A model generated the notes under the pieces. It made no database searches, was not told the origin of the DNA, and saw nothing but the letters and a program-made list of their open reading frames with translations. A DNA stretch of 64,000 bases from Arthrobacter sp. ISL-30 (GTDB lineage Bacteria > Actinomycetota > Actinomycetes > Actinomycetales > Micrococcaceae): positions 1-64,000 of the forward strand of contig NZ_JAGGPK010000006.1 in assembly GCF_018613855.1 (NCBI RefSeq). Direction: 5' to 3'. This document shows positions 1-64,000 of this stretch, one piece after another. How positions within the stretch are numbered: the first letter of the stretch is position 1; the number at the start of each line of letters is the position of its first letter. The position numbers and the translations under genes are program-made.

Positions 1-156
1 CTCAACGAACCATAGATGGACGGCGTCGGCAGGCGACCACAAGGACATTTTCAAACCCGAACGGGCGTCCCACAAGAGACAAACCGGCTAGCTCGCAGTT
101 GTGGTCGTTAAAACGGATTTTGGCGACAACAAATGCGACTCAGTTGGGAGGACGTG

Positions 157-825
157 TTACGCCCAGGGAAGCACCCGGTCCGCCGCATCCCTGGTGGCCT
201 CGATAAGCCGGGCGTTCGCTTCGTCTGTGCCCCCGGCCCAGGCCTCAGCCGCACTTCGATCCATGCCGAACTGGATGTGCCGTTCCGTGAGGCGCGCAAG
301 GCGCAATTCCTGTGGTGTCTCGAGGAACCAGACCTCGTCCAGCTGGGCACGTACTTCCGGCCAGGGGGCGGGATCCGCCAGCAGGTAGTTCCCCTCGGTG
401 ATGACCAGCGGAATGGCTGCAGGGATCGCGATGGACGCCGCCACCGGCTCGTCCAGGGAACGCCTGAAATCCGGCGCATACACCACGTCTTCGTCGCGAA
501 GCGCGAGGCGCCGCAGCAGCGACAGGTACCCGCCGGCGTCGAACGTGTCTATGGCGCCCTTGCGCTGCCTCAGCGGGGTGCCATCAATGATTGCATTGCC
601 AAGATGGAAGCCGTCCATTGGCACCACCACTGCCTGGTCGGGGCCGAAATGCTGCCGCAGGAGCTCGGAGAACGTGGACTTTCCCGAGCCGGGAGAGCCG
701 GTGATGCCAAGCAGGACGCGTCGCCCGCCAGCCATGCGGACTTCCAAGGCAGCAATAGCCTCCCCAACCTCGGGGGCCTGGAACGCCGCTGACTCCCGCA
801 GATCGGCGGCTGAAACGTCTGTCAT
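157..825 (-). CDS. P-loop nucleoside/nucleotide kinase family protein
   Basis: A 222-aa protein with a Walker A P-loop at about residues 40-51 (GITGSPGSGKST), followed by a 'PMDGFHL' substrate-loop motif and an 'ITEGNYLL' strand. These are hallmarks of the uridine kinase/pantothenate kinase/fructokinase-like group (COG1072/PRK superfamily). It probably phosphorylates a small sugar, nucleoside or pantothenate-like substrate in the cytoplasm; the substrate cannot be read from sequence. The ATG overlaps the stop of the upstream TetR gene (TGATG), so the two are cotranscribed and translationally coupled; a GTG one codon earlier is also possible. The coupling to a TetR gene suggests it belongs to the same regulon as the divergent permease and amidohydrolase, but this is inference. 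Confidence 0.85.
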   Translation of the reverse strand: MTDVSAADLRESAAFQAPEVGEAIAALEVRMAGGRRVLLGITGSPGSGKSTFSELLRQHFGPDQAVVVPMDGFHLGNAIIDGTPLRQRKGAIDTFDAGGYLSLLRRLALRDEDVVYAPDFRRSLDEPVAASIAIPAAIPLVITEGNYLLADPAPWPEVRAQLDEVWFLETPQELRLARLTERHIQFGMDRSAAEAWAGGTDEANARLIEATRDAADRVLPWA

Positions 826-1430
826 CACTGCAACCTCGCCCGGAGTCCGCCTATGATCACGTCCAGGCCGAAGTCGAACGCGTGGCCGCCCCGTTCCTCG
901 GGCGATCCGGCGTGGGCGAGGGCGCGCTTAAGGGCGGGATATCCCTCGGTCGGAGGGTCCCAGACCACCTCCGGGGCGGCCAGGTCCAGTGCCGCACCCA
1001 GGGCGAAGCTGTCGATGGTGGAGATGGCAGCCACTCCGTCCCGCCCGCGGAACCCGGCGCTTTCGAGGCACAGGGCAAGGTCCTCGTAGAGCCCGATCAC
1101 CTCCGGATCAGTGATGGTCTGCAGCACCAGCAGCGGGGCGAGCCGGGGATGGCGGGCGAAGGCGTTCCGGTAGGCGCGGATCAGGATCCGGAGCCCTGCC
1201 TCCCAGTCGGCATGGTCCACTGGCGGATACGGCTCTTCTGCGATGATCCGGTGGCGCAGGAGCTCGAGGATTTCATCCCGGCCGCTGACGTGGTTGTAGA
1301 TCGAGGACTGGCTGACGCCGATCTTTTTAGCGAGCTTGGGGAAGCTGAAGTCGCCGTTTTCGTCGACCAGCTCAAGCGCGGCCGTTGTAAGGGCCTCCAC
1401 GGATATCAGCGGGAGGAGGGGGCGCCCCAT
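825..1430 (-). CDS. TetR family transcriptional repressor
   Basis: A 201-aa protein. The N-terminal TetR HTH lies at about residues 10-55, with the recognition segment around 'FPKLAKKIGVSQSSIYNHVSG'. The helical C-terminal ligand-binding half resembles the TetR_C family of TetR/TetR-C regulators. I chose the ATG at 1430 because AGGAGA lies 4 nt upstream; a start at 1448 would add six residues. It diverges from an APC permease and amidohydrolase gene pair, and a perfect 19-bp palindrome lies between the two starts. The simplest reading is a local repressor of the permease operon and of itself. The effector is unknown, presumably the transported compound or its hydrolysis product. Confidence 0.88.
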   Translation of the reverse strand: MGRPLLPLISVEALTTAALELVDENGDFSFPKLAKKIGVSQSSIYNHVSGRDEILELLRHRIIAEEPYPPVDHADWEAGLRILIRAYRNAFARHPRLAPLLVLQTITDPEVIGLYEDLALCLESAGFRGRDGVAAISTIDSFALGAALDLAAPEVVWDPPTEGYPALKRALAHAGSPEERGGHAFDFGLDVIIGGLRARLQ

Positions 1431-1538
1431 TGGTTCTCCTGACTGCAAGTTTTGAAGTGATTCCAGCCTAGTCTGCGACCGCGGGAGCTGCCGTTTTCAA
1501 AAAAGCCTTGTGCTCTGCGACACACGCCTCCATACTTA

Positions 1539-1557
1539 AAACGAAAGCCTTTCGTTT
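1539..1557. promoter_or_regulatory. Candidate TetR operator (19-bp palindrome)
   Basis: Perfect inverted repeat AAACGAAAG-c-CTTTCGTTT with 9-bp arms and a 1-bp centre, located in the 155-bp divergent gap between the TetR start (1430) and the permease start (1586). Its size, odd symmetry and position fit a TetR-family operator. Assignment to this TetR protein is inference from proximity. Confidence 0.75.
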
Positions 1558-1585
1558 AATAGGGCTCCCAAGAAAGGACGGACTC

Positions 1586-3043
1586 GTGCCGGAAACCCAA
1601 ACCAGACCCCCCACGTCGTCCGCCGACGGCGCCCTCAAGCGCAACGCCCTCGGCACGGGCGGTATCGCCTTCCTCGTCGTTTCGGCCGCTGCGCCCCTCA
1701 CCGTCATGGCCGGTGTCGCCCCGGTTGCCATCGGCGTCGGTGGAATCGGCGCCCCGGCTGGCTATCTCCTGGCAGGCATCGTGCTGACCGTCTTTGCAAT
1801 GGGCTTTATGGCCATGACCCGCCACGTCAAGGCGTCGGGAGGCTTCTACACCTACATCTCCCTGGCCATGGGCAGGACCATGGGGCTCGCCTCAGCCATC
1901 CTGGCAATCGTCTCCTACAACTGCCTGCAGATCGGGGTCTACGGACTGTTCGCGGTCCAGACCCACGACATGTTCAAAGTCCTCTTCGGCCTCGACGTTC
2001 CCTGGCCGGTTATCGCGTTTGCGGCCGTCGCGGCTGTCTGGTTCCTCGGTTATCGGGGGATCGACGTCGGTGCGAAAGTCCTGGGAGTGCTGCTCGTCGC
2101 AGAGACAGGCATCCTCGCCGTCATGGGCGTCGGCATTCTCGGCAGCGGGGGAGCTGACGGCATAACACTCGGCTCCTTCAGCCCTGAGCAGGCCTTCGGT
2201 CCCGGAGTCCTGGCGATCCTGGGTATCTGCTTCGCGGCTTTCATGGGCTTCGAATCCACGGTGCTCTACCGGTCCGAGGCCCGGAACCCGGATAAGACAG
2301 TCCCTCGGGCCATGTACATCGCCGTCGGCTTTATGTCGGTGTTCTACGCCTTCATCGTCTGGACGGTGGTGCAGGCCTACGGCGAAGGCAAGGCGGTGGA
2401 AGCGGCCGGTCAGTTGACCAGCGGGATGTTCTTCCAGACCATCAACCACTACGTGGGGCCTTGGGCTGAAGTAGTCATGTACGTCCTGATCGTCACCAGC
2501 GTCTACGCGTCCCAGCTCGCCTTCCACAATGCGATCAACCGTTACGTCTATATGCTGGCACGCGACGGCGTCCTGCCCGTCTTCCTGGGCAGGACTCACC
2601 GCAAGTTCAAATCACCGCATCGCGCCGGCCAGCTGCAGACGCTCCTCGCAGCCGTGGTGATCAGCATTTGTGCCATCCTGAATGCCGATCCGTACCAGCA
2701 GCTCCTGAGCTGGGTCAACACCCCTGGCATCTTCGGCATCGTGGGACTTCAGGGGCTGGCATCTGTGGCGGCGTTCCTCTACCTGCGCCGCAACCCGGCG
2801 GCCGTGAACCACAGGCTGCTGGTCCCCCTTAGCCTCGCGTCGGGCATCCTGCTTTTCGGCGCTGTGCTCCTGATTGCCGTGAACATAGAGCTGCTCACCT
2901 TCGCCGACGCCCTCACCAACACGATCCTCATCCTTGTGACTCCGGCGGTCTTCATCGCCGGCCTCCTCATAGCCCGCTGGGTGCGCCTCCGCCGTCCGGC
3001 TACCTTCGACCGCATTGGAAGCTTCGAAACCCATGACGCCTGA
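1586..3043 (+). CDS. APC superfamily amino acid/amine permease
   Basis: A 485-aa integral membrane protein with about 12-14 hydrophobic segments. It has the typical APC start (a hydrophobic TM1 with '[19 protein letters not shown]', then Gly-rich TM2) and an '[24 protein letters not shown]' loop. That loop resembles the amphipathic 'E-A-x-x-P' segment of amino acid/polyamine antiporters. It should import an amino acid, amine or related compound across the cytoplasmic membrane. The start is GTG at 1586, preceded by AAAGGA with 6-nt spacing; the open frame extends upstream through the operator, but that part is not coding. It overlaps the amidohydrolase gene downstream by 11 bp, so importer and hydrolase act on one substrate or pathway. 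Substrate not identified. Confidence 0.88.
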
Positions 3044-4697
3044 CCTCATCCTCCTCGCCGATACCATCCACACCATGGACGCCCAAACCACGGACGGTGG
3101 CACAAGTGGCACCGGTGGCACTGCCGTCATCGAAGCCATCGCGGTCCGGAACGGGGTGATTACCGCAGTCGGAACGCGTAAGGAAGCTGCCGGCTGGCAG
3201 GCCGACGAGGTCATCGACTTCGGCAATGCCGCCATCACACCCGGCCTGGTGGACTGTCACATCCATCCCGTCTTCGGCCTGGAACTGACCCGCGGCCGGG
3301 GCCTCTCCGGCGCGCGCAACCTGGCCGAGATGCGGGCGATGCTGCAGGACGAAGCTGCTGCCACCGGCCCGGGAGAGTGGGTGCGGGCCTGGGGCCTGGA
3401 CCCCAACATCTTCGGCATGGCGCAGGCCCACCGCGAGCTCATTGACGACGTCGCCTCAGGCAAACCGTGCCTCATCCGCCTGCTTGACGGGCATTCGGCG
3501 CTTGCCGGTTCCCGCGCCCTTGAGCTGGCAGGGATCAATGGGCCGGCCGTCTTTGACCAGGCCGCCGAGGTAGTGTGCGACGGAAACGGCAGGCCAACAG
3601 GCCTGCTGCTGGAGGCCGCCGCCGTCGAACTCGTCACGCGGGTGGTGCCGCGGGAATCTTTCCAGGAGAGGAAGGCGAGGCTGGCGGAGCTGCTGGGCCG
3701 GTTTTCACGGGCGGGGCTGACGGGGGCGCACGTCATGGACCTCGGCGAAGGATCTTTCGAGCTCTACCGCGCGGTAGAGGAGGAGGCCCTGGAGAACGAC
3801 GGCGGCCTGCCCCTGAAGCTCCGCATCTCGCCTTGGTGCATGCCCGGCACCGGGGAGGAGGACTGGCAGCGCCTCGCTGAGTTCATTCGCCAGGGTGGGC
3901 GCCGCTGGGAGATCGCCGGCATCAAGCTGTTCGTTGACGGCACGGTGGACAACGGTACGGCGTGGCTGTTCGAGCCCGACATCTACGGCGCGTCCACGAC
4001 GTCGTTCTGGCCGCGTCCGGAGGAATATGCTGCGGCAGTGCGCTTCTTCGCAAGTCGCGGAATTCCTACCTCAACACATGCAATTGGCGATGCAGGAGTT
4101 GCCTGCGTCCTTGACGCGTTCGAAGCGCTCCCGGCTGATACGCCGCGGGCAGTTCATCGCATTGAGCACCTCGAAACAGTGCCGGACGAACTGGTTGACA
4201 GGCTGGCACGTTCGGGCCTGGTGGCCAGCATGCAGCCGACCCATTGCACGCACTATGCCAGCGCGGATCACACAGACAACTGGTCCACCCGGCTGGGCGC
4301 GGAGCGTGCCAATAATGGCTGGCGCTGTGCGGATCTCCGCTCTGCAGGCATTCCCCTGGGACTTGGCTCCGATTGGCCGATTGCGCCGTTCGAACCCCTG
4401 CCGATCATGGCGGACGCCCAGTTGCGCCGGCGGGCGGGCCACCCCGCCGAACAGCCCATTGTTCCCGGCCAGGGCCTCACGGCCATCCAAGCGCTGGAAG
4501 GCTACACCTCCCATGCGGCGAGGGCTGCCGGGGAAGAGGAGATTTCCGGCTCAATTACCGTTGGCAAGCGTGCGGACTTCACAGTGTTCGATGTCGATCC
4601 TCTCGCCGCCGATCCGGACCGGCTCGCACACGCGCAGATCCTGGCCACAGTCGTCGACGGGAAAATGCAGCATCTTGCACTAGACATTGCCCGATAA
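3033..4697 (+). CDS. Metal-dependent amidohydrolase, YtcJ-like (Amidohydro_3)
   Basis: A 554-aa cytoplasmic hydrolase. The N-terminal beta-sandwich is followed by the metal motif 'DCHIHP' (H76, H78), '[10 protein letters not shown]' (bridging Lys region), 'STHAIGDAG', 'HRIEHLE' and 'GLGSDWPI', in the order of the amidohydrolase superfamily type 3 (YtcJ/NfdA/LAF group). It should hydrolyse an amide or formamide bond. I prefer the ATG at 3033, which overlaps the permease stop; a TTG at 3015 would add six residues. It forms an operon with the APC permease and is probably under the divergent TetR repressor. Product and substrate are unknown; N-substituted formamides are one possibility in this family. 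Confidence 0.87.
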
Positions 4698-4709
4698 CAG
4701 CTCGCCTCG

Positions 4710-5399
4710 CTAGCTGGCCTCGCCGGTGCGGGCGGATTCGGCGGCCGCGGCCTTACGCCGGGAATCAGCCCGCAGTTCGTGCGCGAACTGGTCAAGGAAG
4801 GCAGTGCACTGGCGGTCTTCGGCCGATTCAACGAGATCACCGGCGAGGCGTGCAAGTTTGGTGTTGGTGTTCTGGCTGCGATTGAGGAGGAGATGGAACG
4901 CGGTTTCGGAGTCGACACGGAAATAGCCCATGAGGAGGCCTATGGCCCGTTCAATGACGCCACGGCTCACCGACGAGCGCTGCACCGCTTCCCGCGATGC
5001 GGCCTCGACTTCACGCTGCAGGGTCGAAGAGAAGTCCACTACGTAGCCGTGAACGGACTCAACAGAACCACTCGGCCCCAGGACCCCCTCGCCCGAAGTC
5101 AGGATGTGGCGCTCCTTCTTTGCGGCGTCGATGATGCGGTGGTAATTGCAGAACTGGCCGCCGCTGGTGCAGGCATCTGTCCAAAGCTGGCGGCTGTGCG
5201 AAAGATCTTCGGGATGCTTGTGGGAAAGCATGAGTTCCAGGGTCGGGACGATCTCGCCACGCTGGTAGCCGTGGATTCGGAACAGGTCCTCCGACCACAA
5301 CATCTTTCGGGAACGGACATCGTAGTAGAACGTTCCGGCCAGGCACGCGCTTGAGCCAAGGGCGCTTGAGTAGACGTGGACGGGCTTTGACGTCATCAT
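4710..5399 (-). CDS. PAS-ANTAR RNA-binding antiterminator
   Basis: A 229-aa protein. A PAS-like sensor occupies about residues 15-120 ('GTFYYDVRSRKMLWSEDLFRIHGY...PEDLSHSRQLW...GYVVDFS'), typical of PAS_3 folds. It is followed by a C-terminal ANTAR three-helix domain at about 143-195 ('VIERAIGLLMGYFRVDSETAFHLLLNRSQNTNTKLARLA'). ANTAR domains bind paired hexaloop RNA hairpins and relieve transcription termination; here the PAS domain would supply signal input. I chose the ATG at 5399, which follows GGAGA at 9 nt. It is the first of three ANTAR proteins in this window and stands at the head of a minus-strand run of signalling genes. Its 3' end is 12 bp from the convergent amidohydrolase. Confidence 0.88.
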   Translation of the reverse strand: MMTSKPVHVYSSALGSSACLAGTFYYDVRSRKMLWSEDLFRIHGYQRGEIVPTLELMLSHKHPEDLSHSRQLWTDACTSGGQFCNYHRIIDAAKKERHILTSGEGVLGPSGSVESVHGYVVDFSSTLQREVEAASREAVQRSSVSRGVIERAIGLLMGYFRVDSETAFHLLLNRSQNTNTKLARLAGDLVESAEDRQCTAFLDQFAHELRADSRRKAAAAESARTGEAS

Positions 5400-5526
5400 T
5401 GGGCATCTCCAACAAAACGACACTGGGGGACGGCCTTTTCGTGACCACTTCTTCTCAGGGTAGCCCGGGAAAGGGCACGGCGGCGAGAGCCTGGCTCTCC
5501 ACCTGCCGGCGCGTCACCACCGTACT

Positions 5527-5793
5527 TCAGTGAAGGATTGGTGGCAGTCCTTGATCGTATCTGTGTTCATTGAGTGCATGGGTGAGGATGAGGGTCTCGA
5601 TGGAACTCAGCGGCGTGAGTCCGTGCAAGTAGCCATCCAGCTCAAGTTCCGTTGCGTTGCCGGTGATGTTGTGGCACGCCAGCCACAACTCCTGCAGCGT
5701 CAGGCCGCTCATCAGGAACGCGTCCTGAAGCAGCAGCCTTTCGAGGTTCCCCGGTTCTTGTTCCATGGCCCTGAGACCGTCCGTGCTTGTCAT
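5527..5793 (-). CDS. Small conserved-looking protein of unknown function
   Basis: An 88-aa acidic, probably helical soluble protein with no recognised domain. I see 'LLLQDAFLMSGLTLQELWLACHNITGNATELELDGYLHGL', a pattern of amphipathic helices with no signal peptide or membrane segment. The start at 5793 is preceded by a weak AGGG; an earlier start at 5868 is possible but adds a low-complexity leader. It sits between the PAS-ANTAR gene and a 69-aa protein, all on the minus strand. The length and non-repetitive composition suggest a real gene. Function not assigned. Confidence 0.6.
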   Translation of the reverse strand: MTSTDGLRAMEQEPGNLERLLLQDAFLMSGLTLQELWLACHNITGNATELELDGYLHGLTPLSSIETLILTHALNEHRYDQGLPPILH

Positions 5794-5898
5794 GCCCTGT
5801 GCGGAATCCTTGTATCCGTCTCCTAACTGTGACCCCCTTCGGGGGGACAGGTCAACGGGGAATGGCAACTTCGGGCGATGATTGCGAACCGTCCTGGC

Positions 5899-6108
5899 TC
5901 AACCGTCCTGGCTCAACAGCACGGACGCGTTGGGGACTCCAATGAGGGTCGATTGCTCGCCGTTTCGGCCCTCCAGCTCAAGCAGGATGAGTTCCTGTTC
6001 CTCTCTTGCGGCCACTACCCGAAAGTTGTAGTCCTTGAGCCGAACGGCATCGCCGGGCCGCACTTTCTTGAGTTTGCGTTTCATGGTCATCGTTGTTGTC
6101 TCCGGCAT
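5899..6108 (-). CDS. Small basic/beta-rich protein of unknown function
   Basis: A 69-aa protein. After a basic start ('MKRKLKKVRPGD') comes a run of alternating hydrophobic strands ('AVRLKDYNFRVVAAREEQELILLELEGRNGEQSTLIGV'), suggesting a small beta-barrel. This could be KOW/SH3-like or an RNA/DNA-binding fold, but that is only a suggestion from composition. I chose the start at 6108 over 6189 because GGGAAAA precedes it and the upstream extension is low complexity. It is 22 bp downstream of the CBS-domain gene and in the same orientation, so probably cotranscribed. Confidence 0.6.
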   Translation of the reverse strand: MPETTTMTMKRKLKKVRPGDAVRLKDYNFRVVAAREEQELILLELEGRNGEQSTLIGVPNASVLLSQDG

Positions 6109-6130
6109 GGCGCTTTTCCCTGGACTCAGG

Positions 6131-6547
6131 CTAGTAGGAGATGAACTCCACGAGTTCTCCCACCCGCTCCTCCGGGTAGTTCCTCGCAATGTCCGCCTGG
6201 CTCAGCATGCCCACCAGGTTATGCCCGTCAATGACAGGAAGCCTGCGGACCTTGTGCTCCTGCATGGTCCGGATTGCTTCCTCCACGGTGTCATCGGCGC
6301 CGATGGTGACAGGCTTGCCTTCACCGAATTGGCCGGCTTTGGCGGTCCGTGGATCACCGCCCTCGGCTATGCACTTGACCGCAATATCCCTGTCCGTGAG
6401 CATGCCCTTGAGCCTGTTGTCCTCGCCGCAGATCGGCAGGGCTCCAACGTCAAGATCCCTCATCTTCCGTGCGGCCACCTCCAGCGTTTCGTTCGCGCCT
6501 ATGCACTCGACGCCGCCGGTCATGATGTCACGAGCCAAGGTTGCCAT
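6131..6547 (-). CDS. Tandem CBS-domain protein
   Basis: A 138-aa protein made almost entirely of a CBS pair. The first CBS has 'ARDIMTGGVECIGANETLEVAARKMRDLDVGALPICGEDNRLKGMLTDRDI'. The second has 'KPVTIGADDTVEEAIRTMQEHKVRRLPVIDGHNLVGMLSQADIA'. CBS pairs bind adenosine nucleotides (AMP, ATP, SAM) and stand-alone forms of this kind are common stress-associated proteins in actinobacteria. I use the ATG at 6547; a GTG two codons earlier is possible. Its neighbours are a Ser/Thr kinase upstream and a 69-aa unknown downstream, all on the minus strand. A role in energy or stress sensing is inferred from the family. Confidence 0.88.
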   Translation of the reverse strand: MATLARDIMTGGVECIGANETLEVAARKMRDLDVGALPICGEDNRLKGMLTDRDIAVKCIAEGGDPRTAKAGQFGEGKPVTIGADDTVEEAIRTMQEHKVRRLPVIDGHNLVGMLSQADIARNYPEERVGELVEFISY

Positions 6548-6660
6548 CACCAAACACGCTCCTTGTCCATTGATACTCTGAATGTTCCGGCTTCAATAAT
6601 CAGCCTACTTACTATCATCACCTTGCCGATCTGCCTTGAAAAGGCTATTCCCGGTTTGGG

Positions 6661-8001
6661 TCAGCCTTCCTTGGGCTTGCCTTTGCCCTTTTCGGCATTA
6701 GCGCTTCCCTTTTCAACGTTGCCAGGGGTGTCTGCGGACGGTACTGCAGGGGCAGGAGCGGCGGGAGCCGGAACAATCAGGGTCTGGACGGGACCGGGAA
6801 TCTCGACAGTCTGAATCGGGGCGGGGGTAGGTTCCGGGGTGGGAGTTGGGGTTGGAGTCGGAGTCCCATCTGCTCCGCTGGTACCAATGACCGATGATCT
6901 GTCCCCGGTGTCCTGCCCAACCCCCTGGATGGTCGTGGTCATCCAGAGCATCCCGACGGCGGCGGCAATGCCGCCAACCAGAACTGCGGCAACTTTTCCA
7001 AGCCTCGATGCCGCCCGGCGTCGTGCCTGCCTTTCATGGAACCTGAGTGAAGCCGTTTCAGCCATATGCTGCGGGGGTGTCGGGACGTGGGGGAGCGCGG
7101 GAAGGGCCGCCGTCGGCACGTCGTAGTTCAGGAGGCGCTCCTCCATCGCGGCGAGTTCCGACAATTCGGTGGAAACCTGCTCAGCGGAAGGGCGGTACTC
7201 CGGCCTGATATCTGTCATGGAGGCGAGGAGTTCGGCGTAACCGGCCGACAGTCCGGGCGGAATTTCGGGAGCCCGATGAAGTCTTGCAACGGCCGACTCT
7301 ACGGGAGTTCCCGGATATTCCGGCCGTCCTGTCAGGCATTCGATCAGGACCAGCCCGAGGGAGTAGATGTCGCTGGCGGGAGTCAGTGCGGATCCCGTTG
7401 CCTGTTCAGGGCTAAGGTAGGTGGCCGTACCTACCGTGCTTCCCGTGGCAGTGAGTCGGCTTCCTTCAATCAGCCGGGCGATTCCAAAGTCCGCTAGCTT
7501 CGGCCCGGCGGAAGCTTCACCGGCGGGAAGGATGATGTTAGCGGGCTTAATATCGCGGTGGATGACCCCATGGTTGTGCACATGCGCCAAGGCGTCCGCC
7601 ACCGCTGCCCCCAGCAGGGCCGTTTCAACAGCCGGGATTGGCCCCTCGGAAAGCCGTTGGCGAAGGTCCGGGCCATCTACCAGTTCCATGACCAGGAAGG
7701 TGTGGGGCGACGCCGGGTCGCGGTAATCAAGCCCGGCGTCGTAGAGCCGGACCAGGCCGGGGTGGTCGAAGACGGAGAGTATCTGGATTTCGGTCTGCTG
7801 CCGGAGGGTATGCTCCTCGTCGGCAGGGCCCGAGGAGAATAGTTTGACGGCAACTTCTCGGCCTAGAACCTCGTCACGGGCACGGTAGACCACCGCCATT
7901 GCCCCGCGGCCAATAACCTCACCTAGGGCATAACGTTCGCCCAGTGGGCCGTTGCTGTCCGGGTCTCCTTGGAGGCTATGCGGCAGTTCATTCGTGTCCA
8001 T
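6661..8001 (-). CDS. Membrane-anchored Ser/Thr protein kinase (PknB-type)
   Basis: A 446-aa protein. The Hanks-type kinase domain spans about residues 24-295: Gly-rich loop 'GEVIGRGAMAVVYRA', catalytic K53, 'HRDIKPANI' with D150, DFG at 171-173, and activation loop with 'TATGSTVGTATYLSPEQATG'. A single TM segment lies near residues 335-355 ('VAAVLVGGIAAAVGMLWM'). The extracytoplasmic tail is Thr-Pro/Pro-Ala rich ('TPTPTPTPEPTPAP', then an Ala/Pro stretch and a Lys/Gly tail) and has no PASTA repeats, so the ligand differs from that of PknB. The start at 8001 follows GAGGAAG at good spacing. It heads the minus-strand group with the CBS protein. Confidence 0.92.
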   Translation of the reverse strand: MDTNELPHSLQGDPDSNGPLGERYALGEVIGRGAMAVVYRARDEVLGREVAVKLFSSGPADEEHTLRQQTEIQILSVFDHPGLVRLYDAGLDYRDPASPHTFLVMELVDGPDLRQRLSEGPIPAVETALLGAAVADALAHVHNHGVIHRDIKPANIILPAGEASAGPKLADFGIARLIEGSRLTATGSTVGTATYLSPEQATGSALTPASDIYSLGLVLIECLTGRPEYPGTPVESAVARLHRAPEIPPGLSAGYAELLASMTDIRPEYRPSAEQVSTELSELAAMEERLLNYDVPTAALPALPHVPTPPQHMAETASLRFHERQARRRAASRLGKVAAVLVGGIAAAVGMLWMTTTIQGVGQDTGDRSSVIGTSGADGTPTPTPTPTPEPTPAPIQTVEIPGPVQTLIVPAPAAPAPAVPSADTPGNVEKGSANAEKGKGKPKEG

Positions 8002-8318
8002 CAAATCCGCTTCCTCCACGCCATGGCTGAGGTCATCTGTTGCTCAACCCATAGCAGGCGCTATAGCTTGTCAGCACCATTCTCCCTTGTGGCAATACTT
8101 GACTATACCTAACTGTAAGCATGCTTAGTAGTTCTGTGGGATGAAAAATGGCACTTCTGATCGAGCGTAGACAAGAAGCCCGGCTCGGAATAGATTCGAA
8201 GAAGGACCGGGTACTTTTCTACACCGGATTTCGAATTTTGGGCTCGCCGAATGGCTGGCGTGCCCAGGCTGCTGAGGCAGACCGGCGGCAACAGGACGTC
8301 GAGCTTGAAGGGGCAGCC
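8002..8318. other. Divergent intergenic region, 317 bp
   Basis: The gap between the Ser/Thr kinase (minus) and a 92-aa gene (plus) presumably holds both promoters. It is lighter in GC than its surroundings around 8080-8130 ('ctgtaagcatgcttagtag'). I see no convincing gene and no long palindrome. Confidence 0.5.
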
Positions 8319-8597
8319 ATGAGCCAATCACGCTTTAGAAAGTTTCTTGCGGACTGCATCGAGAAGGACGGGGATCCTTCTGTAGGACTGACGCCTGATG
8401 AACTGTATGGGGTCTATACCAGCTGGTGCCTGATTCAGAGGCTGGAGCCGGAATCGGCCAAGGCGTTTTGGGCCGGGATGAGGGCTAACGGCATCGGCCC
8501 CCACCAGGTAAATCACCGCATCGTCTGCCCCACCCTGCGCATGAGGGGGCCCGCGGCGGCGGACTATATCCTGGCCAGCCAGCCGGACCTGATCTGA
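8319..8597 (+). CDS. Conserved-looking small protein of unknown function
   Basis: A 92-aa soluble protein ('MSQSRFRKFLADCIEKDGDPSVGLTPDELYGVYTSWCLIQRLEPESAKAFWAGMRANGIGP...'). The spacing of aromatic and acidic residues looks like a compact helical DNA-binding or regulatory fold, but I cannot name a family. The open frame extends upstream to 8148, but the ATG at 8319 follows GAAGGGG at suitable distance and begins the part with ordinary protein composition. It is followed 65 bp later by another small gene in the same direction. Confidence 0.65.
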   Translation: MSQSRFRKFLADCIEKDGDPSVGLTPDELYGVYTSWCLIQRLEPESAKAFWAGMRANGIGPHQVNHRIVCPTLRMRGPAAADYILASQPDLI

Positions 8598-8661
8598 GGG
8601 GTTCATCCAAGCATGACGCAGGCGCGGATGTTGGGCGCGCCAAATGGTGGAGGGGGAAGCA

Positions 8662-8889
8662 GTGAACGAACAGCCGCAGCCGAGAGACCCGGGCAGTGAG
8701 GAGCCCGCGCGCCGGGGCTCCGACGTCGAAAACGGGAGTGTCGAAAACGGGAGCGTCGAAAACGGGCGGTCCGGGGCCGAAAGCCCGGAGGACCTGTCCA
8801 CCAAGCTGGACCCGGACTTCGTGCCGCAGGACAGCGAGCCGCCCGAGGAAAAGAAGGCGCGCGAGCACCCGGAAGAGACCGGAAGCTAG
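8662..8889 (+). CDS. Small acidic, intrinsically disordered protein
   Basis: A 75-aa protein very rich in Glu, Pro, Ser and Asp, with no hydrophobic core, so predicted disordered. A triplicated pentapeptide VENGS/VENGS/VENGR near the middle is encoded by a 15-bp tandem repeat. The GTG start at 8662 follows GGAGGGGG at 5 nt; an ATG at 8644 is the alternative. Function unknown; no domain recognised. Confidence 0.55.
   Translation: MNEQPQPRDPGSEEPARRGSDVENGSVENGSVENGRSGAESPEDLSTKLDPDFVPQDSEPPEEKKAREHPEETGS
8725..8769 (+). repeat. 15-bp tandem repeat, three copies
   Basis: Copies begin at 8725, 8740 and 8755 with core GTCGAAAACGGG. They encode the Val-Glu-Asn-Gly-Ser/Arg repeats of the small acidic protein. 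In-frame, slippage-prone repeats of this kind often vary in copy number. Confidence 0.9.
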
Positions 8890-8927
8890 GCCGCAGAGGG
8901 CCCTAACTTCCGGTCTCTCGCTCCGGA

Positions 8928-10082
8928 TTAGTCTTTTCCGAGACCGGCCGCAGAGACCTTCTTTCCGGTCGCCTCATTGAGGGCCGAGAGATCGAAAATC
9001 CCGCTGATATCGGCGGACTTCGTCGTGCCGGCGGTCACGCCTTCCTCAAGGAGCTTCTTGTAGCTTCCCGCCAGCGGATCAACCGTGAAGACGATGTTCT
9101 TGAGCGACCGCTCAATGACGTCTGCGCTGAGGGCTGCACCGGACGCTTCCTTGAGGGCTGCATTGATTGCCTCGGCCTTATCGCCGGCGGAGGCGGAATT
9201 CAGCCAATCCACGGCTTCTGCATGGCCCTTGAGGAGGGCCTCGACCGTGGCCGGGTGCTCTGCCGCGAATGTCTTGCTCACAATGAGGATCGTGGTTGGG
9301 AACTCCCCGGGTTTGCCGGTCTGGGAGCCGTCCCACAGGTCTTTTTCGTCCACCAGGACTTTGGCTCCGGCCTGTAGTACCAGCCGCGAGGCCCACGGCT
9401 CGGGCAGCCACGCGCCGTCGAGCTTTCCGTCCTGGAAGAGTTTGAACGTCTGCGCGTTCTCAGTGGGGTTGACGGCGACATCGCCGCCGCCGTCGGTTGT
9501 GGTCTTGTACCCCTGGGACGAAAGCCAGGCGCGCAACGCCACATCCTGGGTCCCACCCAATTGCGGCGACGCCAGCGTCTTGCCCCTGAGGTCGGCGGCG
9601 GAGGAGATCTCAGGCTTCACCACGAGCTGCGCACCGCCGGCAGCAGCTCCGGCGATGATGCTGATGGACTCGCCCTTGCTCTTGACGAACGAGTTGATGG
9701 CCGGGTTGGGGCCAATGTAGGCGGCATCGATTGCTCCGGCATTGAGGGCTTCGATGGCAGCGGGTCCGGCGTTGAAGACCTGGGTGCTCAATTTGGTGTC
9801 GCCCAGGCTCTTCGCGATGGTGCCCTTGCTGATGCCGATCAGGGCCGGGGCGTGGGTGACGTTGCCGAAGTAGCCCAGCTTCAGCTCTGCGGCGGGGCTG
9901 CCTTGGGCCGCAACCTGGGCATTGGTGTCATTGGCGGAGCCGACGGCGGTGCCCGCCACGACGGCTCCCGCCACGACGACGGCTGCTGCGCCACCGAACC
10001 AGAGGATCCGACGGCGGCTGGGTTTGGGACGTTCTCCCGCGACGATACGGGTGCTTCCTGGATTATTGGGAGGAGTCGACAT
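8928..10082 (-). CDS. Solute-binding protein of sulfonate/nitrate/taurine ABC type (orphan)
   Basis: A 384-aa secreted protein. The N-terminus has an RRR followed by a hydrophobic stretch ('ILWFGGAAAVVVAGAVVAGTAVG'), a membrane or possibly Tat-type export signal. The mature part has the NMT1/SsuA periplasmic fold: 'LKLGYFGNVTHAPALIGISKG', 'EALNAGAIDAAYIGPNPAINSFVKS', 'GKTLASPQLGGTQDVALRAWL', 'LDGAWLPEPWASRLV'. It should bind an alkanesulfonate, nitrate-like or related organic anion outside the membrane. I chose the ATG at 10082, preceded by AAGGAA. No permease or ATPase gene is adjacent on either side, so it must work with a transporter encoded elsewhere or act as a sensor. Confidence 0.85.
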   Translation of the reverse strand: MSTPPNNPGSTRIVAGERPKPSRRRILWFGGAAAVVVAGAVVAGTAVGSANDTNAQVAAQGSPAAELKLGYFGNVTHAPALIGISKGTIAKSLGDTKLSTQVFNAGPAAIEALNAGAIDAAYIGPNPAINSFVKSKGESISIIAGAAAGGAQLVVKPEISSAADLRGKTLASPQLGGTQDVALRAWLSSQGYKTTTDGGGDVAVNPTENAQTFKLFQDGKLDGAWLPEPWASRLVLQAGAKVLVDEKDLWDGSQTGKPGEFPTTILIVSKTFAAEHPATVEALLKGHAEAVDWLNSASAGDKAEAINAALKEASGAALSADVIERSLKNIVFTVDPLAGSYKKLLEEGVTAGTTKSADISGIFDLSALNEATGKKVSAAGLGKD

Positions 10083-10454
10083 GCATATTCCTTGGGATGC
10101 GGGCCTTTTGGACGGCCGGAGAAGATGGCGGCGGCCCGGGTAGTCCGGACGATTCCGGGTCGATGGCTCGACACTACGGAGCGGATAGGACGACCCACAA
10201 CGAGAATGAAACGTGGGGTAGCCGGACGTCGCCGGAGGCAATCAGGGCGTCACGCAGCGCCATCTTTTTTCGCAAAAGGAAAAGTCCGGCCTCCTTCCAA
10301 TGAATGGGATAGGGGCTGGCGGGAAGCGAGCACTTCTCCTAGGATGTTCGTATGATGAACAAGCGTGCAGTACTCGAACTTTTGGTATAGCCTAACTCAC
10401 ATAGCTTGAGTTCTCGTCGATGCGAGCAAGTTTGTGCGGACCCTAGGAGCAGGA
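10083..10454. other. Divergent intergenic region, 372 bp
   Basis: It lies between the solute-binding protein (minus) and the quinate/protocatechuate operon (plus). It contains the candidate IclR-type operator at 10345-10361. I looked for a riboswitch or a sulfur-type leader peptide for the minus-strand gene and could not support one. Confidence 0.5.
10345..10361. promoter_or_regulatory. Candidate PcaR (IclR-type) operator
   Basis: TGTTC-N7-GAACA, 94 bp upstream of the first gene of the aromatic operon. GTTCG...GAAC-type inverted repeats are the usual targets of IclR-family aromatic regulators such as PcaU/PcaR/PobR, and the operon itself ends with an IclR gene. The match is short, so moderate confidence. 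Confidence 0.55.
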
Positions 10455-11369
10455 ATGAGCAATCGCTCGGAGTCTTATCTGATCGGCCTGATTGGAGATG
10501 GTGTAACCCCCTCCCTCACCCCATCCATGCATGAGCGGGAAGGCGATGTCCAAGGTCTTCGCTACCTGTACCGGCCCATCGACCTTGCCGAACTCGGGCT
10601 TCCCGCATCCTCGATCGGTGAACTCCTGCAGTCCGCCTACCGTCTGGGCTATAACGGCTTGAACATCACCCATCCCTGCAAGCAGCTGATCCTGGAGCAC
10701 CTGGATGAAGTCTCGGCGGATGCGCGACGCCTCGGAGCCGTCAACACTGTGGTCATCAAGGACGCGCGCTTCATCGGCTACAACACCGACTTCTCCGGAT
10801 TTGGTAGGGCCTTTGAGGCGGGCCTCCCCGGCGCCGCCCGGGACCGCGTCGTCCAGCTGGGTGCCGGCGGTGCCGGTTCAGCAGTGGCCTATGCCCTCCT
10901 CAGCTCCGGTGTGAAGACCCTGGACCTTGTGGACATGGACCCGGACCGGGCAGTGGCCAGGGCTGCCGAACTCGCCGGGCTGTTTCCGGACCGCACCATT
11001 ACGGGCCAGTCGACGGCGGAGCTGGCCAGGATCGTGCCGCTCGCCGACGGCGTCGTCCATTGCACGCCTGTTGGCATGGCCGCGCACCCCGGACTGCCGC
11101 TGGACATGGAGCTCGTGGAACCGCGGCATTGGGTTGCGGACATCGTCTACCGTCCCATCGAAACGCAGCTGGTCCGCGAGGCCCGCGCCAAGGGTTGCCA
11201 GGTGCTCGACGGGGGCCGCATGGCAGTAGGGCAGGCCGTGGATGCCTTCAGGATCTTCACCGGGATGGAGCCCGACCGGGAGCGGATGCGCGCCCATTTC
11301 CTCGAACTCATCGCCGCCGAGGATGCTGCCAGGGATGAATCCCCGGCGGCGCAAGGAGCCGGAAAATAA
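10455..11369 (+). CDS. Quinate/shikimate dehydrogenase (NAD-type)
   Basis: A 304-aa AroE-family enzyme oxidising shikimate (and probably quinate) to the 3-dehydro form. Visible motifs are 'SLTPSMHE' (substrate loop), 'NITHPCKQ' with catalytic K76, 'GYNTDFSGF' with D112, and Rossmann 'LGAGGAGSAVAYAL' around 132-146. The second strand ends in 'VDMDPDRA'; an acidic residue there rather than the Asn-Arg-Thr of NADP enzymes argues for NAD and for a catabolic role like that of corynebacterial QsuD. The start follows AGGAGCAGGA directly. Its stop overlaps the next ATG (TAATG). A dehydroquinase is not in this cluster, so quinate use would need one encoded elsewhere, while shikimate use would not. Confidence 0.88.
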   Translation: MSNRSESYLIGLIGDGVTPSLTPSMHEREGDVQGLRYLYRPIDLAELGLPASSIGELLQSAYRLGYNGLNITHPCKQLILEHLDEVSADARRLGAVNTVVIKDARFIGYNTDFSGFGRAFEAGLPGAARDRVVQLGAGGAGSAVAYALLSSGVKTLDLVDMDPDRAVARAAELAGLFPDRTITGQSTAELARIVPLADGVVHCTPVGMAAHPGLPLDMELVEPRHWVADIVYRPIETQLVREARAKGCQVLDGGRMAVGQAVDAFRIFTGMEPDRERMRAHFLELIAAEDAARDESPAAQGAGK

Positions 11370-13285
11370 TGCGCACTGGCACCGCCACTGTGTGCCTCTC
11401 CGGCACTTTGAAGGAGAAGATGCAGGCATGCGCGGCTGCGGGCTTTGACGGCATCGAGATCTTCGAGCAGGACCTTGTCACTTCCCCGCTGAGTCCCGAT
11501 GACGTTCGCACGATGGCGGCGGACCTGGGCCTGGGCCTTGACCTCTACCAGCCCTTCAGGGATTTCGACGGCGTTGAGCCGGGCCTGCTGCAGGCCAACC
11601 TCCGCCGGGCCGAGGCGAAGTTCCAGCTCATGTCCCGCCTCGGCATGGACACTGTCCTTGTCTGCTCCAACGTGGCTACGGCCACCATCGATGATGACCA
11701 GCTTCGAGCGGAACAGTTGAACCGCCTGGCTGAGCTGGCCAAGGACCACGGCGTCAAAGTGGCCTATGAGGCCCTGGCCTGGGGAAAATACGTCAGCGAC
11801 TACGAGCACGCCTACCGGCTGGTGGACATGGTGGACCATCCAAACCTGGGGACCTGCCTGGACTCCTTCCACATCCTCTCGCGCGATTGGGACACCGCGC
11901 CCATCGAAGGCCTTAAAGCGGAGAAGATCTTCTTCGTCCAGGTGGCGGATGCCCCGAGGCTGTCCATGGACGTACTGTCCTGGAGTCGCCACTATCGCGT
12001 CTTTCCTGGCGAGGGGCAGTTCGAGCTCGCCAAGTTCATGGGCCATGTGGTTCGTGCGGGCTACTCCGGGCCCGTCTCCCTGGAGGTCTTCAACGACGTC
12101 TTCCGTCAGTCCGACGTCCACCGCACCGCTGTGGACGCGATGCGCTCGCTCATCTGGCTGGAGGACCAGAGTGCGCGCTGGCTCGCCGAAAATCCCGCCG
12201 CGCCGGGCAGACCTGCCGCCGGCTCCGACGCCGCCGCCCGCCGTCGTTATCCCATGGAACTGGCCACGCTGCCAAAAGTGTCCGAGCCCGGCGGATTCAA
12301 CTTTGCCGAGGTCAAGGCGGACGACACGGCCCGGCTGGAAACCCTGCTGGGCCAGCTCGGCTTCGCCTTCGAGGGCCGCCACCGCACCAAGGACGTGCAG
12401 CTCTGGACCATGGGCAAGGCCCGTGTGATCATCAACGAGCAGGCCGCGTCACACTCGGAGCCCGCCATCGCGGCGCTGGGATTCGACGTCGATTCTCCCG
12501 TGATTGCCTCCGCCCGCGCCCAGCAACTCAAAGCCCCCGTGGTGCCGCGGAAGGTGCAGGCAGACGAGGAAGTGTTCCAGGGGATTGCTGCGCCGGATTC
12601 CACTGAGATCTTCCTGTGCCAGGGCAGTCCGGACGGGACGGCAGCGTGGACTCGTGAGTTCGGTGAGGGCCTGGAACATTCTGCAGCGACGACTGGCTCA
12701 GCCGTGATTGACCATGTGAACCTGGCCCAGCCCTGGCAGCACTTCGACGAAGCCGTCCTCTTCTACACCAGCGCCCTGGCCCTCGAGCCGCAGCCCTTTG
12801 CCGAGGTACCGAGCCCCAGCGGGCTGGTCCGGTCCCAGGTGATGCAGACGTCCGACCGCGCCGTACGGCTGGTGCTGAACCTGGCCCCCGTCATCCAGCA
12901 GGAGGGCATCCAGCACGGAAGCCGCAAGACCTACCAGGAGCACATTGCCTTTGCTGTAGACGACCTCGTCGGCACGGCCCGCGCCGCAAAGAAGCGTGGC
13001 CTGGATTTCCTGCAGATCCCGGCCAACTACTACGAGGACCTGGCAGCCCGCTTTGACCTGGAGCCCGGCTTCCTGGCCACGCTCAGGGAACTGAACCTGC
13101 TCTACGATCGCGACGCCGATGGCGAATTCCTCCACTTCTACACCGCCACCGTAGGCAGCGTGTTCTTCGAAATGGTGGAACGCCGCGGCAACTACGACGG
13201 CTACGCGGCGCCGAACGCCCCGGTACGGCACGCCGTGCAGTATGACTCCCTCCACCCGCACTTGAGCCCTGCACCAAGGGCCTAA
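11369..13285 (+). CDS. 3-dehydroshikimate dehydratase fused to HPPD-like domain (QuiC/QsuB type)
   Basis: A 638-aa two-domain enzyme. The N-terminal TIM barrel (about 1-285) is of the xylose isomerase-like dehydratase family and carries the metal tetrad E134 ('YEALAWG'), D165 ('CLDSFH'), Q191 ('FVQVADAP') and E239 ('SLEVFND'), in positions that match the bacterial QuiC1 enzymes as I recall them. The C-terminal half (about 295-625) has two vicinal-oxygen-chelate repeats like 4-hydroxyphenylpyruvate dioxygenase ('VIDHVNLAQP...', 'HIAFAVDDLV...', 'FFEMVERRG'). It converts 3-dehydroshikimate to protocatechuate, linking the upstream dehydrogenase to the downstream ring-cleavage genes. The role of the HPPD-like domain in this family is not well settled. 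Confidence 0.9.
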   Translation: MRTGTATVCLSGTLKEKMQACAAAGFDGIEIFEQDLVTSPLSPDDVRTMAADLGLGLDLYQPFRDFDGVEPGLLQANLRRAEAKFQLMSRLGMDTVLVCSNVATATIDDDQLRAEQLNRLAELAKDHGVKVAYEALAWGKYVSDYEHAYRLVDMVDHPNLGTCLDSFHILSRDWDTAPIEGLKAEKIFFVQVADAPRLSMDVLSWSRHYRVFPGEGQFELAKFMGHVVRAGYSGPVSLEVFNDVFRQSDVHRTAVDAMRSLIWLEDQSARWLAENPAAPGRPAAGSDAAARRRYPMELATLPKVSEPGGFNFAEVKADDTARLETLLGQLGFAFEGRHRTKDVQLWTMGKARVIINEQAASHSEPAIAALGFDVDSPVIASARAQQLKAPVVPRKVQADEEVFQGIAAPDSTEIFLCQGSPDGTAAWTREFGEGLEHSAATTGSAVIDHVNLAQPWQHFDEAVLFYTSALALEPQPFAEVPSPSGLVRSQVMQTSDRAVRLVLNLAPVIQQEGIQHGSRKTYQEHIAFAVDDLVGTARAAKKRGLDFLQIPANYYEDLAARFDLEPGFLATLRELNLLYDRDADGEFLHFYTATVGSVFFEMVERRGNYDGYAAPNAPVRHAVQYDSLHPHLSPAPRA

Positions 13286-13329
13286 GAAACTGCCAGACCC
13301 GCACACAGCAAACACGAAAGGAGCCAGCC

Positions 13330-14217
13330 GTGCTGCAAGAAGTTAATCCTGAGAACGCCGGGCAGATCGAAGCAGATGAGCTCGTGTCCGCAGCCGAGCC
13401 GCAGGCCGCGCATTCAAGGCCGGACAAGGCCGTGGAAACGCAGCAGGACCTGAGCAACGAGATCCAGGCAATCGGCGAGGCGTATCGTCGCGCCCTCAAG
13501 GACGGGGCGAAGCCGGAGACCCAGCCGCGCCTGGACTATGCGCCGTACCGCAGCAGCATCCTGCGCCACCCCACCAAGAGCTTGCATCATGCGGACCCGG
13601 AAACCATCGAGCTGTACTCCCCGGCGTTCGGGCACCAGGACGTGCACGCCTTGGAGTCCGACCTCACCATCCAGCACAACGGTGAGCCGCAGGGTGAGCG
13701 GATGATTGTCCAGGGCCGGGTGCTCGACGGCGATGGCCGCCCCGTGGCCGGGCAACTGGTAGAGATCTGGCAGGCAAACGCCGCCGGCCGCTACATCCAC
13801 AAGCGGGACCAGCACCCCGCGCCGCTCGACCCGAACTTCACCGGCGTCGGACGCTGCATCACCGGCCCGGACGGTACTTACCGGTTCACCACCATCAAGC
13901 CCGGCGCCTATCCGTGGAAGAACCACCTCAACGCCTGGCGGCCTGCACACATCCACTTTTCCCTGTTCGGCACGGAGTTCACGCAGCGCATCGTCACCCA
14001 GATGTACTTCCCGGGCGACCAGCTCTTCCCGCTGGATCCCATCTACCAGTCGATCGTGGACCAGGACGCCCGGGACCGCCTCGTGGCGCAGTACGACCAC
14101 AGCCTCACCAGCCCCGAATGGGCCCTTGGCTACAACTGGGACATCATCCTGACCGGGTCGAAGCGGACCTGGACCGAAAACGAAGCCTTTGCCGCTTCAG
14201 GCGACGACGAGGAGTAG
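13330..14217 (+). CDS. pcaH: Protocatechuate 3,4-dioxygenase beta subunit
   Basis: A 295-aa intradiol dioxygenase subunit. The four non-haem iron(III) ligands can be placed as Y155 ('GRYIH'), Y194 ('GAYPW'), H207 and H209 ('RPAHIHF'). Their spacing (39, 13, 2) equals that of the Pseudomonas enzyme (Tyr408, Tyr447, His460, His462). With PcaG it opens the ring of protocatechuate to 3-carboxy-cis,cis-muconate. GTG start at 13330 after AAAGGAG. The first ~65 residues form a charged extension before the usual subunit core. It lies 44 bp after the dehydroshikimate dehydratase and 6 bp before pcaG. Confidence 0.96.
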   Translation: MLQEVNPENAGQIEADELVSAAEPQAAHSRPDKAVETQQDLSNEIQAIGEAYRRALKDGAKPETQPRLDYAPYRSSILRHPTKSLHHADPETIELYSPAFGHQDVHALESDLTIQHNGEPQGERMIVQGRVLDGDGRPVAGQLVEIWQANAAGRYIHKRDQHPAPLDPNFTGVGRCITGPDGTYRFTTIKPGAYPWKNHLNAWRPAHIHFSLFGTEFTQRIVTQMYFPGDQLFPLDPIYQSIVDQDARDRLVAQYDHSLTSPEWALGYNWDIILTGSKRTWTENEAFAASGDDEE

Positions 14218-14223
14218 GCAACA

Positions 14224-14832
14224 ATGAGCAAGCTGACAGCAACACCTGGCCAGACGGTCGGCCCGTTCTACGGCTACGCCCTGCCTTATCCCAAGGACAA
14301 TGAGCTCCTGGCCCCAGGCAGCCCCGGCAGCATCCGGCTCCAGGGCACGGTGTATGACGGTGCCGGCCACACCATCCCGGACGCCATCCTGGAAATCTGG
14401 CAGCCCGACTCAGAGGGCAACATCGTCCAGAAGACCGGATCGCTGGTCCGCGACGGCTACACCTTCACCGGCTGGGGCCGCGCATCTGTAGGGAACTCCG
14501 GTGTGTACACGTTCACCACGGTCAACCCAGGCCCCACAACAGCCGGTGCGGCACCCTTCATCTCTGTCGCTGTTTTCGCCCGCGGCCTCATGAACCGCCT
14601 GTTCACGCGTGTCTACCTGCCTGAGAACGAGGAAGCGCTGGCCAAGGACCCGTTGCTGAGCTCGCTTGATCCCGAGCGCCGCAAGACCGTGATCGCCCGC
14701 CGCGATCCTGACGGCGGACTGACCTGGGATGTGCGCCTGCAGGGCGAAGGCGAGACCGTGTTCCTTGACTTCCACGGCGAAGACGCCGACGGCAACGCCC
14801 AGGGTGACGAGGCCGGAGGCGCATCCAAGTGA
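14224..14832 (+). CDS. pcaG: Protocatechuate 3,4-dioxygenase alpha subunit
   Basis: A 202-aa partner of PcaH with the intradiol dioxygenase beta-sandwich. The family-typical opening 'TPGQTVGPFYGYAL' is followed by 'GTVYDGAGHTIPDAILEIWQPDSEG', 'FTGWGRASVGNSGVYTFTTVNPG' and 'APFISVAVFARGLMNRLFTRVYLP'. The iron-ligand set of PcaH is absent, as expected for the alpha subunit, which shapes the active site. ATG at 14224. Its 3' end overlaps the GTG of the next gene by 4 bp (GTGA). Confidence 0.95.
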   Translation: MSKLTATPGQTVGPFYGYALPYPKDNELLAPGSPGSIRLQGTVYDGAGHTIPDAILEIWQPDSEGNIVQKTGSLVRDGYTFTGWGRASVGNSGVYTFTTVNPGPTTAGAAPFISVAVFARGLMNRLFTRVYLPENEEALAKDPLLSSLDPERRKTVIARRDPDGGLTWDVRLQGEGETVFLDFHGEDADGNAQGDEAGGASK

Positions 14833-16361
14833 CCCCCTCCGATGGCGACTTCGGGCTGCTGAGCCCCGTGTCGGCGTCGCCCCTGGTGGCGGCGCTGACC
14901 GGGGATCATGCAGTCATAGCGGCAATCCTGGCCGTTGAGGCCGCGTGGGCTTCAGTCCTGGAGGACGCCGGCCTCGTCCCCGACGGGGCTGCCGCTGTAG
15001 TGGCCCATGCCGCCGATCCCGCGCGCTACGACGTCGCCGCCATCGCCGAGCGGGCCCAGGGCGGCGCCAATCCTGTCATCCCGCTCCTCGCGGAACTCAG
15101 GAAGAACGTCAACGCCGCCGATGCCGACCGCGCCGACGGGCCCCTGGACGCCGGTGCCGCAGTGCATACCTCCCTGACCAGCCAGGACGTGCTGGACACG
15201 GCGCTCATGCTGCTGGCCCGCAACGTCCGCACTACGCTTCTCGCCGAGGTGAGGAGCACGACGACGGCGCTCGCCGCCTTGGCTCGCGGGCATGCGGACA
15301 CGCTGTGCGTTGGTCGGAGCCTGACACAGCACGCCCTCCCGTACACGTTTGGCCTGAAGGCCTCCCAGTGGTTCCACGGCCTTGCCGCCGCTGCCCGCCG
15401 GCTGGAAGCACTCGAGCTTCCAGTGCAGTTCGGCGGAGCGTCGGGGACCCTGGCAGCAGGCTCCGTCCTCAGCGTGCGGGCTCTGACCGCGCAAATTCCA
15501 ACCGCGCGAGCGGACGGGGCCAGGGACATTACGCCTTTCAGCCTGGCCGATGGTCTTTCCATAAAGCTGGGCCTCGCGCCGGCTCCCGCACCCTGGCATA
15601 CTAATCGGCTGGCAGTCACGGCACTGGGCGACGCCGTCGCGGCCGTGGTTGACGCAATGGGCAAGATGGCCTCGGATGTCCTCTTCCTCAGTCGCCCGGA
15701 AGTGGCCGAACTCGCCGAACCGCGGGCCGCCGGACGAGGCGTTTCCTCGGCCATGCCGCAGAAACAAAACCCGGTCCTGTCGGTCCTGGTCCGCAGCGCC
15801 GCCTTGCAGGCGCCCGGACTGGCCGCCCAGCTCCACGTGGCCGCCGCCAACTTCAATGACGAACGGCCCGACGGCGCCTGGCACAGTGAATGGCCGGCAC
15901 TGCGCCAGCTGCTGCGACTGGGCCTCGGGGCCGCCATGCAGCTGAAGGAGCTCGCCCATGGGTTGCAGGTGTTCCCCGAAGCAATGCGCCGCAACCTGGA
16001 TCTCTCCGGCCCGCTGCTGCTCAGCGAGGGCGTGATGGCCGCCGTCGCGCCCCTGATCAGTGCCAGCAAAGACAGTGGACTGGCGGAGGCGAAAGCCCGC
16101 CTGCAGGACGTGGTGGACCGGACGCTGCAGGCTCCGGCGGGCGAGCAGTCGCGCATTTACGCCAAGCTGCTGCTCGAGGCAATTCTCAAGGACAAGCTGT
16201 CCGATGAAAAGCTCACGCAATTGCTGGACCCTGCCAATTACGTCGGCGAGGCGAGGGAAATCAGCCGGCGCATCCTTGCTGCCTACCCGGACTATGCAAC
16301 TCCCGACGCATACAACACTGAGGCCTCAGACATCGATCCGAAGGGAGCCCACCGTGGCTAG
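14829..16361 (+). CDS. pcaB: 3-carboxy-cis,cis-muconate cycloisomerase
   Basis: A 510-aa member of the fumarase/aspartase superfamily. The conserved C3 signature loop is visible as 'GRGVSSAMPQKQNP' near residue 300, and helical regions such as 'HTSLTSQDVLDTALMLLARN' and 'GRSLTQHALPYTFGLKASQW' match the family. It cyclises 3-carboxymuconate to gamma-carboxymuconolactone. The C-terminus is longer than in many PcaB proteins (about 450 aa). Start GTG 14829 overlaps pcaG; the end overlaps the pcaD GTG by 8 bp. Confidence 0.94.
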   Translation: MTPSDGDFGLLSPVSASPLVAALTGDHAVIAAILAVEAAWASVLEDAGLVPDGAAAVVAHAADPARYDVAAIAERAQGGANPVIPLLAELRKNVNAADADRADGPLDAGAAVHTSLTSQDVLDTALMLLARNVRTTLLAEVRSTTTALAALARGHADTLCVGRSLTQHALPYTFGLKASQWFHGLAAAARRLEALELPVQFGGASGTLAAGSVLSVRALTAQIPTARADGARDITPFSLADGLSIKLGLAPAPAPWHTNRLAVTALGDAVAAVVDAMGKMASDVLFLSRPEVAELAEPRAAGRGVSSAMPQKQNPVLSVLVRSAALQAPGLAAQLHVAAANFNDERPDGAWHSEWPALRQLLRLGLGAAMQLKELAHGLQVFPEAMRRNLDLSGPLLLSEGVMAAVAPLISASKDSGLAEAKARLQDVVDRTLQAPAGEQSRIYAKLLLEAILKDKLSDEKLTQLLDPANYVGEAREISRRILAAYPDYATPDAYNTEASDIDPKGAHRG

Positions 16362-17169
16362 ACCAGGCATCAAGGCGGTCCTGCTTTCCCCGCCGCGCCC
16401 GCTCGGGGAGAAGCCCCTGCTGGTGGCAGGACCGTCACTGGGCACCTCCACAGTTCTGTGGACTGAGACCGGTGCGCTCCTCGGAACCGATTTCGACGTC
16501 GTTGCCTGGGACCTGCCAGGCCACGGCGTTTCCCCGGCGGCCACTGAGGGTTTCGACGTCGCCGAACTGGCGGACGCCGTGGTCGACCTCGTTGATTCGA
16601 TCGCCCCCGGCGCCACCTTCCACTACGCCGGCGTTTCGCTCGGCGGCGCTACCGGCCTGCAGTTGGGCATCAAGCACGGCGAACGGCTCAAGAGCCTGTC
16701 CGTTCAGTGTTCGGGCGCCAAGCTCGGGACGCCGGATGGCTGGCTGGAACGCGCCGAGTCCGTTCGCGCCCAAGGCACGCCAGTGATGATCCAGGGCTCG
16801 GCCCAGCGCTGGTTCGCGCCGGGGTTCATGGACCGCCAGCCTGAAATCAGCAGCCGCCTGCTGCATGCGCTCCGTGACGCCGACCGCTTCAGCTACGCGT
16901 TCTGCTGCGAAGCCCTTGCAGCCTTCGACGTGCGCTCCGAACTCGGCAGCATCACAGTCCCCACGCAGGCCATTGCCGGGGTCGAGGATGGCGTGGCACC
17001 GCCGTCGTTCGCGGAGGAGATCGCCGCAGGCATCAATGCAGGAAGCAATGCCGGTGGCGGGAAGGCCACCCTGGTGACGCTCGACGGCGTCGCGCACCTG
17101 GCGCCCGCCGAGGCGCCTGGCCTGGTCGCGGACCTCATGCGGAAATTTATCGCGGAGGTGGGGGAATGA
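16354..17169 (+). CDS. pcaD: 3-oxoadipate enol-lactone hydrolase
   Basis: A 271-aa alpha/beta-hydrolase. The nucleophile elbow 'GVSLGG' gives S95; 'GVEDGVAPP' and 'GVAHLAPAEAP' supply the acid and His. It hydrolyses beta-ketoadipate enol-lactone to beta-ketoadipate. The open frame runs upstream inside pcaB, but GTG at 16354 has AAGGGAG at 6 nt and begins the conserved part. In several actinobacteria PcaD and PcaC are fused; here they are separate genes overlapping by 4 bp. Confidence 0.93.
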   Translation: MARPGIKAVLLSPPRPLGEKPLLVAGPSLGTSTVLWTETGALLGTDFDVVAWDLPGHGVSPAATEGFDVAELADAVVDLVDSIAPGATFHYAGVSLGGATGLQLGIKHGERLKSLSVQCSGAKLGTPDGWLERAESVRAQGTPVMIQGSAQRWFAPGFMDRQPEISSRLLHALRDADRFSYAFCCEALAAFDVRSELGSITVPTQAIAGVEDGVAPPSFAEEIAAGINAGSNAGGGKATLVTLDGVAHLAPAEAPGLVADLMRKFIAEVGE

Positions 17170-17663
17170 CCGTCGAAGAAAATGGCGCAGAGCGCAACGG
17201 TGCGGTGCAGCCTGGCGCCAGTGCCCAGGAAATCTACGACGCAGGCATGGCGGTCCGCCGCGAAGTTCTCGGCGACGCCCACGTGGACCGGGCCAACGGC
17301 GCCAAGGATGCCTTCACCGAGGACTACCAGGACATGATCACCAGGATCGCCTGGGGCGGGATCTGGACGCGGCCGGGGCTCACCCGTCAGATGCGCTCAG
17401 CTGTCACCCTCACGGCCCTGGTGGCGCATGGCCATTGGGAGGAGCTCGCCATGCACATCCGGGCGGCCCTGAATAACGGGCTCGGCAGGGAGGAAATCAA
17501 GGAAATCCTGCTGCAGACCGCCATCTACTGCAGCGTCCCGTCGGCCAACTCGGCCTTCAAGATCGCCCAGAAAGTCTTTGCGGACATCGACCAAGCGGCA
17601 GAAGCCGAACCCCACGCCGCTGAGCAGACCACTTTTGACCAGGAAAAAGAGGAAACCCCATGA
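17166..17663 (+). CDS. pcaC: 4-carboxymuconolactone decarboxylase
   Basis: A 165-aa AhpD-like/CMD-fold protein. The core motif 'WGGIWTRPGLTRQMRSAVTLTALVAHGHWEELAMHIRAALNNGLGREEIKEILLQTAIYCSVPSANSAF' spans about residues 58-135 (quoted in parts in the family as 'R-S-x-x-T-L...H...H'). It decarboxylates gamma-carboxymuconolactone to the enol-lactone used by PcaD. ATG 17166 overlaps the pcaD stop, and its own stop overlaps pcaF (ATGA). The charged N-terminal ~25 residues are outside the domain. Confidence 0.94.
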   Translation: MTVEENGAERNGAVQPGASAQEIYDAGMAVRREVLGDAHVDRANGAKDAFTEDYQDMITRIAWGGIWTRPGLTRQMRSAVTLTALVAHGHWEELAMHIRAALNNGLGREEIKEILLQTAIYCSVPSANSAFKIAQKVFADIDQAAEAEPHAAEQTTFDQEKEETP

Positions 17664-18889
17664 ACCAGGCCTTTGTGTACGACGCCGTGCGAACGCCCTT
17701 TGGCAAGTTCGGCTCCGGCCTTGCCGCCGTCCGCCCCGACGACCTCGCCGCCCATGTGGTGCGTGAGTCCGTGAAGCGGGCTCCGAAGCTCGACGTTGAG
17801 CGTATCGACGAGGTGGTGTTCGGTAACGCGAACGGCGCGGGTGAGGAAAACCGGAACGTGGCCCGGATGGCCACGCTGCTGGCGGGACTTCCGACGTCGA
17901 TCCCGGGCACCACAGTCAACCGCCTCTGCGGCTCCTCCCTGGACGCAGCCATCATTGCCTCCCGCCAGATCAACGCCGGCGACGCCGAGCTCATGCTCGT
18001 CGGCGGCGCCGAGTCCATGAGCCGGGCCCCGTGGGTGCTGCCTAAGACGGAGAAGCCCTACCCTGCCGGCGACCTGAACCTGGCTTCCACCACGCTGGGC
18101 TGGCGGCTGGTGAATCCGGCCATGAACAAGGACTGGACCATCTCCCTGGGCGAGGCCACCGAACGCCTGCGCGAGAAGTACGGCGTCACCCGCGAACGCC
18201 AGGACCAGTTCGCCGCTGACTCCCACAACCTGTCGGCCGCCGCCTGGGATGAGGGCTTCTACGACAACCTTGTGGCCCCCGTTCCGGGCACGGACCTGGT
18301 CCGTGACGAGGGCATCCGCCCGGGGTCTACAGCCGAGAAGCTGGCCGCGCTGAAGACTGTGTTCCGCCCGGAATCCACCGGTTCTGAGGGCGGTACGGTG
18401 ACGGCCGGGAACGCCTCCCCGCTGTCCGACGGGGCCTCCGCGGCCTGGATCGGCAGCGAGAACGCCGCCGACATCCTTGGCCTGGAGCCGCTGGCTCGGA
18501 TTGCCGGGCGCGGAGCGCACGGCAACGACCCCCAGTACTTTGGCTACGCTCCGGTCGAGGCCGCCAACAAGGCCCTCGCTAAGGCGCGCATCGGCTGGGA
18601 CCAGGTGGGCGCCGTCGAGCTCAACGAAGCCTTCGCCGCCCAGTCCCTGGCATGCATGGGCGCCTGGGGGATTGATCCCACGATCGTCAACCAGCATGGA
18701 GGAGCAATTGCGATGGGTCATCCGCTCGGCGCCTCCGGAACACGCATCCTGGGCACTCTGGCACGCAGCCTCCAGGCCTCCGGGCAGCGCTGGGGCGTTG
18801 CCGCCATCTGCATCGGCGTCGGGCAGGGCCTGGCCGTGGTGCTTGAAAACGTGACCACATCCCGTAACACCGCCGGAACCAAAGGCTAA
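17660..18889 (+). CDS. pcaF: Beta-ketoadipyl-CoA thiolase
   Basis: A 409-aa thiolase. The acyl-accepting cysteine is C90 ('VNRLCGSSLDA'). The C-terminal catalytic elements are 'NQHGGAIAMGHPLGASG' (His) and 'AAICIGVGQG' (second Cys). It cleaves 3-oxoadipyl-CoA to succinyl-CoA and acetyl-CoA, the last step of the pathway. ATG 17660 overlaps the pcaC stop. The position between ring-fission genes and the CoA-transferase supports PcaF rather than a general acetyl-CoA acetyltransferase. Confidence 0.94.
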   Translation: MNQAFVYDAVRTPFGKFGSGLAAVRPDDLAAHVVRESVKRAPKLDVERIDEVVFGNANGAGEENRNVARMATLLAGLPTSIPGTTVNRLCGSSLDAAIIASRQINAGDAELMLVGGAESMSRAPWVLPKTEKPYPAGDLNLASTTLGWRLVNPAMNKDWTISLGEATERLREKYGVTRERQDQFAADSHNLSAAAWDEGFYDNLVAPVPGTDLVRDEGIRPGSTAEKLAALKTVFRPESTGSEGGTVTAGNASPLSDGASAAWIGSENAADILGLEPLARIAGRGAHGNDPQYFGYAPVEAANKALAKARIGWDQVGAVELNEAFAAQSLACMGAWGIDPTIVNQHGGAIAMGHPLGASGTRILGTLARSLQASGQRWGVAAICIGVGQGLAVVLENVTTSRNTAGTKG

Positions 18890-18894
18890 GGCAG

Positions 18895-19554
18895 ATGCTG
18901 AATTTCATTGACACAGTCGGCGAGGCAGTCGCCGGTATCCAGGACGGCTCCACGGTGATGATCGGCGGCTTCGGCAACGCTGGCCAGCCGTTCGAGCTCA
19001 TTGACGCACTGCTCGACGGCGGAGCCACCGACCTCACTGTGGTGAATAACAACGCCGGGCAGGGCGACCAGGGCCTGGCCTTGCTGATTAAGGAAGGCCG
19101 GGTCCGCAAAATGATCTGCTCCTTCCCGCGGCAATCAGATTCCTGGCACTTCGATGCCAAATACCATGCGGGAGAGATCGAACTGGAACTCGTCCCGCAA
19201 GGCAACCTTGCCGAGCGCATCCGTGCTGCCGGCGCCGGCATCGGCGGCTTCTTCACACCTACCGGATACGGCACCATGCTGGCCGAGGGCAAGGAAACAC
19301 GCATCATCGACGGCCGGGGACAGGTCTTCGAGACCCCCATCCACGCCGACGTTGCCCTCATCAAGGCGCTCAAGGCCGACGGCAAGGGCAACCTTGTCTA
19401 CCGCAAGACCGCCCGGAACTTCGGACCCATCATGGCCGCGGCGGCGAAGCACACCATCGCCCAGGTTTCCGAGATCGTCCCCATCGGCGGCCTCGACCCG
19501 GAAAACATCGTGACCCCCGGCATCTACGTCAACAGCATTGTGAAGGTGGCCTGA
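18895..19554 (+). CDS. pcaI: 3-oxoadipate CoA-transferase subunit A
   Basis: A 219-aa family I CoA-transferase alpha subunit with the typical 'DGSTVMIGGFGNAGQPFELIDAL' near the N-terminus, 'DLTVVNNNAGQGDQGLALLI', 'GNLAERIRAAGAGIGGFFTPTGYGT' and 'YRKTARNFGPIMAAAAKHTI'. With PcaJ it moves CoA from succinyl-CoA to beta-ketoadipate. It follows pcaF by 5 bp and precedes pcaJ by 2 bp. Confidence 0.94.
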   Translation: MLNFIDTVGEAVAGIQDGSTVMIGGFGNAGQPFELIDALLDGGATDLTVVNNNAGQGDQGLALLIKEGRVRKMICSFPRQSDSWHFDAKYHAGEIELELVPQGNLAERIRAAGAGIGGFFTPTGYGTMLAEGKETRIIDGRGQVFETPIHADVALIKALKADGKGNLVYRKTARNFGPIMAAAAKHTIAQVSEIVPIGGLDPENIVTPGIYVNSIVKVA

Positions 19555-19556
19555 AA

Positions 19557-20240
19557 ATGAGCCTGCAGTCAACGTCCCTCCAGACCCGTGATATGCCGCT
19601 GGGTCGCGACGATCTCGCCCGCCTGGTAGCCCGCGACATCGCCCCGGGTTCATTCGTGAACCTCGGCATCGGCCAGCCCACGCTCGTGTCCAACTACCTC
19701 ACGGAAGAGCAGAACATCACGCTGCACACCGAGAACGGGATGCTGGGCATGGGACCGGAGGCGAAGGGCGACGAGATCGACGAGGACCTTATCAACGCGG
19801 GAAAAATTCCAGTCACCGAGCTGCCTGGCGCATCCTACTTCCACCATGCCGATTCGTTCGCGATCATGCGCGGCGGGCACCTGGACATCTGCGTACTGGG
19901 CGCCTTCCAGGTTTCCGCGACGGGGGATCTCGCCAACTGGCACACCGGGGCTCCGGGCGCAATCCCGGCCGTTGGCGGTGCAATGGACCTGGCCAGCGGG
20001 GCCAAGGACGTCTTCGTGATGATGACGCTCCTCACCCGTGACGGCGCCTCAAAGCTCGTGGAACACTGCACATATCCGCTCACCGGAGTCGGCTGCGTGA
20101 CCCGCGTCTACACAGACAAGGCCGTGTTCCTGACAGGGCCCGACGGCGTCATCGTCCGCGAGACCTTCGGCTGCACCCTGGAGGAACTCCAGGAACTGGT
20201 GCCGCTGCCGCTACAGTCCGCGGCCGCCGTCGGCGTCTAA
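19557..20240 (+). CDS. pcaJ: 3-oxoadipate CoA-transferase subunit B
   Basis: A 227-aa beta subunit carrying the active-site glutamate E59 in 'TLHTENGMLGMGP', with the 'NLGIGQPTLVSNYL' loop before it and 'GGHLDICVLGAFQVSATGDLANW' after it. It forms the heterodimer with PcaI. The first ~15 residues are a short extension. It is the last catabolic gene of the operon; 81 bp separate it from the regulator. Confidence 0.94.
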   Translation: MSLQSTSLQTRDMPLGRDDLARLVARDIAPGSFVNLGIGQPTLVSNYLTEEQNITLHTENGMLGMGPEAKGDEIDEDLINAGKIPVTELPGASYFHHADSFAIMRGGHLDICVLGAFQVSATGDLANWHTGAPGAIPAVGGAMDLASGAKDVFVMMTLLTRDGASKLVEHCTYPLTGVGCVTRVYTDKAVFLTGPDGVIVRETFGCTLEELQELVPLPLQSAAAVGV

Positions 20241-20321
20241 GAACAGCGGCGTCTGATATCAGCGGAGTCTGGGGTAGCAGGAGCCCGATTAGGATAGAGA
20301 GTCGTACCGACGGGGGTAGAA

Positions 20322-21128
20322 ATGAGTGAAGCAGCAGTAGCCGGGCCGCCACAGGCGAGCGACCAGTATGTGCAGTCGCTGGCGCGTGGCCTGGCTGTGA
20401 TTCGCGCCTTTGACGCCCAAAATCCCGTCATGACGCTGACCGAGGTGGCGGCCCGCACTGGGCTGACAAGGGCCACCGCGCGGCGGTTCCTGCACACGCT
20501 CGTAGAGCTGGGCTATGTGCGTACCGACGGCAAAACCTTCGCGCTGACAGCCATGGTCCTGCAGCTCGGCTACGCGTACCTGTCCGGATTGTCCCTGCCG
20601 CAGCTCGCCCAGCCCCACCTTGAAGAACTGTCGCTCAAACTGGGACAGTCGACGTCGGCCGCAGTGCTGGACGGCACGGACATCGTGTACGTCGCGCGCG
20701 TGACAACACGACGCATCATGAACGTGGGCATCACTGTAGGCACCCGGTTCCCGGCGTATGCCACCTCCATGGGCCGCATCCTCCTGGCCGGGCTGCCCCA
20801 GGACAAGCTCGACGAATACCTGGCTAAGGCGGAAATCAGGAAGATCACGCCACGGACAGTGTCGTCGGCTGAGGAGCTGCTTGCCATCCTGGACCAGGTC
20901 CGTGAGCAAGGCTGGTGCCTGCTGGACCAGGAGCTTGAGCTCGGGCTGATGTCGGTGGCCGCACCCCTGAGGAACAACGTCGGCAAGATCGTTGCTGCCG
21001 TGAACGTGTCGTTGCAGGCCCAGCATGTAGCCAGCCAGGCGGACCCGAAGGCGTATCTGGACTCCGTGCGCAAGGAGATCATAGCCACCGCCGAGGCTAT
21101 ATCGGCCGACATCTCAGCGAAGCGCTAG
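20322..21128 (+). CDS. pcaR: IclR-family regulator of the protocatechuate operon
   Basis: A 268-aa IclR protein. The N-terminal winged HTH at about 15-75 reads 'SLARGLAVIRAFDAQNPVMTLTEVAARTGLTRATARRFLHTLVELGYVRTDGKTF'. The C-terminal effector domain has 'DGTDIVYVARVTTRRIMNVGITVGTRFPAYATSMGRILLAGL' and 'GWCLLDQELELGLMSVAAPL'. It resembles PcaR/PcaU regulators responding to beta-ketoadipate or protocatechuate. GGGGGTAGAA precedes the ATG. It is cotranscribed with the structural genes and probably acts at the inverted repeat near 10345. Confidence 0.87.
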   Translation: MSEAAVAGPPQASDQYVQSLARGLAVIRAFDAQNPVMTLTEVAARTGLTRATARRFLHTLVELGYVRTDGKTFALTAMVLQLGYAYLSGLSLPQLAQPHLEELSLKLGQSTSAAVLDGTDIVYVARVTTRRIMNVGITVGTRFPAYATSMGRILLAGLPQDKLDEYLAKAEIRKITPRTVSSAEELLAILDQVREQGWCLLDQELELGLMSVAAPLRNNVGKIVAAVNVSLQAQHVASQADPKAYLDSVRKEIIATAEAISADISAKR

Positions 21129-21202
21129 GCCCAGCGCTCACGACTCTGGAGACTTTGCCTCCCTGGCCGCCGGACTTCAATGTGAGGATCATCCGCTAGG
21201 GC

Positions 21203-22114
21203 TCACTCAGATTCAAGTTTCGTGGATTCGCCCGGCGACGGTTCGCCAGGCGACGGCTCGCCAGGCGACGAATCGCCAGACAGGGTCCCGCTGGCCGGGT
21301 AAGCCTTTTCCGGCCGGTCACCGTAGTAACGCGCGAGCCAGCGACACAAACCGTCGAGTCCTGGAAACAAGACGCGCTCGGTCACGTTCGCCTGGTCGAG
21401 GTGGTTGCGGATGGACCATTTAAGCTCCGCGGGGATCACCACCTTACGACACAGCTCCGGATGTTCGCCGAACCACTCGCCGAGCGATGCGTCGGGCGAG
21501 GTCATGATGGAGAAGACCGCCGACTGGTTGATGATCCGGTCATCCAGCGAAGGCGGTTCGAAGAACAGTGGTGTGCCCGTGCCGTCCGGTGGATTGAACT
21601 CGTCGAAGAGTTCAAGGCTGTCAGCTGCAGATTTGAGGATTTCCGTCGTAAACAGCCCATGGCCCAGCGGCTCTACGTGGTCCTGGAGGCCCTTGGGCAG
21701 GAGCTTGTGGGCAGCTACGTAGTCTACGCACCACACCACCCCGGGGCGTGAATAGGAACTGGTATCGGAGGTGGCGAAGTGCAGGGCCACATAGGGCGAA
21801 AAAGTCCAGTCCAGCAGTCGCGTGGGCAGGCCGTGATGCTGTGCAACACTGAGCCAATTCCAGACAGAGTCGCCGGGAGTAGCATCCCGGTGAGCGTATT
21901 TCTTGAAGTTCCGCAAGAGGTGCTGCTCGAGGTCTTTCGCCGACTCGCCAGCTAAACGTGCCAGCCCCGTTTCAAGAGTGTGGACGTCCCGCGACAGCCC
22001 CCTGTAGGCGACGTTGATTCGGTACTTGGCCTCCGTAGGCTGCCATTCATCCTGGGTCAGTACGAAGATCAGTTCCTGCAGATCAGAAACCTGGATTTCG
22101 TGCGCTTTCTGCAT
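21203..22114 (-). CDS. FRG-domain protein
   Basis: A 303-aa soluble protein. The FRG domain (named for its Phe-Arg-Gly motif) spans about residues 25-130: 'YRGLSRDVHTLETGLARL' and 'WNWLSVAQHHGLPTRLLDWTFSPYVALHFAT'. FRG domains occur in proteins of unknown biochemistry, sometimes in toxin or defence loci. The C-terminus ends in a disordered tail with SPGEP repeats encoded by a 15-bp DNA repeat. I chose the ATG at 22114 because GAGGAG precedes it; the open frame reaches 22147, where it would overlap the cytochrome oxidase gene by 4 bp. It is downstream of and codirectional with ctaD. Function unknown. Confidence 0.8.
   Translation of the reverse strand: MQKAHEIQVSDLQELIFVLTQDEWQPTEAKYRINVAYRGLSRDVHTLETGLARLAGESAKDLEQHLLRNFKKYAHRDATPGDSVWNWLSVAQHHGLPTRLLDWTFSPYVALHFATSDTSSYSRPGVVWCVDYVAAHKLLPKGLQDHVEPLGHGLFTTEILKSAADSLELFDEFNPPDGTGTPLFFEPPSLDDRIINQSAVFSIMTSPDASLGEWFGEHPELCRKVVIPAELKWSIRNHLDQANVTERVLFPGLDGLCRWLARYYGDRPEKAYPASGTLSGDSSPGEPSPGEPSPGESTKLESE
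21228..21272 (-). repeat. 15-bp tandem repeat, three copies
   Basis: Copies start at 21228, 21243 and 21258 with core TCGCCAGGCGACG and one C/A difference in the first. They encode the Ser-Pro-Gly-Glu/Asp repeats in the C-terminal tail of the FRG-domain protein. Confidence 0.85.
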
Positions 22115-22143
22115 GGACGGAGGCTCCTCTGCCGCCGAAAATT

Positions 22144-23898
22144 TCACTCTTCGGGGTTGGGGCTCCGGACGTCCTTTTCACCGATATCCGCCGCCCCGAG
22201 GATGTCCGCAGCGGGAGTGTGGACCGGCTCATGCACGCGCACCCTTAGCTCGGGGTGGTGCAGGTCCAAGGCCGGACGCTCAGAGCGGATACGCGGAATC
22301 GAGGTGAAGTTGTGGCGGGGAGGCGGACAGGAGGTGGCCCACTCCAGCGAGGCGCCAAAGCCCCAGGGGTCGTCCACCTCCACCTTCCTGCCTGCGCGCC
22401 AGGTGATGTAGACGTTCCAGAAGAACGGCAGGGTGGAAGCGCCAAGAACGAACGAGGAAATGGTGGAGAACTGGTTCATCCACGTGAAGTTATCCTGCGG
22501 CATGTAGTCGGCGTAGCGGCGCGGCATGCCTTCGACGCCCAGCCAGTGCTGGATCAGGAAGGTGCCGTGGAAGCCCAGGAACAGCAGCCAGAAGTGGATT
22601 TTGCCAAGGCGTTCGTTGAGCATGGTCCCGGTCCACTTCGGCCACCAGAAGTAGAAGCCGGCGAACATCGCGAACACCACGGTGCCGAAGACCACGTAGT
22701 GGAAGTGCGCCACCACGAAGTAGGAGTCGGAGACGTGGAAGTCCAGCGGCGGGGAGGACAGGATGATGCCCGTCAGTCCGCCGAAGAGGAAGGTGACCAG
22801 GAAGCCCAGGCTCCACAGCATGGGGGTCTCGAAAGTGAGGGAACCCCGCCATAGAGTGCCGATCCAGTTGAAGAATTTCACGCCCGTGGGGACCGCGATC
22901 AGCATGGTCATGAAGGCGAAGAACGGCAGCAGCACCGCCCCGGTGACATACATGTGGTGGGCCCACACGGTCATGGAGAGGGCGGCGATGGCGATTGTGG
23001 CGTAGACAAGGCCTTTGTAGCCGAAGATCGGTTTGCGGCTGAAGACCGGGAAGATTTCGGACACGATGCCGAAGAACGGCAGCGCGATGATGTACACCTC
23101 GGGGTGGCCGAAGAACCAGAACAAGTGCTGCCAGAGGACGGCACCGCCGTTTTCCGGGTCATAGATGTGGGCACCGAACCGGCGGTCGGCGCCGAGTCCG
23201 AACAGGGCCGCGGCCAAGGGCGGGAAGGCCATGATCACCAGGATGGAGGTGACCAGCGTATTCCAAGTGAAGATCGGCATGCGCCACATGGTCATACCGG
23301 GAGCGCGCATGCAGATGATGGTGGTGATGAAGTTGACCGCACCGATGATGGTGCCGAAGCCGGACAGCGCCAGGCCGAACACCCAGAGATCACCGCCTAC
23401 ACCCGGGGTGAAGGTGGTGTTGTTCAGGGGCGCATAGGCGAACCAGCCGAAGGAGGCGGCACCCTGCGGGGTGATGAAGCCGGACACCGCAATGGTGGAG
23501 CCGAAAAGGAAGAACCAGAACGCAAGGGCGTTCAGTCGCGGGAAGGCAACGTCCGGCGCGCCGATCTGCAGTGGCATGATCGCGTTGGCGAAACCGGCGA
23601 AAAGCGGTGTGGCGAACATCAGCAGCATCATGGTGCCGTGCATCGTGAACATCTGGTTGTACTGTTCCTTGGTCTGCAGGACCTGCATGCCAGGTTGGAA
23701 CAGTTCCGCACGGATCAGCAGCGCCATAACGCCGGCGAGCAGGAAGAACACAAAGGACGCGATCAGGTACATGAACCCGATGGTTTTGTGGTCAGTGGAC
23801 GTGATCCAGTTAACTACTATGCTGCCCTTGGGCCGCCTCACCACCTGCGGGGAAGCTGTAGCGGCAGTTCCGGAAGCCTGTGTTTGATATCTAGTCAC
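22144..23898 (-). CDS. ctaD: Cytochrome c oxidase subunit I (aa3-type), stand-alone copy
   Basis: A 584-aa haem-copper oxidase subunit I with 12 membrane helices. Visible ligands: H87 ('MFTMHGTMM', haem a), '[19 protein letters not shown]' (CuB His and cross-linked Tyr), 'WAHHMYV' (two CuB His) and '[11 protein letters not shown]' (haem a3 and a His). It reduces oxygen to water and pumps protons at the cytoplasmic membrane. The C-terminal ~45 residues are a hydrophilic tail typical of actinobacterial CtaD. No subunit II, III or assembly gene is next to it, so this is an additional copy or the subunits are encoded elsewhere. Confidence 0.96.
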
Positions 23899-24051
23899 GA
23901 CGCTACTCCTGCGCCCGCGAATTCATGGATAAGAAGCTGGGTATGCAACAACATCATGGCTCCCCCTTCAAAGGAGCGGCTAACGCTGCAGAACCACTGA
24001 TCTGAGCGTAACCACGCCGCTCTTCAGCATCAACCCTTCCCGCAGAATCAG

Positions 24052-24408
24052 CTACGAACCACGCCTCTTCGCCAGCAGCCAGCTGAGGATCCAGGCGACT
24101 TCAGCTACGGCGTCGAGGAGGTACATTTTGCTGATCCTTCCCCGAGGCGCATAGGCGACGTCGATCGCTGCCAGTGTTGTAGCGGTGCCGAGCCCCACAT
24201 TCCTCGCCTGTTCCAGGGAGTGAGGCGTGTCCCGTGCGGCGAGTTGGACGAGGCCGTTCGCCACGAGCAGCCCAGCGACGGTCCGAACGAGCCACTTATC
24301 CTTTTTGGGGCCGAAAACGGCTTCGAAGCTCCTCATGTGGATGAGCGGCCACAGGCCGTTAACCACATTGAAGGTTCCGTGGAGACGGGCCGTGGTGAGC
24401 TGCAGCAT
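24052..24408 (-). CDS. Small membrane protein of unknown function
   Basis: A 118-aa protein with two or three hydrophobic segments: 'TVAGLLVANGLVQLA', 'VGLGTATTLAAIDVAYA' and 'LLDAVAEVAWILSWLLA'. It begins 'MLQLTTARLHGTFNVVNGLWPLIHMRSFEAVFGPK', a pattern I have seen in hypothetical actinobacterial membrane proteins. The start at 24408 follows GAGGAAGGGGA; earlier starts add a hydrophilic leader. Function unknown. Confidence 0.7.
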   Translation of the reverse strand: MLQLTTARLHGTFNVVNGLWPLIHMRSFEAVFGPKKDKWLVRTVAGLLVANGLVQLAARDTPHSLEQARNVGLGTATTLAAIDVAYAPRGRISKMYLLDAVAEVAWILSWLLAKRRGS

Positions 24409-24649
24409 GGAATCCCCTTCCTCAGGGCCCGGCACCCTGTCCGGAGCTTTCAACCGGGGAATCACGATACCTCCCGAAGCAATTGAGGCGGCTTTCAGCG
24501 CATCCTACTCCTGCCCTGTCGGTCGCAGCAGTGGCTCCTTCCGAAAATGCTTTTGGAGGGTTACCGTCAAACCAGCGGGTAATGCCGCTCGCCGGGATCA
24601 CAAGGACGCAGCCGCCGGATGGTGGCTCATTGGCTGAGGAGGAACCGTC

Positions 24650-24928
24650 ATGGCTTCGGAATCGCACACCACCACAGATCACGATGAAATCCGCAAGTGG
24701 GTTGAGGACAACGAGGGCAAGCCGGCCAGCGTCAAGGACACGGGTGGCGGCGACGATCCAGGCGTGCTGCGCATAGACTTCCCGGGCGGGGCAGGGGAAG
24801 ACCGCCTGGAGCATATCAGCTGGGACGAGTGGTTCGACAAGTTCGAAGAGAGCAAACTCGCGCTCTTGTACCAGTCCAAGAAATCAAGCGGTGAAGGCAG
24901 CACCTTCTTCAAGCTGGTCAAGCGCTAG
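24650..24928 (+). CDS. Conserved small hydrophilic protein of unknown function
   Basis: A 92-aa acidic protein: 'DEIRKWVEDNEGKPASVKDTGGGDDPGVLRIDFPGGAGEDRLEHISWDEWFDKFEESKLALLYQSK'. This compact pattern ('IRKW.E...G.PA.V..TG....GVLRIDFPG....E.L..ISW.EWFDKFE...LA.LYQ') is a widespread small family of unknown role that I recognise from many bacteria. Strong GAGGAGGAA ribosome-binding site before the ATG. It is monocistronic, convergent with the zinc-ribbon gene 11 bp away. Confidence 0.82.
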   Translation: MASESHTTTDHDEIRKWVEDNEGKPASVKDTGGGDDPGVLRIDFPGGAGEDRLEHISWDEWFDKFEESKLALLYQSKKSSGEGSTFFKLVKR

Positions 24929-24939
24929 GAGCACGTGAG

Positions 24940-25377
24940 CTAGCGCGGTATTTCCATCTGGAAGCCGCACGCGCATCTCAGGACGCGCGTGCGAAGATAC
25001 ACGTCCAGGAGATTGCCCGGTGTGGGGGAGGGCTTGTCCGTGCTGATCGGGACGTAGATGCTGCGCAACTCGGTCCCTGCGACAGTCATGGGCGCACCGC
25101 AGTGAATGTAGAAATTCCCGAATTTCAGCACGGCAGTCTTTGACGCTTCGCTATTCAGGATCGCGGCCACATCTTCTACACGGGCCTCGTGCGTATAGAG
25201 TGAGCCGCATTGCGCACAGGCGTATGTGACCATCACTATGTGGGGGTCATCTGTGGAGGCGGTTTCTATGGCGTCGATCTTGAGGCGTTTATCAGATTGG
25301 CAGACGCCACACCAAGGACGTTGTTCAGGGTGCTGACCAGCCGGATTGGGGAGGCGGGCACTGGAACTGATCGACAT
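24940..25377 (-). CDS. Putative zinc-ribbon protein of unknown function
   Basis: A 145-aa protein with paired cysteines C23-x2-C26 ('PWCGVCQSD') and C54-x2-C57 ('YACAQCGS'), which together look like a zinc ribbon. Further cysteines occur at 'FYIHCGAPM' and 'VLRCACGF', the last a possible second knuckle. No catalytic motif seen. The start at 25377 follows AAGGAAACG; the frame extends further upstream without a good ribosome site. Confidence 0.68.
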   Translation of the reverse strand: MSISSSARLPNPAGQHPEQRPWCGVCQSDKRLKIDAIETASTDDPHIVMVTYACAQCGSLYTHEARVEDVAAILNSEASKTAVLKFGNFYIHCGAPMTVAGTELRSIYVPISTDKPSPTPGNLLDVYLRTRVLRCACGFQMEIPR

Positions 25378-25508
25378 CGACGTTTCCTTGAGAAAGGGAA
25401 AAACGACGCCCGTGTCTGCATGAGCCAACTTCCCTACTTCAGGCTAGCCCTGGGCAGCCCTACTGGCAATACTCGGCAGTAACCTGCCTCCGCCCGGAGT
25501 CCCTGCCA

Positions 25509-26246
25509 TCACGTGAAATGGGTTTCCACCCGTCCTCCACCGGCAGATTCCACAATCGCCGCGGCTACCTCCCGGAGCTTCACATTCCTGTTACTGGATG
25601 CCGCCTTGATGAGCTCGACGGCCTCCTGCTGGCTGCAGCGGTTCTGCGCAATGATGATGCCGACGGCCGTGTCGATAATCGTCCGGGACTCCATGGCGGA
25701 CTTCAGGTTCGCGGCCATTTGGCTGTGCTGCCCCAGCAGGACGGCGAGTTGGAGGCCTTTTGAGGCTTGGCGAACGAAGCCCTCGGCTCGAACCACGGCG
25801 TCCTGGTCAAAGGCGTGCGGACTGTCGGAATAGAGGTTGAGGCCGGCACGCGCGGCGTATCCGCTCAGCTCAAAGGGGACTGCCAGGATTGACCCGATGC
25901 CCTGCCTCAGCGCTACCTCGGTGTAGTCGGGGAAGGTGTTGTCGCGCCTGAGGTCAGGGATGTGCACCTGCACGCCCTCGCGGCAGCATCTCAGGCAGGG
26001 GCCGTCGTTGAACTTGTATTGCAGCTCATCGAGCACGAGCGCGCGTTCTCCGCTGCTGGCCACAGTCGCTGCGGTGTGGTGCCGCAAGAGCGTAATGCCG
26101 CAATAGACCTCACCCCGCGGACTCGAAAGATTCTCTGCGGAGAATCGGGCCAGTTCGTTGAGGAAATTCTCTACGTCCTGGGTATCCAGGAGAAGGTCCT
26201 GGATTTCCTCGACCAGTGATGACTCGGTTTTTTGCTGTTCGCCCAT
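25509..26246 (-). CDS. GAF-ANTAR regulator
   Basis: A 245-aa protein. The N-terminal GAF-like sensor occupies about 15-155 ('CGITLLRHHTAATVASSGERALVLDELQYKFNDGPCLRCCREGVQVHIPDLRRD', 'GIGSILAVPFELSGYAARAGLNLYSDSPHAFD'). The C-terminal ANTAR domain spans about 180-235 ('AMESRTIIDTAVGIIIAQNRCSQQEAVELIKAASSNRNVKLREVAAAIV'). The 'L..GPCL....G..V...D.R.D..WP.Y' type motif is usual in actinobacterial GAF-ANTAR pairs. It should bind hexaloop RNA hairpins in response to a signal sensed by GAF. Its target is not visible here. It closely resembles the ANTAR protein at 36.6 kb. Confidence 0.9.
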   Translation of the reverse strand: MGEQQKTESSLVEEIQDLLLDTQDVENFLNELARFSAENLSSPRGEVYCGITLLRHHTAATVASSGERALVLDELQYKFNDGPCLRCCREGVQVHIPDLRRDNTFPDYTEVALRQGIGSILAVPFELSGYAARAGLNLYSDSPHAFDQDAVVRAEGFVRQASKGLQLAVLLGQHSQMAANLKSAMESRTIIDTAVGIIIAQNRCSQQEAVELIKAASSNRNVKLREVAAAIVESAGGGRVETHFT

Positions 26247-26501
26247 GCTGGCGCTCCGATCTTGCGGCACTCAGCAGCTGCAGTGCCCACGACAAAAGTC
26301 GCTTCATTGGGGCAGCTGCATAACCCTCATCTCAGGCTACAGCGCCGAGGCGACTCTGGCTTGAAAAATCTTGCAGGGCCACACCAGCGACTTTCGGGTT
26401 CTTCACCTCAGCGTCAGCCGACGTTTAGCCGCAGTCCGGATTCCGGCCATATGGGGTGGAAAGCATCGAAGGAGATTACCCCTACGCCAGGAGCTACAGC
26501 C

Positions 26502-27437
26502 ATGTCCTTCCGCCTGCCAGTGTCCCGTCGCACCGCCCTTGCCGCAGGGGCACTGGGCGTCGCCGGCGCCGTCGCCGCCCAGACTGCCCACGGCGCACCC
26601 GCCGCAGCCGGAACCGCTGCCCTGATTGGCGCTGCCGGCCAAAGCGACCTCCATGTCATGAGCTTCAATATCCGTTACGACCGCAGCGGAACCTTGCCTG
26701 GCCAGGCCGATTACTGGCCGGAACGCATCCCCGCGCTTAAGGCAGTGCTTGAGCTGGAGAAGCCCACCGCCGTCGGCATCCAGGAAGCACTGTTCCACCA
26801 GCTGGCCGCCGTCGAGGACGCCTTCCCGGCGCACTACCGGATGATCGGCTTTGGGCGCGACGGCGGCAGCGCCGGCGAATACTCGGCGATCTTCTACGAC
26901 GCCCGCCGGCTTGAGGTCATCGCCTGGGACCAGTTCTGGCTTTCGGACCAGCCGGACCTCATCGGTTCAGCGACTTGGGGAAACACAGTGACCCGAATCG
27001 TGACGTGGGGACGCTTCACCGATCTCAGCACCGGCAAGGAACTAATCCTGGTCAACACCCACTTCGACCACCAGTCGGAGAACGCGAGGGTCCTGGGCGC
27101 CAAGGCCATCATCGCCCTCATGGACTCTTTCAACCCCAAGCTGCCCACCATCCTCACCGGAGACTTCAACGCCCCTGCAGAGGCTTCCGGCGCCTACGAC
27201 TCCCTGGTGGGAAGCGGCGTTTTCCGGGATACCTGGACTATTGCGGGACAGCAGCTAACTCCCGCCTACGGCACCTTCCCCAACTATAAGGATCCCGTTG
27301 CCGGCGGCCTCCGCATTGACTGGATCCTCACGACGCCGGGAATCACCGTGCGCAAGGCGACCATCAACACCTTCACGCTTGACGGCCGGTACCCCAGTGA
27401 CCACACTCCCACCCAGGCCCTCGTGAACCTGGCTTAA
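26502..27437 (+). CDS. Tat-exported endonuclease/exonuclease/phosphatase-fold hydrolase
   Basis: A 311-aa protein. The Tat signal 'SRRTALAAGALGVAGAVAA' lies at residues 8-26. The EEP fold follows, with catalytic elements N56 ('MSFNIRY'), E95 ('GIQEAL'), 'NTHFDH', 'TGDFNA' and 'YPSDHTP'. It is probably a secreted phosphodiesterase or nuclease; this DNase I-like branch includes enzymes acting on phospholipid head groups, nucleic acid or sugar phosphates, and the substrate is not determined. CCAGGAGC precedes the ATG. Monocistronic by appearance, with 190 bp before the transhydrogenase operon. Confidence 0.87.
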   Translation: MSFRLPVSRRTALAAGALGVAGAVAAQTAHGAPAAAGTAALIGAAGQSDLHVMSFNIRYDRSGTLPGQADYWPERIPALKAVLELEKPTAVGIQEALFHQLAAVEDAFPAHYRMIGFGRDGGSAGEYSAIFYDARRLEVIAWDQFWLSDQPDLIGSATWGNTVTRIVTWGRFTDLSTGKELILVNTHFDHQSENARVLGAKAIIALMDSFNPKLPTILTGDFNAPAEASGAYDSLVGSGVFRDTWTIAGQQLTPAYGTFPNYKDPVAGGLRIDWILTTPGITVRKATINTFTLDGRYPSDHTPTQALVNLA

Positions 27438-27628
27438 GGGAGTTCAACCCGCGTTGATCGGAACGCCCTACTGCCGCGCCGGGCCGGTGGGCCATAGACT
27501 CTAGCCAACCACGTGCAGCAGTGCCGCTCCGCGAGACTTTGGAAGCAAGCGCGAACCTACGGCTGGGCAGCCAGGGCCGCGATTTCCACCAAGGGCACCT
27601 GCTGCACTCGTCCAGGAAGGTAGTGACG

Positions 27629-28810
27629 GTGAAGCTAGGCATAGCGCGGGAACGCCGGGCCGGTGAGCGGCGGGTGGCTGCGACGCCGGAGACGGTAAAG
27701 CAGCTGGTTGGGCTGGGCCTTGAGGTCCTGGTCGAGACCCAGGCCGGAGCCCTGGCCGGCCACGGAGATGAGGAATACCGTCATGCCGGCGCCAAAATCC
27801 TCCCCGAACTGGACCTCGCCGAACTGGACGCCTACGCCCATGTCCGCCCAATGGAACCATCGACGGCGGCGTCCCTCCGCCGCGGGGCCATTACCGTGGG
27901 ACTGGCCTCGCCGTCGTCGGAACTGCCTACCGTCCGGGCGCTAGCCGAAGCCGGTGTGACATCGTTCGCGCTCGAGCTGGTTCCGCGTATCTCCCGAGCC
28001 CAATCCATGGACGCCCTCACCTCCCAAGCCTTGGTCGCCGGTTATCGCTGCGTACTCGAGGCGGCGATGCGCCTGCCGCGCTTCTTCCCGCTCTATATGA
28101 CCGCCGCCGGCACAATCCCGCCTGCCCGCGTGCTGGTACTCGGCGTGGGTGTTGCAGGCCTGCAAGCCATTGGAACCGCGAAGAGGCTGGGCGCCCGCGT
28201 CTCCGCTAACGACATACGCCCGTCCTCCGCGGAGGAGGTGGCCTCGATGGGCGGGACGTTCATCCGGCTCGACCTTGAGACGGCGGAGGCCGCCGGCGGC
28301 TACGCCAGGGAACTCAGCGCCGATCGCGGAGCCCTGCAGCGCCAGCTTCTTGCCCCGCACGTCGCCGCTGCAGACGTACTGATCACGACGGCGGCCGTTC
28401 CCGGACGCCCGGCCCCGCTCCTGGTGACGCAGGAGATGGTGCAGGGCATGCGCAACGGGTCGGTCGTCGTCGACCTCGCCGCGGAATCCGGCGGCAACGT
28501 GGAGGGCTCTATTCCGGGGCGGGACCTTCACGTTCCCACGGCCGACGGCGAGGGCACAGTCACAATTGTGGGCATGAAGGACGCTGCGTCGGCCATGCCC
28601 GCGGACGCGTCGCGCCTCTACGCCAAGAACGTCGCCAATCTGTTGGCCCTCATGACCCGCGACGGCATCATGGCCCCGGACTGGGAGGACGAGGTGGTTG
28701 CCGGGACCTGCCTGACGCACGACGGCGAAGTGCGGCATGCGCCCACGGCGGAGGCGGTAGCGGCGCTCGCCGGAGCATCGAGCGGGACTGACAACGAGGG
28801 GGTTTCCTGA
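27629..28810 (+). CDS. pntAA: NAD(P) transhydrogenase alpha subunit, part 1 (NAD-binding)
   Basis: A 393-aa domain I protein that binds NAD(H) at the membrane-peripheral side. The family pattern is 'LGIARERRAGERRVAATPETVKQLVGLGLEVLVETQAG', 'VSANDIRPSSAEEVASMGGTF' and 'VLVLGVGVAGLQAIGTAKRLGA' (Rossmann). With the two following genes it forms the proton-translocating transhydrogenase that makes NADPH from NADH. GTG at 27629 follows AGGAAGG at 8 nt; GTG 27623 is the alternative. The stop overlaps the next ATG (TGATG). Split three-gene architecture, as usual in actinobacteria. Confidence 0.93.
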   Translation: MKLGIARERRAGERRVAATPETVKQLVGLGLEVLVETQAGALAGHGDEEYRHAGAKILPELDLAELDAYAHVRPMEPSTAASLRRGAITVGLASPSSELPTVRALAEAGVTSFALELVPRISRAQSMDALTSQALVAGYRCVLEAAMRLPRFFPLYMTAAGTIPPARVLVLGVGVAGLQAIGTAKRLGARVSANDIRPSSAEEVASMGGTFIRLDLETAEAAGGYARELSADRGALQRQLLAPHVAAADVLITTAAVPGRPAPLLVTQEMVQGMRNGSVVVDLAAESGGNVEGSIPGRDLHVPTADGEGTVTIVGMKDAASAMPADASRLYAKNVANLLALMTRDGIMAPDWEDEVVAGTCLTHDGEVRHAPTAEAVAALAGASSGTDNEGVS

Positions 28811-29154
28811 TGGACGGAATAGGACTGCTCACGATCACCGTGCTGGCGGTCTTTGTGGGCTTCGAAGTAGTTTCGAAGGTTTCCAGCACCCTGCACACAC
28901 CCCTCATGTCCGGAGCCAACGCCATCCACGGCATCATCCTGGTGGGCGCGATCATCGTCGCGGGACAGGCCTCGGGCCCCTGGGTGCTAGCGGTGGCCCT
29001 GCTCGCCGTCGTGCTGGCCACAGCCAACCTGGTGGGTGGATTCGTGGTGACTGACCGAATGCTGGAGATGTTCCATGGACGCGGTCCCGGCAAGGCGCTG
29101 AGCACAAGGGACAGGGCCAAGGCCGTCAAGGATAAGGCGGAGGACCGACGATGA
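28810..29154 (+). CDS. pntAB: NAD(P) transhydrogenase alpha subunit, part 2 (membrane)
   Basis: A 114-aa protein with three membrane helices: 'LLTITVLAVFVGFEVV', 'GIILVGAIIVAGQASG', 'VLAVALLAVVLATANLVGGFVV'. It carries the motif 'LHTPLMSGANAIHGI', diagnostic of this subunit. It supplies part of the proton channel. Overlaps its neighbours on both sides, so translation is coupled. Confidence 0.94.
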   Translation: MDGIGLLTITVLAVFVGFEVVSKVSSTLHTPLMSGANAIHGIILVGAIIVAGQASGPWVLAVALLAVVLATANLVGGFVVTDRMLEMFHGRGPGKALSTRDRAKAVKDKAEDRR

Positions 29155-30524
29155 TCCTCTTCGACCCTGTCTGGACCGCGCTGCTCTATCTCGCTGCATC
29201 CGTCTGCTTCATCCTCGCCCTCAAGGGACTCAGCTCGCCCAGGACGGCCCGACGCGGCAATCTCCTAGGCGCTTTCGGCGCGCTCGTGGGCGTCGCCACT
29301 GTTTTCCTGTCGGTCAGGCTGGACAACATTCCGTGGATCCTGGGCGCTATTGCCGTTGGTTCGGTCGTGGCCGCGCCGGTAGCCCGACAGGTCAAGATGA
29401 CGCAGATGCCGCAGCTCGTGGCCCTATTCAACGGGGTGGGAGGTGGCGCCGCGGCACTTGTGGGCCTCCTCGAACTGGCCCATGCGGACGATCCCTGGGT
29501 GCGACTGGCCATCGTGTTCGCGCTCCTGGTGGGGGCGGTTTCCTTCGCCGGTTCCGGTGTGACGTTTGCCAAGCTGCAGGAACTCATGACCACCCGTCCC
29601 GTGGTCTTTCCGGGGCTGCCCGTCCTCATGGCGGCGGTGCTGCTCGCCGCGGTGGGTGTGGGTGTCGCCGTCGTCCTCACCGGCTGGCTGCCGCTGGCCC
29701 TGCTGCTGCTGGTGCTGGGACTCGTGGCTGGCGTCCTTTTGGTCCTGCCCGTGGGCGGCGCCGACGTTCCGATCGTCATCTCGCTCCTCAACGCCTTCAC
29801 TGGCCTGGCCGTTGCGGCCTCAGGGCTGGTGCTGGGCAACGTGCTCCTGCTCGTAGCGGGCACGCTCGTCGGGGCTTCGGGTACCATCCTCACCCGGGCA
29901 ATGGCGGCCGCCATGGGTCGAAGCGTGGCAGGAATTCTCTTCGGCGCGTTCCGGGGAGGTTCGACGGCGGGTTCGACGGCGGTCAGTGACCGCCCCGTCC
30001 GCTCGTCCAGCTCCGAGGACGTAGCGGTGCTGTTGGGATATGCGCAGCGGGTGATCATCGTCCCCGGCTATGGCCTTGCAGTTGCCCAGGGCCAGCATAC
30101 GGCGGCCGAACTGGCACAGGCACTGGAGGAACGGGGCACGCGCGTGGACTTCGCAATCCACCCGGTGGCAGGCCGCATGCCCGGACACATGAACGTTCTG
30201 CTGGCCGAGGCCAACGTGCCTTACGAGTCGCTGAGGGAGATGGGCGAGATCAACTCCGAGTTCCGCACCGCCGACGTCGCGCTCGTGGTGGGAGCGAACG
30301 ACGTCGTCAATCCCGCCGCGAAGACCAGTGCCGGCTCGCCGATCTACGGCATGCCAATCCTGGAAGTGGCCGATGCCCGGCAGGTGGTCTTCCTCAAGCG
30401 CTCCATGAGGCCGGGCTTCGCGGGGATCGAGAATGAGTTGCTGTACGAGCCCCAGACCACGCTGCTGTTCGGGGATGCAAAGGATTCCCTCACCAAGGTG
30501 CTGGCAGCGGTCAAGGGACTGTAG
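29151..30524 (+). CDS. pntB: NAD(P) transhydrogenase beta subunit
   Basis: A 457-aa protein with about eight or nine N-terminal membrane helices, including 'MPQLVALFNGVGGGAAALVGLLEL', and a C-terminal NADP-binding domain III ('VIIVPGYGLAVAQGQHTAAELAQAL', 'RMPGHMNVLLAEANVPYESL', 'VVGANDVVNPAAKTSAGSPIYGMP', 'VFLKRSMRPGFAGIENELLY'). It completes the transhydrogenase. ATG 29151 overlaps pntAB. The gene ends the operon; the next gene is convergent. Confidence 0.95.
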   Translation: MILFDPVWTALLYLAASVCFILALKGLSSPRTARRGNLLGAFGALVGVATVFLSVRLDNIPWILGAIAVGSVVAAPVARQVKMTQMPQLVALFNGVGGGAAALVGLLELAHADDPWVRLAIVFALLVGAVSFAGSGVTFAKLQELMTTRPVVFPGLPVLMAAVLLAAVGVGVAVVLTGWLPLALLLLVLGLVAGVLLVLPVGGADVPIVISLLNAFTGLAVAASGLVLGNVLLLVAGTLVGASGTILTRAMAAAMGRSVAGILFGAFRGGSTAGSTAVSDRPVRSSSSEDVAVLLGYAQRVIIVPGYGLAVAQGQHTAAELAQALEERGTRVDFAIHPVAGRMPGHMNVLLAEANVPYESLREMGEINSEFRTADVALVVGANDVVNPAAKTSAGSPIYGMPILEVADARQVVFLKRSMRPGFAGIENELLYEPQTTLLFGDAKDSLTKVLAAVKGL

Positions 30525-30557
30525 TGTGCTTGCTGAGTCGTTGATGCCTGAGCGAGG

Positions 30558-31340
30558 CTAGGCTCCAGTGATCGCTTCACGGATGTGTTGCAGGGACTTG
30601 ATTGAGTCACCGTCCGAAGGGGTGTACTCGAGCCCAATGCCGCCGCTGTAGCCGACTGCCTGGAGCGCATGGATCTCCCTTTTCCAGTCCACGCCGCCTG
30701 ATCCCGGCTCATGGCGACCCGGGTGATCGGCGATCTGCACATGTCCGATGAGATGCCCTGCTCCCCGAAGGACCTCGGCCGGATCTTCATCCATCACCAC
30801 CGAATGGTAGAGGTCATACAGGAGCCGAATGTTGGGGGAATCCACGTCATTGAGAACATCGAGCGCGACCTTCGTTGAGTCGAGATAGTTCCCCACATGA
30901 TCGACTCGGGTATTCAGCGGCTCAAGAATGAGCGTCACGCCGGCTTCTTCGGCTAAGGGCGCAGCCGCCCGCAGCGCCTCGGTCAATGCTTCCCTCTGCT
31001 CCAAATCCGGAACACCTTCACGGGCGTTTCCGGAGAGAACCACCAGGTTGGGGATTTCCAGGCGCTTCGCAACAGGGATCGATTCCCGCACGCCCTGGAG
31101 GAACTCATTTCGCTGTGCCGGGTCTACGAGGTGGCCTTGGGGCTGGCTGACCATCGACAGGACCGAGAGGCCCGTGTCGGCCAGGGACCGCTCTATGGCA
31201 TCAATGTCTTTGTTGCGCCACAGCCAGAATTCGACCTTGTTGATGCCTGCGGTTTTCGCTGCCGTGAGTTGCCTGGCCGACATCGGATCCCCGAATTCGC
31301 GGAAGAGCATTTCGACGCAGACTGATAATTCGTTCCTCAT
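30558..31340 (-). CDS. Hydroxypyruvate isomerase-like TIM-barrel protein
   Basis: A 260-aa xylose isomerase-like TIM barrel. It has Hyi/OtnI-type features: 'SVCVEMLF' at the first strand, 'LILEPLNTRVDHVGNYL', 'RLLYDLYHSVVMDEDP', 'GHVQIADHPGRHEPGSGGVDW' and 'GLEYTPSDG', which supply the Glu/Asp/Gln/Glu metal set. It should isomerise a hydroxypyruvate or 2-oxo-tetronate type intermediate. It diverges from an enolase-superfamily sugar-acid dehydratase, with a 25-bp palindrome between them, so both probably belong to one sugar-acid regulon. Confidence 0.84.
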   Translation of the reverse strand: MRNELSVCVEMLFREFGDPMSARQLTAAKTAGINKVEFWLWRNKDIDAIERSLADTGLSVLSMVSQPQGHLVDPAQRNEFLQGVRESIPVAKRLEIPNLVVLSGNAREGVPDLEQREALTEALRAAAPLAEEAGVTLILEPLNTRVDHVGNYLDSTKVALDVLNDVDSPNIRLLYDLYHSVVMDEDPAEVLRGAGHLIGHVQIADHPGRHEPGSGGVDWKREIHALQAVGYSGGIGLEYTPSDGDSIKSLQHIREAITGA

Positions 31341-31397
31341 TGAGGTCTCTCCTCTGTCGGGATGCCTTTGGTGAGACAGTACCCCTACGGGTTCTTG

Positions 31398-31422
31398 TCG
31401 TATAAGTCCTCAACTTATACGA
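31398..31422. promoter_or_regulatory. Candidate operator, 25-bp perfect inverted repeat
   Basis: TCGTATAAGT-ccTCA-ACTTATACGA: 10-bp perfect arms with a 5-bp spacer (CCTCA), in the 117-bp divergent gap between the isomerase-like and the dehydratase genes. This would regulate both promoters. No regulator gene lies adjacent; a GntR or LacI-type protein encoded elsewhere is the likely binder. Confidence 0.72.
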
Positions 31423-31457
31423 TGAGTTAGATACAGCGTCAGAGAGGACACTTTCCA

Positions 31458-32675
31458 TTGGCTACGAGCACCTTTACTTCCTTCACCCATGCCGAGGCCA
31501 CCGCGGCGAATGAGCAGCACTTCGCCGGGCTGCTTCCGGGCGAGGCCACCACGGACCGCATTACCGGCGTCGAACTTTCCCTGGCGTTCCTGCCGCTCAA
31601 GACGGCGATCAGCGACGCGAAGGTGCTGACCGGACGGCAGAAGCCGCTGACCGAAGTCGCGTTCCTTTTTGCCGAAATCCGCACAGAAGCGGGGCTGTCC
31701 GGCGTCGGCTACAGCTACTCGAAGCGGGCCGGCGGCCAAGGCCTCTTCGCCCATGCCAAGGAAGTCGCGCCTGAACTTCTGGGTGAAGACCCCAATGACA
31801 TCCAGCGGCTCTGGACCAAACTGGTCTGGGCCGGCGCCTCGGTGGGGCGTAGCGGGCTCTCCACACAGGCCATTGCCGCAATGGATATTGCGCTTTGGGA
31901 TCTCAAGGCCAAGCGCGCAGGACTCCCGCTGGCCAAGCTCCTGGGGGCGCATCGGGATTCCGTGCAGTGCTACAACACTTCGGGCGGTTTCCTGTCCTCG
32001 TCCATTGAGGAGGTCCTGTCCAACGTGCAGGCCGCCGTGGAGCAAGGCATTGGCGGCATCAAGATCAAGGTGGGCCAGCCGGACGCCGCCGTCGACATCA
32101 AGCGCGTCCGCGCCGTGCGGGAAGCCCTTGGCGACGCATTCCCGCTTATGGTGGATGCCAACCAGCAATGGAACCGCAGCACCGCCATCCGCATGGGCCG
32201 CAAACTGGAGGAATTCGACCTTGTGTGGATCGAGGAACCCCTGGACGCCTACGACGCCGAGGGCCATGCCGCCCTGGCCCGTGAACTGGCCACGCCGATT
32301 GCGACCGGCGAGATGCTGACCAGTGTTGCCGAGCACCGCGCGCTCATCAGTGCGGGCTCGGTGGACTTTATGCAGCCGGACGCTCCGCGCGTGGGCGGCA
32401 TCACCCAGTTCCTGAAAATCATGGCGCTCGGCCAGGAGGCGGGAGTTCGCATGGCGCCGCACTTCGCGATGGAAATCCACCTGCACCTGTCGGCCGCCTA
32501 TGAGATCGACCCCTGGGTGGAGCACTTTGACTGGCTGGAGCCGCTCTTCAACGAAAAGCTCAAGATCGCCGGAGGCCGCATGATTGTCCCGAACCGACCG
32601 GGGCTTGGCTTCTCGTTGAGTGATCAGGCGCGGGCCTGGACCACGGATACTGCCCGATTCGGCAGCGGCTCGTAG
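31458..32675 (+). CDS. Mandelate racemase/enolase-superfamily dehydratase (L-talarate/galactarate type)
   Basis: A 405-aa enzyme. The barrel motif 'GIKIKVGQP' gives the K-x-K catalytic base. Metal ligands are in 'LMVDANQQWN' (D), 'IEEPLDAYD' (E) and 'IATGEMLTS' (E). The His base is in 'MAPHFAMEIHLHL'. This combination fits the L-talarate/galactarate dehydratase group, which dehydrates C6 sugar diacids; glucarate or other acids remain possible. TTG start at 31458 after AGAGAGGA. Six bp separate its end from the convergent dps. Confidence 0.86.
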   Translation: MATSTFTSFTHAEATAANEQHFAGLLPGEATTDRITGVELSLAFLPLKTAISDAKVLTGRQKPLTEVAFLFAEIRTEAGLSGVGYSYSKRAGGQGLFAHAKEVAPELLGEDPNDIQRLWTKLVWAGASVGRSGLSTQAIAAMDIALWDLKAKRAGLPLAKLLGAHRDSVQCYNTSGGFLSSSIEEVLSNVQAAVEQGIGGIKIKVGQPDAAVDIKRVRAVREALGDAFPLMVDANQQWNRSTAIRMGRKLEEFDLVWIEEPLDAYDAEGHAALARELATPIATGEMLTSVAEHRALISAGSVDFMQPDAPRVGGITQFLKIMALGQEAGVRMAPHFAMEIHLHLSAAYEIDPWVEHFDWLEPLFNEKLKIAGGRMIVPNRPGLGFSLSDQARAWTTDTARFGSGS

Positions 32676-32681
32676 CTAAAG

Positions 32682-33161
32682 TTACTTCTCGTCCGGCTCC
32701 TGCACCTCTGCGTTAGCCGTCATGGTCTCGGCGTTCACCATCCAGGCGAGCTGTTCCAGCCGGGCGATGAACTCGTGCAGCAGATCGGCCGACGTCGGAT
32801 CCTCTTCGTCCACCTCGTCATGGACATCGCGCATAGTCTGCACCGTACGCTCCAGCCGCTCCGTAATGAGCTTGACGGCCTCCTTGGTGTTCGTCAGGCC
32901 CTCGGGGAACTGGGACAGCCGCGTTGCTTCGGCGATGGTGGCGCTCCGGCCGTCGGGCAGGGCGTGCAGGGAGCGCATGCGTTCTGCGGTGTCATCCGCG
33001 AACTGCCGGGCGGCTAGCACGATTTCGTCCAGTTGGAGGTGCAGGTCCCGGAAGTTCTGGCCCACGATGTTCCAGTGCGCCTGCTTCCCCTGCAGTTGTA
33101 GTTCGATGAGGTCCGTCAGGACGGCCTGTAGATTGCCTGCCAGGGTCTGGGATGCTTTCAC
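32682..33161 (-). CDS. dps: Dps ferritin-like DNA-protection protein
   Basis: A 159-aa protein. The four-helix ferritin-like fold has the dinuclear ferroxidase motif 'GKQAHWNIVGQNFRDLHLQLDEIVLAARQFADDTAERM', in which H, D and E provide iron ligands. It forms dodecamers that store iron and shield DNA in stress. GTG at 33161 sits 6 nt after GGAGG; an ATG at 33188 is less likely. A 16-bp palindrome lies 57 bp upstream. Confidence 0.93.
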   Translation of the reverse strand: MKASQTLAGNLQAVLTDLIELQLQGKQAHWNIVGQNFRDLHLQLDEIVLAARQFADDTAERMRSLHALPDGRSATIAEATRLSQFPEGLTNTKEAVKLITERLERTVQTMRDVHDEVDEEDPTSADLLHEFIARLEQLAWMVNAETMTANAEVQEPDEK

Positions 33162-33217
33162 TTTTTTCCTCCGTAGCGCAGAAAACAAGGGACGATCGTC
33201 AGTCTACTTACCAAAAA

Positions 33218-33233
33218 CGTTCCTTCAGGAACG
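33218..33233. promoter_or_regulatory. Candidate operator upstream of dps
   Basis: Perfect inverted repeat CGTTCCT-tc-AGGAACG, 57 bp upstream of the dps start and 105 bp from the plus-strand gene. Position suits an operator for dps; it is too small to be a good terminator. Confidence 0.5.
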
Positions 33234-33337
33234 GTTCCGCCAGGGGAGGAACCGAGTGGTGACTTCAGACACACCAACGTACACTCAACTAAAGGTCAAG
33301 CAGTTGGCTCCTGGAAAGTTCTTTTAAGGGGACTTCA

Positions 33338-33757
33338 TTGCCACGCACATCGAGTGTGGCGGCCACGCTGGACCACAATTCACAGGCTGCCACGCATACC
33401 GCAGAGGGTTGGCTGCCGCCGATTCGTTTCCGCACTTCCCCTTCAATCCCATCTAATCGGGGCGTCCAGCAGATGAGGCGCACCTTGATGACATCGATGG
33501 CTATTTGGGGCAGTCCTGCCGCCCTCCTCGCCTCCATGCCCGATCGCGAACTACTGAGGATCACGGATACCTGCTTCAGCCTGCTGGATTCGGATTTCCC
33601 GGATGCCGAATGCCGCCAATGGTACGAACTTGCCGTCGAGGAGGCCCAACGACGGCGGCTCGCACCACCCCGACGCGGCTTTATCGGCGCCGGTGCCAGC
33701 AGATTCCGACGATCCCGGCCCAGCGTGCGATTGCGACGACGGACCCCGCGGGAATAG
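33338..33757 (+). CDS. Possible small protein upstream of sigma factor
   Basis: A 139-aa open frame ending 17 bp before the sigma factor gene. The middle ('MAIWGSPAALLASMPDRELLRITDTCFSLLDSDFPDAECRQWYELAVEEAQRR') has real-protein composition with helical character. The flanks ('HTAEGWLPPIRFRTSPSIPSN', 'FRRSRPSVRLRRRTPRE') do not. The TTG at 33338 follows AAGGGGA; internal starts near 33473 or 33491 are equally possible. No domain recognised. Confidence 0.4.
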   Translation: MPRTSSVAATLDHNSQAATHTAEGWLPPIRFRTSPSIPSNRGVQQMRRTLMTSMAIWGSPAALLASMPDRELLRITDTCFSLLDSDFPDAECRQWYELAVEEAQRRRLAPPRRGFIGAGASRFRRSRPSVRLRRRTPRE

Positions 33758-33774
33758 CGCTTTCGGGACATGCC

Positions 33775-34500
33775 ATGACAGGCCTTTTGCCGGAGGTGCT
33801 CCGCGATGATTCTGAGCCACGGGGGTACCTCCGGGATCTAGTCATCAGCCACCTTGACCTGGCTGACACCGTCGCCTCGCGGTTTCATAAGGGTGGGCCC
33901 GACGCCGACGACATCCGCCAAGTAGCCCGCCTTGGACTACTTAAGGCAGCACGTCGCTATGAGGCCGCTCGGGGCGTGCCGTTCAAGGCGTTCGCCGAGC
34001 CGACCATCGTTGGCGAAATCAAACGCTATTTTCGGGATTCGTGCTGGCTTGTGAGGCCCCCGCGAAACTTGCAGGACGTGCGGGCCAAAGTCCGGGGAGT
34101 GTTCCCCGAGCTCATGCAGCAGCTCGGTCGGGAACCGTCACTGAAGAACCTCGCCGAAACCCTTCAATGCCACAAAGATGTAGTGTCCGAGGCCATGCAG
34201 TGCAGTGTGCTGCGGAAGCCGGCATCCCTCGAGAGCCAGTGGGGCGAGTCCCTGGACGCTGGCTCCCTGACCAGCGCCACAGCCTTCGACGACGAAGGAT
34301 TCGCCCATGTGGAGGACCGGCTGTTCCTGGGGGCGGCCCTGGCGACCGTCAGCCAGGCCGAGCGGAGACTGCTCTACCTGCGCTTCGTCGAGGGACTCAG
34401 CCAGCAGCAGGTCGCAGCTGAGCTTGGCGTCTCACAAATGCAGGTGTCGCGCCTGCTAAAGGTGACACTGGCCAAACTGCGGCGGCTCCTGACCACATAA
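33775..34500 (+). CDS. SigB/SigF-type alternative RNA polymerase sigma factor
   Basis: A 241-aa sigma-70 family protein of group 3. Region 2 reads 'HLDLADTVASRFHKGGPDADDIRQVARLGLLKAARRYEAARGVPFKAFAEPTIVGEIKRYFRDSCWLVRPPRNLQD'. Region 3 follows with 'GREPSLKNLAETLQCHKDVVSEA'. Region 4 has the HTH 'GLSQQQVAAELGVSQMQVSRLLKVTLAKLRR'. It should direct a general-stress regulon. The ATG at 33775 has GGGA upstream. No anti-sigma or anti-anti-sigma gene (RsbW/RsbV type) is adjacent, which is unusual for this group. It sits among stress genes (dps, ANTAR, csbD). Confidence 0.92.
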   Translation: MTGLLPEVLRDDSEPRGYLRDLVISHLDLADTVASRFHKGGPDADDIRQVARLGLLKAARRYEAARGVPFKAFAEPTIVGEIKRYFRDSCWLVRPPRNLQDVRAKVRGVFPELMQQLGREPSLKNLAETLQCHKDVVSEAMQCSVLRKPASLESQWGESLDAGSLTSATAFDDEGFAHVEDRLFLGAALATVSQAERRLLYLRFVEGLSQQQVAAELGVSQMQVSRLLKVTLAKLRRLLTT

Positions 34501-34603
34501 CGGGCAGCCAACAGGCCGGGGATTCCTTCGTTGCGTAGCGCGTCGATCTGCCGGTCGAGGCCTGCTCCCCTGAAGCGCCCGATGTGGGGAACGTCGAGCC
34601 TGT

Positions 34604-34747
34604 TCAGTGCATGAAGCCACCCGCGTTCCTGTCGCGGTCGTATTTTCCGCAACGCGTGCAGCGCCTATAGCGGCCGCTGCCATCCTCGCTGCTTTCGATG
34701 TGCCAAACGTGGCGCAAGTTCAGTTTGCACATCAGGATCTGGAGCAT
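34604..34747 (-). CDS. Small zinc-ribbon-like protein, 47 aa
   Basis: Too short to be found by length alone. The ATG at 34747 follows GGAGAGCGCC. The product begins MLQILMCKLNLRHVWH and contains the knuckle 'RRCTRCGKYDR' (C30-x2-C33) plus C7, then ends in FMH. The pattern 'CKLNLRH.W..E.SEDG.RY.RC.RCGK' is one I recognise from small hypothetical proteins of actinobacteria. It may bind zinc and a nucleic acid or protein partner; function unknown. Confidence 0.72.
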   Translation of the reverse strand: MLQILMCKLNLRHVWHIESSEDGSGRYRRCTRCGKYDRDRNAGGFMH

Positions 34748-34881
34748 GGCGCTCTCCGTTCCGAACCACGCTTAACAGGCCAACCGCTTTGGCAACGTGA
34801 TCAACCCCAAGTGTATGCGCGGCCTCCTGCGGCTACTAGTGGGCGATGACGTCTTCCAGGTTCTTCAGTCCTTGCTGTGAC

Positions 34882-35718
34882 TTAGTTGGCTGGTCGAACT
34901 CGCTCGGTCCATCGGGTGAGTTCGGCTGTGAGTGGTGCTGGTGCGTCGAGTTGGATGAGGTGTCCAGCGTTCTCTATGGTTGCGAGCGTCGCGTGGGGGA
35001 TTGCCGCCTTGAGTCGATAGGCCCGGTCAATTGGGATCCATGTGTCATCTGCGCCCCACACGATGTGGGTCGGTTCTGTGATCGAGTTGTATGCCGGTTC
35101 GATCTCGTCGGTGAAACCCTCATCAGCTTGAGCGATCTGACGGTAGAACGCTGCCTGCCCGGCAGCATCTCCCCACGGCTCCATGAGCATGCTGAGGTCG
35201 TCATCACGGAGCCCGCGGTGACTCGCGCCGCGCACATATGCCTCGATGGCCCCGCGGTGAACAGCAGCTGGAAGCTGGGCGAACACCTCAGAGTGTTGCT
35301 TCACAAGAGTAAAGAACGGTGAGCCCCAGGGACTGAACGCTACAACATCTACGAGGCACAGCGACGCGTACCAAGCGTCATGAAGGAGTCGTGCCCGAAG
35401 CGCGACTGCGCCACCGAAGTCGTGGGCGATGATGTGGGGCCGCTCGAGGCCCCACTCAATGAGCAGGTGGGCGAATAGCTCACCCTGAACTCCGAGGTCG
35501 ACGTCGTGCTCGGGGTCCTTGGATGAGGCGCCGTAGCCAGGCATGTCCCACAGGTAGACGGTGAAACGGCGTGCGAGGGTATCGGCGATCGGACGCCATA
35601 GGGCCGATGACCAGGGAGTGCCGTGCAAAAGCACCAGCGGCGGCCCATCGCCGAAGCGGTCCCACGCTACAGTGCGCCCCTGCCATTCAAAGGTTTCGGT
35701 CAATCGATGCCCAGTCAC
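34882..35718 (-). CDS. Alpha/beta hydrolase with Asp nucleophile (dehalogenase/epoxide hydrolase-like)
   Basis: A 278-aa protein. The oxyanion loop 'LLHGTPWSS' is followed by the elbow 'IIAHDFGGAVAL', where the nucleophile position is Asp rather than Ser. That places it with haloalkane dehalogenases, epoxide hydrolases and haloacetate dehalogenases. The acid lies in 'VWGADDTWIP' and the His in 'ENAGHLIQLD'. It should form a covalent alkyl-ester intermediate with a haloalkane, epoxide or similar. GTG 35718 follows GGGACA. Base and codon use are less GC-rich than the neighbours (many T/A third positions), suggesting recent transfer. Confidence 0.83.
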   Translation of the reverse strand: MTGHRLTETFEWQGRTVAWDRFGDGPPLVLLHGTPWSSALWRPIADTLARRFTVYLWDMPGYGASSKDPEHDVDLGVQGELFAHLLIEWGLERPHIIAHDFGGAVALRARLLHDAWYASLCLVDVVAFSPWGSPFFTLVKQHSEVFAQLPAAVHRGAIEAYVRGASHRGLRDDDLSMLMEPWGDAAGQAAFYRQIAQADEGFTDEIEPAYNSITEPTHIVWGADDTWIPIDRAYRLKAAIPHATLATIENAGHLIQLDAPAPLTAELTRWTERVRPAN

Positions 35719-36046
35719 TGTCCCATGATGCCAGCCGAGTCGAACCCCTAAAACGCCCACACCCACACAAACCGTTCCCACAGTAGGCATCAATGCCGCG
35801 CGGGCACAACCACCACCCACTCGGGTTCAACAGCCAGCGCATGTTCAACAGCCAGCGCATGAATGGCCCCTTGGGATGGGCCGGCCGCCAAAGTTTTGGC
35901 TCAAGAATTGTTTAGCCGGCCACCGAAACGGGAACTTACTGTTTATGGAAATCAGGATCGCCACAAGTCTGACAAGCCTCCCCAATGGCCGGGAACCTGT
36001 GAAATCCCGCCAGCCGAGGGGCCCTCGACGACAGCGCGGCTCCGGA
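35719..36046. other. Intergenic region, 328 bp
   Basis: Between the alpha/beta hydrolase (minus) and the HAD phosphatase (plus). It holds the tandem 18-bp repeat at 35825-35860 and a lower-GC stretch around 35885-35960. If the phosphatase started at ATG 35945, the coding region would extend into it. Confidence 0.5.
35825..35860. repeat. 18-bp perfect tandem repeat, two copies
   Basis: GTTCAACAGCCAGCGCAT is present twice head to tail at 35825-35842 and 35843-35860, in the 5' gap between divergent genes. No gene spans it. It may be a slippage duplication or paired binding sites. Confidence 0.9.
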
Positions 36047-36619
36047 ATGGCGGTGCTCTTCGACTGCGATGGGACGCTGATAGAGACGACAGCTTCCAGC
36101 GGGGACCCGGACGCGATCACCCCGCTTCCCGCCGCCGCTGCCGTGCTGGCAGGGCTCAGGGCGCTGGGCTACCGGACGGGTATCCTCAAAAACCAGCCGG
36201 AGATCGGTCGCGGTCTGTTGGCCTGGCACGAGGTGGAGGCGGCTAACCGGAGAATAGAGGCTCTGCTCGGCTCATTCGATGTGTGGCGAATCTGTCCCCA
36301 CACTCGGGACGAAGGGTGCCCATGCCGGATCCCAAAACCCGGAATGATCCTTAGCGCCGCAGCAAAACTAGGACTTCCGCCACGGAACATCATCGTCATC
36401 GGAACAACCGGGCGGGACATGGTCGCGGCAGCTGCCGCCGGTAGCCGTGGGATCCTGATTCCCGGTGCATCCACCCTCAGGGCAGACATCGCAGTCGCAA
36501 AGGAAGTAGCCCAAGATCTGCATCAAGCCCTGGAGCTCATCGTCGGTAGCCGCGGCCAGGAGCGGTCGCCAAGGCGTGTTTCGCGGCCACGGCCAACCTC
36601 CAGGGCGGCGGGCGCTTAG
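36047..36619 (+). CDS. HAD-superfamily phosphatase, GmhB/HisB-like
   Basis: A 190-aa HAD-IIIA phosphatase. 'FDCDGTLIE' provides the nucleophile and acid Asp pair. 'YRTGILKNQPEIGRG' aligns with the 'NQSGIARG' loop of GmhB. A Cys-His zinc loop reads 'CPHTRDEGCPCRIPKPGM'. It should dephosphorylate a sugar bisphosphate or histidinol-phosphate-like substrate. A start at ATG 35945 would add 34 residues; neither start has a strong ribosome site. No heptose, sugar-phosphate or histidine pathway gene lies next to it, so its role is open. Confidence 0.8.
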   Translation: MAVLFDCDGTLIETTASSGDPDAITPLPAAAAVLAGLRALGYRTGILKNQPEIGRGLLAWHEVEAANRRIEALLGSFDVWRICPHTRDEGCPCRIPKPGMILSAAAKLGLPPRNIIVIGTTGRDMVAAAAAGSRGILIPGASTLRADIAVAKEVAQDLHQALELIVGSRGQERSPRRVSRPRPTSRAAGA

Positions 36620-36637
36620 CCGGCCGCTCGGAGAGTC

Positions 36638-37378
36638 TTATTCATTGAAGTGGCTTACCGCCGGGCCCTTGGCCAGGCCCCGGATCAGCTCCTGGGCCAG
36701 GACCCGAAGCTTGACGTTCCTGTTGCTGGACACCCGCTGCAGGATGCGGAACGCCTCTTCCTGCGAGCAGCGGTTTTGTCCCATGATGATGCCGCAGGCA
36801 AGGTCGATGTCAGTCCTGGACCTCATGGCTTCCCGCAGGTCATCGGCCAGTTGCTGCTTGCTGCCGATCCTGACTGCCAGGCGCATCGTTCTCTGGGCCT
36901 GAGCGGCGAACCGCTCCATTTGCGCCACCGTGTTCGCGTCAAATGCCTCAACAGTGGGCGCAAAAACATTCAGCGCCGCCGCAGCCCCCTCATCCAGTTC
37001 CAGGGGGACACCGAGGACGCTGAGCTGTCCCCTTTTAGCGATGGTTGTGCAGTACTCCGGCCAGCGATGGTCGCTTCGGGTGTCGCTTACCAATGTGGTG
37101 GCACGGGTGGCCATGGCATGCAGGCACGGTCCTTCACCAAACGCCTGCTGGACCTCGTCGAGGAATATAGCTTCGGGACTGCTGCCGGCGATTGTTGTGG
37201 TCCGGCGCCGACGACTCAGCGTGATGGCACAAAGTGTCTCCTCGCCTACCAGGGCGCTCGCTGCGGCCGCCGCGAGCTGGCACAGTTCTTCAAGGAAGGC
37301 ATTCACGTCGTCGCTGTCGATGACCAGGTCCTGCAACTGCTCGGCGACAGAAAGCCCGAGATCATCACTTGTGTCCAT
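36638..37378 (-). CDS. GAF-ANTAR regulator (second copy)
   Basis: A 246-aa protein with the same architecture as the protein at 25.5 kb. The GAF-like sensor spans about 10-160 ('LCAITLSRRRRTTTIAGSSPEAIFLDEVQQAFGEGPCLHAMATRATTLVSDTRSDHRWPEYCTTIAKRG', 'VLGVPLELDEGAAAALNVFAPTVEAFD'). The ANTAR domain is at about 175-240 ('AMRSRTDIDLACGIIMGQNRCSQEEAFRILQRVSSNRNVKLRVLAQELI'). The core 'IIMGQNRCSQEEAF.IL...SSNRNVKLR' differs little from the other copy, so they are paralogues. Ribosome-site spacing at 37378 is long. Confidence 0.88.
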   Translation of the reverse strand: MDTSDDLGLSVAEQLQDLVIDSDDVNAFLEELCQLAAAAASALVGEETLCAITLSRRRRTTTIAGSSPEAIFLDEVQQAFGEGPCLHAMATRATTLVSDTRSDHRWPEYCTTIAKRGQLSVLGVPLELDEGAAAALNVFAPTVEAFDANTVAQMERFAAQAQRTMRLAVRIGSKQQLADDLREAMRSRTDIDLACGIIMGQNRCSQEEAFRILQRVSSNRNVKLRVLAQELIRGLAKGPAVSHFNE

Positions 37379-37448
37379 ATCGTCACTGTAGGCTTCTCCC
37401 GACCCTTTGCGTAAGCATGCTTGTAAATTTGTGAAGGAAGGCGAAAAC

Positions 37449-38045
37449 GTGAGCCAACCAGTGTCCTCCCCAGCCAACGGTCGCACCTGTGCGGTCCTTG
37501 TCGTTGACTTGCAGAATGCCTATTTCGAGGCTCCGCCGCTCAAGGAACAACGCTCGGCAATCACTGCCGCCTGCAACAGGCTCACAGCCGAGGCAGCCCG
37601 CCGCGGGCACCGGATCCTGTTCATCGGCACAACGCATGAGCGCGACAAATCCACCTGGACGCTGAACATGTTGGAGGAGAACCAAGGCTTCGCCTTCCGC
37701 GGCTCCGAGCAGGCGGGCTGGCTTGAAGGGCTAGACACCTCGCGATTCCCCGAGCTGTGGAAAACCCGTGACAGTGCCTTCTTCGGGACTGACCTGTACC
37801 TCCGGCTCAAGAACTGGAACGTCGACTCACTCATCCTCGCAGGCGTGGACACCGAGAACTGCATCGCACAGACGGCGGCGGACGCCTTCGCCCACAATTT
37901 CGACGTCGTCATCGCCAGCGACGTTGTGGCGTCACCTGACCCCCAAGCCGCCGAGGCCGCCTTGGCTTGGCTGGAGAAGAGCTATCGGCAAAAAGTCCTG
38001 GACCTGGCCGACGTCGAAACCTGGCTCTCAGGCGACGAGGCGTAG
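37449..38045 (+). CDS. Isochorismatase-family cysteine hydrolase
   Basis: A 198-aa protein with the Asp-Lys-Cys triad of the family: D20 ('VLVVDLQNAYFE'), K105 ('PELWKTRDSAF') and C138 ('GVDTENCIAQTA'). Such enzymes hydrolyse isochorismate, nicotinamide, N-carbamoyl or biuret-type amides; the substrate here is not determined. The start GTG 37449 follows GGAAGG at 7 nt; the ATG 42 bp upstream is less good. It stands alone between an ANTAR gene and the pectin lyase gene. Confidence 0.87.
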   Translation: MSQPVSSPANGRTCAVLVVDLQNAYFEAPPLKEQRSAITAACNRLTAEAARRGHRILFIGTTHERDKSTWTLNMLEENQGFAFRGSEQAGWLEGLDTSRFPELWKTRDSAFFGTDLYLRLKNWNVDSLILAGVDTENCIAQTAADAFAHNFDVVIASDVVASPDPQAAEAALAWLEKSYRQKVLDLADVETWLSGDEA

Positions 38046-38114
38046 GGGCAGCTGGTCCAGGCAGTTACGGACCACCCTTGACCTCCGTGCGACGGGACCG
38101 TTAGCTTAACTGCG

Positions 38115-38126
38115 GAAAGCGCTTTC
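38115..38126. promoter_or_regulatory. Candidate LacI-family operator (GAAAGCGCTTTC)
   Basis: Perfect 12-bp palindrome 31 bp upstream of the rhamnogalacturonan lyase start. Its central CG and AAAGCGCTTT core match the typical LacI-family operator. No LacI gene is in the window. Confidence 0.7.
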
Positions 38127-38157
38127 TCCCCCACTCCCCAAACAGAAGGATTCGAGG

Positions 38158-40779
38158 ATGAGTCCCAGTAATGAAACGATTCAGCCGCGCCGGAGCAAAT
38201 CCGAGGCTGGCAACCACCACGCAAGCTCCACCAAATGGCGTACTGCGGCGACATTCGCAGCAAGTGCAGCAGTGGCGCTGGCAGGACTAACGGCGCCGAC
38301 TCCCGCCTTGGCGGCAGGACCAGAGGCCAGCCCCGCCGGGCACACCGAACGGGTCCAGCTGGAACACCTGGACCGCGGGCTTGTGGCGGCAAAAGCGGCC
38401 GACGGCGTCTTCCTGAGCTGGCGGTTCCTCGGCCATGAAGCCACCGGCTCCTCTGCCACAGGCCTTACCGGTACCGATTTCGCGGTCTATCGGAACGGAC
38501 AGAAGATCGCGACGGTAACGGACAGCACCAACTTCCTGGATCGGGATGGAACGCCGGACGCGAAGTACTCCGTGGCCGCCGTCGTCGAAGGTGCTGAAGT
38601 GGACCGCAGCGCCGAGGCCACAGCCTGGAACCAGAACTTTACGGAGTTGCCCCTCAAGAAGCCTGCCGACGGCGTCACTCCCACTGGCCAGTCCTACAGC
38701 TACTCTGCAAACGACATGAGCGTGGGCGACATGGACGGTGATGGCAGCTACGAATACGTGGTCAAATGGGACCCGTCCAACTCCAAGGACGTCTCCCAGG
38801 TCGGCTATACCGGCAACACCTACATCGACACCTACAAAGCCGACGGTACGCTCCTGCACCGAATCGACCTCGGCGTGAACATACGTTCCGGCGCCCACTA
38901 CACCCAGTTCCTCGTCAACGACTTCGACGGCGATGGCCGCTCCGAGCTGATGTTCAAGACAGCACCCGGGACCAAAACGACGTCGTACGACCTCGCCGGA
39001 AACGTCACCGGAGAGCAGTTCATCACCCTGCAGCCCGAGGACAAGGCGGCCGGCTACAGCAACACCGACGACTACCGGAAGAGCGCCGCAGATTACTATC
39101 AGCATGTCGCGGACATGTTCCAGGGCTGGACCGATCACCCTGAGGTCAAAGCCGGCAACTGGCCAGCAACGCTTGAGGAGGCCTTCGGCATCGCGCCGAA
39201 GTACCAGTACCCGCTGTCCCGAGCGGACGCAGAGGCACTCACGGACTACTTCATGGACGTGTACGCGCCCAGTCGCAGCGCCCGGAATAACCTGCGCGCA
39301 TTTGAGGGCTTCATCCTCTCCGGCCCCGAATACCTGAGCGTGTTCGACGGCGCCACGGGCAAGGAACTGCAGAGCGTGAAGTACACGCCGGACCGCCACG
39401 ATGACGGCCTCATGTGGGGCGACTACGCCATGGCACGCATCGAGCCGGGCAACCGCGTGGACCGCTTCCTCTCCGGCGTCGCGTACCTCGACGGCAAGAA
39501 GCCAGCCGCCGTTTTCGCCCGCGGCTACTACACCCGGACAACCCTGGGCGCCTACACCTGGGACGGCAAGAAGCTCGGCCAGGTCTGGAACGTGGATAGC
39601 GGTTGGACGCCCATGACCAACCCCTTCAACGATTCACCGCATGGCCGGAACGGGACGGATCCGCAGTACGGCACCCTGACCACCCAGGGCTTCCACTCGC
39701 TGAGCGCCTCCGACGTCGACGGGGACGGCAAGCAGGAAATCGTCTACGGCTCGGCAACAATCGACGACGACGGCTCGCTGCTGTACAGCTCCTTCGACGC
39801 CCTGCCGGCAGGCAGTGCGGCACCGGGCGAGCAGGCACGGTTGGGCCACGGCGACGCTATGCACGTGACGGACATCGATCCGGACCGTCCCGGCAAGGAA
39901 ATCTTTACGGTGCACGAAGGCGCCACGTTCGCCCCCTACGGTTACGCCATGCGCGACGCCGCCAACGGCCAGGTCCTGTTCGGCGCCTACTCCGGCCGCG
40001 ACACCGGCCGCGGCATGATCGGCGACGTCGATCCAGCGGTGCGCGGCATCGAGAACTGGGCCATTGGCATGCAGTCATCCGACGGCGACAAGCTCTCTAC
40101 CACCGGTCCGGGAACGAACATGAGCATCAAGTGGGCGGCTGACATGACCACCCAGATCGTGAACGGTTCCGGAAACCAGACGGTGACAATTGATGACTGG
40201 AAGCGCGGCAGGCTCCTGACGGCCGAAGGCACCCGGAGCAACAACGGCACCAAGGGCAATCCAAGCCTTGTAGCCGACATCCTGGGCGACTGGCGCGAGG
40301 AGCTCCTGGTACGCACAGCCGACAGCTCGGCGATCAGGATCTACCTCAGCACTGACATCACCCAGCACAAGCTGTACACCCTCATGCATGATGCCCAGTA
40401 CCGTGCCGAGGTGGCGCGGCAGCAGACCGCCTATAACCAGCCTTCCTACACGGACTTCTACTTCGCGTCCGACATGGACTTCACCAAAGTGCCGCTGCCC
40501 GAGCTGTGGACGCCGGGGAGCGCCGCGGCACTGCAGGCGATCGTGGGCGGGTTCGTCGACTCAGGGGACCTGGCGGGACCAGTGGCGGGGCAGTTGTCCG
40601 GCATCCTGCAGCAGGCGCAGCAGGAGGCGGAGCGTGGTGAGTTGAAGAACGCGTCTGCTACCGTCCAGCGTTTCCTGGCGCTACTGGAACAGCAGAAAAA
40701 ACCTGGGCAGGTGTCTGATCCTGCGCGCGCAGCCCTGACGTACCACGGGGAGCATCTGCTGGAGATGCTCGCGTCGTAG
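38158..40779 (+). CDS. Secreted rhamnogalacturonan lyase (PL11-like) with FIMAH tail
   Basis: An 873-aa exported enzyme. A signal peptide covers about the first 50 residues ('AATFAASAAVALAGLTAPTPALA'). An Ig-like/FN3-type start ('GVFLSWRFLGHEATG...TDFAVYRNGQKIATV') is followed by a beta-propeller with repeated calcium motifs: 'DMDGDGSYEYVV', 'DFDGDGRSELMF', 'DVDGDGKQEIVYG'. These features fit PL11 rhamnogalacturonan endolyases (YesW/YesX type), which cleave pectin rhamnogalacturonan I by beta-elimination. The C-terminal ~80 residues form a FIMAH-like helical module. A GAAAGCGCTTTC operator-like site precedes it, and a 16-bp stem terminator follows. Confidence 0.87.
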   Translation: MSPSNETIQPRRSKSEAGNHHASSTKWRTAATFAASAAVALAGLTAPTPALAAGPEASPAGHTERVQLEHLDRGLVAAKAADGVFLSWRFLGHEATGSSATGLTGTDFAVYRNGQKIATVTDSTNFLDRDGTPDAKYSVAAVVEGAEVDRSAEATAWNQNFTELPLKKPADGVTPTGQSYSYSANDMSVGDMDGDGSYEYVVKWDPSNSKDVSQVGYTGNTYIDTYKADGTLLHRIDLGVNIRSGAHYTQFLVNDFDGDGRSELMFKTAPGTKTTSYDLAGNVTGEQFITLQPEDKAAGYSNTDDYRKSAADYYQHVADMFQGWTDHPEVKAGNWPATLEEAFGIAPKYQYPLSRADAEALTDYFMDVYAPSRSARNNLRAFEGFILSGPEYLSVFDGATGKELQSVKYTPDRHDDGLMWGDYAMARIEPGNRVDRFLSGVAYLDGKKPAAVFARGYYTRTTLGAYTWDGKKLGQVWNVDSGWTPMTNPFNDSPHGRNGTDPQYGTLTTQGFHSLSASDVDGDGKQEIVYGSATIDDDGSLLYSSFDALPAGSAAPGEQARLGHGDAMHVTDIDPDRPGKEIFTVHEGATFAPYGYAMRDAANGQVLFGAYSGRDTGRGMIGDVDPAVRGIENWAIGMQSSDGDKLSTTGPGTNMSIKWAADMTTQIVNGSGNQTVTIDDWKRGRLLTAEGTRSNNGTKGNPSLVADILGDWREELLVRTADSSAIRIYLSTDITQHKLYTLMHDAQYRAEVARQQTAYNQPSYTDFYFASDMDFTKVPLPELWTPGSAAALQAIVGGFVDSGDLAGPVAGQLSGILQQAQQEAERGELKNASATVQRFLALLEQQKKPGQVSDPARAALTYHGEHLLEMLAS

Positions 40780-40796
40780 CCACCCGTCACTGACAA

Positions 40797-40832
40797 AAAG
40801 GATGGCGGATCCCTGGGGATCCGCCATCCTTT
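40797..40832. terminator. Bidirectional Rho-independent-type terminator
   Basis: Perfect 16-bp stem AAAGGATGGCGGATCC / GGATCCGCCATCCTTT with a 4-nt CTGG loop, between the convergent lyase and MarR genes. An A-rich run precedes and a T-rich run follows, so it could act on both transcripts. Confidence 0.9.
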
Positions 40833-40856
40833 CGGCTTGATTCAGCTTGGCTTGGT

Positions 40857-41315
40857 TCAGTTGAGGTGGCTTACTGCCGAATGCGACGTCGGCCGGGTGC
40901 CGCCTAGCCTGGTAATCATGTCGATCAGGTAGGAGCGCAAGTTCACGGGATCGCCGTCGTCAACCATCAACTGCCGCTCAACTGTCCGGGCCTCCGCGAG
41001 GACCCGTCGCCCGGTCTCAGTGATGGAGACCGATACGCTACGCCCGTCCGGCCAGCCGCGCTGGCGCGTGATGTGTCCGTGCGCCTCCAGCCTTCCGAGC
41101 GTCTTGCCCATGGTCTGGGACTGGACCCGTGACAGTGCCGCAATCTGATTCTGTGGAATACTGCCGCGCGCTTCCAGGATATCCAGCGCTATGAGCCCTG
41201 CATGCGTGAGTCCCAGAACGGCGAGTCCCTCGTTCCAGGAGTGTTCAAGCATCCGAGCTGCCGTGGAAAGCAGTCGGGGCATTGGCCAATTATTTGGATC
41301 CGGCACATTTCCCAT
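40857..41315 (-). CDS. MarR-family transcriptional regulator
   Basis: A 152-aa winged-helix protein: 'LTHAGLIALDILEARGSIPQNQIAALSRVQSQTMGKTLGRLEAHGHITRQRGWPDGRSVSVSITETGRRVLAEA', with the HTH at about 50-75 and the wing at about 85-100. It should respond to small aromatic or oxidative signals and repress a nearby operon. It diverges from a FadR-type regulator across 126 bp; a short GAGAC-CTCTT-GTCTC inverted repeat at 41339-41353 lies in the gap. Confidence 0.9.
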   Translation of the reverse strand: MGNVPDPNNWPMPRLLSTAARMLEHSWNEGLAVLGLTHAGLIALDILEARGSIPQNQIAALSRVQSQTMGKTLGRLEAHGHITRQRGWPDGRSVSVSITETGRRVLAEARTVERQLMVDDGDPVNLRSYLIDMITRLGGTRPTSHSAVSHLN

Positions 41316-41441
41316 TGTAGGGACAATCTGCCGAAAGTGAGACCTCTTGTCTCGTGAGTGGCGACTTGCCGTGCAGTAAGCGCCGAACCACTAGATTTAG
41401 GAAGTAGTGGAAGCGTGTGCCCGGCACTTTTTGGAGATTTC

Positions 41442-42176
41442 ATGTCAGATGAGACAGTCGCGGCATTGTCAGGCCGCCCCGGACTGAGCCTTGCCCAACA
41501 GCTGGTGGAGCGGCTGGTGGACGAGATCCGGTCCGGTCAGCTGATGCCGGGCATGAAGCTGCCGTCCGAGAGCGGGCTCATGGATCGTTTTGGCGTGAGC
41601 CGCACAGTGGTACGCGAAGCGATTTCGAAGCTCCAGGCCGCGGGCCTCGTGGAAAGCCACCAGGGGAAGGGCACCTTCGTGCTCATGGCGCCGTCCGAGT
41701 CCCGCCACGCAATGGACCTGTCCGCGGTCAGCACGACGGCGGATGTCCTGGAGCTGATCGGCTTCCGCCTGGGCGTGGAAGTGGAAGCAGCGGCGCTCGC
41801 GGCGGCGAATCGCACCGATATCCAGACTGACAGCCTGTTCAAGGCCGTGGCACGGATGCGCCAGGTCCCGGCCCCCACCAGCCAGAGCGTGGAAGCTGAC
41901 TTCGACTTCCATCTCAAAGTAGCTCGCGCCACCGGAAACCGCTTCTATCCTGAGCTGCTGGAATCGCTCGGACCGGCGATGATCGCCTACCCCGGCCACC
42001 GCCTCCCGCAAGCCGGAACAGCGGGACAGGACACCACCATCGGGCTGGATGAGGTTATTTGCCGGGAGCATGAGGCAATCGCCCAGGCAATAGCCGAAGG
42101 CGATTCCGATTCCGCCCGCGCCGCGATGCGGCTCCACCTTGCGAACACCAGGCGCCGGATCGCTGAACGAAAGTAA
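41442..42176 (+). CDS. FadR-type (FCD) GntR-family regulator
   Basis: A 244-aa protein. Winged HTH at about residues 15-75 ('GLSLAQQLVERLVDEIRSGQLMPGMKLPSESGLMDRFGVSRTVVREAISKLQAAGLVESHQGKGTFV'). The FCD all-helical effector domain (about 90-235) has the metal-type residues in 'EADFDFHLKVARATGN' and 'EHEAIAQAIAEGDSDSARAAMRLHL'. ATG 41442 follows GGAGAT at 4 nt. It may regulate the convergent GH13 operon or a remote one such as the sugar-acid dehydratase at 31.4 kb; no proof. CCACTA-N11-TAGTGG at 41388-41410 may be its own operator. Confidence 0.9.
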   Translation: MSDETVAALSGRPGLSLAQQLVERLVDEIRSGQLMPGMKLPSESGLMDRFGVSRTVVREAISKLQAAGLVESHQGKGTFVLMAPSESRHAMDLSAVSTTADVLELIGFRLGVEVEAAALAAANRTDIQTDSLFKAVARMRQVPAPTSQSVEADFDFHLKVARATGNRFYPELLESLGPAMIAYPGHRLPQAGTAGQDTTIGLDEVICREHEAIAQAIAEGDSDSARAAMRLHLANTRRRIAERK

Positions 42177-42179
42177 GGG

Positions 42180-43865
42180 TTACCGCAGCCGGTTGTCTCC
42201 GGGCTGCCATACCCGGAACCACCGGTAGCCGTAGGGCTCCAGGTCCAGGCTGAAGGAGCCGTCCTCGGACAGTTCGACATTACGGTTGCCCAACAGGTCC
42301 AGGAGGACGGCGTCCTTGGGAAGCTTGGGGTGGCCGGAGTCAAGGTTGAGGCCGCCTTCCACAGTTGCCTCCTCCGGGCTGAAATTGTGTGCCAGCACCA
42401 TGACCGAGTCCTGCCAGTTGCAGCTGTGCAACAGCACGGAGGTGGCCCGCTGTTTCAGCACTTCGAAGCGGCCCCAACCCAGCTCTGGGCAGGCCCGGTA
42501 ACGCTGGATCAGGCGCGCCATGAAGTGCCACAGCGAGTTCGGATCACGCATGGCCTTCGCCGCGTTGACGTTGTCCGGGCCGAACTCGCCTTCCACAAGC
42601 CGGGCTATGAGCCGATCGGCCGGGGCGTCGGAGAAGCCGGCGTTCCTGCCGTCGGTCCATTGCATCGGGGTGCGGACCGCGGAACGGCCGGGCTGCTCCA
42701 GGTTCTCGCCCATGCCGATCTCCTCGCCGTAGAACAGGGTGGGAGTGCCGGGCAGGCTGAAGAGCAGCGAGTAGACCATGCGCACCCGGTCCGGGTCGCC
42801 GTCGAGCATTGAGGGCAGGCGACGGCGCAGGCCGCGGCCGTAGAGCTGCATGTCCTTGTCTGCTCCGAAGGCGGCGAACACCTCAGCGCGTTCGTCGTCG
42901 CTGAGCTTGTCCAAGGTGAGTTCGTCATGGTTGCGTACGAACATGGCCCACTGGTTATCGGTGTGGATGGGAGGACGCCCGGACAGCACCTTGGCCAGCG
43001 GCCGGGCGTCCTGCCGCGCAAGGGCCAGGTACATGGATTGCATCGCCATGAAGTCGAACATCATGGTGAGCTCGCCGCCGTCGACCCCGAAATACTTCAG
43101 CTGCTCCTTGTAGGGCAGGTTCACCTCACCGAGGAAAATGGCGCCGCCCTCACGGCGGTTGATGAAGCGACGCAGCGCGCTCAAGTACTCGTGCGGCTCT
43201 GCGTCGCCGTCGTTGGGCTGGCCCTCCGTCTCCAGGAAGAACGGGACCGCGTCCAGTCGGAAGCCGTCCAGGCCCAGCTGAAGCCAGACGCCCATGGCCT
43301 TGGCGATCTCGTCCCGGACCTTCGGATTGGCGATGTTCAGGTCAGGCTGGTGCTTCGCGAAGCGGTGCAGGTACCACTCCCCGCTGGCCTCGTCCTTGGT
43401 CCAGATGGAGTCCTGCTCACCCGGAAACACCACCTGCTTCGAGGTGTCGGGCGGAGTGTCCTTTCGCCACACGTAGTAGTCCCGGTACGGGTTGTCCAAC
43501 GACTTGCGGGCCTCCTGGAACCACGGATGCTGGTCCGAGGTGTGGTTGATGACGAAGTCGGCGATCACGCGCATGCCGCGGTCCTTCACGCTGCGGATGA
43601 ATTCCACCACGTCGCCCAGCGTCCCCAGTTTCGGATCCACGCCGTAGAAGTCGGTGATGTCGTAGCCGTCGTCCCGGTCCGGCGAGGGATAGAAGGGCAT
43701 GAGCCAGACGCACGTCACTCCCAAGGCCGCCAGGTAATCCACCCGCTGAATCAGGCCGCCGAAGTCTCCGCAGCCATCCCCGTCATGGTCGGAGAAGGTT
43801 TCCGGGTCCAGGCAATAGACGATTGCGTTCTTCCACCAGAGGTCCGAGGTTTGCGAAATCCTCAT
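42180..43865 (-). CDS. GH13 alpha-amylase/trehalose synthase-like enzyme
   Basis: A 561-aa GH13 enzyme. The catalytic barrel has D205 nucleophile ('GFRLDAVPFF'), E247 acid/base ('FLGEVNL') and H313-D314 ('RNHDELT'), with early 'VIADFVINHTSDQHPWF'. It should act on alpha-glucosidic bonds of maltose or short maltooligosaccharides, as a glucosidase or a trehalose synthase-like transglycosylase. It overlaps the upstream LLM oxidoreductase by 4 bp, so both are translated together. No signal peptide, hence cytoplasmic. Confidence 0.88.
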   Translation of the reverse strand: MRISQTSDLWWKNAIVYCLDPETFSDHDGDGCGDFGGLIQRVDYLAALGVTCVWLMPFYPSPDRDDGYDITDFYGVDPKLGTLGDVVEFIRSVKDRGMRVIADFVINHTSDQHPWFQEARKSLDNPYRDYYVWRKDTPPDTSKQVVFPGEQDSIWTKDEASGEWYLHRFAKHQPDLNIANPKVRDEIAKAMGVWLQLGLDGFRLDAVPFFLETEGQPNDGDAEPHEYLSALRRFINRREGGAIFLGEVNLPYKEQLKYFGVDGGELTMMFDFMAMQSMYLALARQDARPLAKVLSGRPPIHTDNQWAMFVRNHDELTLDKLSDDERAEVFAAFGADKDMQLYGRGLRRRLPSMLDGDPDRVRMVYSLLFSLPGTPTLFYGEEIGMGENLEQPGRSAVRTPMQWTDGRNAGFSDAPADRLIARLVEGEFGPDNVNAAKAMRDPNSLWHFMARLIQRYRACPELGWGRFEVLKQRATSVLLHSCNWQDSVMVLAHNFSPEEATVEGGLNLDSGHPKLPKDAVLLDLLGNRNVELSEDGSFSLDLEPYGYRWFRVWQPGDNRLR

Positions 43866-44908
43866 CCGGCCGCCTTCCGGCTGGTCGGTTCCGGGCCCAC
43901 GGGTTCCGGGCTGGCGAATTCCGCGGAGGCCTGCTGCCTGGAGCCTGCCTCATGCCGGACTTGCGGGAGTACGTTTTCGGCGAAGGCCTCGATGAAAGGC
44001 TGCTGATGCTGGCCCACGAAGTGCAGGTAAAGCTCGTCAAAGCCAATCCCGAGGTATTCGCCCAGCCAGTCCACGTGTTGACTGGTGCTGGCGGAGATGT
44101 TGGCCGAGCGGCGGAGCTGCTCTTCCGACACGTAGGTGCTAATGCCGTCGAAGTGCCCGGTCGACGGGAGGTCGTAGCTGACCTCGGCCGGGAATACGTT
44201 GGTCCGCCACTGCTCGTGCGCGATGCCCACGGCCTCTGCTTCAGTGCTGGCCCAAGAGAGGTGGACCTGGAGGATCGCCTTCCCGCGTCCCCCGGAACTG
44301 CGGTACGCCCCCAGGAGTTCCCGCAGGGTGTCGGGTTCCTGGTTAACCGTGATGATGCCGTCTGCCCAGGCTGCAGCGCGCCTGGCTGTTGCCACAGACA
44401 GTGCCGGGACAAGAAGCGGCGGCTTGATATCCGGGATGTCCCACAGCCTGGCCTGGTGCACGGTGACGGTCCCCGCGTGGGTGACTTCATCGCCGTCGTG
44501 CAGTTGCCGGATGATCCGCACGCACTCCTCGAGCCGCAGCTGCCGTTCCTCCTTGGCCGGCCAGCCGTCGCCGGTGATGTGCTCGTTCATGAATTCACCG
44601 CTGCCTGGGGCCATCCAGAACCTGCCCGGAAACATGCTGGCCAGGGTGGCTGACGCGTGCGCGATGACGACGGGGTGATACCGCTGGCCAGGAGCCGTAA
44701 CCACTCCGAAACGCAGACTGGTGGTGGCAAGGGCCGCCCCCAGCCAGGACCAGGCGAAACCGGAATGCCCCTGCCGGGCGGACCATGGTTCGAGGTGGTC
44801 TGAGCACATCGCGGCGTCGAATCCGGCCTGCTCGGCCAATTGGACGTCCTTGAGGAGCCGTGCGGGGCCGATCTGTTCATGGGAAGCGTGAAACCCGATG
44901 GTCGCCAT
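43862..44908 (-). CDS. LLM-class flavin-dependent oxidoreductase
   Basis: A 348-aa luciferase-like TIM barrel. It starts 'MATIGFHASHEQIGPARLLKDVQLAEQAGFDAAMCSDH', then 'RFGVVTAPGQRYHPVVIAHASATLASMFPGRFWMAPGSGEFMNEHITG'. This matches the F420/FMN-dependent family that has no proven substrate (TIGR03885-like, from memory). It oxidises a small molecule with a flavin cofactor. It is coupled to the GH13 gene; a pairing of this type occurs in other actinobacteria but the functional link is unknown. Confidence 0.84.
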   Translation of the reverse strand: MATIGFHASHEQIGPARLLKDVQLAEQAGFDAAMCSDHLEPWSARQGHSGFAWSWLGAALATTSLRFGVVTAPGQRYHPVVIAHASATLASMFPGRFWMAPGSGEFMNEHITGDGWPAKEERQLRLEECVRIIRQLHDGDEVTHAGTVTVHQARLWDIPDIKPPLLVPALSVATARRAAAWADGIITVNQEPDTLRELLGAYRSSGGRGKAILQVHLSWASTEAEAVGIAHEQWRTNVFPAEVSYDLPSTGHFDGISTYVSEEQLRRSANISASTSQHVDWLGEYLGIGFDELYLHFVGQHQQPFIEAFAENVLPQVRHEAGSRQQASAEFASPEPVGPEPTSRKAAG

Positions 44909-45017
44909 CGTTAAGGTCTACCGAAGACTGCTTCGGCTGTCGAGGGTTCCTCCGGCCATGCGGCCGGGCCTATCCTGAAACCGCCAGCTCCCCTGAGGAT
45001 TGAATCGAGGTTGAGCC

Positions 45018-45365
45018 ATGACGGTGAAACTCAACAAAAAAGCCTACGAGCACGCCAAGAGCCTGATCCGCGACAACAAGTTCGTCACCGACAGCCGGGA
45101 TGACTGGAGCGAGCATGCGCCCTCAACGCAGGAGGAGAGCAAGTTCCTGGACAAGAATGGGCAAGCGGACTATTCCAAGTGGTACCTGGGCGTAGATGAC
45201 GAACACCGCGAGGACCAAAAAGGGCACTACAAATTCCCGTACGGGGACTTCAAGAAGATCCATCGTTGCGCGGTTATCTCCGGCGAAAGCCGGGCAAGCC
45301 AGAACAATTACCAGGACATTCGGGACGCGCTCGGGGACCTGCTCAAGAGGATCGACAACAGCTGA
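45018..45365 (+). CDS. Conserved hypothetical protein, 115 aa
   Basis: A hydrophilic helical protein, rich in Lys, Asp and Glu: 'LNKKAYEHAKSLIRDNKFVTDSRDDWSEHAPSTQEESKFLDKNGQADYSKWYLGVD...YKFPYGDFKKIHRCAVIS...NNYQDIRDALGDLL'. The pattern is familiar from small proteins of unknown function in actinobacteria and other bacteria. No catalytic site recognised. The ATG is preceded by a weak site ('GAGGTTGAGCC'). Confidence 0.78.
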   Translation: MTVKLNKKAYEHAKSLIRDNKFVTDSRDDWSEHAPSTQEESKFLDKNGQADYSKWYLGVDDEHREDQKGHYKFPYGDFKKIHRCAVISGESRASQNNYQDIRDALGDLLKRIDNS

Positions 45366-45409
45366 GCAGGCTTCGCGCCCGCAAGCGCCCCGCGCCGCGT
45401 TACAGGCTC

Positions 45410-45447
45410 CGCGCCCCGTTGATCTGCATCGATCAGCGCGGGGCGCG
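45410..45447 (+). terminator. Hairpin terminator candidate
   Basis: CGCGCCCCG (45410-45418) pairs with CGGGGCGCG (45439-45447), with an inner TGATC/GATCA stem. It lies 45 bp after the 115-aa gene. No T-run follows, as is common for actinobacterial terminators. Confidence 0.6.
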
Positions 45448-45510
45448 AGTCTTGCCTGCCGATTCTGCGTTCCGGCAGGTTCCCTCTGAAAGTTGCCTCA
45501 GCAGCCGACG

Positions 45511-45672
45511 CTAAGGAACCCTCGGGCCCCTGCGCCCGAACACCCAGCCAAGGACGGCCAGGATCAGCAGGATGATCCCCACCCAGAGCAGGAAATTAAG
45601 GGCCTGGTTGAAGCCTCCGACCAAGAGCAGGAGGATCGCGATGACACCGGCGATAATCAACAATGAATTCAT
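45511..45672 (-). CDS. Small two-helix membrane protein, 53 aa
   Basis: The ATG at 45672 follows AAAGGAT. The product has two hydrophobic segments: 'LLIIAGVIAILLLLVGGF' and 'FLLWVGIILLILAVLGWVF', then a basic tail 'GRRGPRVP'. It is a likely small stress-type membrane protein; similar small proteins accompany CsbD genes in actinobacteria. Function unknown. Confidence 0.75.
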   Translation of the reverse strand: MNSLLIIAGVIAILLLLVGGFNQALNFLLWVGIILLILAVLGWVFGRRGPRVP

Positions 45673-45819
45673 TTTCAGCGCATCCTTTCGGGATATACGC
45701 GAGTTTGTGTTGAATGCGGCCGATCCCGGCTTCGACCGCGGATGGCAGGCGCCGCTGTAGCGGGCTGCCTATGAGGTGGGTCAGCAATAATCCTGCTGAC
45801 CCTGCCACTGCTGCCGATG

Positions 45820-46017
45820 TTAGTCCCGGTCTACTGCGTCCTTGACGTCCTCGGCCGCATCTTTGGCCTTGTCGCCTGACTGCTTCAGGTTCGCCTTCGC
45901 TTGTTCGGCTTCGCCTTCGGCTTCCATGCGTGGGTTATCGGTGGCCTCTCCGACTTTGTCCTTGACCTTGCCCGCGGCTTCTTCAGCAGCATGTTCCATC
46001 TTGTCGCCAAGTCCCAT
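45820..46017 (-). CDS. CsbD family stress protein
   Basis: A 65-aa all-hydrophilic protein: 'MGLGDKMEHAAEEAAGKVKDKVGEATDNPRMEAEGEAEQAKANLKQSGDKAKDAAEDVKD', which has the CsbD pattern of a short repeated helical motif. CsbD belongs to the sigma-B general stress regulon in Bacillus; its biochemical role is unknown. GGGAGG precedes the ATG. Confidence 0.9.
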   Translation of the reverse strand: MGLGDKMEHAAEEAAGKVKDKVGEATDNPRMEAEGEAEQAKANLKQSGDKAKDAAEDVKDAVDRD

Positions 46018-46547
46018 GGTGTTCCTCCCTGGTATTCGACAGCCCCGCGCGGGTCCCGCGTGGGGACACTTTCATGATATTCATTCGCTAGCCGGGCGTA
46101 TATGGGTTGGCTAGGCGGTGCTTGCCGCAGCCGGAGGCTCGCTGGGGGTTTAGGAAGGGGAGCAGCACAAAGCCGACGACGGGTACGCACGGCAAACTGG
46201 GGGGTGTTGCCGCGCTTCGCCGCCGTCGACCTCTTTAATTTTACGTCTAGTAACCGCAAGTTGTACGGCCTGAGCCTTGTCATTTGCGCAAGCTCTACTG
46301 GAACTCCCGGCCCTTTGACCAGGCTTTAGTGACGCAAACTTCGGCGCGTAGTACTTCACCGATCTATTGACACCCTTTGTGATGCCTGTCATATTTTCCA
46401 GTACGCACTATGCGCACCTGTTGTGTAATACGCGATTCAGAAGAAAGATTCCTCGATTCACACGATGCGCCCGCGACCAGCTTCTCGATGAAGGAACGGG
46501 CCGGTGTCGACACGCCACCCGCACGACGTACAAGGAGACTTTGCAGC
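46018..46547. other. Intergenic region, 530 bp, with candidate promoter
   Basis: Between csbD (minus) and the choline cluster (plus). It becomes AT-richer from about 46220 to 46470. Contains the promoter candidate below. No gene supported; open frames here lack ribosome sites and normal composition. Confidence 0.55.
46367..46395 (+). promoter_or_regulatory. Candidate sigma-70 promoter of the choline/C1 cluster
   Basis: TTGACA at 46367-46372, 17 bp, then CATATT at 46390-46395. It lies about 150 bp upstream of the first gene, in an AT-rich stretch. The -35 is a perfect match; the -10 matches the TATAAT consensus at 4 of 6. Confidence 0.6.
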
Positions 46548-48177
46548 ATGACAGAGACTAACTACGACTACGTCATCGTAGGTGGGGGAAGTGCCGGCTC
46601 CGTGCTGGCCAACCGCTTGAGCGCAGGAGGCACGCACAGCGTCCTGGTTCTGGAAGCGGGACGCAGCGACTACCCCTGGGATCTGTTCATTCAGATGCCG
46701 GATTGCCCACGCCCGCGGCAAGGTACTCGGTGGGTCAAGCTCCATCAACGGCATGATCTTCCAGCGCGGAAATCCCCTTGACTATGAGCGCTGGGGAGCC
46801 GAGAACGGCATGGAGACCTGGGACTTCGCACATTGCCTTCCCTACTTCAACCGTATGGAGAACGCCCTCGCGGCAGATCCGGACGATGAACTCCGCGGGC
46901 ATGACGGTCCGCTGGTCCTGGAGCGCGGACCTGCCACCAAGCCGCTCTTCCAGGCCTTCTTCAAGGCGGCCCAGGAGGCCGGCTACCCTCTGACGGATGA
47001 CGTCAACGGTTACCGCCAGGAAGGTTTCGCCGCTTTCGACCGGAACGTCCACAAAGGCCAGCGCCTCTCCGCTTCCCGGGCCCACATCCGGCCCAACGCC
47101 GGCCGACCCAACCTGACCGTCCTTACCCGAGCCCTTGTCACCAAGGTCAACTTCAAGGGCAACGTGGCCACGGGTGTCACCTACCGCCGGAACGGCAGGA
47201 CCCACGTCGTCAACGCCGGCGAGGTCATCCTGTCCGGCGGTGCCATCAACACCCCCCAGCTGCTCCAACTCTCCGGCGTGGGCGAGGCCGCACACCTGAA
47301 GTCCCTCGGGATCAAACCCGTGGTCAACCTTCCCGGCGTTGGTGAAAACCTGCAGGACCACCTCGAGGTCTACATCCAGCACGCCTGTACCCAGCCAGTG
47401 TCCATGCAGCCCAACCTGGATCTGTGGCGCTACCCGCTCATTGGACTGCAGTGGATCCTTGGCCGCAAGGGCCCCGCAGCAACCAACCACTTCGAAGGCG
47501 GAGGCTTCGTCCGCTCCAATGAAGAGGTCGCCTATCCGAACCTCATGTTCCACTTCCTCCCTGTCGCCGTACGGTACGACGGCCAGAAGGCGGACGCGAA
47601 GCACGGCTACCAGGTGCACATCGGTCCCATGTATTCGGACGCCCGCGGCAGCCTTAAGATCAAGTCCACCGATCCCACGGTCTACCCGTCCATGCTGTTC
47701 AACTACCTCTCCACAGAGCAGGACCGCCGCGAATGGGTGGAGGCAATCCACGTGGCACGGGACATTCTCGGCCAGTCCGCTATGGGCCCCTTCAACGGCG
47801 GCGAACTATCGCCGGGCCGGGCAGTCCAGACCGACGCCGAAATCCTTGACTGGGTTGCCCGCGACGCCGAAACGGCCCTGCACCCTTCGTGCACCGCGAA
47901 GATGGGCCCGGAATCGGATCCGATGGCGGTCGTGAACCCGCTGGACATGAGCGTCCACGGCACTCGCGGCCTCCGCGTGGTGGACGCCTCGGCCATGCCC
48001 TACGTGACCAACGGCAACATCTATGCCCCCGTCATGATGCTCGCCGAAAAAGCGGCCGACCTCATCGCCGGAAAGACCCCGCTTGCGCCCCAGCACGCCG
48101 AGTTCTACCGCCACGGCGTCAGCCCGCTTGACGGGAACGGCAGCACTGCTCCCGAATCCGTAACGGCAAAAGGCTAG
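46548..48177 (+). pseudogene. betA: GMC oxidoreductase/choline dehydrogenase, disrupted by internal deletion
   Basis: The 5' frame from 46548 (AAGGAGA site) encodes the FAD motif '[19 protein letters not shown]' and continues to about 46697 ('WDLFIQMP'). The rest of the enzyme is in another frame: from 46699 '[33 protein letters not shown]' through to '[30 protein letters not shown]'. Intact homologues have about 30 residues between these parts (the segment after 'MP' including the 'F-Y-D-W' region). So roughly 90-100 bp, not a multiple of three, is missing at 46698-46701. Unless the deletion is a sequence or assembly error, no full choline dehydrogenase is made. A start at 46753 could give a fragment without the FAD nucleotide motif. 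Confidence 0.82.
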
Positions 48178-48186
48178 GGGCCGGAA

Positions 48187-49707
48187 ATGACGATAGATAC
48201 TGAGCTCAAGCTGGCCAGGGGCGTCTATCGCGACGGCGAGTGGTCGCCGTCGTTCGCGGACCACACCCGCACCATCAGCTGCCCGGCCGACGGAACTGAA
48301 GTAGCCGTCGTCGCTGAGGGGACTGCGGCGGACGCCGAGGCAGCGGTGGCCAGCGCCCGGCGCGCCTTCGACGACGGCGACTGGCCGCGAACCGCTGAAA
48401 AGGAGCGCGGGCAAGTCCTGCAGCGGGTGGCCGAAATCCTTGAGCGGGACAAGGCCGCCTACGCCACGGCCGAGGCGCTCGACACCGGGAAGCGCTATGT
48501 AGAGGCCGAATACGACATCGACGACGTCATCGCCTGCTTCCGGTACTACGCCGGCATTGCCGGTACCGACGCTGGAAGGGTGATCGACACCGGGAACCCG
48601 GATGCCATAAGCAGGGTGGTGCACATGCCCGTGGGCGTCTGCGGACTCATCACCCCGTGGAACTATCCCTTGCTCCAGGTGTCCTGGAAAGTGGCCCCGG
48701 CACTCCTCGCCGGAAACACTTTCGTCCTCAAACCCAGTGAGCTGACGCCCTCCACGGCCGTACTGCTCATGGACACACTAAGCGAAGCCGGTGTCCCTGC
48801 CGGCGTCGCGAACCTCGTGACGGGTACCGGCCCGGAAGTAGGTGCTGTCCTCAGCACCGATCCTCGAGTGGACCTCGTCTCGTTTACCGGCGGCCTGGCC
48901 ACCGGAAAACGCATTATGGCGGCAGCGGCAGGCACAGTGAAGCGGGTCGCCCTGGAATTGGGCGGCAAGAACCCCAACATCGTCTTTGCCGACGCCGACC
49001 GGGACGCCGCCGTCGATTTCGCCCTCACCGCGATTTTCCTGCACTCCGGGCAGGTCTGCTCTGCGGGCGCACGCCTGATCGTCGAAGAATCCATCCACGA
49101 CGAGTTTGTGGCCGAGGTGGCACGCCGGGCACGCGAGATCCGGCTGGGCGGGCCCTTCGATGAGCACGCCGAGACCGGTCCGCTGATTTCCTTCGCCCAC
49201 CGGGACAAGGTGCACGCTTACGTCCAGGCAGGAGTGGCGGAAGGAGCGCAGCTTGTCTGCGGCGGCGTTATCCCGGATGACCCGGCGCTCGCCGGCGGCA
49301 GCTACTACCCGCCCACCATCCTGGACGGCTGTAACAGTGCGATGAGCGTGGTGCAGGAGGAATCCTTCGGTCCAGTGCTCACGGTGGAAACATTTTCCAC
49401 AGAGGGCGAGGCCATCAAGCTGGCCAACGACACCGTCTACGGCCTGGCCGGCGCGGTCTGGACCAGCGATGCCTCCCGTGCGCAACGCGTGGCGCAGGCA
49501 CTGCGGCACGGCACGGTCTGGATCAACGACTACCACCCCTACGTGCCGCAGGCCGAGTGGGGAGGCTTCGGACAGTCCGGCAACGGACGGGAACTGGGAG
49601 CACTCGGTCTGGCCGAGTACCGGGAAACCAAGCACATCTGGCAGAACACCCGGCCCGGTCCCGGCGGCTGGTTTGGCTCTTCAGGGCCAGGTCAGGTGCA
49701 GGGTTAG
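48187..49707 (+). CDS. betB: Betaine aldehyde dehydrogenase
   Basis: A 506-aa NAD-dependent aldehyde dehydrogenase. Catalytic C291 ('GQVCSAGARL'), general base E257 ('ALELGGKNPN') and N159 ('TPWNYPL') are present, with the cofactor loop 'FTGGLATGKRI'. Position after a choline-type GMC enzyme supports betaine aldehyde as substrate (to glycine betaine), but other amino aldehydes are possible. It is 9 bp after the betA coding frame. Intact. Confidence 0.87.
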   Translation: MTIDTELKLARGVYRDGEWSPSFADHTRTISCPADGTEVAVVAEGTAADAEAAVASARRAFDDGDWPRTAEKERGQVLQRVAEILERDKAAYATAEALDTGKRYVEAEYDIDDVIACFRYYAGIAGTDAGRVIDTGNPDAISRVVHMPVGVCGLITPWNYPLLQVSWKVAPALLAGNTFVLKPSELTPSTAVLLMDTLSEAGVPAGVANLVTGTGPEVGAVLSTDPRVDLVSFTGGLATGKRIMAAAAGTVKRVALELGGKNPNIVFADADRDAAVDFALTAIFLHSGQVCSAGARLIVEESIHDEFVAEVARRAREIRLGGPFDEHAETGPLISFAHRDKVHAYVQAGVAEGAQLVCGGVIPDDPALAGGSYYPPTILDGCNSAMSVVQEESFGPVLTVETFSTEGEAIKLANDTVYGLAGAVWTSDASRAQRVAQALRHGTVWINDYHPYVPQAEWGGFGQSGNGRELGALGLAEYRETKHIWQNTRPGPGGWFGSSGPGQVQG

Positions 49708-49858
49708 GACGAGCATTACCGGCTAGGCATCACCAAGGGGGAAACCGGTCGGGAGAACGCTTCGCAACGACGCGACGCCCAGCTCCCGACCGTGGATAAC
49801 GCCGTCGCCATCTACGGCGCCGGCCTTCACCATCGTGCTATTCGACTTAGGAGCTCAG

Positions 49859-51472
49859 ATGTTAGAACCCAAAAAGAGTGCTGACTCCAGCGGCATGGAC
49901 GAGTTTGGCTACGCCCAGACTCTTGACCGCAGCATCGGCAAGTTTGCCAGCTTCGCCGCCGGCGTCAGCTACATCTCCATCCTCACCGGCGTTTTCCAGC
50001 TTTTCTACTTCGGTTTCTCCACAGCCGGTCCGGCCTACGCCTGGTCCTGGCCAATAGTTTTCGTGGGCCAGCTGATGGTGGCCCTGTGCTTCGCCGAACT
50101 GGCCGGCAGGTATCCGGTGGCAGGTTCGGTCTACAACTGGGCCAAGAGGCTCTCATCGGGAACCTGGTCCTGGCTTGCCGGCTGGCTTCTGCTCATTTCC
50201 TCCATGGTGGCTCTTGGAGCAGTGGCCCTCGCGCTGCAGATCACCCTGCCGCAAATCTGGTCGGGCTTCCAGATCATTGGTGACGGCACGGGGCAGTACG
50301 ACTTCGCGATCAACGGCGTCCTGCTGGCCAGCATCATGATCGGCATCTCCACCCTGATCAATGCCTTCGGCGTGAAGCTCATGACCAGGATCAACAGCAT
50401 CGGCGTGTTCGTCGAGCTGGCAGCAGCAGTTCTCATGATCCTGGCCCTGGCCTGGCACGTCGTGAGGGGGCCCGAAGTCCTCTTCGACACCACAGGTTTT
50501 GGCGAGGAACATCCCCTGGGCTTCTTCGGGGTTTTCCTTATCGCGGCTATGGCTTCCGGCTACGTGATGTACGGCTTCGACACCGCCAGCTCGCTCGGCG
50601 AGGAAACGAAAGATCCCAAGAAGACTGCTCCGAAGGCCATCCTCCGCGCCGTCACCGCGTCCTTCCTGCTGGGCGGACTCCTTCTGCTCGGCGGAATCCT
50701 GGCCGCTCCGGACCTCAGCGACCCCAAGATCGGTGCCGCCGACGGAGGCCTTCAGTACATCGTGCTCTCGGTATTGGGCGGCCCCTTCGGCAAGGCCTTC
50801 CTGGTCTGCATCGTGGTGGCCGTTGTGGTCTGCACCCTGGCCGTCCATGCCGCCGCCATCCGCATGATGTTCGCCATGGCCCGCGACAACAACCTGCCGT
50901 TCAGCCGGCAGCTCGGCAAAGTGGACCCGGTCCGGAAGACTCCGACCGTTGCGGCTATCGTCATTGGGGTCCTCGCCATCATTCCCCTGATCGTCAACAT
51001 CATGCAGCCGGCGATCTTCACCATCATGTCCAGCATCAGCATTGTCCTGATCTACCTGTCCTACCTGCTGGTCACCGTGCCGCTACTGCGGAAGCGATTC
51101 CTGAAGAAGTGGCCGCTGGCCGACGACGGTACGGAACCCGGCTTCAGCCTGGGCAAGTGGGGCGTCCTGGTGAACATCCTGGCCGTGCTGTGGGGCGGAG
51201 CCATGACGGTGAACCTGATCTGGCCCCGTCCGGAGATCTACAACTCCGTACCGCCCTTTGCGTGGTACCTCCAGTGGGGCGGCGTCATTTTCGTCGGGGC
51301 AGTCATCATTGGTGGCGTGCTGCTCTACCGCCTAAAGCTCAGGCACCAGACGGGCGTCCTGGCGGAGCACGCCGCCGCGGTGGCAGCCCACCCCTCGTCC
51401 AGCGCGGAAGCCGCCCCGCAGAAACCAGCCGGGCCCCAAGAAGAAACCGTCGAGCCGCAACGAGTCAGCTAG
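49859..51472 (+). CDS. APC family permease (choline/amine type)
   Basis: A 537-aa protein with about 12 membrane helices. It starts with 'SIGKFASFAAGVSYISILTGVFQLFYFGFSTAGP', then the 'GYVMYGFDTASSLGEETKDPKKTAPKAI' motif of amino acid/choline permeases. The C-terminus is a long hydrophilic tail of ~45 residues. The start 49859 follows TAGGAG. In this context it is likely to import choline, betaine or ethanolamine, but the substrate cannot be told from sequence. Upstream gap of 151 bp to betB. Confidence 0.87.
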   Translation: MLEPKKSADSSGMDEFGYAQTLDRSIGKFASFAAGVSYISILTGVFQLFYFGFSTAGPAYAWSWPIVFVGQLMVALCFAELAGRYPVAGSVYNWAKRLSSGTWSWLAGWLLLISSMVALGAVALALQITLPQIWSGFQIIGDGTGQYDFAINGVLLASIMIGISTLINAFGVKLMTRINSIGVFVELAAAVLMILALAWHVVRGPEVLFDTTGFGEEHPLGFFGVFLIAAMASGYVMYGFDTASSLGEETKDPKKTAPKAILRAVTASFLLGGLLLLGGILAAPDLSDPKIGAADGGLQYIVLSVLGGPFGKAFLVCIVVAVVVCTLAVHAAAIRMMFAMARDNNLPFSRQLGKVDPVRKTPTVAAIVIGVLAIIPLIVNIMQPAIFTIMSSISIVLIYLSYLLVTVPLLRKRFLKKWPLADDGTEPGFSLGKWGVLVNILAVLWGGAMTVNLIWPRPEIYNSVPPFAWYLQWGGVIFVGAVIIGGVLLYRLKLRHQTGVLAEHAAAVAAHPSSSAEAAPQKPAGPQEETVEPQRVS

Positions 51473-51533
51473 ATTGGCAGCGGGTGCCGTTGCCAACGAG
51501 TCCTTCGGGACTCTGGAAAGGAACACAGGGAAT

Positions 51534-52638
51534 ATGGTGCACAAAGTAAAGGCCGTCATCGCGCGGGAGAAGAACGCCCCGGTGGCCGTGGAGACGATCC
51601 TGGTGCCGGACCCCGGTCCGGGCGAAGCCTTGGTGGACATCCTTACTTGCGGGGTCTGCCACACAGACCTGCATTACAAGCAGGGTGGAATCACCGACGA
51701 TTTCCCCATCCTGCTCGGTCATGAGGCCACGGCTGTGGTCAGCGCGGTGGGTTCCGGCGTCACCGAGGTGGCTCCCGGAGACCGGGTCATCCTGAACTGG
51801 CGGGCCGTGTGCCGGGCAGTGCCGGGCCTGCGCCAAGGGCCAGCCGCAATACTGCTTCAACACCCACAACGCCCGCCAGAAGATGACCCTGGAGGATGGC
51901 ACGGAGCTCTCGCCGGCCCTGGGTATCGGAGCGTTCGCTGAGAAGACCCTGGTGGCTGCAGGGCAGTGCACCAAAGTGGACGAGGACGCCGACGCGGCCG
52001 CCGTCGGGCTTCTCGGCTGCGGTGTCATGGCCGGCATCGGTGCAGCGATCAACACCGGCGAGGTAAAGCGCGGCGAATCAGTGGCCGTGATTGGCTGCGG
52101 CGGGGTGGGCATTGCCGCGATCGCCGGCGCCAAACTCGCCGGTGCCACCACGATCATCGCAGTGGACATCGATTCCAACAAGGTCGAGATGGCCAAGTCC
52201 CTCGGCGCCACGCACGGCGTGAACTCCAGCGAAGAAGACCCGATTGATGCGATCCGGGCCCTGACGGGGGGCAACGGCGCGGACGTGGTGATCGACGCCG
52301 TCGGACGTCCCGAGACGTACAAGCAGGCCTTCTACGCCCGCGACCTCGCCGGCCGCGTGGTGCTGGTGGGCGTCCCGGCGCCGGACATGAAGCTCGAGCT
52401 GCCCCTGCTGGACGTCTTCGGCCGTGGCGGCTCCCTGAAGTCCTCCTGGTACGGGGACTGCCTGCCCTCCCGCGACTTCCCCATGCTGGTCCAGCACTAC
52501 AAGCAGGGCAACCTGGACCTGGACGCCTTTGTCTCCGAACGGATCACCATCGACCAGGTGGAAGAAGCGTTCACCAGGATGCACGAGGGCAAGGTGCTGC
52601 GTTCAGTCGTCGAACTTCCTTCGGCGAGGGTACGCTGA
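51534..52638 (+). pseudogene. Mycothiol-dependent formaldehyde dehydrogenase, frameshifted by +1 nt
   Basis: A zinc alcohol dehydrogenase of the S-(hydroxymethyl)mycothiol type. The N-terminal frame (from 51534) has the catalytic zinc motifs 'CGVCHTD' (C39, C42) and 'GHE' (H63). The frame breaks after C93 ('NWRAVC'), at an extra C in 51812-51813. In the other frame the sequence continues with a Cys-rich structural zinc segment ('[14 protein letters not shown]'), then '[32 protein letters not shown]', the Rossmann '[17 protein letters not shown]' and the C-terminus at 52638. Intact it would oxidise formaldehyde as the mycothiol adduct. As given, the reading is broken in the structural zinc lobe. 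Confidence 0.86.
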
Positions 52639-53258
52639 TGGGCGTCACTATCGAGAACCTGGTCACCTCGGGCACTTTCTCGCTCGACGGCGGCACCTGG
52701 GACGTGGACAACAACGTCTGGATCATAGGGAACGACGACGAATGCGTCATCATCGACTCCCCGCACGATGCGGACGCCATCATCAACCAGGTCCGCGGCC
52801 GTAAGGTCCTGGCCATCCTGCTGACCCACGCGCACAACGACCACATCGGGGCGGCCCGGGCGGTGGCGGAGGCCGTGGGCGCCCCGATCTACCTCAACCC
52901 CGAGGATCTGATGCTCTGGGAGCAGGTGTATCCCGACGCCGGTCCGCACCGCTACCTCGGCGACGGCGACGTTTTCGAGGTTGCCGGCACCGCGCTGCAG
53001 GCCCTCCACACACCAGGCCACTCACCGGGCTCCACGTGCTTCTACCTGGAAAGCGAAGGCACAGTTTTCACCGGGGACACCCTGTTCAACGGCGGTCCGG
53101 GAGCGACCGGCCGGTCTTACAGCGACTACCCCACCATCCTGGCCTCGATCCGGGAAAGGCTGCTGGTCCTTCCGGCGGAGACCGTGGTCCGCACCGGGCA
53201 CGGGGAGAACACCTCTATTGCTGCCGAGCGGGAGACGCTGGCCCAGGTGAACCAGTAG
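52638..53258 (+). CDS. Metallo-beta-lactamase-fold hydrolase (C1 pathway)
   Basis: A 206-aa protein with H64-x-H66-x-D68-H69 ('LLTHAHNDHIGAA'), then 'LHTPGHSPGSTCFYLES' and 'VFTGDTLFNGG'. It is a glyoxalase II-like hydrolase. Genes of this type commonly follow the mycothiol formaldehyde dehydrogenase and are proposed to hydrolyse S-formylmycothiol to formate; that role is inferred, not proven here. The ATG overlaps the end of the upstream gene (TGATG). Confidence 0.86.
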   Translation: MGVTIENLVTSGTFSLDGGTWDVDNNVWIIGNDDECVIIDSPHDADAIINQVRGRKVLAILLTHAHNDHIGAARAVAEAVGAPIYLNPEDLMLWEQVYPDAGPHRYLGDGDVFEVAGTALQALHTPGHSPGSTCFYLESEGTVFTGDTLFNGGPGATGRSYSDYPTILASIRERLLVLPAETVVRTGHGENTSIAAERETLAQVNQ

Positions 53259-53284
53259 AGCAGGGTTTCCCACATCAAGCAGGA

Positions 53285-53325
53285 CCCAGTAAGGCGCGCC
53301 AGGAAAGCTGGCGCGCCTTACTGGG
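53285..53325 (+). terminator. Strong 18-bp stem-loop before the formate dehydrogenase gene
   Basis: CCCAGTAAGGCGCGCCAG pairs perfectly with CTGGCGCGCCTTACTGGG across a 5-nt loop (GAAAG). It starts 27 bp after the MBL gene and ends 15 bp before the fdh start. No T-tract. It is either a terminator ending the betB-permease-MBL transcript or an RNA structure acting on the next gene. Confidence 0.75.
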
Positions 53326-53340
53326 CGGTCAAGAAGCACG

Positions 53341-55701
53341 ATGCTAGCCGGTAAGAAAGTTGGAACAATGAAGTTCGGCAAACAGCCCGCCCCAGTCGCG
53401 GACATCAACGAGGACGCCCTCGCCGTCGGGAAGCCCAAGACGGAAGCCGCAGGCGTCAAGGCCGTGATGGTCGCGCTGGAGCGCGCTGTGGCCCAGGCCG
53501 GTGTCACCCGCACGGCCCAGTCACTGCTGCGCCTGAACCAGCGCGGCGGCTTTGACTGTCCGGGCTGTGCCTGGCCGGAGTCGGACAAGAAGCGCAAGGC
53601 GGCCGAGTTCTGCGAAAACGGGGCGAAGGCCGTGGCCGAGGAAAACACGCTCCGCACCGTCGGGGTGGAGTTCTGGGCCCGGCATTCCATCGCGGAACTG
53701 GCGGAGAAGACGGAGTACTGGCTGGGGAACCAGGGCAGACTCAGTGAACCGGTGGTGGTCCGGGAAGGCGACACCCACTATTCGCCGATCTCCTGGGCGG
53801 ATGCCTTCGAGCTCATCGGTGAACACATCCGGCCCAGCACGCCTGACCGTTGCGTGTTTTACACCTCTGGCCGGACGGCCAATGAAACCGCGTTCATGTA
53901 CCAGTTGTTTGCGCGGTCCCTGGGGACGAATAACCTGCCGGACTGTTCGAACATGTGCCACGAGTCCTCCGGGTCGGCGCTGAACCCGACCATCGGGATC
54001 GGCAAGGGGACCGTGTCCCTGGAGGACATTCATGATGCGGAACTGATTTTCGTGGTGGGGCAGAACCCCGGGACGAACCATCCGCGGATGTTGTCGGCGT
54101 TGAAGGAGTGCAAGGACAAGGGCGGCAAGGTGGTGGCGGTGAATCCGCTGCCCGAGGCCGGTTTGTTCAATTTCAGGGACCCGCAGACGGTTTCAGGGGT
54201 GGTGGGCGGCGGCACGCCGCTGGCCGACGAATTCCTGCAGATCAAGGTGGGCGGGGACCTGGCGTTGTTCCAGGCCCTGGGGCACCTGCTGCTGGCCGAG
54301 GAGCAGCGCCACCCGGGCACGGTCGTTGACCGGTCCTTCATCGAGGCGCAGACGGACGGTTTCGAGGCGTACCGCCGGGCCCGTCGGGAGCTGGACTGGG
54401 CGGAAACCGTGAAGGCCACCGGCCTGTCCCGTGGGCAGATCGAGACCGTGGCGTCCATGCTGGTGGCATCCAAGGCCACGATTTTCTGTTGGGCGCTGGG
54501 GGTGACGCAGCAGCCGCATTCGGTGGACACGATCAAGGAAATGGTCAATGTCCTGCTGCTGCAGGGCAACTTCGGCAAGCCCGGGGCGGGGGCGTGCCCG
54601 GTGCGCGGGCACTCCAACGTCCAGGGCGACCGGACCATGGGCATCTGGGAGAAACCGAAGGAATGGCTGCTGCGGGCCCTGGATGCGGAGTTCGGGATCG
54701 TCTCCCCGCGCGGGCACGGCTTTGATGCGGTGGAGGCCATGGAGGCGTTCGAGCGCAACGAGGTGGACGTGTTTGTGTCCATGGGCGGGAACTTCTCGCT
54801 CGCCTGCTCCGACACCGAGGCCCTGGAGGCCGGGATGCAGCGGATCGGGCTGACCGTGCATGTGTCCACCAAGCCCAACCGCTCCCACATTTTGCACGGC
54901 CGCACCTCGCTGATCCTGCCTACCCTGGGCCGGACGGACAAGGATGACAAGCACCCGACGGGCGCGCAGTTCCTGTCCGTGGAGGACTCCATGTCCGTGG
55001 TGCACTCCACGCAGGGCCGGCTGCAGCCGGTCTCGGAGCATCTGCTGGCCGAACCGGTGATTATTGCCCGGATGGCCGACGCCGCCCTGGGCGAGGATCA
55101 CCCGGTGGACTGGAAGGCCATGGCCGAGGACTACGACGTGATTCGGGACCACATCTCCCGCGTCATCCCCGGCTTCCAGGACTTCAACTCCCGCATCCGG
55201 ACCAAGAACGGCTTCGTGCTGCCCAACCCGCCCCGGGACACAAGGTCCTTCAACACGGACATCGGACGCGGCCGCTTCACCGTCAGCCCGCTGGAATACC
55301 TGACCCCGCCCCAGGGGCATCTGGTGCTGCAGACCATCCGCAGCCACGACCAGTACAACACCACCTTCTACGGCGTGGATGACCGGTACCGCGGCATCTC
55401 CGACGGCCGCCGCGTGATCCTGCTCCACCCCGAAGACCTGGCCGAGCACGGCTTCAAAGACCGGGACCTCGTCGACGTGGTCAGCACGTTCCAGGGACAG
55501 GACCGGCACGCCGAAAAGTTCCGCCTGGTCGCCTACCCCACCGCGAAAGGCTGCGCCGCGGCCTACTTCCCCGAAGCCAACGCCCTGGTCCACAAGGAAA
55601 ACGTCGCCGCGAATCCAACACCCCCGGCTTCAAAGCCATGTTCGTCCGCTTCATACCGCACCAAGAGACTCTCTCAGCGGATTAGTTTTCTGCATTTCTG
55701 A
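53341..55701 (+). CDS. FdhF/YdeP-type molybdopterin oxidoreductase, C-terminus frameshifted
   Basis: A 786-aa as-read protein of the formate dehydrogenase alpha-like family. It has the N-terminal Cys motif 'DCPGCAWPE', 'SNMCHESSGSALNPTIGIGKGT', 'VVGQNPGTNHPRMLSAL' and the molybdopterin part 'CPVRGHSNVQGDRTMGI', and then 'IRSHDQYNTTFYGVDDRYRGI'. It should oxidise formate to CO2. Close to the C-terminus a single C is missing after 55608. In the corrected frame the end reads 'NVARESNTPGFKAMFVRFIPHQETLSAD' and stops at 55685; as given, the last ~28 residues are out of frame and stop at 55701. The effect on function is unknown. ATG 53368 is an alternative start. Confidence 0.82.
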   Translation: MLAGKKVGTMKFGKQPAPVADINEDALAVGKPKTEAAGVKAVMVALERAVAQAGVTRTAQSLLRLNQRGGFDCPGCAWPESDKKRKAAEFCENGAKAVAEENTLRTVGVEFWARHSIAELAEKTEYWLGNQGRLSEPVVVREGDTHYSPISWADAFELIGEHIRPSTPDRCVFYTSGRTANETAFMYQLFARSLGTNNLPDCSNMCHESSGSALNPTIGIGKGTVSLEDIHDAELIFVVGQNPGTNHPRMLSALKECKDKGGKVVAVNPLPEAGLFNFRDPQTVSGVVGGGTPLADEFLQIKVGGDLALFQALGHLLLAEEQRHPGTVVDRSFIEAQTDGFEAYRRARRELDWAETVKATGLSRGQIETVASMLVASKATIFCWALGVTQQPHSVDTIKEMVNVLLLQGNFGKPGAGACPVRGHSNVQGDRTMGIWEKPKEWLLRALDAEFGIVSPRGHGFDAVEAMEAFERNEVDVFVSMGGNFSLACSDTEALEAGMQRIGLTVHVSTKPNRSHILHGRTSLILPTLGRTDKDDKHPTGAQFLSVEDSMSVVHSTQGRLQPVSEHLLAEPVIIARMADAALGEDHPVDWKAMAEDYDVIRDHISRVIPGFQDFNSRIRTKNGFVLPNPPRDTRSFNTDIGRGRFTVSPLEYLTPPQGHLVLQTIRSHDQYNTTFYGVDDRYRGISDGRRVILLHPEDLAEHGFKDRDLVDVVSTFQGQDRHAEKFRLVAYPTAKGCAAAYFPEANALVHKENVAANPTPPASKPCSSASYRTKRLSQRISFLHF

Positions 55702-55713
55702 CCCTTATTAGCC

Positions 55714-55764
55714 CGAGATCGACGGCGACATTCCGGCAAGTCCGCAGTGTCGCCGTCGTTCTTT
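55714..55764 (+). terminator. Hairpin (copy 1 of a duplicated element), likely terminator
   Basis: Stem CGACGGCGACA (55720-55730) with TGTCGCCGTCG (55748-55758), 17-nt loop, then TTCTTT. It ends the fdh transcript. Its sequence from 55714 recurs at 59313 with 45 of 49 bases identical. Confidence 0.8.
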
Positions 55765-55770
55765 AACCAA

Positions 55771-55811
55771 ACAGGGTCAGTTTTGCTGCAACCAGACAGG
55801 GTCAGTTTTGC
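55771..55811 (+). repeat. 16-bp direct repeat, two copies
   Basis: ACAGGGTCAGTTTTGC at 55771-55786 and 55796-55811, 25 bp apart, each preceded by CCA(A/G). A degenerate relative (AGAGGGTCAAAGTTGC) follows the second hairpin near 59370. Confidence 0.85.
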
Positions 55812-55818
55812 CGATATC

Positions 55819-55854
55819 AGGATATCGTTATCTCGGCATTAGGATATCGTTATC
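55819..55854 (+). promoter_or_regulatory. Tandem 14-bp sites upstream of the lyase gene
   Basis: AGGATATCGTTATC at 55819-55832 and 55841-55854, 22 bp apart (two helical turns). Each contains GATA-TCGT-TATC. Their spacing and the nearness to the start at 55898 suggest paired regulator sites. Confidence 0.6.
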
Positions 55855-55897
55855 ACCCGGCACAACCGGGACCATCCACATCCAAAGGAGTATGCGA

Positions 55898-58800
55898 ATG
55901 AACCCTGTTAACCCGGATCTTGGCCGCCGGGCCCTGCTTCAGGCCGCGGGTCTTGGGACGGTGGTCGGCGTAGTTCACACAGCGCAGGCACGGGCGGCGC
56001 AGGCCACACCTTGGGCGGGAGGACCCGTCGATCACGCCTATGTCATGACGGATGCCACTATGCCTGGTCCGGCCTTCGCCCACCCCGGCATCCTCCACCG
56101 GGCCGAAGACCTTGAGCGCATGCGTCGTGCTGTTGCCGGCAAGGAGCAGCCGATCTACGACGGATACTTGGCCATGGCAGCGAATGCCCGGTCCTCGTAC
56201 TCCTACAAAGTGCAAAACACAGGCCAAGTCACTTCATGGGGCCGGGGGCCGTCCAACTTCCCGGGCCAGGCAGCCGGCGATGCGGCCGCTGCTTACCAGA
56301 ACGCGCTCATGTGGGCTGTTACCGGAGACAAGCGCCATGCCGACAAGTCTCGCGACATCCTCAACGCCTGGACACGAAGCCTTACCGCCATCACGGGGGC
56401 TGACGGACAGCTCGGGTCAGGCCTCCAGGGCTTCAAGTTTGCGAACGCCGCTGAGCTCCTGCGGCACAGCGGATACGACGGGTGGCCGGAGGAGGACTTC
56501 CAGGCCTGCGTGCGCTCCCTGCGCACCGTCTGGTACGAGTCCCTTTCCGGCTATGCGCTCTTCGCCAACGGAAACTGGGACGACGCCGCATTGCAAACGA
56601 TCCTCGCCGTCGCCGTGTTGAGCGACGACAGGGTCATGTTCGAGAATGGCCTCCGGTGGGCAGCCTTCGGCTCCGGCAACGGCTCGGTGCTCAATCGTGT
56701 AGTCAACGATTCCGGCCAAGGCCAGGAAAGCGGGAGGGACCAGCCGCACGAGCAGCTCGGACAAGGCCTGCTCGGTTATTGTGCCCAGGTCGCGTGGAAT
56801 CAGGGTGTGGACCTTTTCGCCCTGGCCGGACGGCGGATCCTTGCCGGATACGAGTACAACGCCCGCTACAACCTGGGCTATGACGATGTCCCCTTCGTCG
56901 CCGACCTTGACCGCACGGGCAAATACCTCAAGACGGCGATCTCACCGAGGGGGCGCGGCGAGTTCCGCCCGATCTACGAACTGGCCTACTCCCACTACGT
57001 CAGCCGGCTCGGACTGTCCGCACCCAACACCCAGGCCGCGGTTTTCCGTGGCGTGGACGGCTCCCGCATTATCGAAGGCTGGCATGAGGATGATCCGGGC
57101 TGGGGAACCCTCACCTACGCCCGACCGGCAGCAGGCGGCAGCACGCCGTCGTCCGTTCCCGGGGGCCCGGGCGGTCTCCGCGCTGTCGGCGCAGAAGGGC
57201 GGATCACCCTGACCTGGATCGGGGCAGTCGAACCGAGCAGCGGCGCTCCGGCGCGCAGCTATACCGTCAAGCGCTCCGAAGCAGGCGGCGACTACAGCGT
57301 GATAGCTGCCGACGTGACTGCCAATGAGTTCATTGACGTCGCAGTGCGCCCGGGCCGAACGTACTTCTACATGGTCACGGCCGTCAATGAAACAGGCATG
57401 GGCCCGGACTCTGCGGCGGTGGCCGGCATGATCGGACTGCCCACGGGCTGGGCATCTATGGACATTGGTTCCGCGTCCCCTGCAGGCAGCACGACCTTCG
57501 ACGGCGAGCACTTCGTCGTCGAGGATCTGGGAAGCGACATCGCGGGCGCAGCGGACGACTTCAGGTTCACTTACACGCGCTTGAAAAGCGATGGCGTCAT
57601 CACGGCCCGCATTGGCCACCCCATCAGCTCCCAATACGCCAAGATCGGCGTCATGGTCCGATCGTCCCTCGACGCCGGCTCCCCGCATGCAGCCATGCTC
57701 ATCCAGGGCCTTCCCCTGCATACGTGGAGCGGCGTCTGGACCACTCGAAACACCACCGGCGCTCCCACATCGGGGACGGGCAGCACTCCCGTTCCACCCA
57801 CCCAAAAGGAATGCATCACGGTCAAGGCCGGATTCCCCATCACCGAGCACGGTTCCCTTCCGGATTCCGCGACCCCGCTGCGGGCCCCTTACGTCGAGGC
57901 AGCGGGCGATGGCTACCGGCTACGCATGCCGTATTGGGTACGCCTGACCCGGAGGGGCAGCACCCTGACGGGCGCCATCTCACCCGATGGCCGGGAGTGG
58001 ACGGACGTCGGCTCCACGGAAATCGATCTCGGTGGTGAAGTTTATGCCGGCCTGGCCAGTTGCTCCTGCCTTGGTGCCACCAAATCGGGCTCGACGACGG
58101 AGTCCGGTACTGCGACATTCGACAACGTCACTGTCGGCGGGTGGTCGGTAGCAAAGCCGGCGGGCACCGCTTCCGGCCTCACTGCTGCAGCCGGTGTGGG
58201 CGCCATTCAACTGGCGTGGGCCGATCCTGATCCGGCGGCCCGCTACACCGTCAAGCGCGGGCTCCAGCCCCTCGGTCCTCACCAGACGATTGCCAGCGAC
58301 GTCGGTCCTGTGGGCTTTGGAGTTCGGATCCGCTACGCGGACCCCACCGGCACGCCCGGCCGCCAGTACTACTACTCAGTGGCGAAGACCAACACGGCAG
58401 GGGAAGGCCCAGCTTCGGTTGAGGTCTCGGCCGTGATGCCTGCCCAAGTGAATCCGGTTCTGCAGGGCTCCCCGGCAGCATTCGGGAACGTCGGATTGGC
58501 TTTCTCACACCGCATCCAGGCAACCCCCGACCCTGCAAGCTACTGGGTCCGGAACCTCCCGCCCGGTCTGCTTCTCGACGACCGGACCGGCGTCATCTCG
58601 GGCATCCCCAGGCAGGCGGGGGCTTTTGATGTCACGGTAGGTGCCGGGCGATCAAGCGCCGCACTGAAAATCGCCATCGGCGTCGCACCTGCCGCACCTT
58701 GGTCATACTCAGACTTCGGCGACTATGTGCTCGACGAGCGGCAACTCGGTGCGTACGGCGTTGCCGCCCTCCGTACAGCGGGCAGCGCGAGCGCTGATGG

Positions 58801-59278
58801 CAGTCGTCTCATCGTCCGCGGAGCAGGGTCCGGACTGGACGTGAACGGTCAGGGAATGGTTGGCCATGTCCTCTACCAGCCGGTGACCGGCGATCACACC
58901 ATCATTGCGCAGATCACCAGTCGGGAGAACGCCGGGAGTGCTGCACGCGTAGGGGTAATTATGTGCAAGTCACTTTCTCCCTTCGACCTCATGGCAGCAT
59001 CCGTCCTCAGCGCCTCCAGCGCGCAGTTCTCCCGGAGGCTGGCAGTCGCTGGCAGGGCAACCTCCATCGGCAGCGGCTCGGGAACCTGGGTGCGCCTGAA
59101 CCGTACGGGAAGCACCTTCGCGGCTGCCGTTTCCTCCGACGGGAGTACCTGGACCACCACCGGGGAACAGGTGATTGCGGACTTCGGCGCCGCCCCTTAC
59201 TACATCGGCCTGGTTGTGTACTCTGGCGATTCGTCGACTCTGACTACGGCGACCTTCGACGACGTGGCCATTAGCTAA
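55898..59278 (+). CDS. Tat-exported alginate lyase-family multi-domain protein
   Basis: A 1126-aa secreted protein. The Tat signal 'DLGRRALLQAAGLGTVVGVVHTAQARA' is at the N-terminus. An alginate lyase/heparinase-like (alpha/alpha) toroid spans about 45-410 ('HPGILHRAEDLERMRRAVAGKEQPIYDGYLAM', 'ALMWAVTGDKRHADKSRDILNAW', 'NWDDAALQTILAVAVLSDD', 'PIYELAYSHYV'). It is followed by fibronectin III-like segments (~430-505 and again near 760-850), beta-sandwich domains of the DUF1349 type, and an Ig-like putative domain ('GNVGLAFSHRIQATPDPASYWVRNLPPGLLLDDRTGVISGIPRQAG'). It probably degrades an extracellular uronic-acid polysaccharide. I chose ATG 55898 (AAAGGAG at 7 nt). Confidence 0.84.
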   Translation: MNPVNPDLGRRALLQAAGLGTVVGVVHTAQARAAQATPWAGGPVDHAYVMTDATMPGPAFAHPGILHRAEDLERMRRAVAGKEQPIYDGYLAMAANARSSYSYKVQNTGQVTSWGRGPSNFPGQAAGDAAAAYQNALMWAVTGDKRHADKSRDILNAWTRSLTAITGADGQLGSGLQGFKFANAAELLRHSGYDGWPEEDFQACVRSLRTVWYESLSGYALFANGNWDDAALQTILAVAVLSDDRVMFENGLRWAAFGSGNGSVLNRVVNDSGQGQESGRDQPHEQLGQGLLGYCAQVAWNQGVDLFALAGRRILAGYEYNARYNLGYDDVPFVADLDRTGKYLKTAISPRGRGEFRPIYELAYSHYVSRLGLSAPNTQAAVFRGVDGSRIIEGWHEDDPGWGTLTYARPAAGGSTPSSVPGGPGGLRAVGAEGRITLTWIGAVEPSSGAPARSYTVKRSEAGGDYSVIAADVTANEFIDVAVRPGRTYFYMVTAVNETGMGPDSAAVAGMIGLPTGWASMDIGSASPAGSTTFDGEHFVVEDLGSDIAGAADDFRFTYTRLKSDGVITARIGHPISSQYAKIGVMVRSSLDAGSPHAAMLIQGLPLHTWSGVWTTRNTTGAPTSGTGSTPVPPTQKECITVKAGFPITEHGSLPDSATPLRAPYVEAAGDGYRLRMPYWVRLTRRGSTLTGAISPDGREWTDVGSTEIDLGGEVYAGLASCSCLGATKSGSTTESGTATFDNVTVGGWSVAKPAGTASGLTAAAGVGAIQLAWADPDPAARYTVKRGLQPLGPHQTIASDVGPVGFGVRIRYADPTGTPGRQYYYSVAKTNTAGEGPASVEVSAVMPAQVNPVLQGSPAAFGNVGLAFSHRIQATPDPASYWVRNLPPGLLLDDRTGVISGIPRQAGAFDVTVGAGRSSAALKIAIGVAPAAPWSYSDFGDYVLDERQLGAYGVAALRTAGSASADGSRLIVRGAGSGLDVNGQGMVGHVLYQPVTGDHTIIAQITSRENAGSAARVGVIMCKSLSPFDLMAASVLSASSAQFSRRLAVAGRATSIGSGSGTWVRLNRTGSTFAAAVSSDGSTWTTTGEQVIADFGAAPYYIGLVVYSGDSSTLTTATFDDVAIS

Positions 59279-59312
59279 GCCCTCCGCGCTGCAGTTCTGA
59301 AACTGTTTGATC

Positions 59313-59363
59313 CGAGATCGACGGCGACATTCCGGTAAGTCCGGGGTGTCGCCGCCGTTCTGT
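59313..59363 (+). terminator. Hairpin (copy 2 of a duplicated element), likely terminator
   Basis: CGACGGCGACA at 59319-59329 pairs with TGTCGCCGCCG at 59347-59357 with one mismatch position. Compared with the copy at 55714 it differs at four of 49 bases. It follows the lyase gene by 34 bp. Confidence 0.75.
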
Positions 59364-59446
59364 CCCCAAAGAGGGTCAAAGTTGCGCCCAGGTGCTGGGA
59401 GGGCTGCCGGGCGGTCACAATCCGATTTTGGGAAGACTCTTGAATT

Positions 59447-59460
59447 TTTGGGATCCCAAA
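59447..59460. promoter_or_regulatory. Candidate operator/promoter of the MFS gene (TTTGGGATCCCAAA)
   Basis: Perfect 14-bp palindrome 107 bp upstream of the MFS start. A TTGAAT at 59440-59445 and TGTAAT at 59462-59467 could be -35 and -10, with the palindrome between them, as expected of a repressor site. The sequence looks like a GntR-family operator. Confidence 0.65.
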
Positions 59461-59567
59461 CTGTAATCTGACTCACATTCCTGTATGCGATAGCAGTATT
59501 TCGCATCATGGAAATGCGTCCGTTGAGGCGCGGACGGGGGACTTCAGAGCTCAGTAAGGAGCGCACT

Positions 59568-61031
59568 GTGGATAAAGAGCTTGCAGGCGAGGCAACGGCA
59601 TCGCCGGGGATTGGATCACCGGCGAAAACGCTGGCAAAACAAATCGAGGGCGCATACCAGCGGATCGGCGTCACGGGCGCTCACCGACAAATCGTCTTCA
59701 TGATTCTTTTGGGTGTCTTCTTTGACGCCCTCGAACAAAATGCCGTAGGCATCACCGGCCCCGTCCTGCGGGAAGCATGGGGCCTGGGCGGCACCGAAAT
59801 CGGCTTTTTGAACACCATGACGTTCACGGCCACGGCCCTTGGCCGCCTGGCCACCGGGCTGATCGTAGACAAATACGGTCGGCGGCAGATGCTGATCATC
59901 AACCTGATCATCTTCGCCGGCGGTTCGTTGTTATGCGCCGTGGCACCCAACTACCCCATCCTGGCTGCGGGTCGCTTTATTGTGGGCTTCGGCCTGGGCG
60001 GCGAGATCGCTGTAGCAGTGATCATGATGGCCGAATTCTTCGCGGCCAAACACCGCGGTACGGCGGTCGGACTCATCAATGTCACGGCTGCCGGTCTTGG
60101 CAACATGCTCGCGCCGGCCTTCGGCATCCTGGTTTTCACCCTCTTTGACGGTCCGGACAAGTGGCGCTGGGTATTCGGCCTGCTCTTCATCCCGGCGCTG
60201 CTGGTCATGTTCTTCCGCCGGTTCGTCCCCGAAACTCCCCGGTTCCTCGCATCCAAGGGCCGGATCGACGAGGCGAACCTGGTGATTACCCGCCTGGCCC
60301 GGGGCAAGCTCTCGGGCCCGATCAGCGATCCCGAACAGTTCATCACTGCCGGGCCGGATCCTGAGGCAGCAAAGTCCTCGGGCCACTGGAAGGACGCCCT
60401 GCGCGGCAAGCTGCTGAAGCGGACCGTCCTGCTCTGCATCGCCGTCTGTATGTCCTATGCGGCCCAGATCTCCATGCTCACGCTGATGCCCACCATTCTG
60501 GTTTCGCAGGGCTACGCCGTGAACACCAGCCTGTGGTTCACCCTCATCATGCAGTCCGGCTCCCTGCTGGGCGCGGGGACTGCCGCATACCTGGCCAGCC
60601 GCCTGCCGCGCAAGAAGGTGCTCACCGCGGCGGCTGTCCTGGGCTGCGCCGCCGGACTGTCCATGGCCTTCCTGGCCACTGATATTGTGCTGGTGGTCAT
60701 CTTCGGAGTCCTGTTCAACTTCGCCGTGATCATCCTGAACACAACAATCTGGCTGTTCGCGCCGGAGCTCTACCCTACGAGCACCCGCGGCTTCGGCACT
60801 TCAATCATCCTGGCGGCGGGCTCCCTTTCGGGCGGCCTCTTCCCGTTGATCTCAGGGGCGGTCTTCGACGTCGCAGGATTGGGTGGCATGTTCACCACGC
60901 TCGCTGTGCTTTTCTGCATCCTGGCAGTCGCGGTGCAGTTCCCGCCCGAGACGTTCGGCAAGCCGCTCGAAGAAGATGCCGACGGCGGTTCCGGTTCCGA
61001 TGACGAGGAGGCTGCGATCTATGGGCACTAA
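59568..61031 (+). CDS. MFS transporter (aromatic acid/organic acid:H+ symporter-like)
   Basis: A 487-aa protein with 12 helices. MFS signature loop 2-3 is visible as 'GLIVDKYGRRQMLIINLIIF', helix 5 'GRFIVGFGLGGEIAVAVIMMAEFFAAKHRGTAVG', and the repeat loop 'ASRLPRKKVLTAAAV'. It matches the sugar-porter/aromatic acid symporter branch. It should import an organic acid or similar using the proton gradient. GTG 59568 follows AAGGAG; the open frame extends to 59508. The 3' end overlaps a racemase-family gene by 11 bp, so the two are functionally linked. Substrate unknown. Confidence 0.88.
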   Translation: MDKELAGEATASPGIGSPAKTLAKQIEGAYQRIGVTGAHRQIVFMILLGVFFDALEQNAVGITGPVLREAWGLGGTEIGFLNTMTFTATALGRLATGLIVDKYGRRQMLIINLIIFAGGSLLCAVAPNYPILAAGRFIVGFGLGGEIAVAVIMMAEFFAAKHRGTAVGLINVTAAGLGNMLAPAFGILVFTLFDGPDKWRWVFGLLFIPALLVMFFRRFVPETPRFLASKGRIDEANLVITRLARGKLSGPISDPEQFITAGPDPEAAKSSGHWKDALRGKLLKRTVLLCIAVCMSYAAQISMLTLMPTILVSQGYAVNTSLWFTLIMQSGSLLGAGTAAYLASRLPRKKVLTAAAVLGCAAGLSMAFLATDIVLVVIFGVLFNFAVIILNTTIWLFAPELYPTSTRGFGTSIILAAGSLSGGLFPLISGAVFDVAGLGGMFTTLAVLFCILAVAVQFPPETFGKPLEEDADGGSGSDDEEAAIYGH

Positions 61032-61719
61032 CGTCCCAAACATTGTCCTGCTCGTGAACCCAAACACGAACAGCAAAACGACGGCGATGATGGCCGAGCT
61101 CGCGAAGGAGACCCTCGCACCCCACGGCTTCGAGGTTATCGGCCTCACGGCTGCAGCGGGGCCTGCCATGATCGTAGACCCCGCAGCCCTGGCTGAATCA
61201 CAGCAGTACGTCCGAGCAGCTGTCCTCGACCATCTGTTGGGGTCCAGTGACGGTGCGTCGGAGTCCAGCGGCGGTGCGATAGCAGCGGTAATAGTAGCCG
61301 CCATAGGGGACCCGGGTCGCGAGCAGCTCCACGAGGAACTCGCCGTTCCAGTCCTCGGTATCGGCCAGGGCTCCATCCTGGCGGCGTCGAGGAGCAATCG
61401 CCGGTTCGGAATGGCTACCAGCACGCCGCTCCTGGCCTCATCGTTGGCCAAGCTCGTAGCAGCCCACGGCAAATCGGAGTGCTTCACCGGGGTCCGGTTG
61501 ACCGAGTCGGAACCGTTGGTGCTGGCCGCGGACCCGGAACGGCAGTACCGGGAGCTGGCAGCCGCCGTCGAACTTTCCACGCAGGACGGCGCCGAGGCCG
61601 TGATAATCGCCGGTGGTCCGCTGAGTTCCACGGCCGCGCGTTTGGCGAGGACCACAAACGCCGAGATTATCGAGCCGGTACCCAGCGCCTGCCGACTGCT
61701 GTTGGAGATGCTCGGCTAA
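61021..61719 (+). CDS. Aspartate/glutamate (hydantoin) racemase-family protein lacking catalytic cysteines
   Basis: A 232-aa protein starting 'NIVLLVNPNTNSKTTAMMAELA', the usual opening of hydantoin/Asp racemases. At the first catalytic position, where relatives have 'ACFGDPG', it has 'AAIGDPG' (A94). At the second, where relatives have 'LGCAGM', it has 'IAGGPLS' (about G198). The only cysteines are C154 and C224, away from these sites. It is therefore unlikely to be a two-cysteine racemase; another activity or a binding role is possible. The ATG lies inside the end of the MFS gene, after GAGGAGG. Confidence 0.82.
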   Translation: MGTNVPNIVLLVNPNTNSKTTAMMAELAKETLAPHGFEVIGLTAAAGPAMIVDPAALAESQQYVRAAVLDHLLGSSDGASESSGGAIAAVIVAAIGDPGREQLHEELAVPVLGIGQGSILAASRSNRRFGMATSTPLLASSLAKLVAAHGKSECFTGVRLTESEPLVLAADPERQYRELAAAVELSTQDGAEAVIIAGGPLSSTAARLARTTNAEIIEPVPSACRLLLEMLG

Positions 61720-61747
61720 CTGCGGGCACAGTGCGGCGGCCCGGTCG

Positions 61748-63904
61748 CTAAGTCTTTGGGCGCAATCTGGCCTGTTCCACCAGATTTGCCATCGGCGGCC
61801 GGGCTCCGTGGTGGAACACCATGCCCTCGGGCAGCCCTTCGATGGTGGCGGTGGAACCGGAAATATCGATGGTGATGCGTCCTCCGGCCATGGGGGCGTT
61901 GGTGATATGCAGGTAGCCGTAGGACTCCGGAAGTACTGGATTCAGCCACACGGCGCCGAGGGCAACATCCGGCTGGTAGCCCATCAGGCTCTTTATCAGC
62001 ATAAGTGGCGTGCTCGCCGCCCAGGCCTGCGGCGAACACGCCGTCGGGTAGGGGACAGGCTGGGCGAATTGCTCCCGGCTGAAGCCGCAGAACAGTTCCG
62101 GCAGCCGACCACCCGAGTACTCCGCCGCTTCCAACAGGGCGGTGGTGATCCGCTGCGCCTGCTCCACGAAACCGTAGCGCCTCAGTCCGCCCGCAGCGAT
62201 TGCAGTGTCGTGGGGCCAGACCGATCCATTGTGGTAGCTGGCGGGATTGTAGGCAGCCATGTCGCTCGCCAGGGTTCGGACTCCCCAGCCGCTGAACATC
62301 TCGCGGGACATGAGCCGTTCGACCACCAGCGGCGCCTTGTCCTCATCGACGATGCCGAACAGCAGGCAGTGCCCCATGTTGGAAGCGCAGGCATCGACGG
62401 GCCTCTTGTGACGGTCCAGCGCGACAGCGTAGTAGCCCTTGTCTGGCAGCCAGAACTGTTCGTTGAACTGCCTTTTCAGCAGCGCGCCGCGGTCCCGCAA
62501 CTCGGCCGCCAAGGCCAGATCACCGGCGTCGTAAGCTATCTTGGCGCGGGCCTGGTACGCGCTGTAGACATAGGCCTGGACCTCGCATACTGCGATTGGC
62601 GGCTCAGCCATCCTGCCGTCCGCGAAGTTGATGCCGTCCGAGGAATCCTTCCAGCCCTGGTTGATGAGCCCGCGGGGGTTCAGGCGCTCGTACTCGACAA
62701 AGCCGTCCCCGTCCTTGTCGCCGTAATCCCGGATCCAGTCCAGAGCGCGATCGGCATGGGGCAGCAGCGCTGCGATAGTGTCGCTGGCAAAACCCCAACG
62801 GCTCACCTCGCCAAGCACGGACACGAACAGGGGAGTGGCGTCGACACTTCCGTAGTAGGCCGACTTCCCGCCGAGCGCCAATCCGCTGGAAATGTCCAGC
62901 CTGACCTCGTGCAGGATCCTGCCCGGCTCCTCCTCGCTCAAATTGTCTACCACTTTGCCCTGGCGGTCGGCCAGGGTCTGCAGTGTGCCAAGGGCCAGGG
63001 ACGGGTCCACCAGAAGCGACATGATCGAGGCCCATATGGAGTCCCGTCCGAACAGGGTCATAAACCATGGGGCGCCGGCGGCCACAACAACGCGATCCGG
63101 ATGTTCAGGATCCTCAATCCTAAGGGCGCCGAGGTCTTCATAGCTGCGCTGTAGGGTGTGTTCGATGGAGGCATTGCCCATGTGCAGCACCGGGATCTTG
63201 GCCACCCACTCCTGGCGTCTCCGGTCGCTCAAGGACATTTCGCCCTCAGCAGGACGCCCAATGGGTGACACTGGGCCAGTTCCATCAAGGGCGGGTACCA
63301 CGCTTAGCAGTCCGGTCCAGTGTCCATGGGGCGGGACGGTGATACGGAAAGTAACGCCTTCCGGTCCAACCTCGCCACCGCTGGCTTTGACGACGACGCC
63401 CTTCCGGACGTCCCGCCAGACGCCCCGGATGGTCAGCGAATCGCCGTCCGGCTGGCGGGACTCTTCCCAGTGTCGTGGGACGCGTGCCTCCTTTACTTCG
63501 AAGAGGTCCGCGAAATCCGATTCGGCCACCAAGGCAACATTGCACTTCGCAGCATGCGATGAATAGTTCCGGACCGTGATCTCCTCCAGGATTCCGGCAC
63601 GCACTTCGCGCAGGCGCTCCACGATCAGTGGGCTGTCCGCATGTCCGTCAGAGCGGGGAACACGGCAGGCAAAAAGGGCACGGTACGGTTGCTTCATCTC
63701 CGCCGCGAGCGGCTCCAGCGGCTTGCCATTGACGGTGAGATTCCAGCGGGACAGGATGCGGGTGTCTTCCTGGAAAACCCCGTGCGAATATTCCGGATGG
63801 ATGTCTCCGTTTGCGGAGGAGATACAGAAGGACGTCCCCTCCACCAACGTAACCGTCCCGGTGCCCCAAGGCCCGGCAGCAGTATCGGCATTCCATCCAG
63901 CCAT
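61748..63904 (-). CDS. Glycogen-debranching (amylo-alpha-1,6-glucosidase)-like protein
   Basis: A 718-aa protein. The N-terminal glycogen-debranching domain (about 15-230) has 'GDIHPEYSHGVFQEDTRILSRWNLTVNGKPLEPL'. The C-terminal (alpha/alpha)6 catalytic toroid has 'GAPWFMTLFGRDSIWASIMSLL', 'YYGSVDATPLFVSVLGEVSRWG', 'GWKDSSDGINFADGRMAEPPIAVCEVQAYVYSAY', 'SYHNGSVWPHDTAIAAGGLRRYGF' and 'TACSPQAWAASTPLMLI'. It fits the GH133-like group acting on alpha-glucans or related oligosaccharides in the cytoplasm. ATG 63904 follows GAAGGAGGGG. Convergent with the racemase-family gene. Confidence 0.86.
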   Translation of the reverse strand: MAGWNADTAAGPWGTGTVTLVEGTSFCISSANGDIHPEYSHGVFQEDTRILSRWNLTVNGKPLEPLAAEMKQPYRALFACRVPRSDGHADSPLIVERLREVRAGILEEITVRNYSSHAAKCNVALVAESDFADLFEVKEARVPRHWEESRQPDGDSLTIRGVWRDVRKGVVVKASGGEVGPEGVTFRITVPPHGHWTGLLSVVPALDGTGPVSPIGRPAEGEMSLSDRRRQEWVAKIPVLHMGNASIEHTLQRSYEDLGALRIEDPEHPDRVVVAAGAPWFMTLFGRDSIWASIMSLLVDPSLALGTLQTLADRQGKVVDNLSEEEPGRILHEVRLDISSGLALGGKSAYYGSVDATPLFVSVLGEVSRWGFASDTIAALLPHADRALDWIRDYGDKDGDGFVEYERLNPRGLINQGWKDSSDGINFADGRMAEPPIAVCEVQAYVYSAYQARAKIAYDAGDLALAAELRDRGALLKRQFNEQFWLPDKGYYAVALDRHKRPVDACASNMGHCLLFGIVDEDKAPLVVERLMSREMFSGWGVRTLASDMAAYNPASYHNGSVWPHDTAIAAGGLRRYGFVEQAQRITTALLEAAEYSGGRLPELFCGFSREQFAQPVPYPTACSPQAWAASTPLMLIKSLMGYQPDVALGAVWLNPVLPESYGYLHITNAPMAGGRITIDISGSTATIEGLPEGMVFHHGARPPMANLVEQARLRPKT

Positions 63905-64000
63905 CCCCCCTCCTTCACGGGATTGCAACTGTGCCCGACATGGGACACCGTCCACATTCGTGCGACGCTTTTCATTTTCTGATCCGACGCTACGCTTGCG

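Follow-up and report, generated by a model that had tools for sequence, protein, structure and literature searches.

Palindromic elements on both sides of a lyase-like gene of Arthrobacter belong to a dispersed family of probable transcript-end signals

The lyase gene, its neighbours and the two flanking hairpins

The window, a 64,000-nt stretch of the genome of Arthrobacter sp. ISL-30, carries a lyase-like gene that lies between two copies of a hairpin-forming repeat, called here HP1 and HP2. The features of this region are as follows:

53341..55701, + strand: molybdopterin oxidoreductase (fdh-like) gene, ending into HP1
55689..55787, + strand: element HP1, a bipartite palindrome into which the fdh-like gene ends, with outer arms TGACC at 55699-55703 and GGTCA at 55775-55779 (81 nt end to end) and the inner hairpin at about 55715-55763; model scores R1 88.3 bits and R2 72.9 bits, both models having been built including HP1
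55765..55814, + strand: 25-nt tandem duplication of the HP1 right outer arm, AACCAAACAGGGTCAGTTTTGCTGC / AACCAGACAGGGTCAGTTTTGCCGA
55892..59278, + strand: lyase-like gene between HP1 and HP2, with Alginate_lyase, fn3, DUF1349 and He_PIG domains, in-frame ATG candidates at 55892 and 55898 and the stop codon at 59276-59278
59288..59386, + strand: element HP2, of the same family as HP1, starting ~10-17 nt past the lyase stop codon, with a degenerate left arm (TGAAACT), a right arm with GGTCA at 59374-59378 and the inner hairpin at about 59315-59361; model scores R1 81.0 bits and R2 66.6 bits, both models having been built including HP2
59406..61719, + strand: module of an MFS transporter and an Asp/Glu racemase

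The hairpin pair described in an earlier sequence-only reading was confirmed, as the stretches 55714-55762 and 59313-59361 are identical at 45 of 49 positions in direct orientation, and a repeat search extended the similarity to 97 nt at 80% identity with a spacing of 3599. When folded as 101-nt pieces, HP1 reached -49.7 kcal/mol (z -7.7) and HP2 -46.6 kcal/mol (z -5.0), and none of 200 dinucleotide shuffles folded as well as either of them. The degenerate similarity that the same reading had seen further downstream (CCAAA.AGGGTCA...TTGC) turned out to be the right outer arm of a palindrome, whose partner is the left arm TTCTGACCCT / TTCTGAAACT located 5' of the hairpin. The second tandem copy of the HP1 right arm (55790-55814) is a solo arm, and the duplication contains two exact AGGGTCAGTTTTGC, a sequence that may resemble an IS21 end; IS21-type proteins are present in this genome (L235 being one copy). 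The HP1/HP2 repeat is far beyond chance, yet it is not private to the lyase gene.

Relatives of the fdh-like gene were matched in all 198 of the 198 genus genomes, and compared with them the gene has a frame shift near 55609, so that the listed ORF reaches a TGA within the left arm of HP1. Another frame shift lies near 51.9 kb. The leader of the lyase is twin-arginine-like as judged by eye. Close lyases (E<=1e-150) are found in 5 of 206 genus genomes, this one included, and the other four are at other loci, three of them adjoining ABC transporter permease genes and the fourth lying at a contig end beside a gene with a DUF3502 binding-protein-like product (Pfam assignments). In two relatives (G042, L135; G182, L136) the fdh and dimethylglycine dehydrogenase (DMGDH) genes are convergent with ~0.2 kb between their matched parts, and this slot holds a single element and no lyase. 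It had been proposed earlier that the lyase gene was inserted at a terminator, and that sites with one repeat copy and no lyase gene should be looked for; these two slots are such sites, and together with the occurrence in 5 of 206 genomes and the different loci elsewhere they support the proposal. As judged from these comparisons, the fdh and DMGDH operons are separated by a variable slot, in which the lyase is an additional gene.

A family of bipartite palindromes at gene ends

HP1 and HP2 share the architecture of a family of bipartite palindromes of ~95 bp, in which outer arms TGACCC...GGGTCA surround a GC-rich inner stem of 12-14 bp with a small loop, the stem being set off from each arm by a short unpaired stretch. 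The conserved outer inverted repeat is TTCCTGACCYTCTTTG...CAAAGARGGTCAGGAA in most relatives and TTYTGACCCT...AGGGTCARTTTTGC-like in this genome, which contains five clear copies and a divergent sixth member (contig C7, about 10200) that has the family arms around a different inner stem. Model matches at E<=1e-3 were obtained in 188 of 198 genus genomes, many of them weak and such as may derive only from the inner stem, a feature that the family has in common with ordinary hairpins of the genus. Stronger matches (E<=1e-8) are present in 67 of 198 genomes, 6 of 18 same-genus genomes among those listed pass this threshold, and the count by DNA search was 9 of 39, own genome included. As far as these sequence searches reach, the family has so far been seen only in this genus. 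With Rfam, the window positions 53000-62000 gave no match at the gathering score, and in e-value mode the matches for positions 55600-59450 and for nine member loci were all sub-threshold; a known RNA family was rejected on these grounds.

After removing second-strand duplicates, 150 model-aligned rows were reduced to 78 elements, which are the best-scoring among the matches listed and therefore favour the window's own subfamily and under-count other inner stems. An unconstrained MAFFT alignment was made with 73 of the 78 (72 distinct), L148, L149, L325, the second L037 and the second L286 element being omitted as divergent or truncated. The inner helix is paired in 98.9% of its cells and shows compensatory double-side changes in 12 of 14 pairs, and the whole structure has 164 double-change cells versus 54.5 in shuffles and 24-60 when the structure was slid.

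In the same alignment the arms are conserved more by sequence than by pairing, the TGACC/GGTCA pairs being near-invariant (the commonest pair is kept at 4 of the 5 pairs in 69 of 72 sequences), and the arm-to-arm span is 80-81 nt in 47 of 59 members even though the inner stem varies. An ordinary terminator has no need of conserved outer arms at near-fixed spacing, which counts against reading the elements as terminators, and both properties would be expected if the element were mainly a site bound by a protein, such as a nucleoid or termination factor, or a structured RNA, such as a processed 3' RNA, with the factor setting the 80-81 nt spacing. We consider this alternative unlikely, as the scarcity of indels among related copies could alone keep the spacing and a location at 3' ends would be expected of a terminator.

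Using gene calls from a GC3 heuristic, facing 3' gene ends within 120 nt were found on both sides of 44 of the 78 elements, on one side of 27 (HP2 being assigned to this class by hand) and on neither side of 7, that is, 71 elements have at least one. When the elements were grouped by flanking genes into 22 sites, the majority class was both for 10, one for 10 and neither for 2, and a 3' gene end runs into the element at 20 of these sites by majority. The corresponding numbers for 77 background gaps were 19, 40 and 18, and the excess of convergent placement is modest by site (10/22 by majority versus 19/77).

The stem ends may be U-rich, as 144 of 156 strand readings had three or more T among 11 nt (counted without a control). 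A consensus scan for terminators of the E. coli type, which asks for 5 T among 8 positions past the stem, misses both HP1 and HP2, so that any termination there would have to work with a weak U-tract. In 25 of 30 fdh genes, a 60-nt piece within 220 nt of the stop codon folds at -30 kcal/mol or below (without a shuffle control). The hairpins of the fdh slot comprise several unrelated sequences; counts from the 20 fdh intervals, picked mostly for a known nearby element, are not frequencies.

Mobility and kinship of the elements

The sequence-only reading had also considered that the repeats could be relics of a mobile element. In one form of this idea, the family would be a MITE-like non-autonomous element with the arms as terminal inverted repeats, variable cargo inside and a transposase acting in trans, and the lyase would lie between two insertions. 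Arms conserved by sequence around variable interiors are consistent with this, as are the presence of copies at about 22 sites whose flanking genes are unrelated, the occurrence of element pairs close together, and the elements that relatives carry upstream of the MFS gene, in which the arms are retained (clear in four cases, degenerate in five) and enclose an AT-rich interior of a different kind. Short arm words are also in excess outside the masked members, GGTCAGGAAGG being observed 8 times versus 1.2 expected and TCCTGACCC 19 times versus 8.5 in a Markov expectation, although part of this excess may stem from unmasked members. The long arm words TGACCTTCTTTG and TGACCCTCTTTG occur 5 times in 585 kb outside the masked members, always inside further or known members, and four new members were met outside the masked set in these 585 kb. 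When 2 mismatches were allowed, the arm word was matched 29 times versus 9 for the reversed control; those other than elements were mostly unrelated by eye, and one of them was the sixth member on contig C7.

Target-site duplications of 5, 6, 8 or 9 nt showed no enrichment at symmetric offsets of 0-15 in the 59 of 78 elements with exact TGACC and GGTCA, which would count against mobility unless the duplications of old copies have decayed. Counting any 5-mer shared near the ends gave 24 cases versus 19.0 in shuffles (17 of 200 shuffles were as high), and direct repeats of 2-4 nt were nominally in excess at four offset/length combinations (uncorrected), which would be in favour of a MITE-like origin. 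Further points against it are the absence of matches to the Y1 (TnpA-REP) transposase, PF01797, at E<=1e-3 in this genome (96% complete), and a blastn search with HP1 (E<=0.01) that gave no match among 72,556 plasmid and 50,697 phage records. The PF01797 search was positive in 5 of 14 control genomes. A REP/RAYT origin and a phage or plasmid element were rejected on these respective grounds. Moreover, covariation at some of the outermost arm pairs resembles that of a paired stem, and the copies are located mostly at gene 3' ends, in this genome and in others, with positions conserved between species. The MITE-like origin is in our opinion quite improbable, and we do not think that HP1 and HP2 are transposon ends. 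The suggestion of mobile-element relics was not supported, because no hallmark of a mobile element could be established, and the copies are scattered, five or six being present here and others in many other genomes, which is an outcome that the sequence-only reading had itself named as refuting.

HP1 and HP2 are sisters in the element tree (UFBoot 94) and, with 0.81 identity, mutually closest among the 78 elements; in the alignment of the 78 members to the model they share rare bases at two columns, and 145 of 3003 pairs are as similar as they are. When 38 elements, mostly the strongest ones, were compared with their ends, in both orientations and with gaps, the HP1-HP2 similarity did not stand out, ranking 301 of 703. 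Element pairs around one gene recur: a DUF559 gene is bracketed by two elements in four other genomes, with 0.78-0.79 identity within the locus versus 0.60-0.74 to six elements from other sites.

This kinship, the single-element slot without lyase in two relatives and the similar brackets around the DUF559 gene would agree with recombination at a terminator, in which a circular or donor piece carrying the lyase and one element recombined with HP1 to give the element-lyase-element arrangement. We regard such an event as possible, though rather doubtful. No family element was found beside the four related lyases, so a donor arrangement has not been seen, and the bracketed lyase occurs in one genome only. 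Furthermore, HP2 lies ~40 nt before the conserved CGGTCACA of the MFS module, and in relatives an arm-bounded element lies ~43 nt before the same motif, so that HP2 could have arrived together with this module and later been converted by HP1, which also speaks against recombination. DNA homology of this module to closer relatives, in which it is located elsewhere, starts ~20-60 nt past HP2.

Proposed function and comparison with known systems

The sequence and structure of the elements, the covariation of their inner stem and their placement past stop codons, often between convergent genes, are direct observations. On this basis, HP1 and HP2 are probably transcript-end (terminator) elements, often common to convergent genes, and the family more likely stops the transcription of neighbouring genes than marks the scars of jumping genes. 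In RNA, the inner hairpin and the short U-rich (UUCUU-like) stretch behind it would stop or process transcripts arriving from either side, and the outer arms could lengthen the hairpin or bind a putative factor. The fdh operon would end at HP1 and the lyase gene at HP2. The lyase is presumably a lineage-specific addition to the variable fdh-DMGDH interval, and the two elements would owe their kinship to a local duplication or gene conversion, at the time of this addition or later. A bolder proposal, which we hold to be very unlikely, is a genus-specific docking system in which a dedicated protein reads the arms at their near-fixed 80-81 nt span, termination is two-sided and the site serves as a landing point for accessory genes with duplication of the element; if this were true, each newcomer (the lyase here, the DUF559 gene in four relatives) would bring its own insulator.

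If the terminator function is confirmed, Arthrobacter would have an evolutionarily maintained double-hairpin stop module, often common to converging genes and set apart from ordinary terminators by its conserved outer motif. This would provide a defined set of natural insulators for the genus, a route to any factor that reads the arms, and an example in which to ask whether accessory genes preferentially settle at terminators. The 'scar of a mobile element' reading is in this way replaced by a transcript-end function that can be tested.

Several known systems resemble these elements in part. In the case of the uptake sequences of Neisseria and Haemophilus, reportedly described by Kingsford in 2007, the likeness is a conserved short sequence present as inverted pairs in terminators; unlike them, the long arm words are found here, in 585 kb outside the masked members, only inside members. 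Given the excess of shorter arm words, solo copies may exist, and one solo arm lies beside HP1. MITEs also have conserved terminal inverted repeats and a variable interior, whereas here no target-site duplication of at least 5 nt was found and the interior hairpin is kept by compensatory change; no partner transposase is known for this family. REP and BIME sequences are likewise dispersed extragenic palindromes at gene 3' ends, but the present elements are longer and of low copy number (five clear copies), and no Y1/RAYT transposase was found in this genome. The part of PMC12306157 available to us tabulates palindrome counts for Arthrobacter livingstonensis and describes no family. Bidirectional intrinsic (Rho-independent) terminators share the GC-rich hairpin past stop codons, often between converging genes, and the compensatory stem change; according to the available part of PMC5381666, terminators evolve compensatorily and the bidirectional ones are more strongly conserved. 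The elements described here differ from them in their length of ~95 bp, in the second, sequence-conserved outer inverted repeat at near-fixed spacing and in being a sequence family that recurs across unrelated sites, and HP1 and HP2 fail the strict U-tract scan. Finally, the HS-U-lack or 'I-shaped' terminators of GC-rich actinomycetes have the same strong stem, weak U-tract and location at 3' ends, and a class of weak-U-tract hairpins and bidirectional 3' ends have been reported in Streptomyces clavuligerus (PMC8269248, in the part available). Those terminators are a structural class, whereas the elements of Arthrobacter form a dispersed sequence family with conserved arms.

Anatomy of the repeat element

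The sequence-only reading placed a 49-bp hairpin on both sides of the lyase gene, in the same orientation, and this was borne out: the copies at 55714-55762 and 59313-59361 are on the same strand, 45/49 identical (80% over 97 nt), and both are strong hairpins when compared with shuffles. The degenerate similarity that it had described downstream also exists, although it is really the right arm of an additional inverted repeat that lies outside the hairpin. The complete elements are as follows.

55689..55787: HP1, at the 3' end of the fdh-like (molybdopterin oxidoreductase) gene; TTTCTGACCCTTATTAG - inner hairpin - TTTAACCAAACAGGGTCAGTTTTGC
59288..59386: HP2, after the lyase stop; GTTCTGAAACTGTTTGA - inner hairpin - GTCCCCAAAGAGGGTCAAAGTTGC

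Seventy-three members, from a score-ranked list of 78 that favours the window's own subfamily, were aligned with MAFFT without using structure. The TGACC and GGTCA arms are nearly invariant and the adjacent CTTTG/CAAAG less conserved, while the inner stem sequence varies by subfamily (CGACGGCGACAC; CGGGGCCGACACGC; AGCCCGCGACAC; CGGCCGCAGAACAAC; ACTGCCCCGGTACACC). By pair counting, 98.9% of the inner stem cells are paired, with double changes at 12/14 pairs. For the outer helix the figures are 81.6% paired and double changes at 11/18 pairs, most often at its far end; within the TGACC/GGTCA core, double changes number two at the T pair and two at the G pair, and none at the A, C and C pairs. Taken alone, the outer helix has a small excess over shuffles (81.6 vs 79.1% paired; 54 vs 32.6 double-change cells), and slid controls pair far less (35-55%). 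According to these counts, structure is what is conserved in the inner stem, and mainly sequence in the arm core. The arm span is 80-81 nt end to end in 47 of the 59 elements with exact arms and 79-83 nt in 53 of them, a near-constancy that may owe something to kinship among the copies.

The novelty lies in the family itself, which is bipartite, recurrent in the genus, and keeps structure inside and sequence outside. Open-access literature searches on palindromic repeats and terminators of Arthrobacter, and on the arm words, listed no paper whose title or abstract opening describes it; PMC12306157 includes a tabulation of palindrome counts for Arthrobacter livingstonensis.

Distribution and placement at gene ends

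We searched the strain's own genome (68 contigs totalling 4.36 Mb, 96% complete) and its relatives for further copies, and found them in both. The DNA search of the own genome gave six matches at five places, and the inner-stem pattern recovered the same five plus two one-strand matches elsewhere.

Family copies in the own genome
55.7 kb, window: HP1
59.3 kb, window: HP2
68.1 kb, same contig: third element
Contig C9: one copy
Contig C48: one copy
Contig C7: sixth, divergent copy

Across genomes, the DNA search matched 9/39 (the own genome and eight relatives), all nine belonging to a single genus among the 15 covered. The narrow covariance model R1 matched 188/198 genus genomes at E<=1e-3, 67 at 1e-8 and 35 at 1e-15, and many of the weak matches can come from the inner stem by itself. 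Among the 30 best fdh loci, 12 had an R1 match at E<=0.05 and two fitted the strict pattern of stem plus both arms. In a sample of the bacterial family, R1 at 1e-8 matched 6/245 genomes and 1/32 genera, all six being among the 18 same-genus genomes listed. The wider model R2 had no match at E<=0.01 in the 40 loci fetched via the lyase search, which total 918 kb and come chiefly from Streptomyces and further actinobacteria, two being from Arthrobacter. By eye, another palindrome, GGGGTCACTT...AAGTGACCCC, which also contains the GGTCA/TGACC word, is present in loci L014 (~1501-1600) and L266 (~1500-1600), and half of it lies next to the L003 element, on the right.

Placement was assessed with a GC3-based gene caller, counting facing 3' ends within 120 nt and setting HP2 by hand to the lyase gene, which the caller missed. 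Gene 3' ends face the element on both sides in 44/78 cases, on one side in 27 and on neither in 7 (without the hand correction, the facing-end count is 70/78). Grouping by flanking-gene homology gave 22 sites, with majority classes of both in 10, one in 10 and neither in 2; background gaps from similar material (n=77) gave 19, 40 and 18, respectively. Of the 30 best-scoring loci, 24 lie at two sites, beside the dimethylglycine dehydrogenase (DMGDH) gene (12) and between another converging gene pair (12). The elements are therefore passed on at set positions, which is also how terminators behave.

The suggestion that the repeats are relics of a mobile element found no support. The ends of the 59 elements show no enrichment for 5-, 6-, 8- or 9-nt direct repeats; those of 2-4 nt are in nominal, uncorrected excess at a few offsets, so there may be a short target duplication. 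No Y1 transposase was found in the own genome, and HP1 had no blastn match in plasmid and phage records. Outside the masked members (585 kb), the two long arm words occurred five times, all in members (four new and one known via an overlapping locus), and shorter arm words were in excess, perhaps in part through members left unmasked.

The fdh-DMGDH interval and the origin of the pair

Relatives of the fdh-like protein were matched in 198/198 genus genomes, paralogues included, and in 25 of the 30 best fdh loci the stop is followed within 220 nt by a very strong hairpin (a raw count without shuffle control); these hairpins are of several unrelated sequences. We fetched 20 fdh intervals, mostly picked for a nearby R1 match in the E<=1e-3 search, and the counts that follow are not frequencies. 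The empty slot sought by the sequence-only reading was found in genomes G042 and G182, in which convergent fdh and DMGDH genes (the latter named by its DAO, FAO_M and GCV_T domains) lie ~0.2 kb apart with a single family element between them. In G140, an unrelated hairpin occupies a ~0.3 kb gap, and in nine other intervals the element is within 50 nt of the DMGDH match and 2-6 kb of other DNA separates it from fdh. In the own genome it has expanded to a gap of 12.4 kb, in the order fdh, HP1, lyase, HP2, the MFS transporter-racemase module, further genes, LacI, the third element and DMGDH.

The lyase gene is present in 5/206 genus genomes, the own included. The other four lyases are 68-69% identical, three of them beside ABC-transporter permease genes and the fourth, where its contig ends, beside a DUF3502 binding-protein-like gene, and the covariance-model search found no family element at these four loci. 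The interval is therefore a variable slot, in which the lyase is an arrival specific to this lineage. Of the sequence-only interpretation, the extra gene at a terminator is supported and the relics of a mobile element are not.

Several features of this region deserve mention. Compared with relatives, the fdh-like gene lacks one base near 55609 (window 55600-55701), which puts its final residues in the wrong frame and its stop inside the HP1 left arm; the cause is a sequencing error or else a recent mutation. A zinc-type alcohol dehydrogenase of this gene cluster (51474-52638) is likewise broken near 51.9 kb into two frames that overlap, and the two apparent shifts together hint at assembly errors. 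The operon contains a second strong hairpin between the metallo-hydrolase and fdh genes, an 18-bp inverted repeat without mismatches around a loop of 5 nt (53285-53325). In the stretch from HP1 to the lyase start, GATATCGTTATC occurs twice, 22 nt apart (55821-55854), and looks like a regulator's putative operator pair. These are the sole copies in the window within one mismatch; locus L111 has one-mismatch matches at three places, and L109, L110 and L112 have none within two mismatches.

Regarding the origin of the pair, HP1 and HP2 are sisters in the tree of 78 elements (UFBoot 94), their identity is 0.81 vs a mean of 0.66, and they have rare bases in common at two columns; 145/3003 pairs are at least as alike. 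However, among 38 elements compared with their ends in both orientations the pair ranks only 301/703, which counts against special closeness. Two elements also bracket a DUF559 gene in four other genomes, where the neighbouring genes encode a polyprenyl synthetase and a protein weakly resembling SMI1/KNR4 (below the Pfam cut-off).

DUF559 brackets
L296: 969-2148
L311: 895-2091
L321: 955-2138
L322: 1009-2191

These elements are 0.78-0.79 identical within a locus vs 0.60-0.74 to six elements of other sites, and each is closer to its orthologues in the other genomes (0.84-0.92). A fifth genome (L319, G187) has one element found and a DUF559 match in three pieces. Close element pairs lie beside DMGDH too (G117, G120, G185), and local duplication of the element around an intervening gene is thus a recurrent pattern.

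A different history could apply to HP2. Its right arm ends ~40 nt ahead of the conserved CGGTCACA of the MFS module, and in relatives an element bounded by arms and lacking the GC inner hairpin ends ~43 nt before it (measured in L122). The MFS gene has matches in 20 relatives, one partial, and DNA homology of the module starts ~20-60 nt past HP2 in the closer relatives and further along in others. Such elements, with an AT-rich interior, lie ~180-280 nt upstream of the MFS match in nine loci (L118, L120, L121, L122, L123 and L125-L128); the arms are clear in L122, L123, L125 and L126 and degenerate in five, and R2 matches only L122 and L125 (E about 0.001). Their interiors share a motif like AAATCAACCTTTTT. 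They may form a sister family that has another role. Given the near-identical distance from CGGTCACA, HP2 could predate the lyase insertion and have been converted by HP1, contrary to a simple history of insertion with duplication.

Proposed function and comparison with known terminators

Most likely, RNA polymerase arriving from either side would transcribe the inner stem, and the hairpin with its short U-rich flank would end or trim the transcript, the outer arms probably lengthening the hairpin or binding a factor. An E. coli-type terminator scan flagged neither HP1 nor HP2. Terminators are reported to evolve by compensation, the bidirectional ones being more tightly conserved (PMC5381666), and Streptomyces clavuligerus is reported to have structured 3' ends without a U-tract as well as bidirectional 3' ends (PMC8269248). 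In this phylum, a weak U-tract is therefore not disqualifying.
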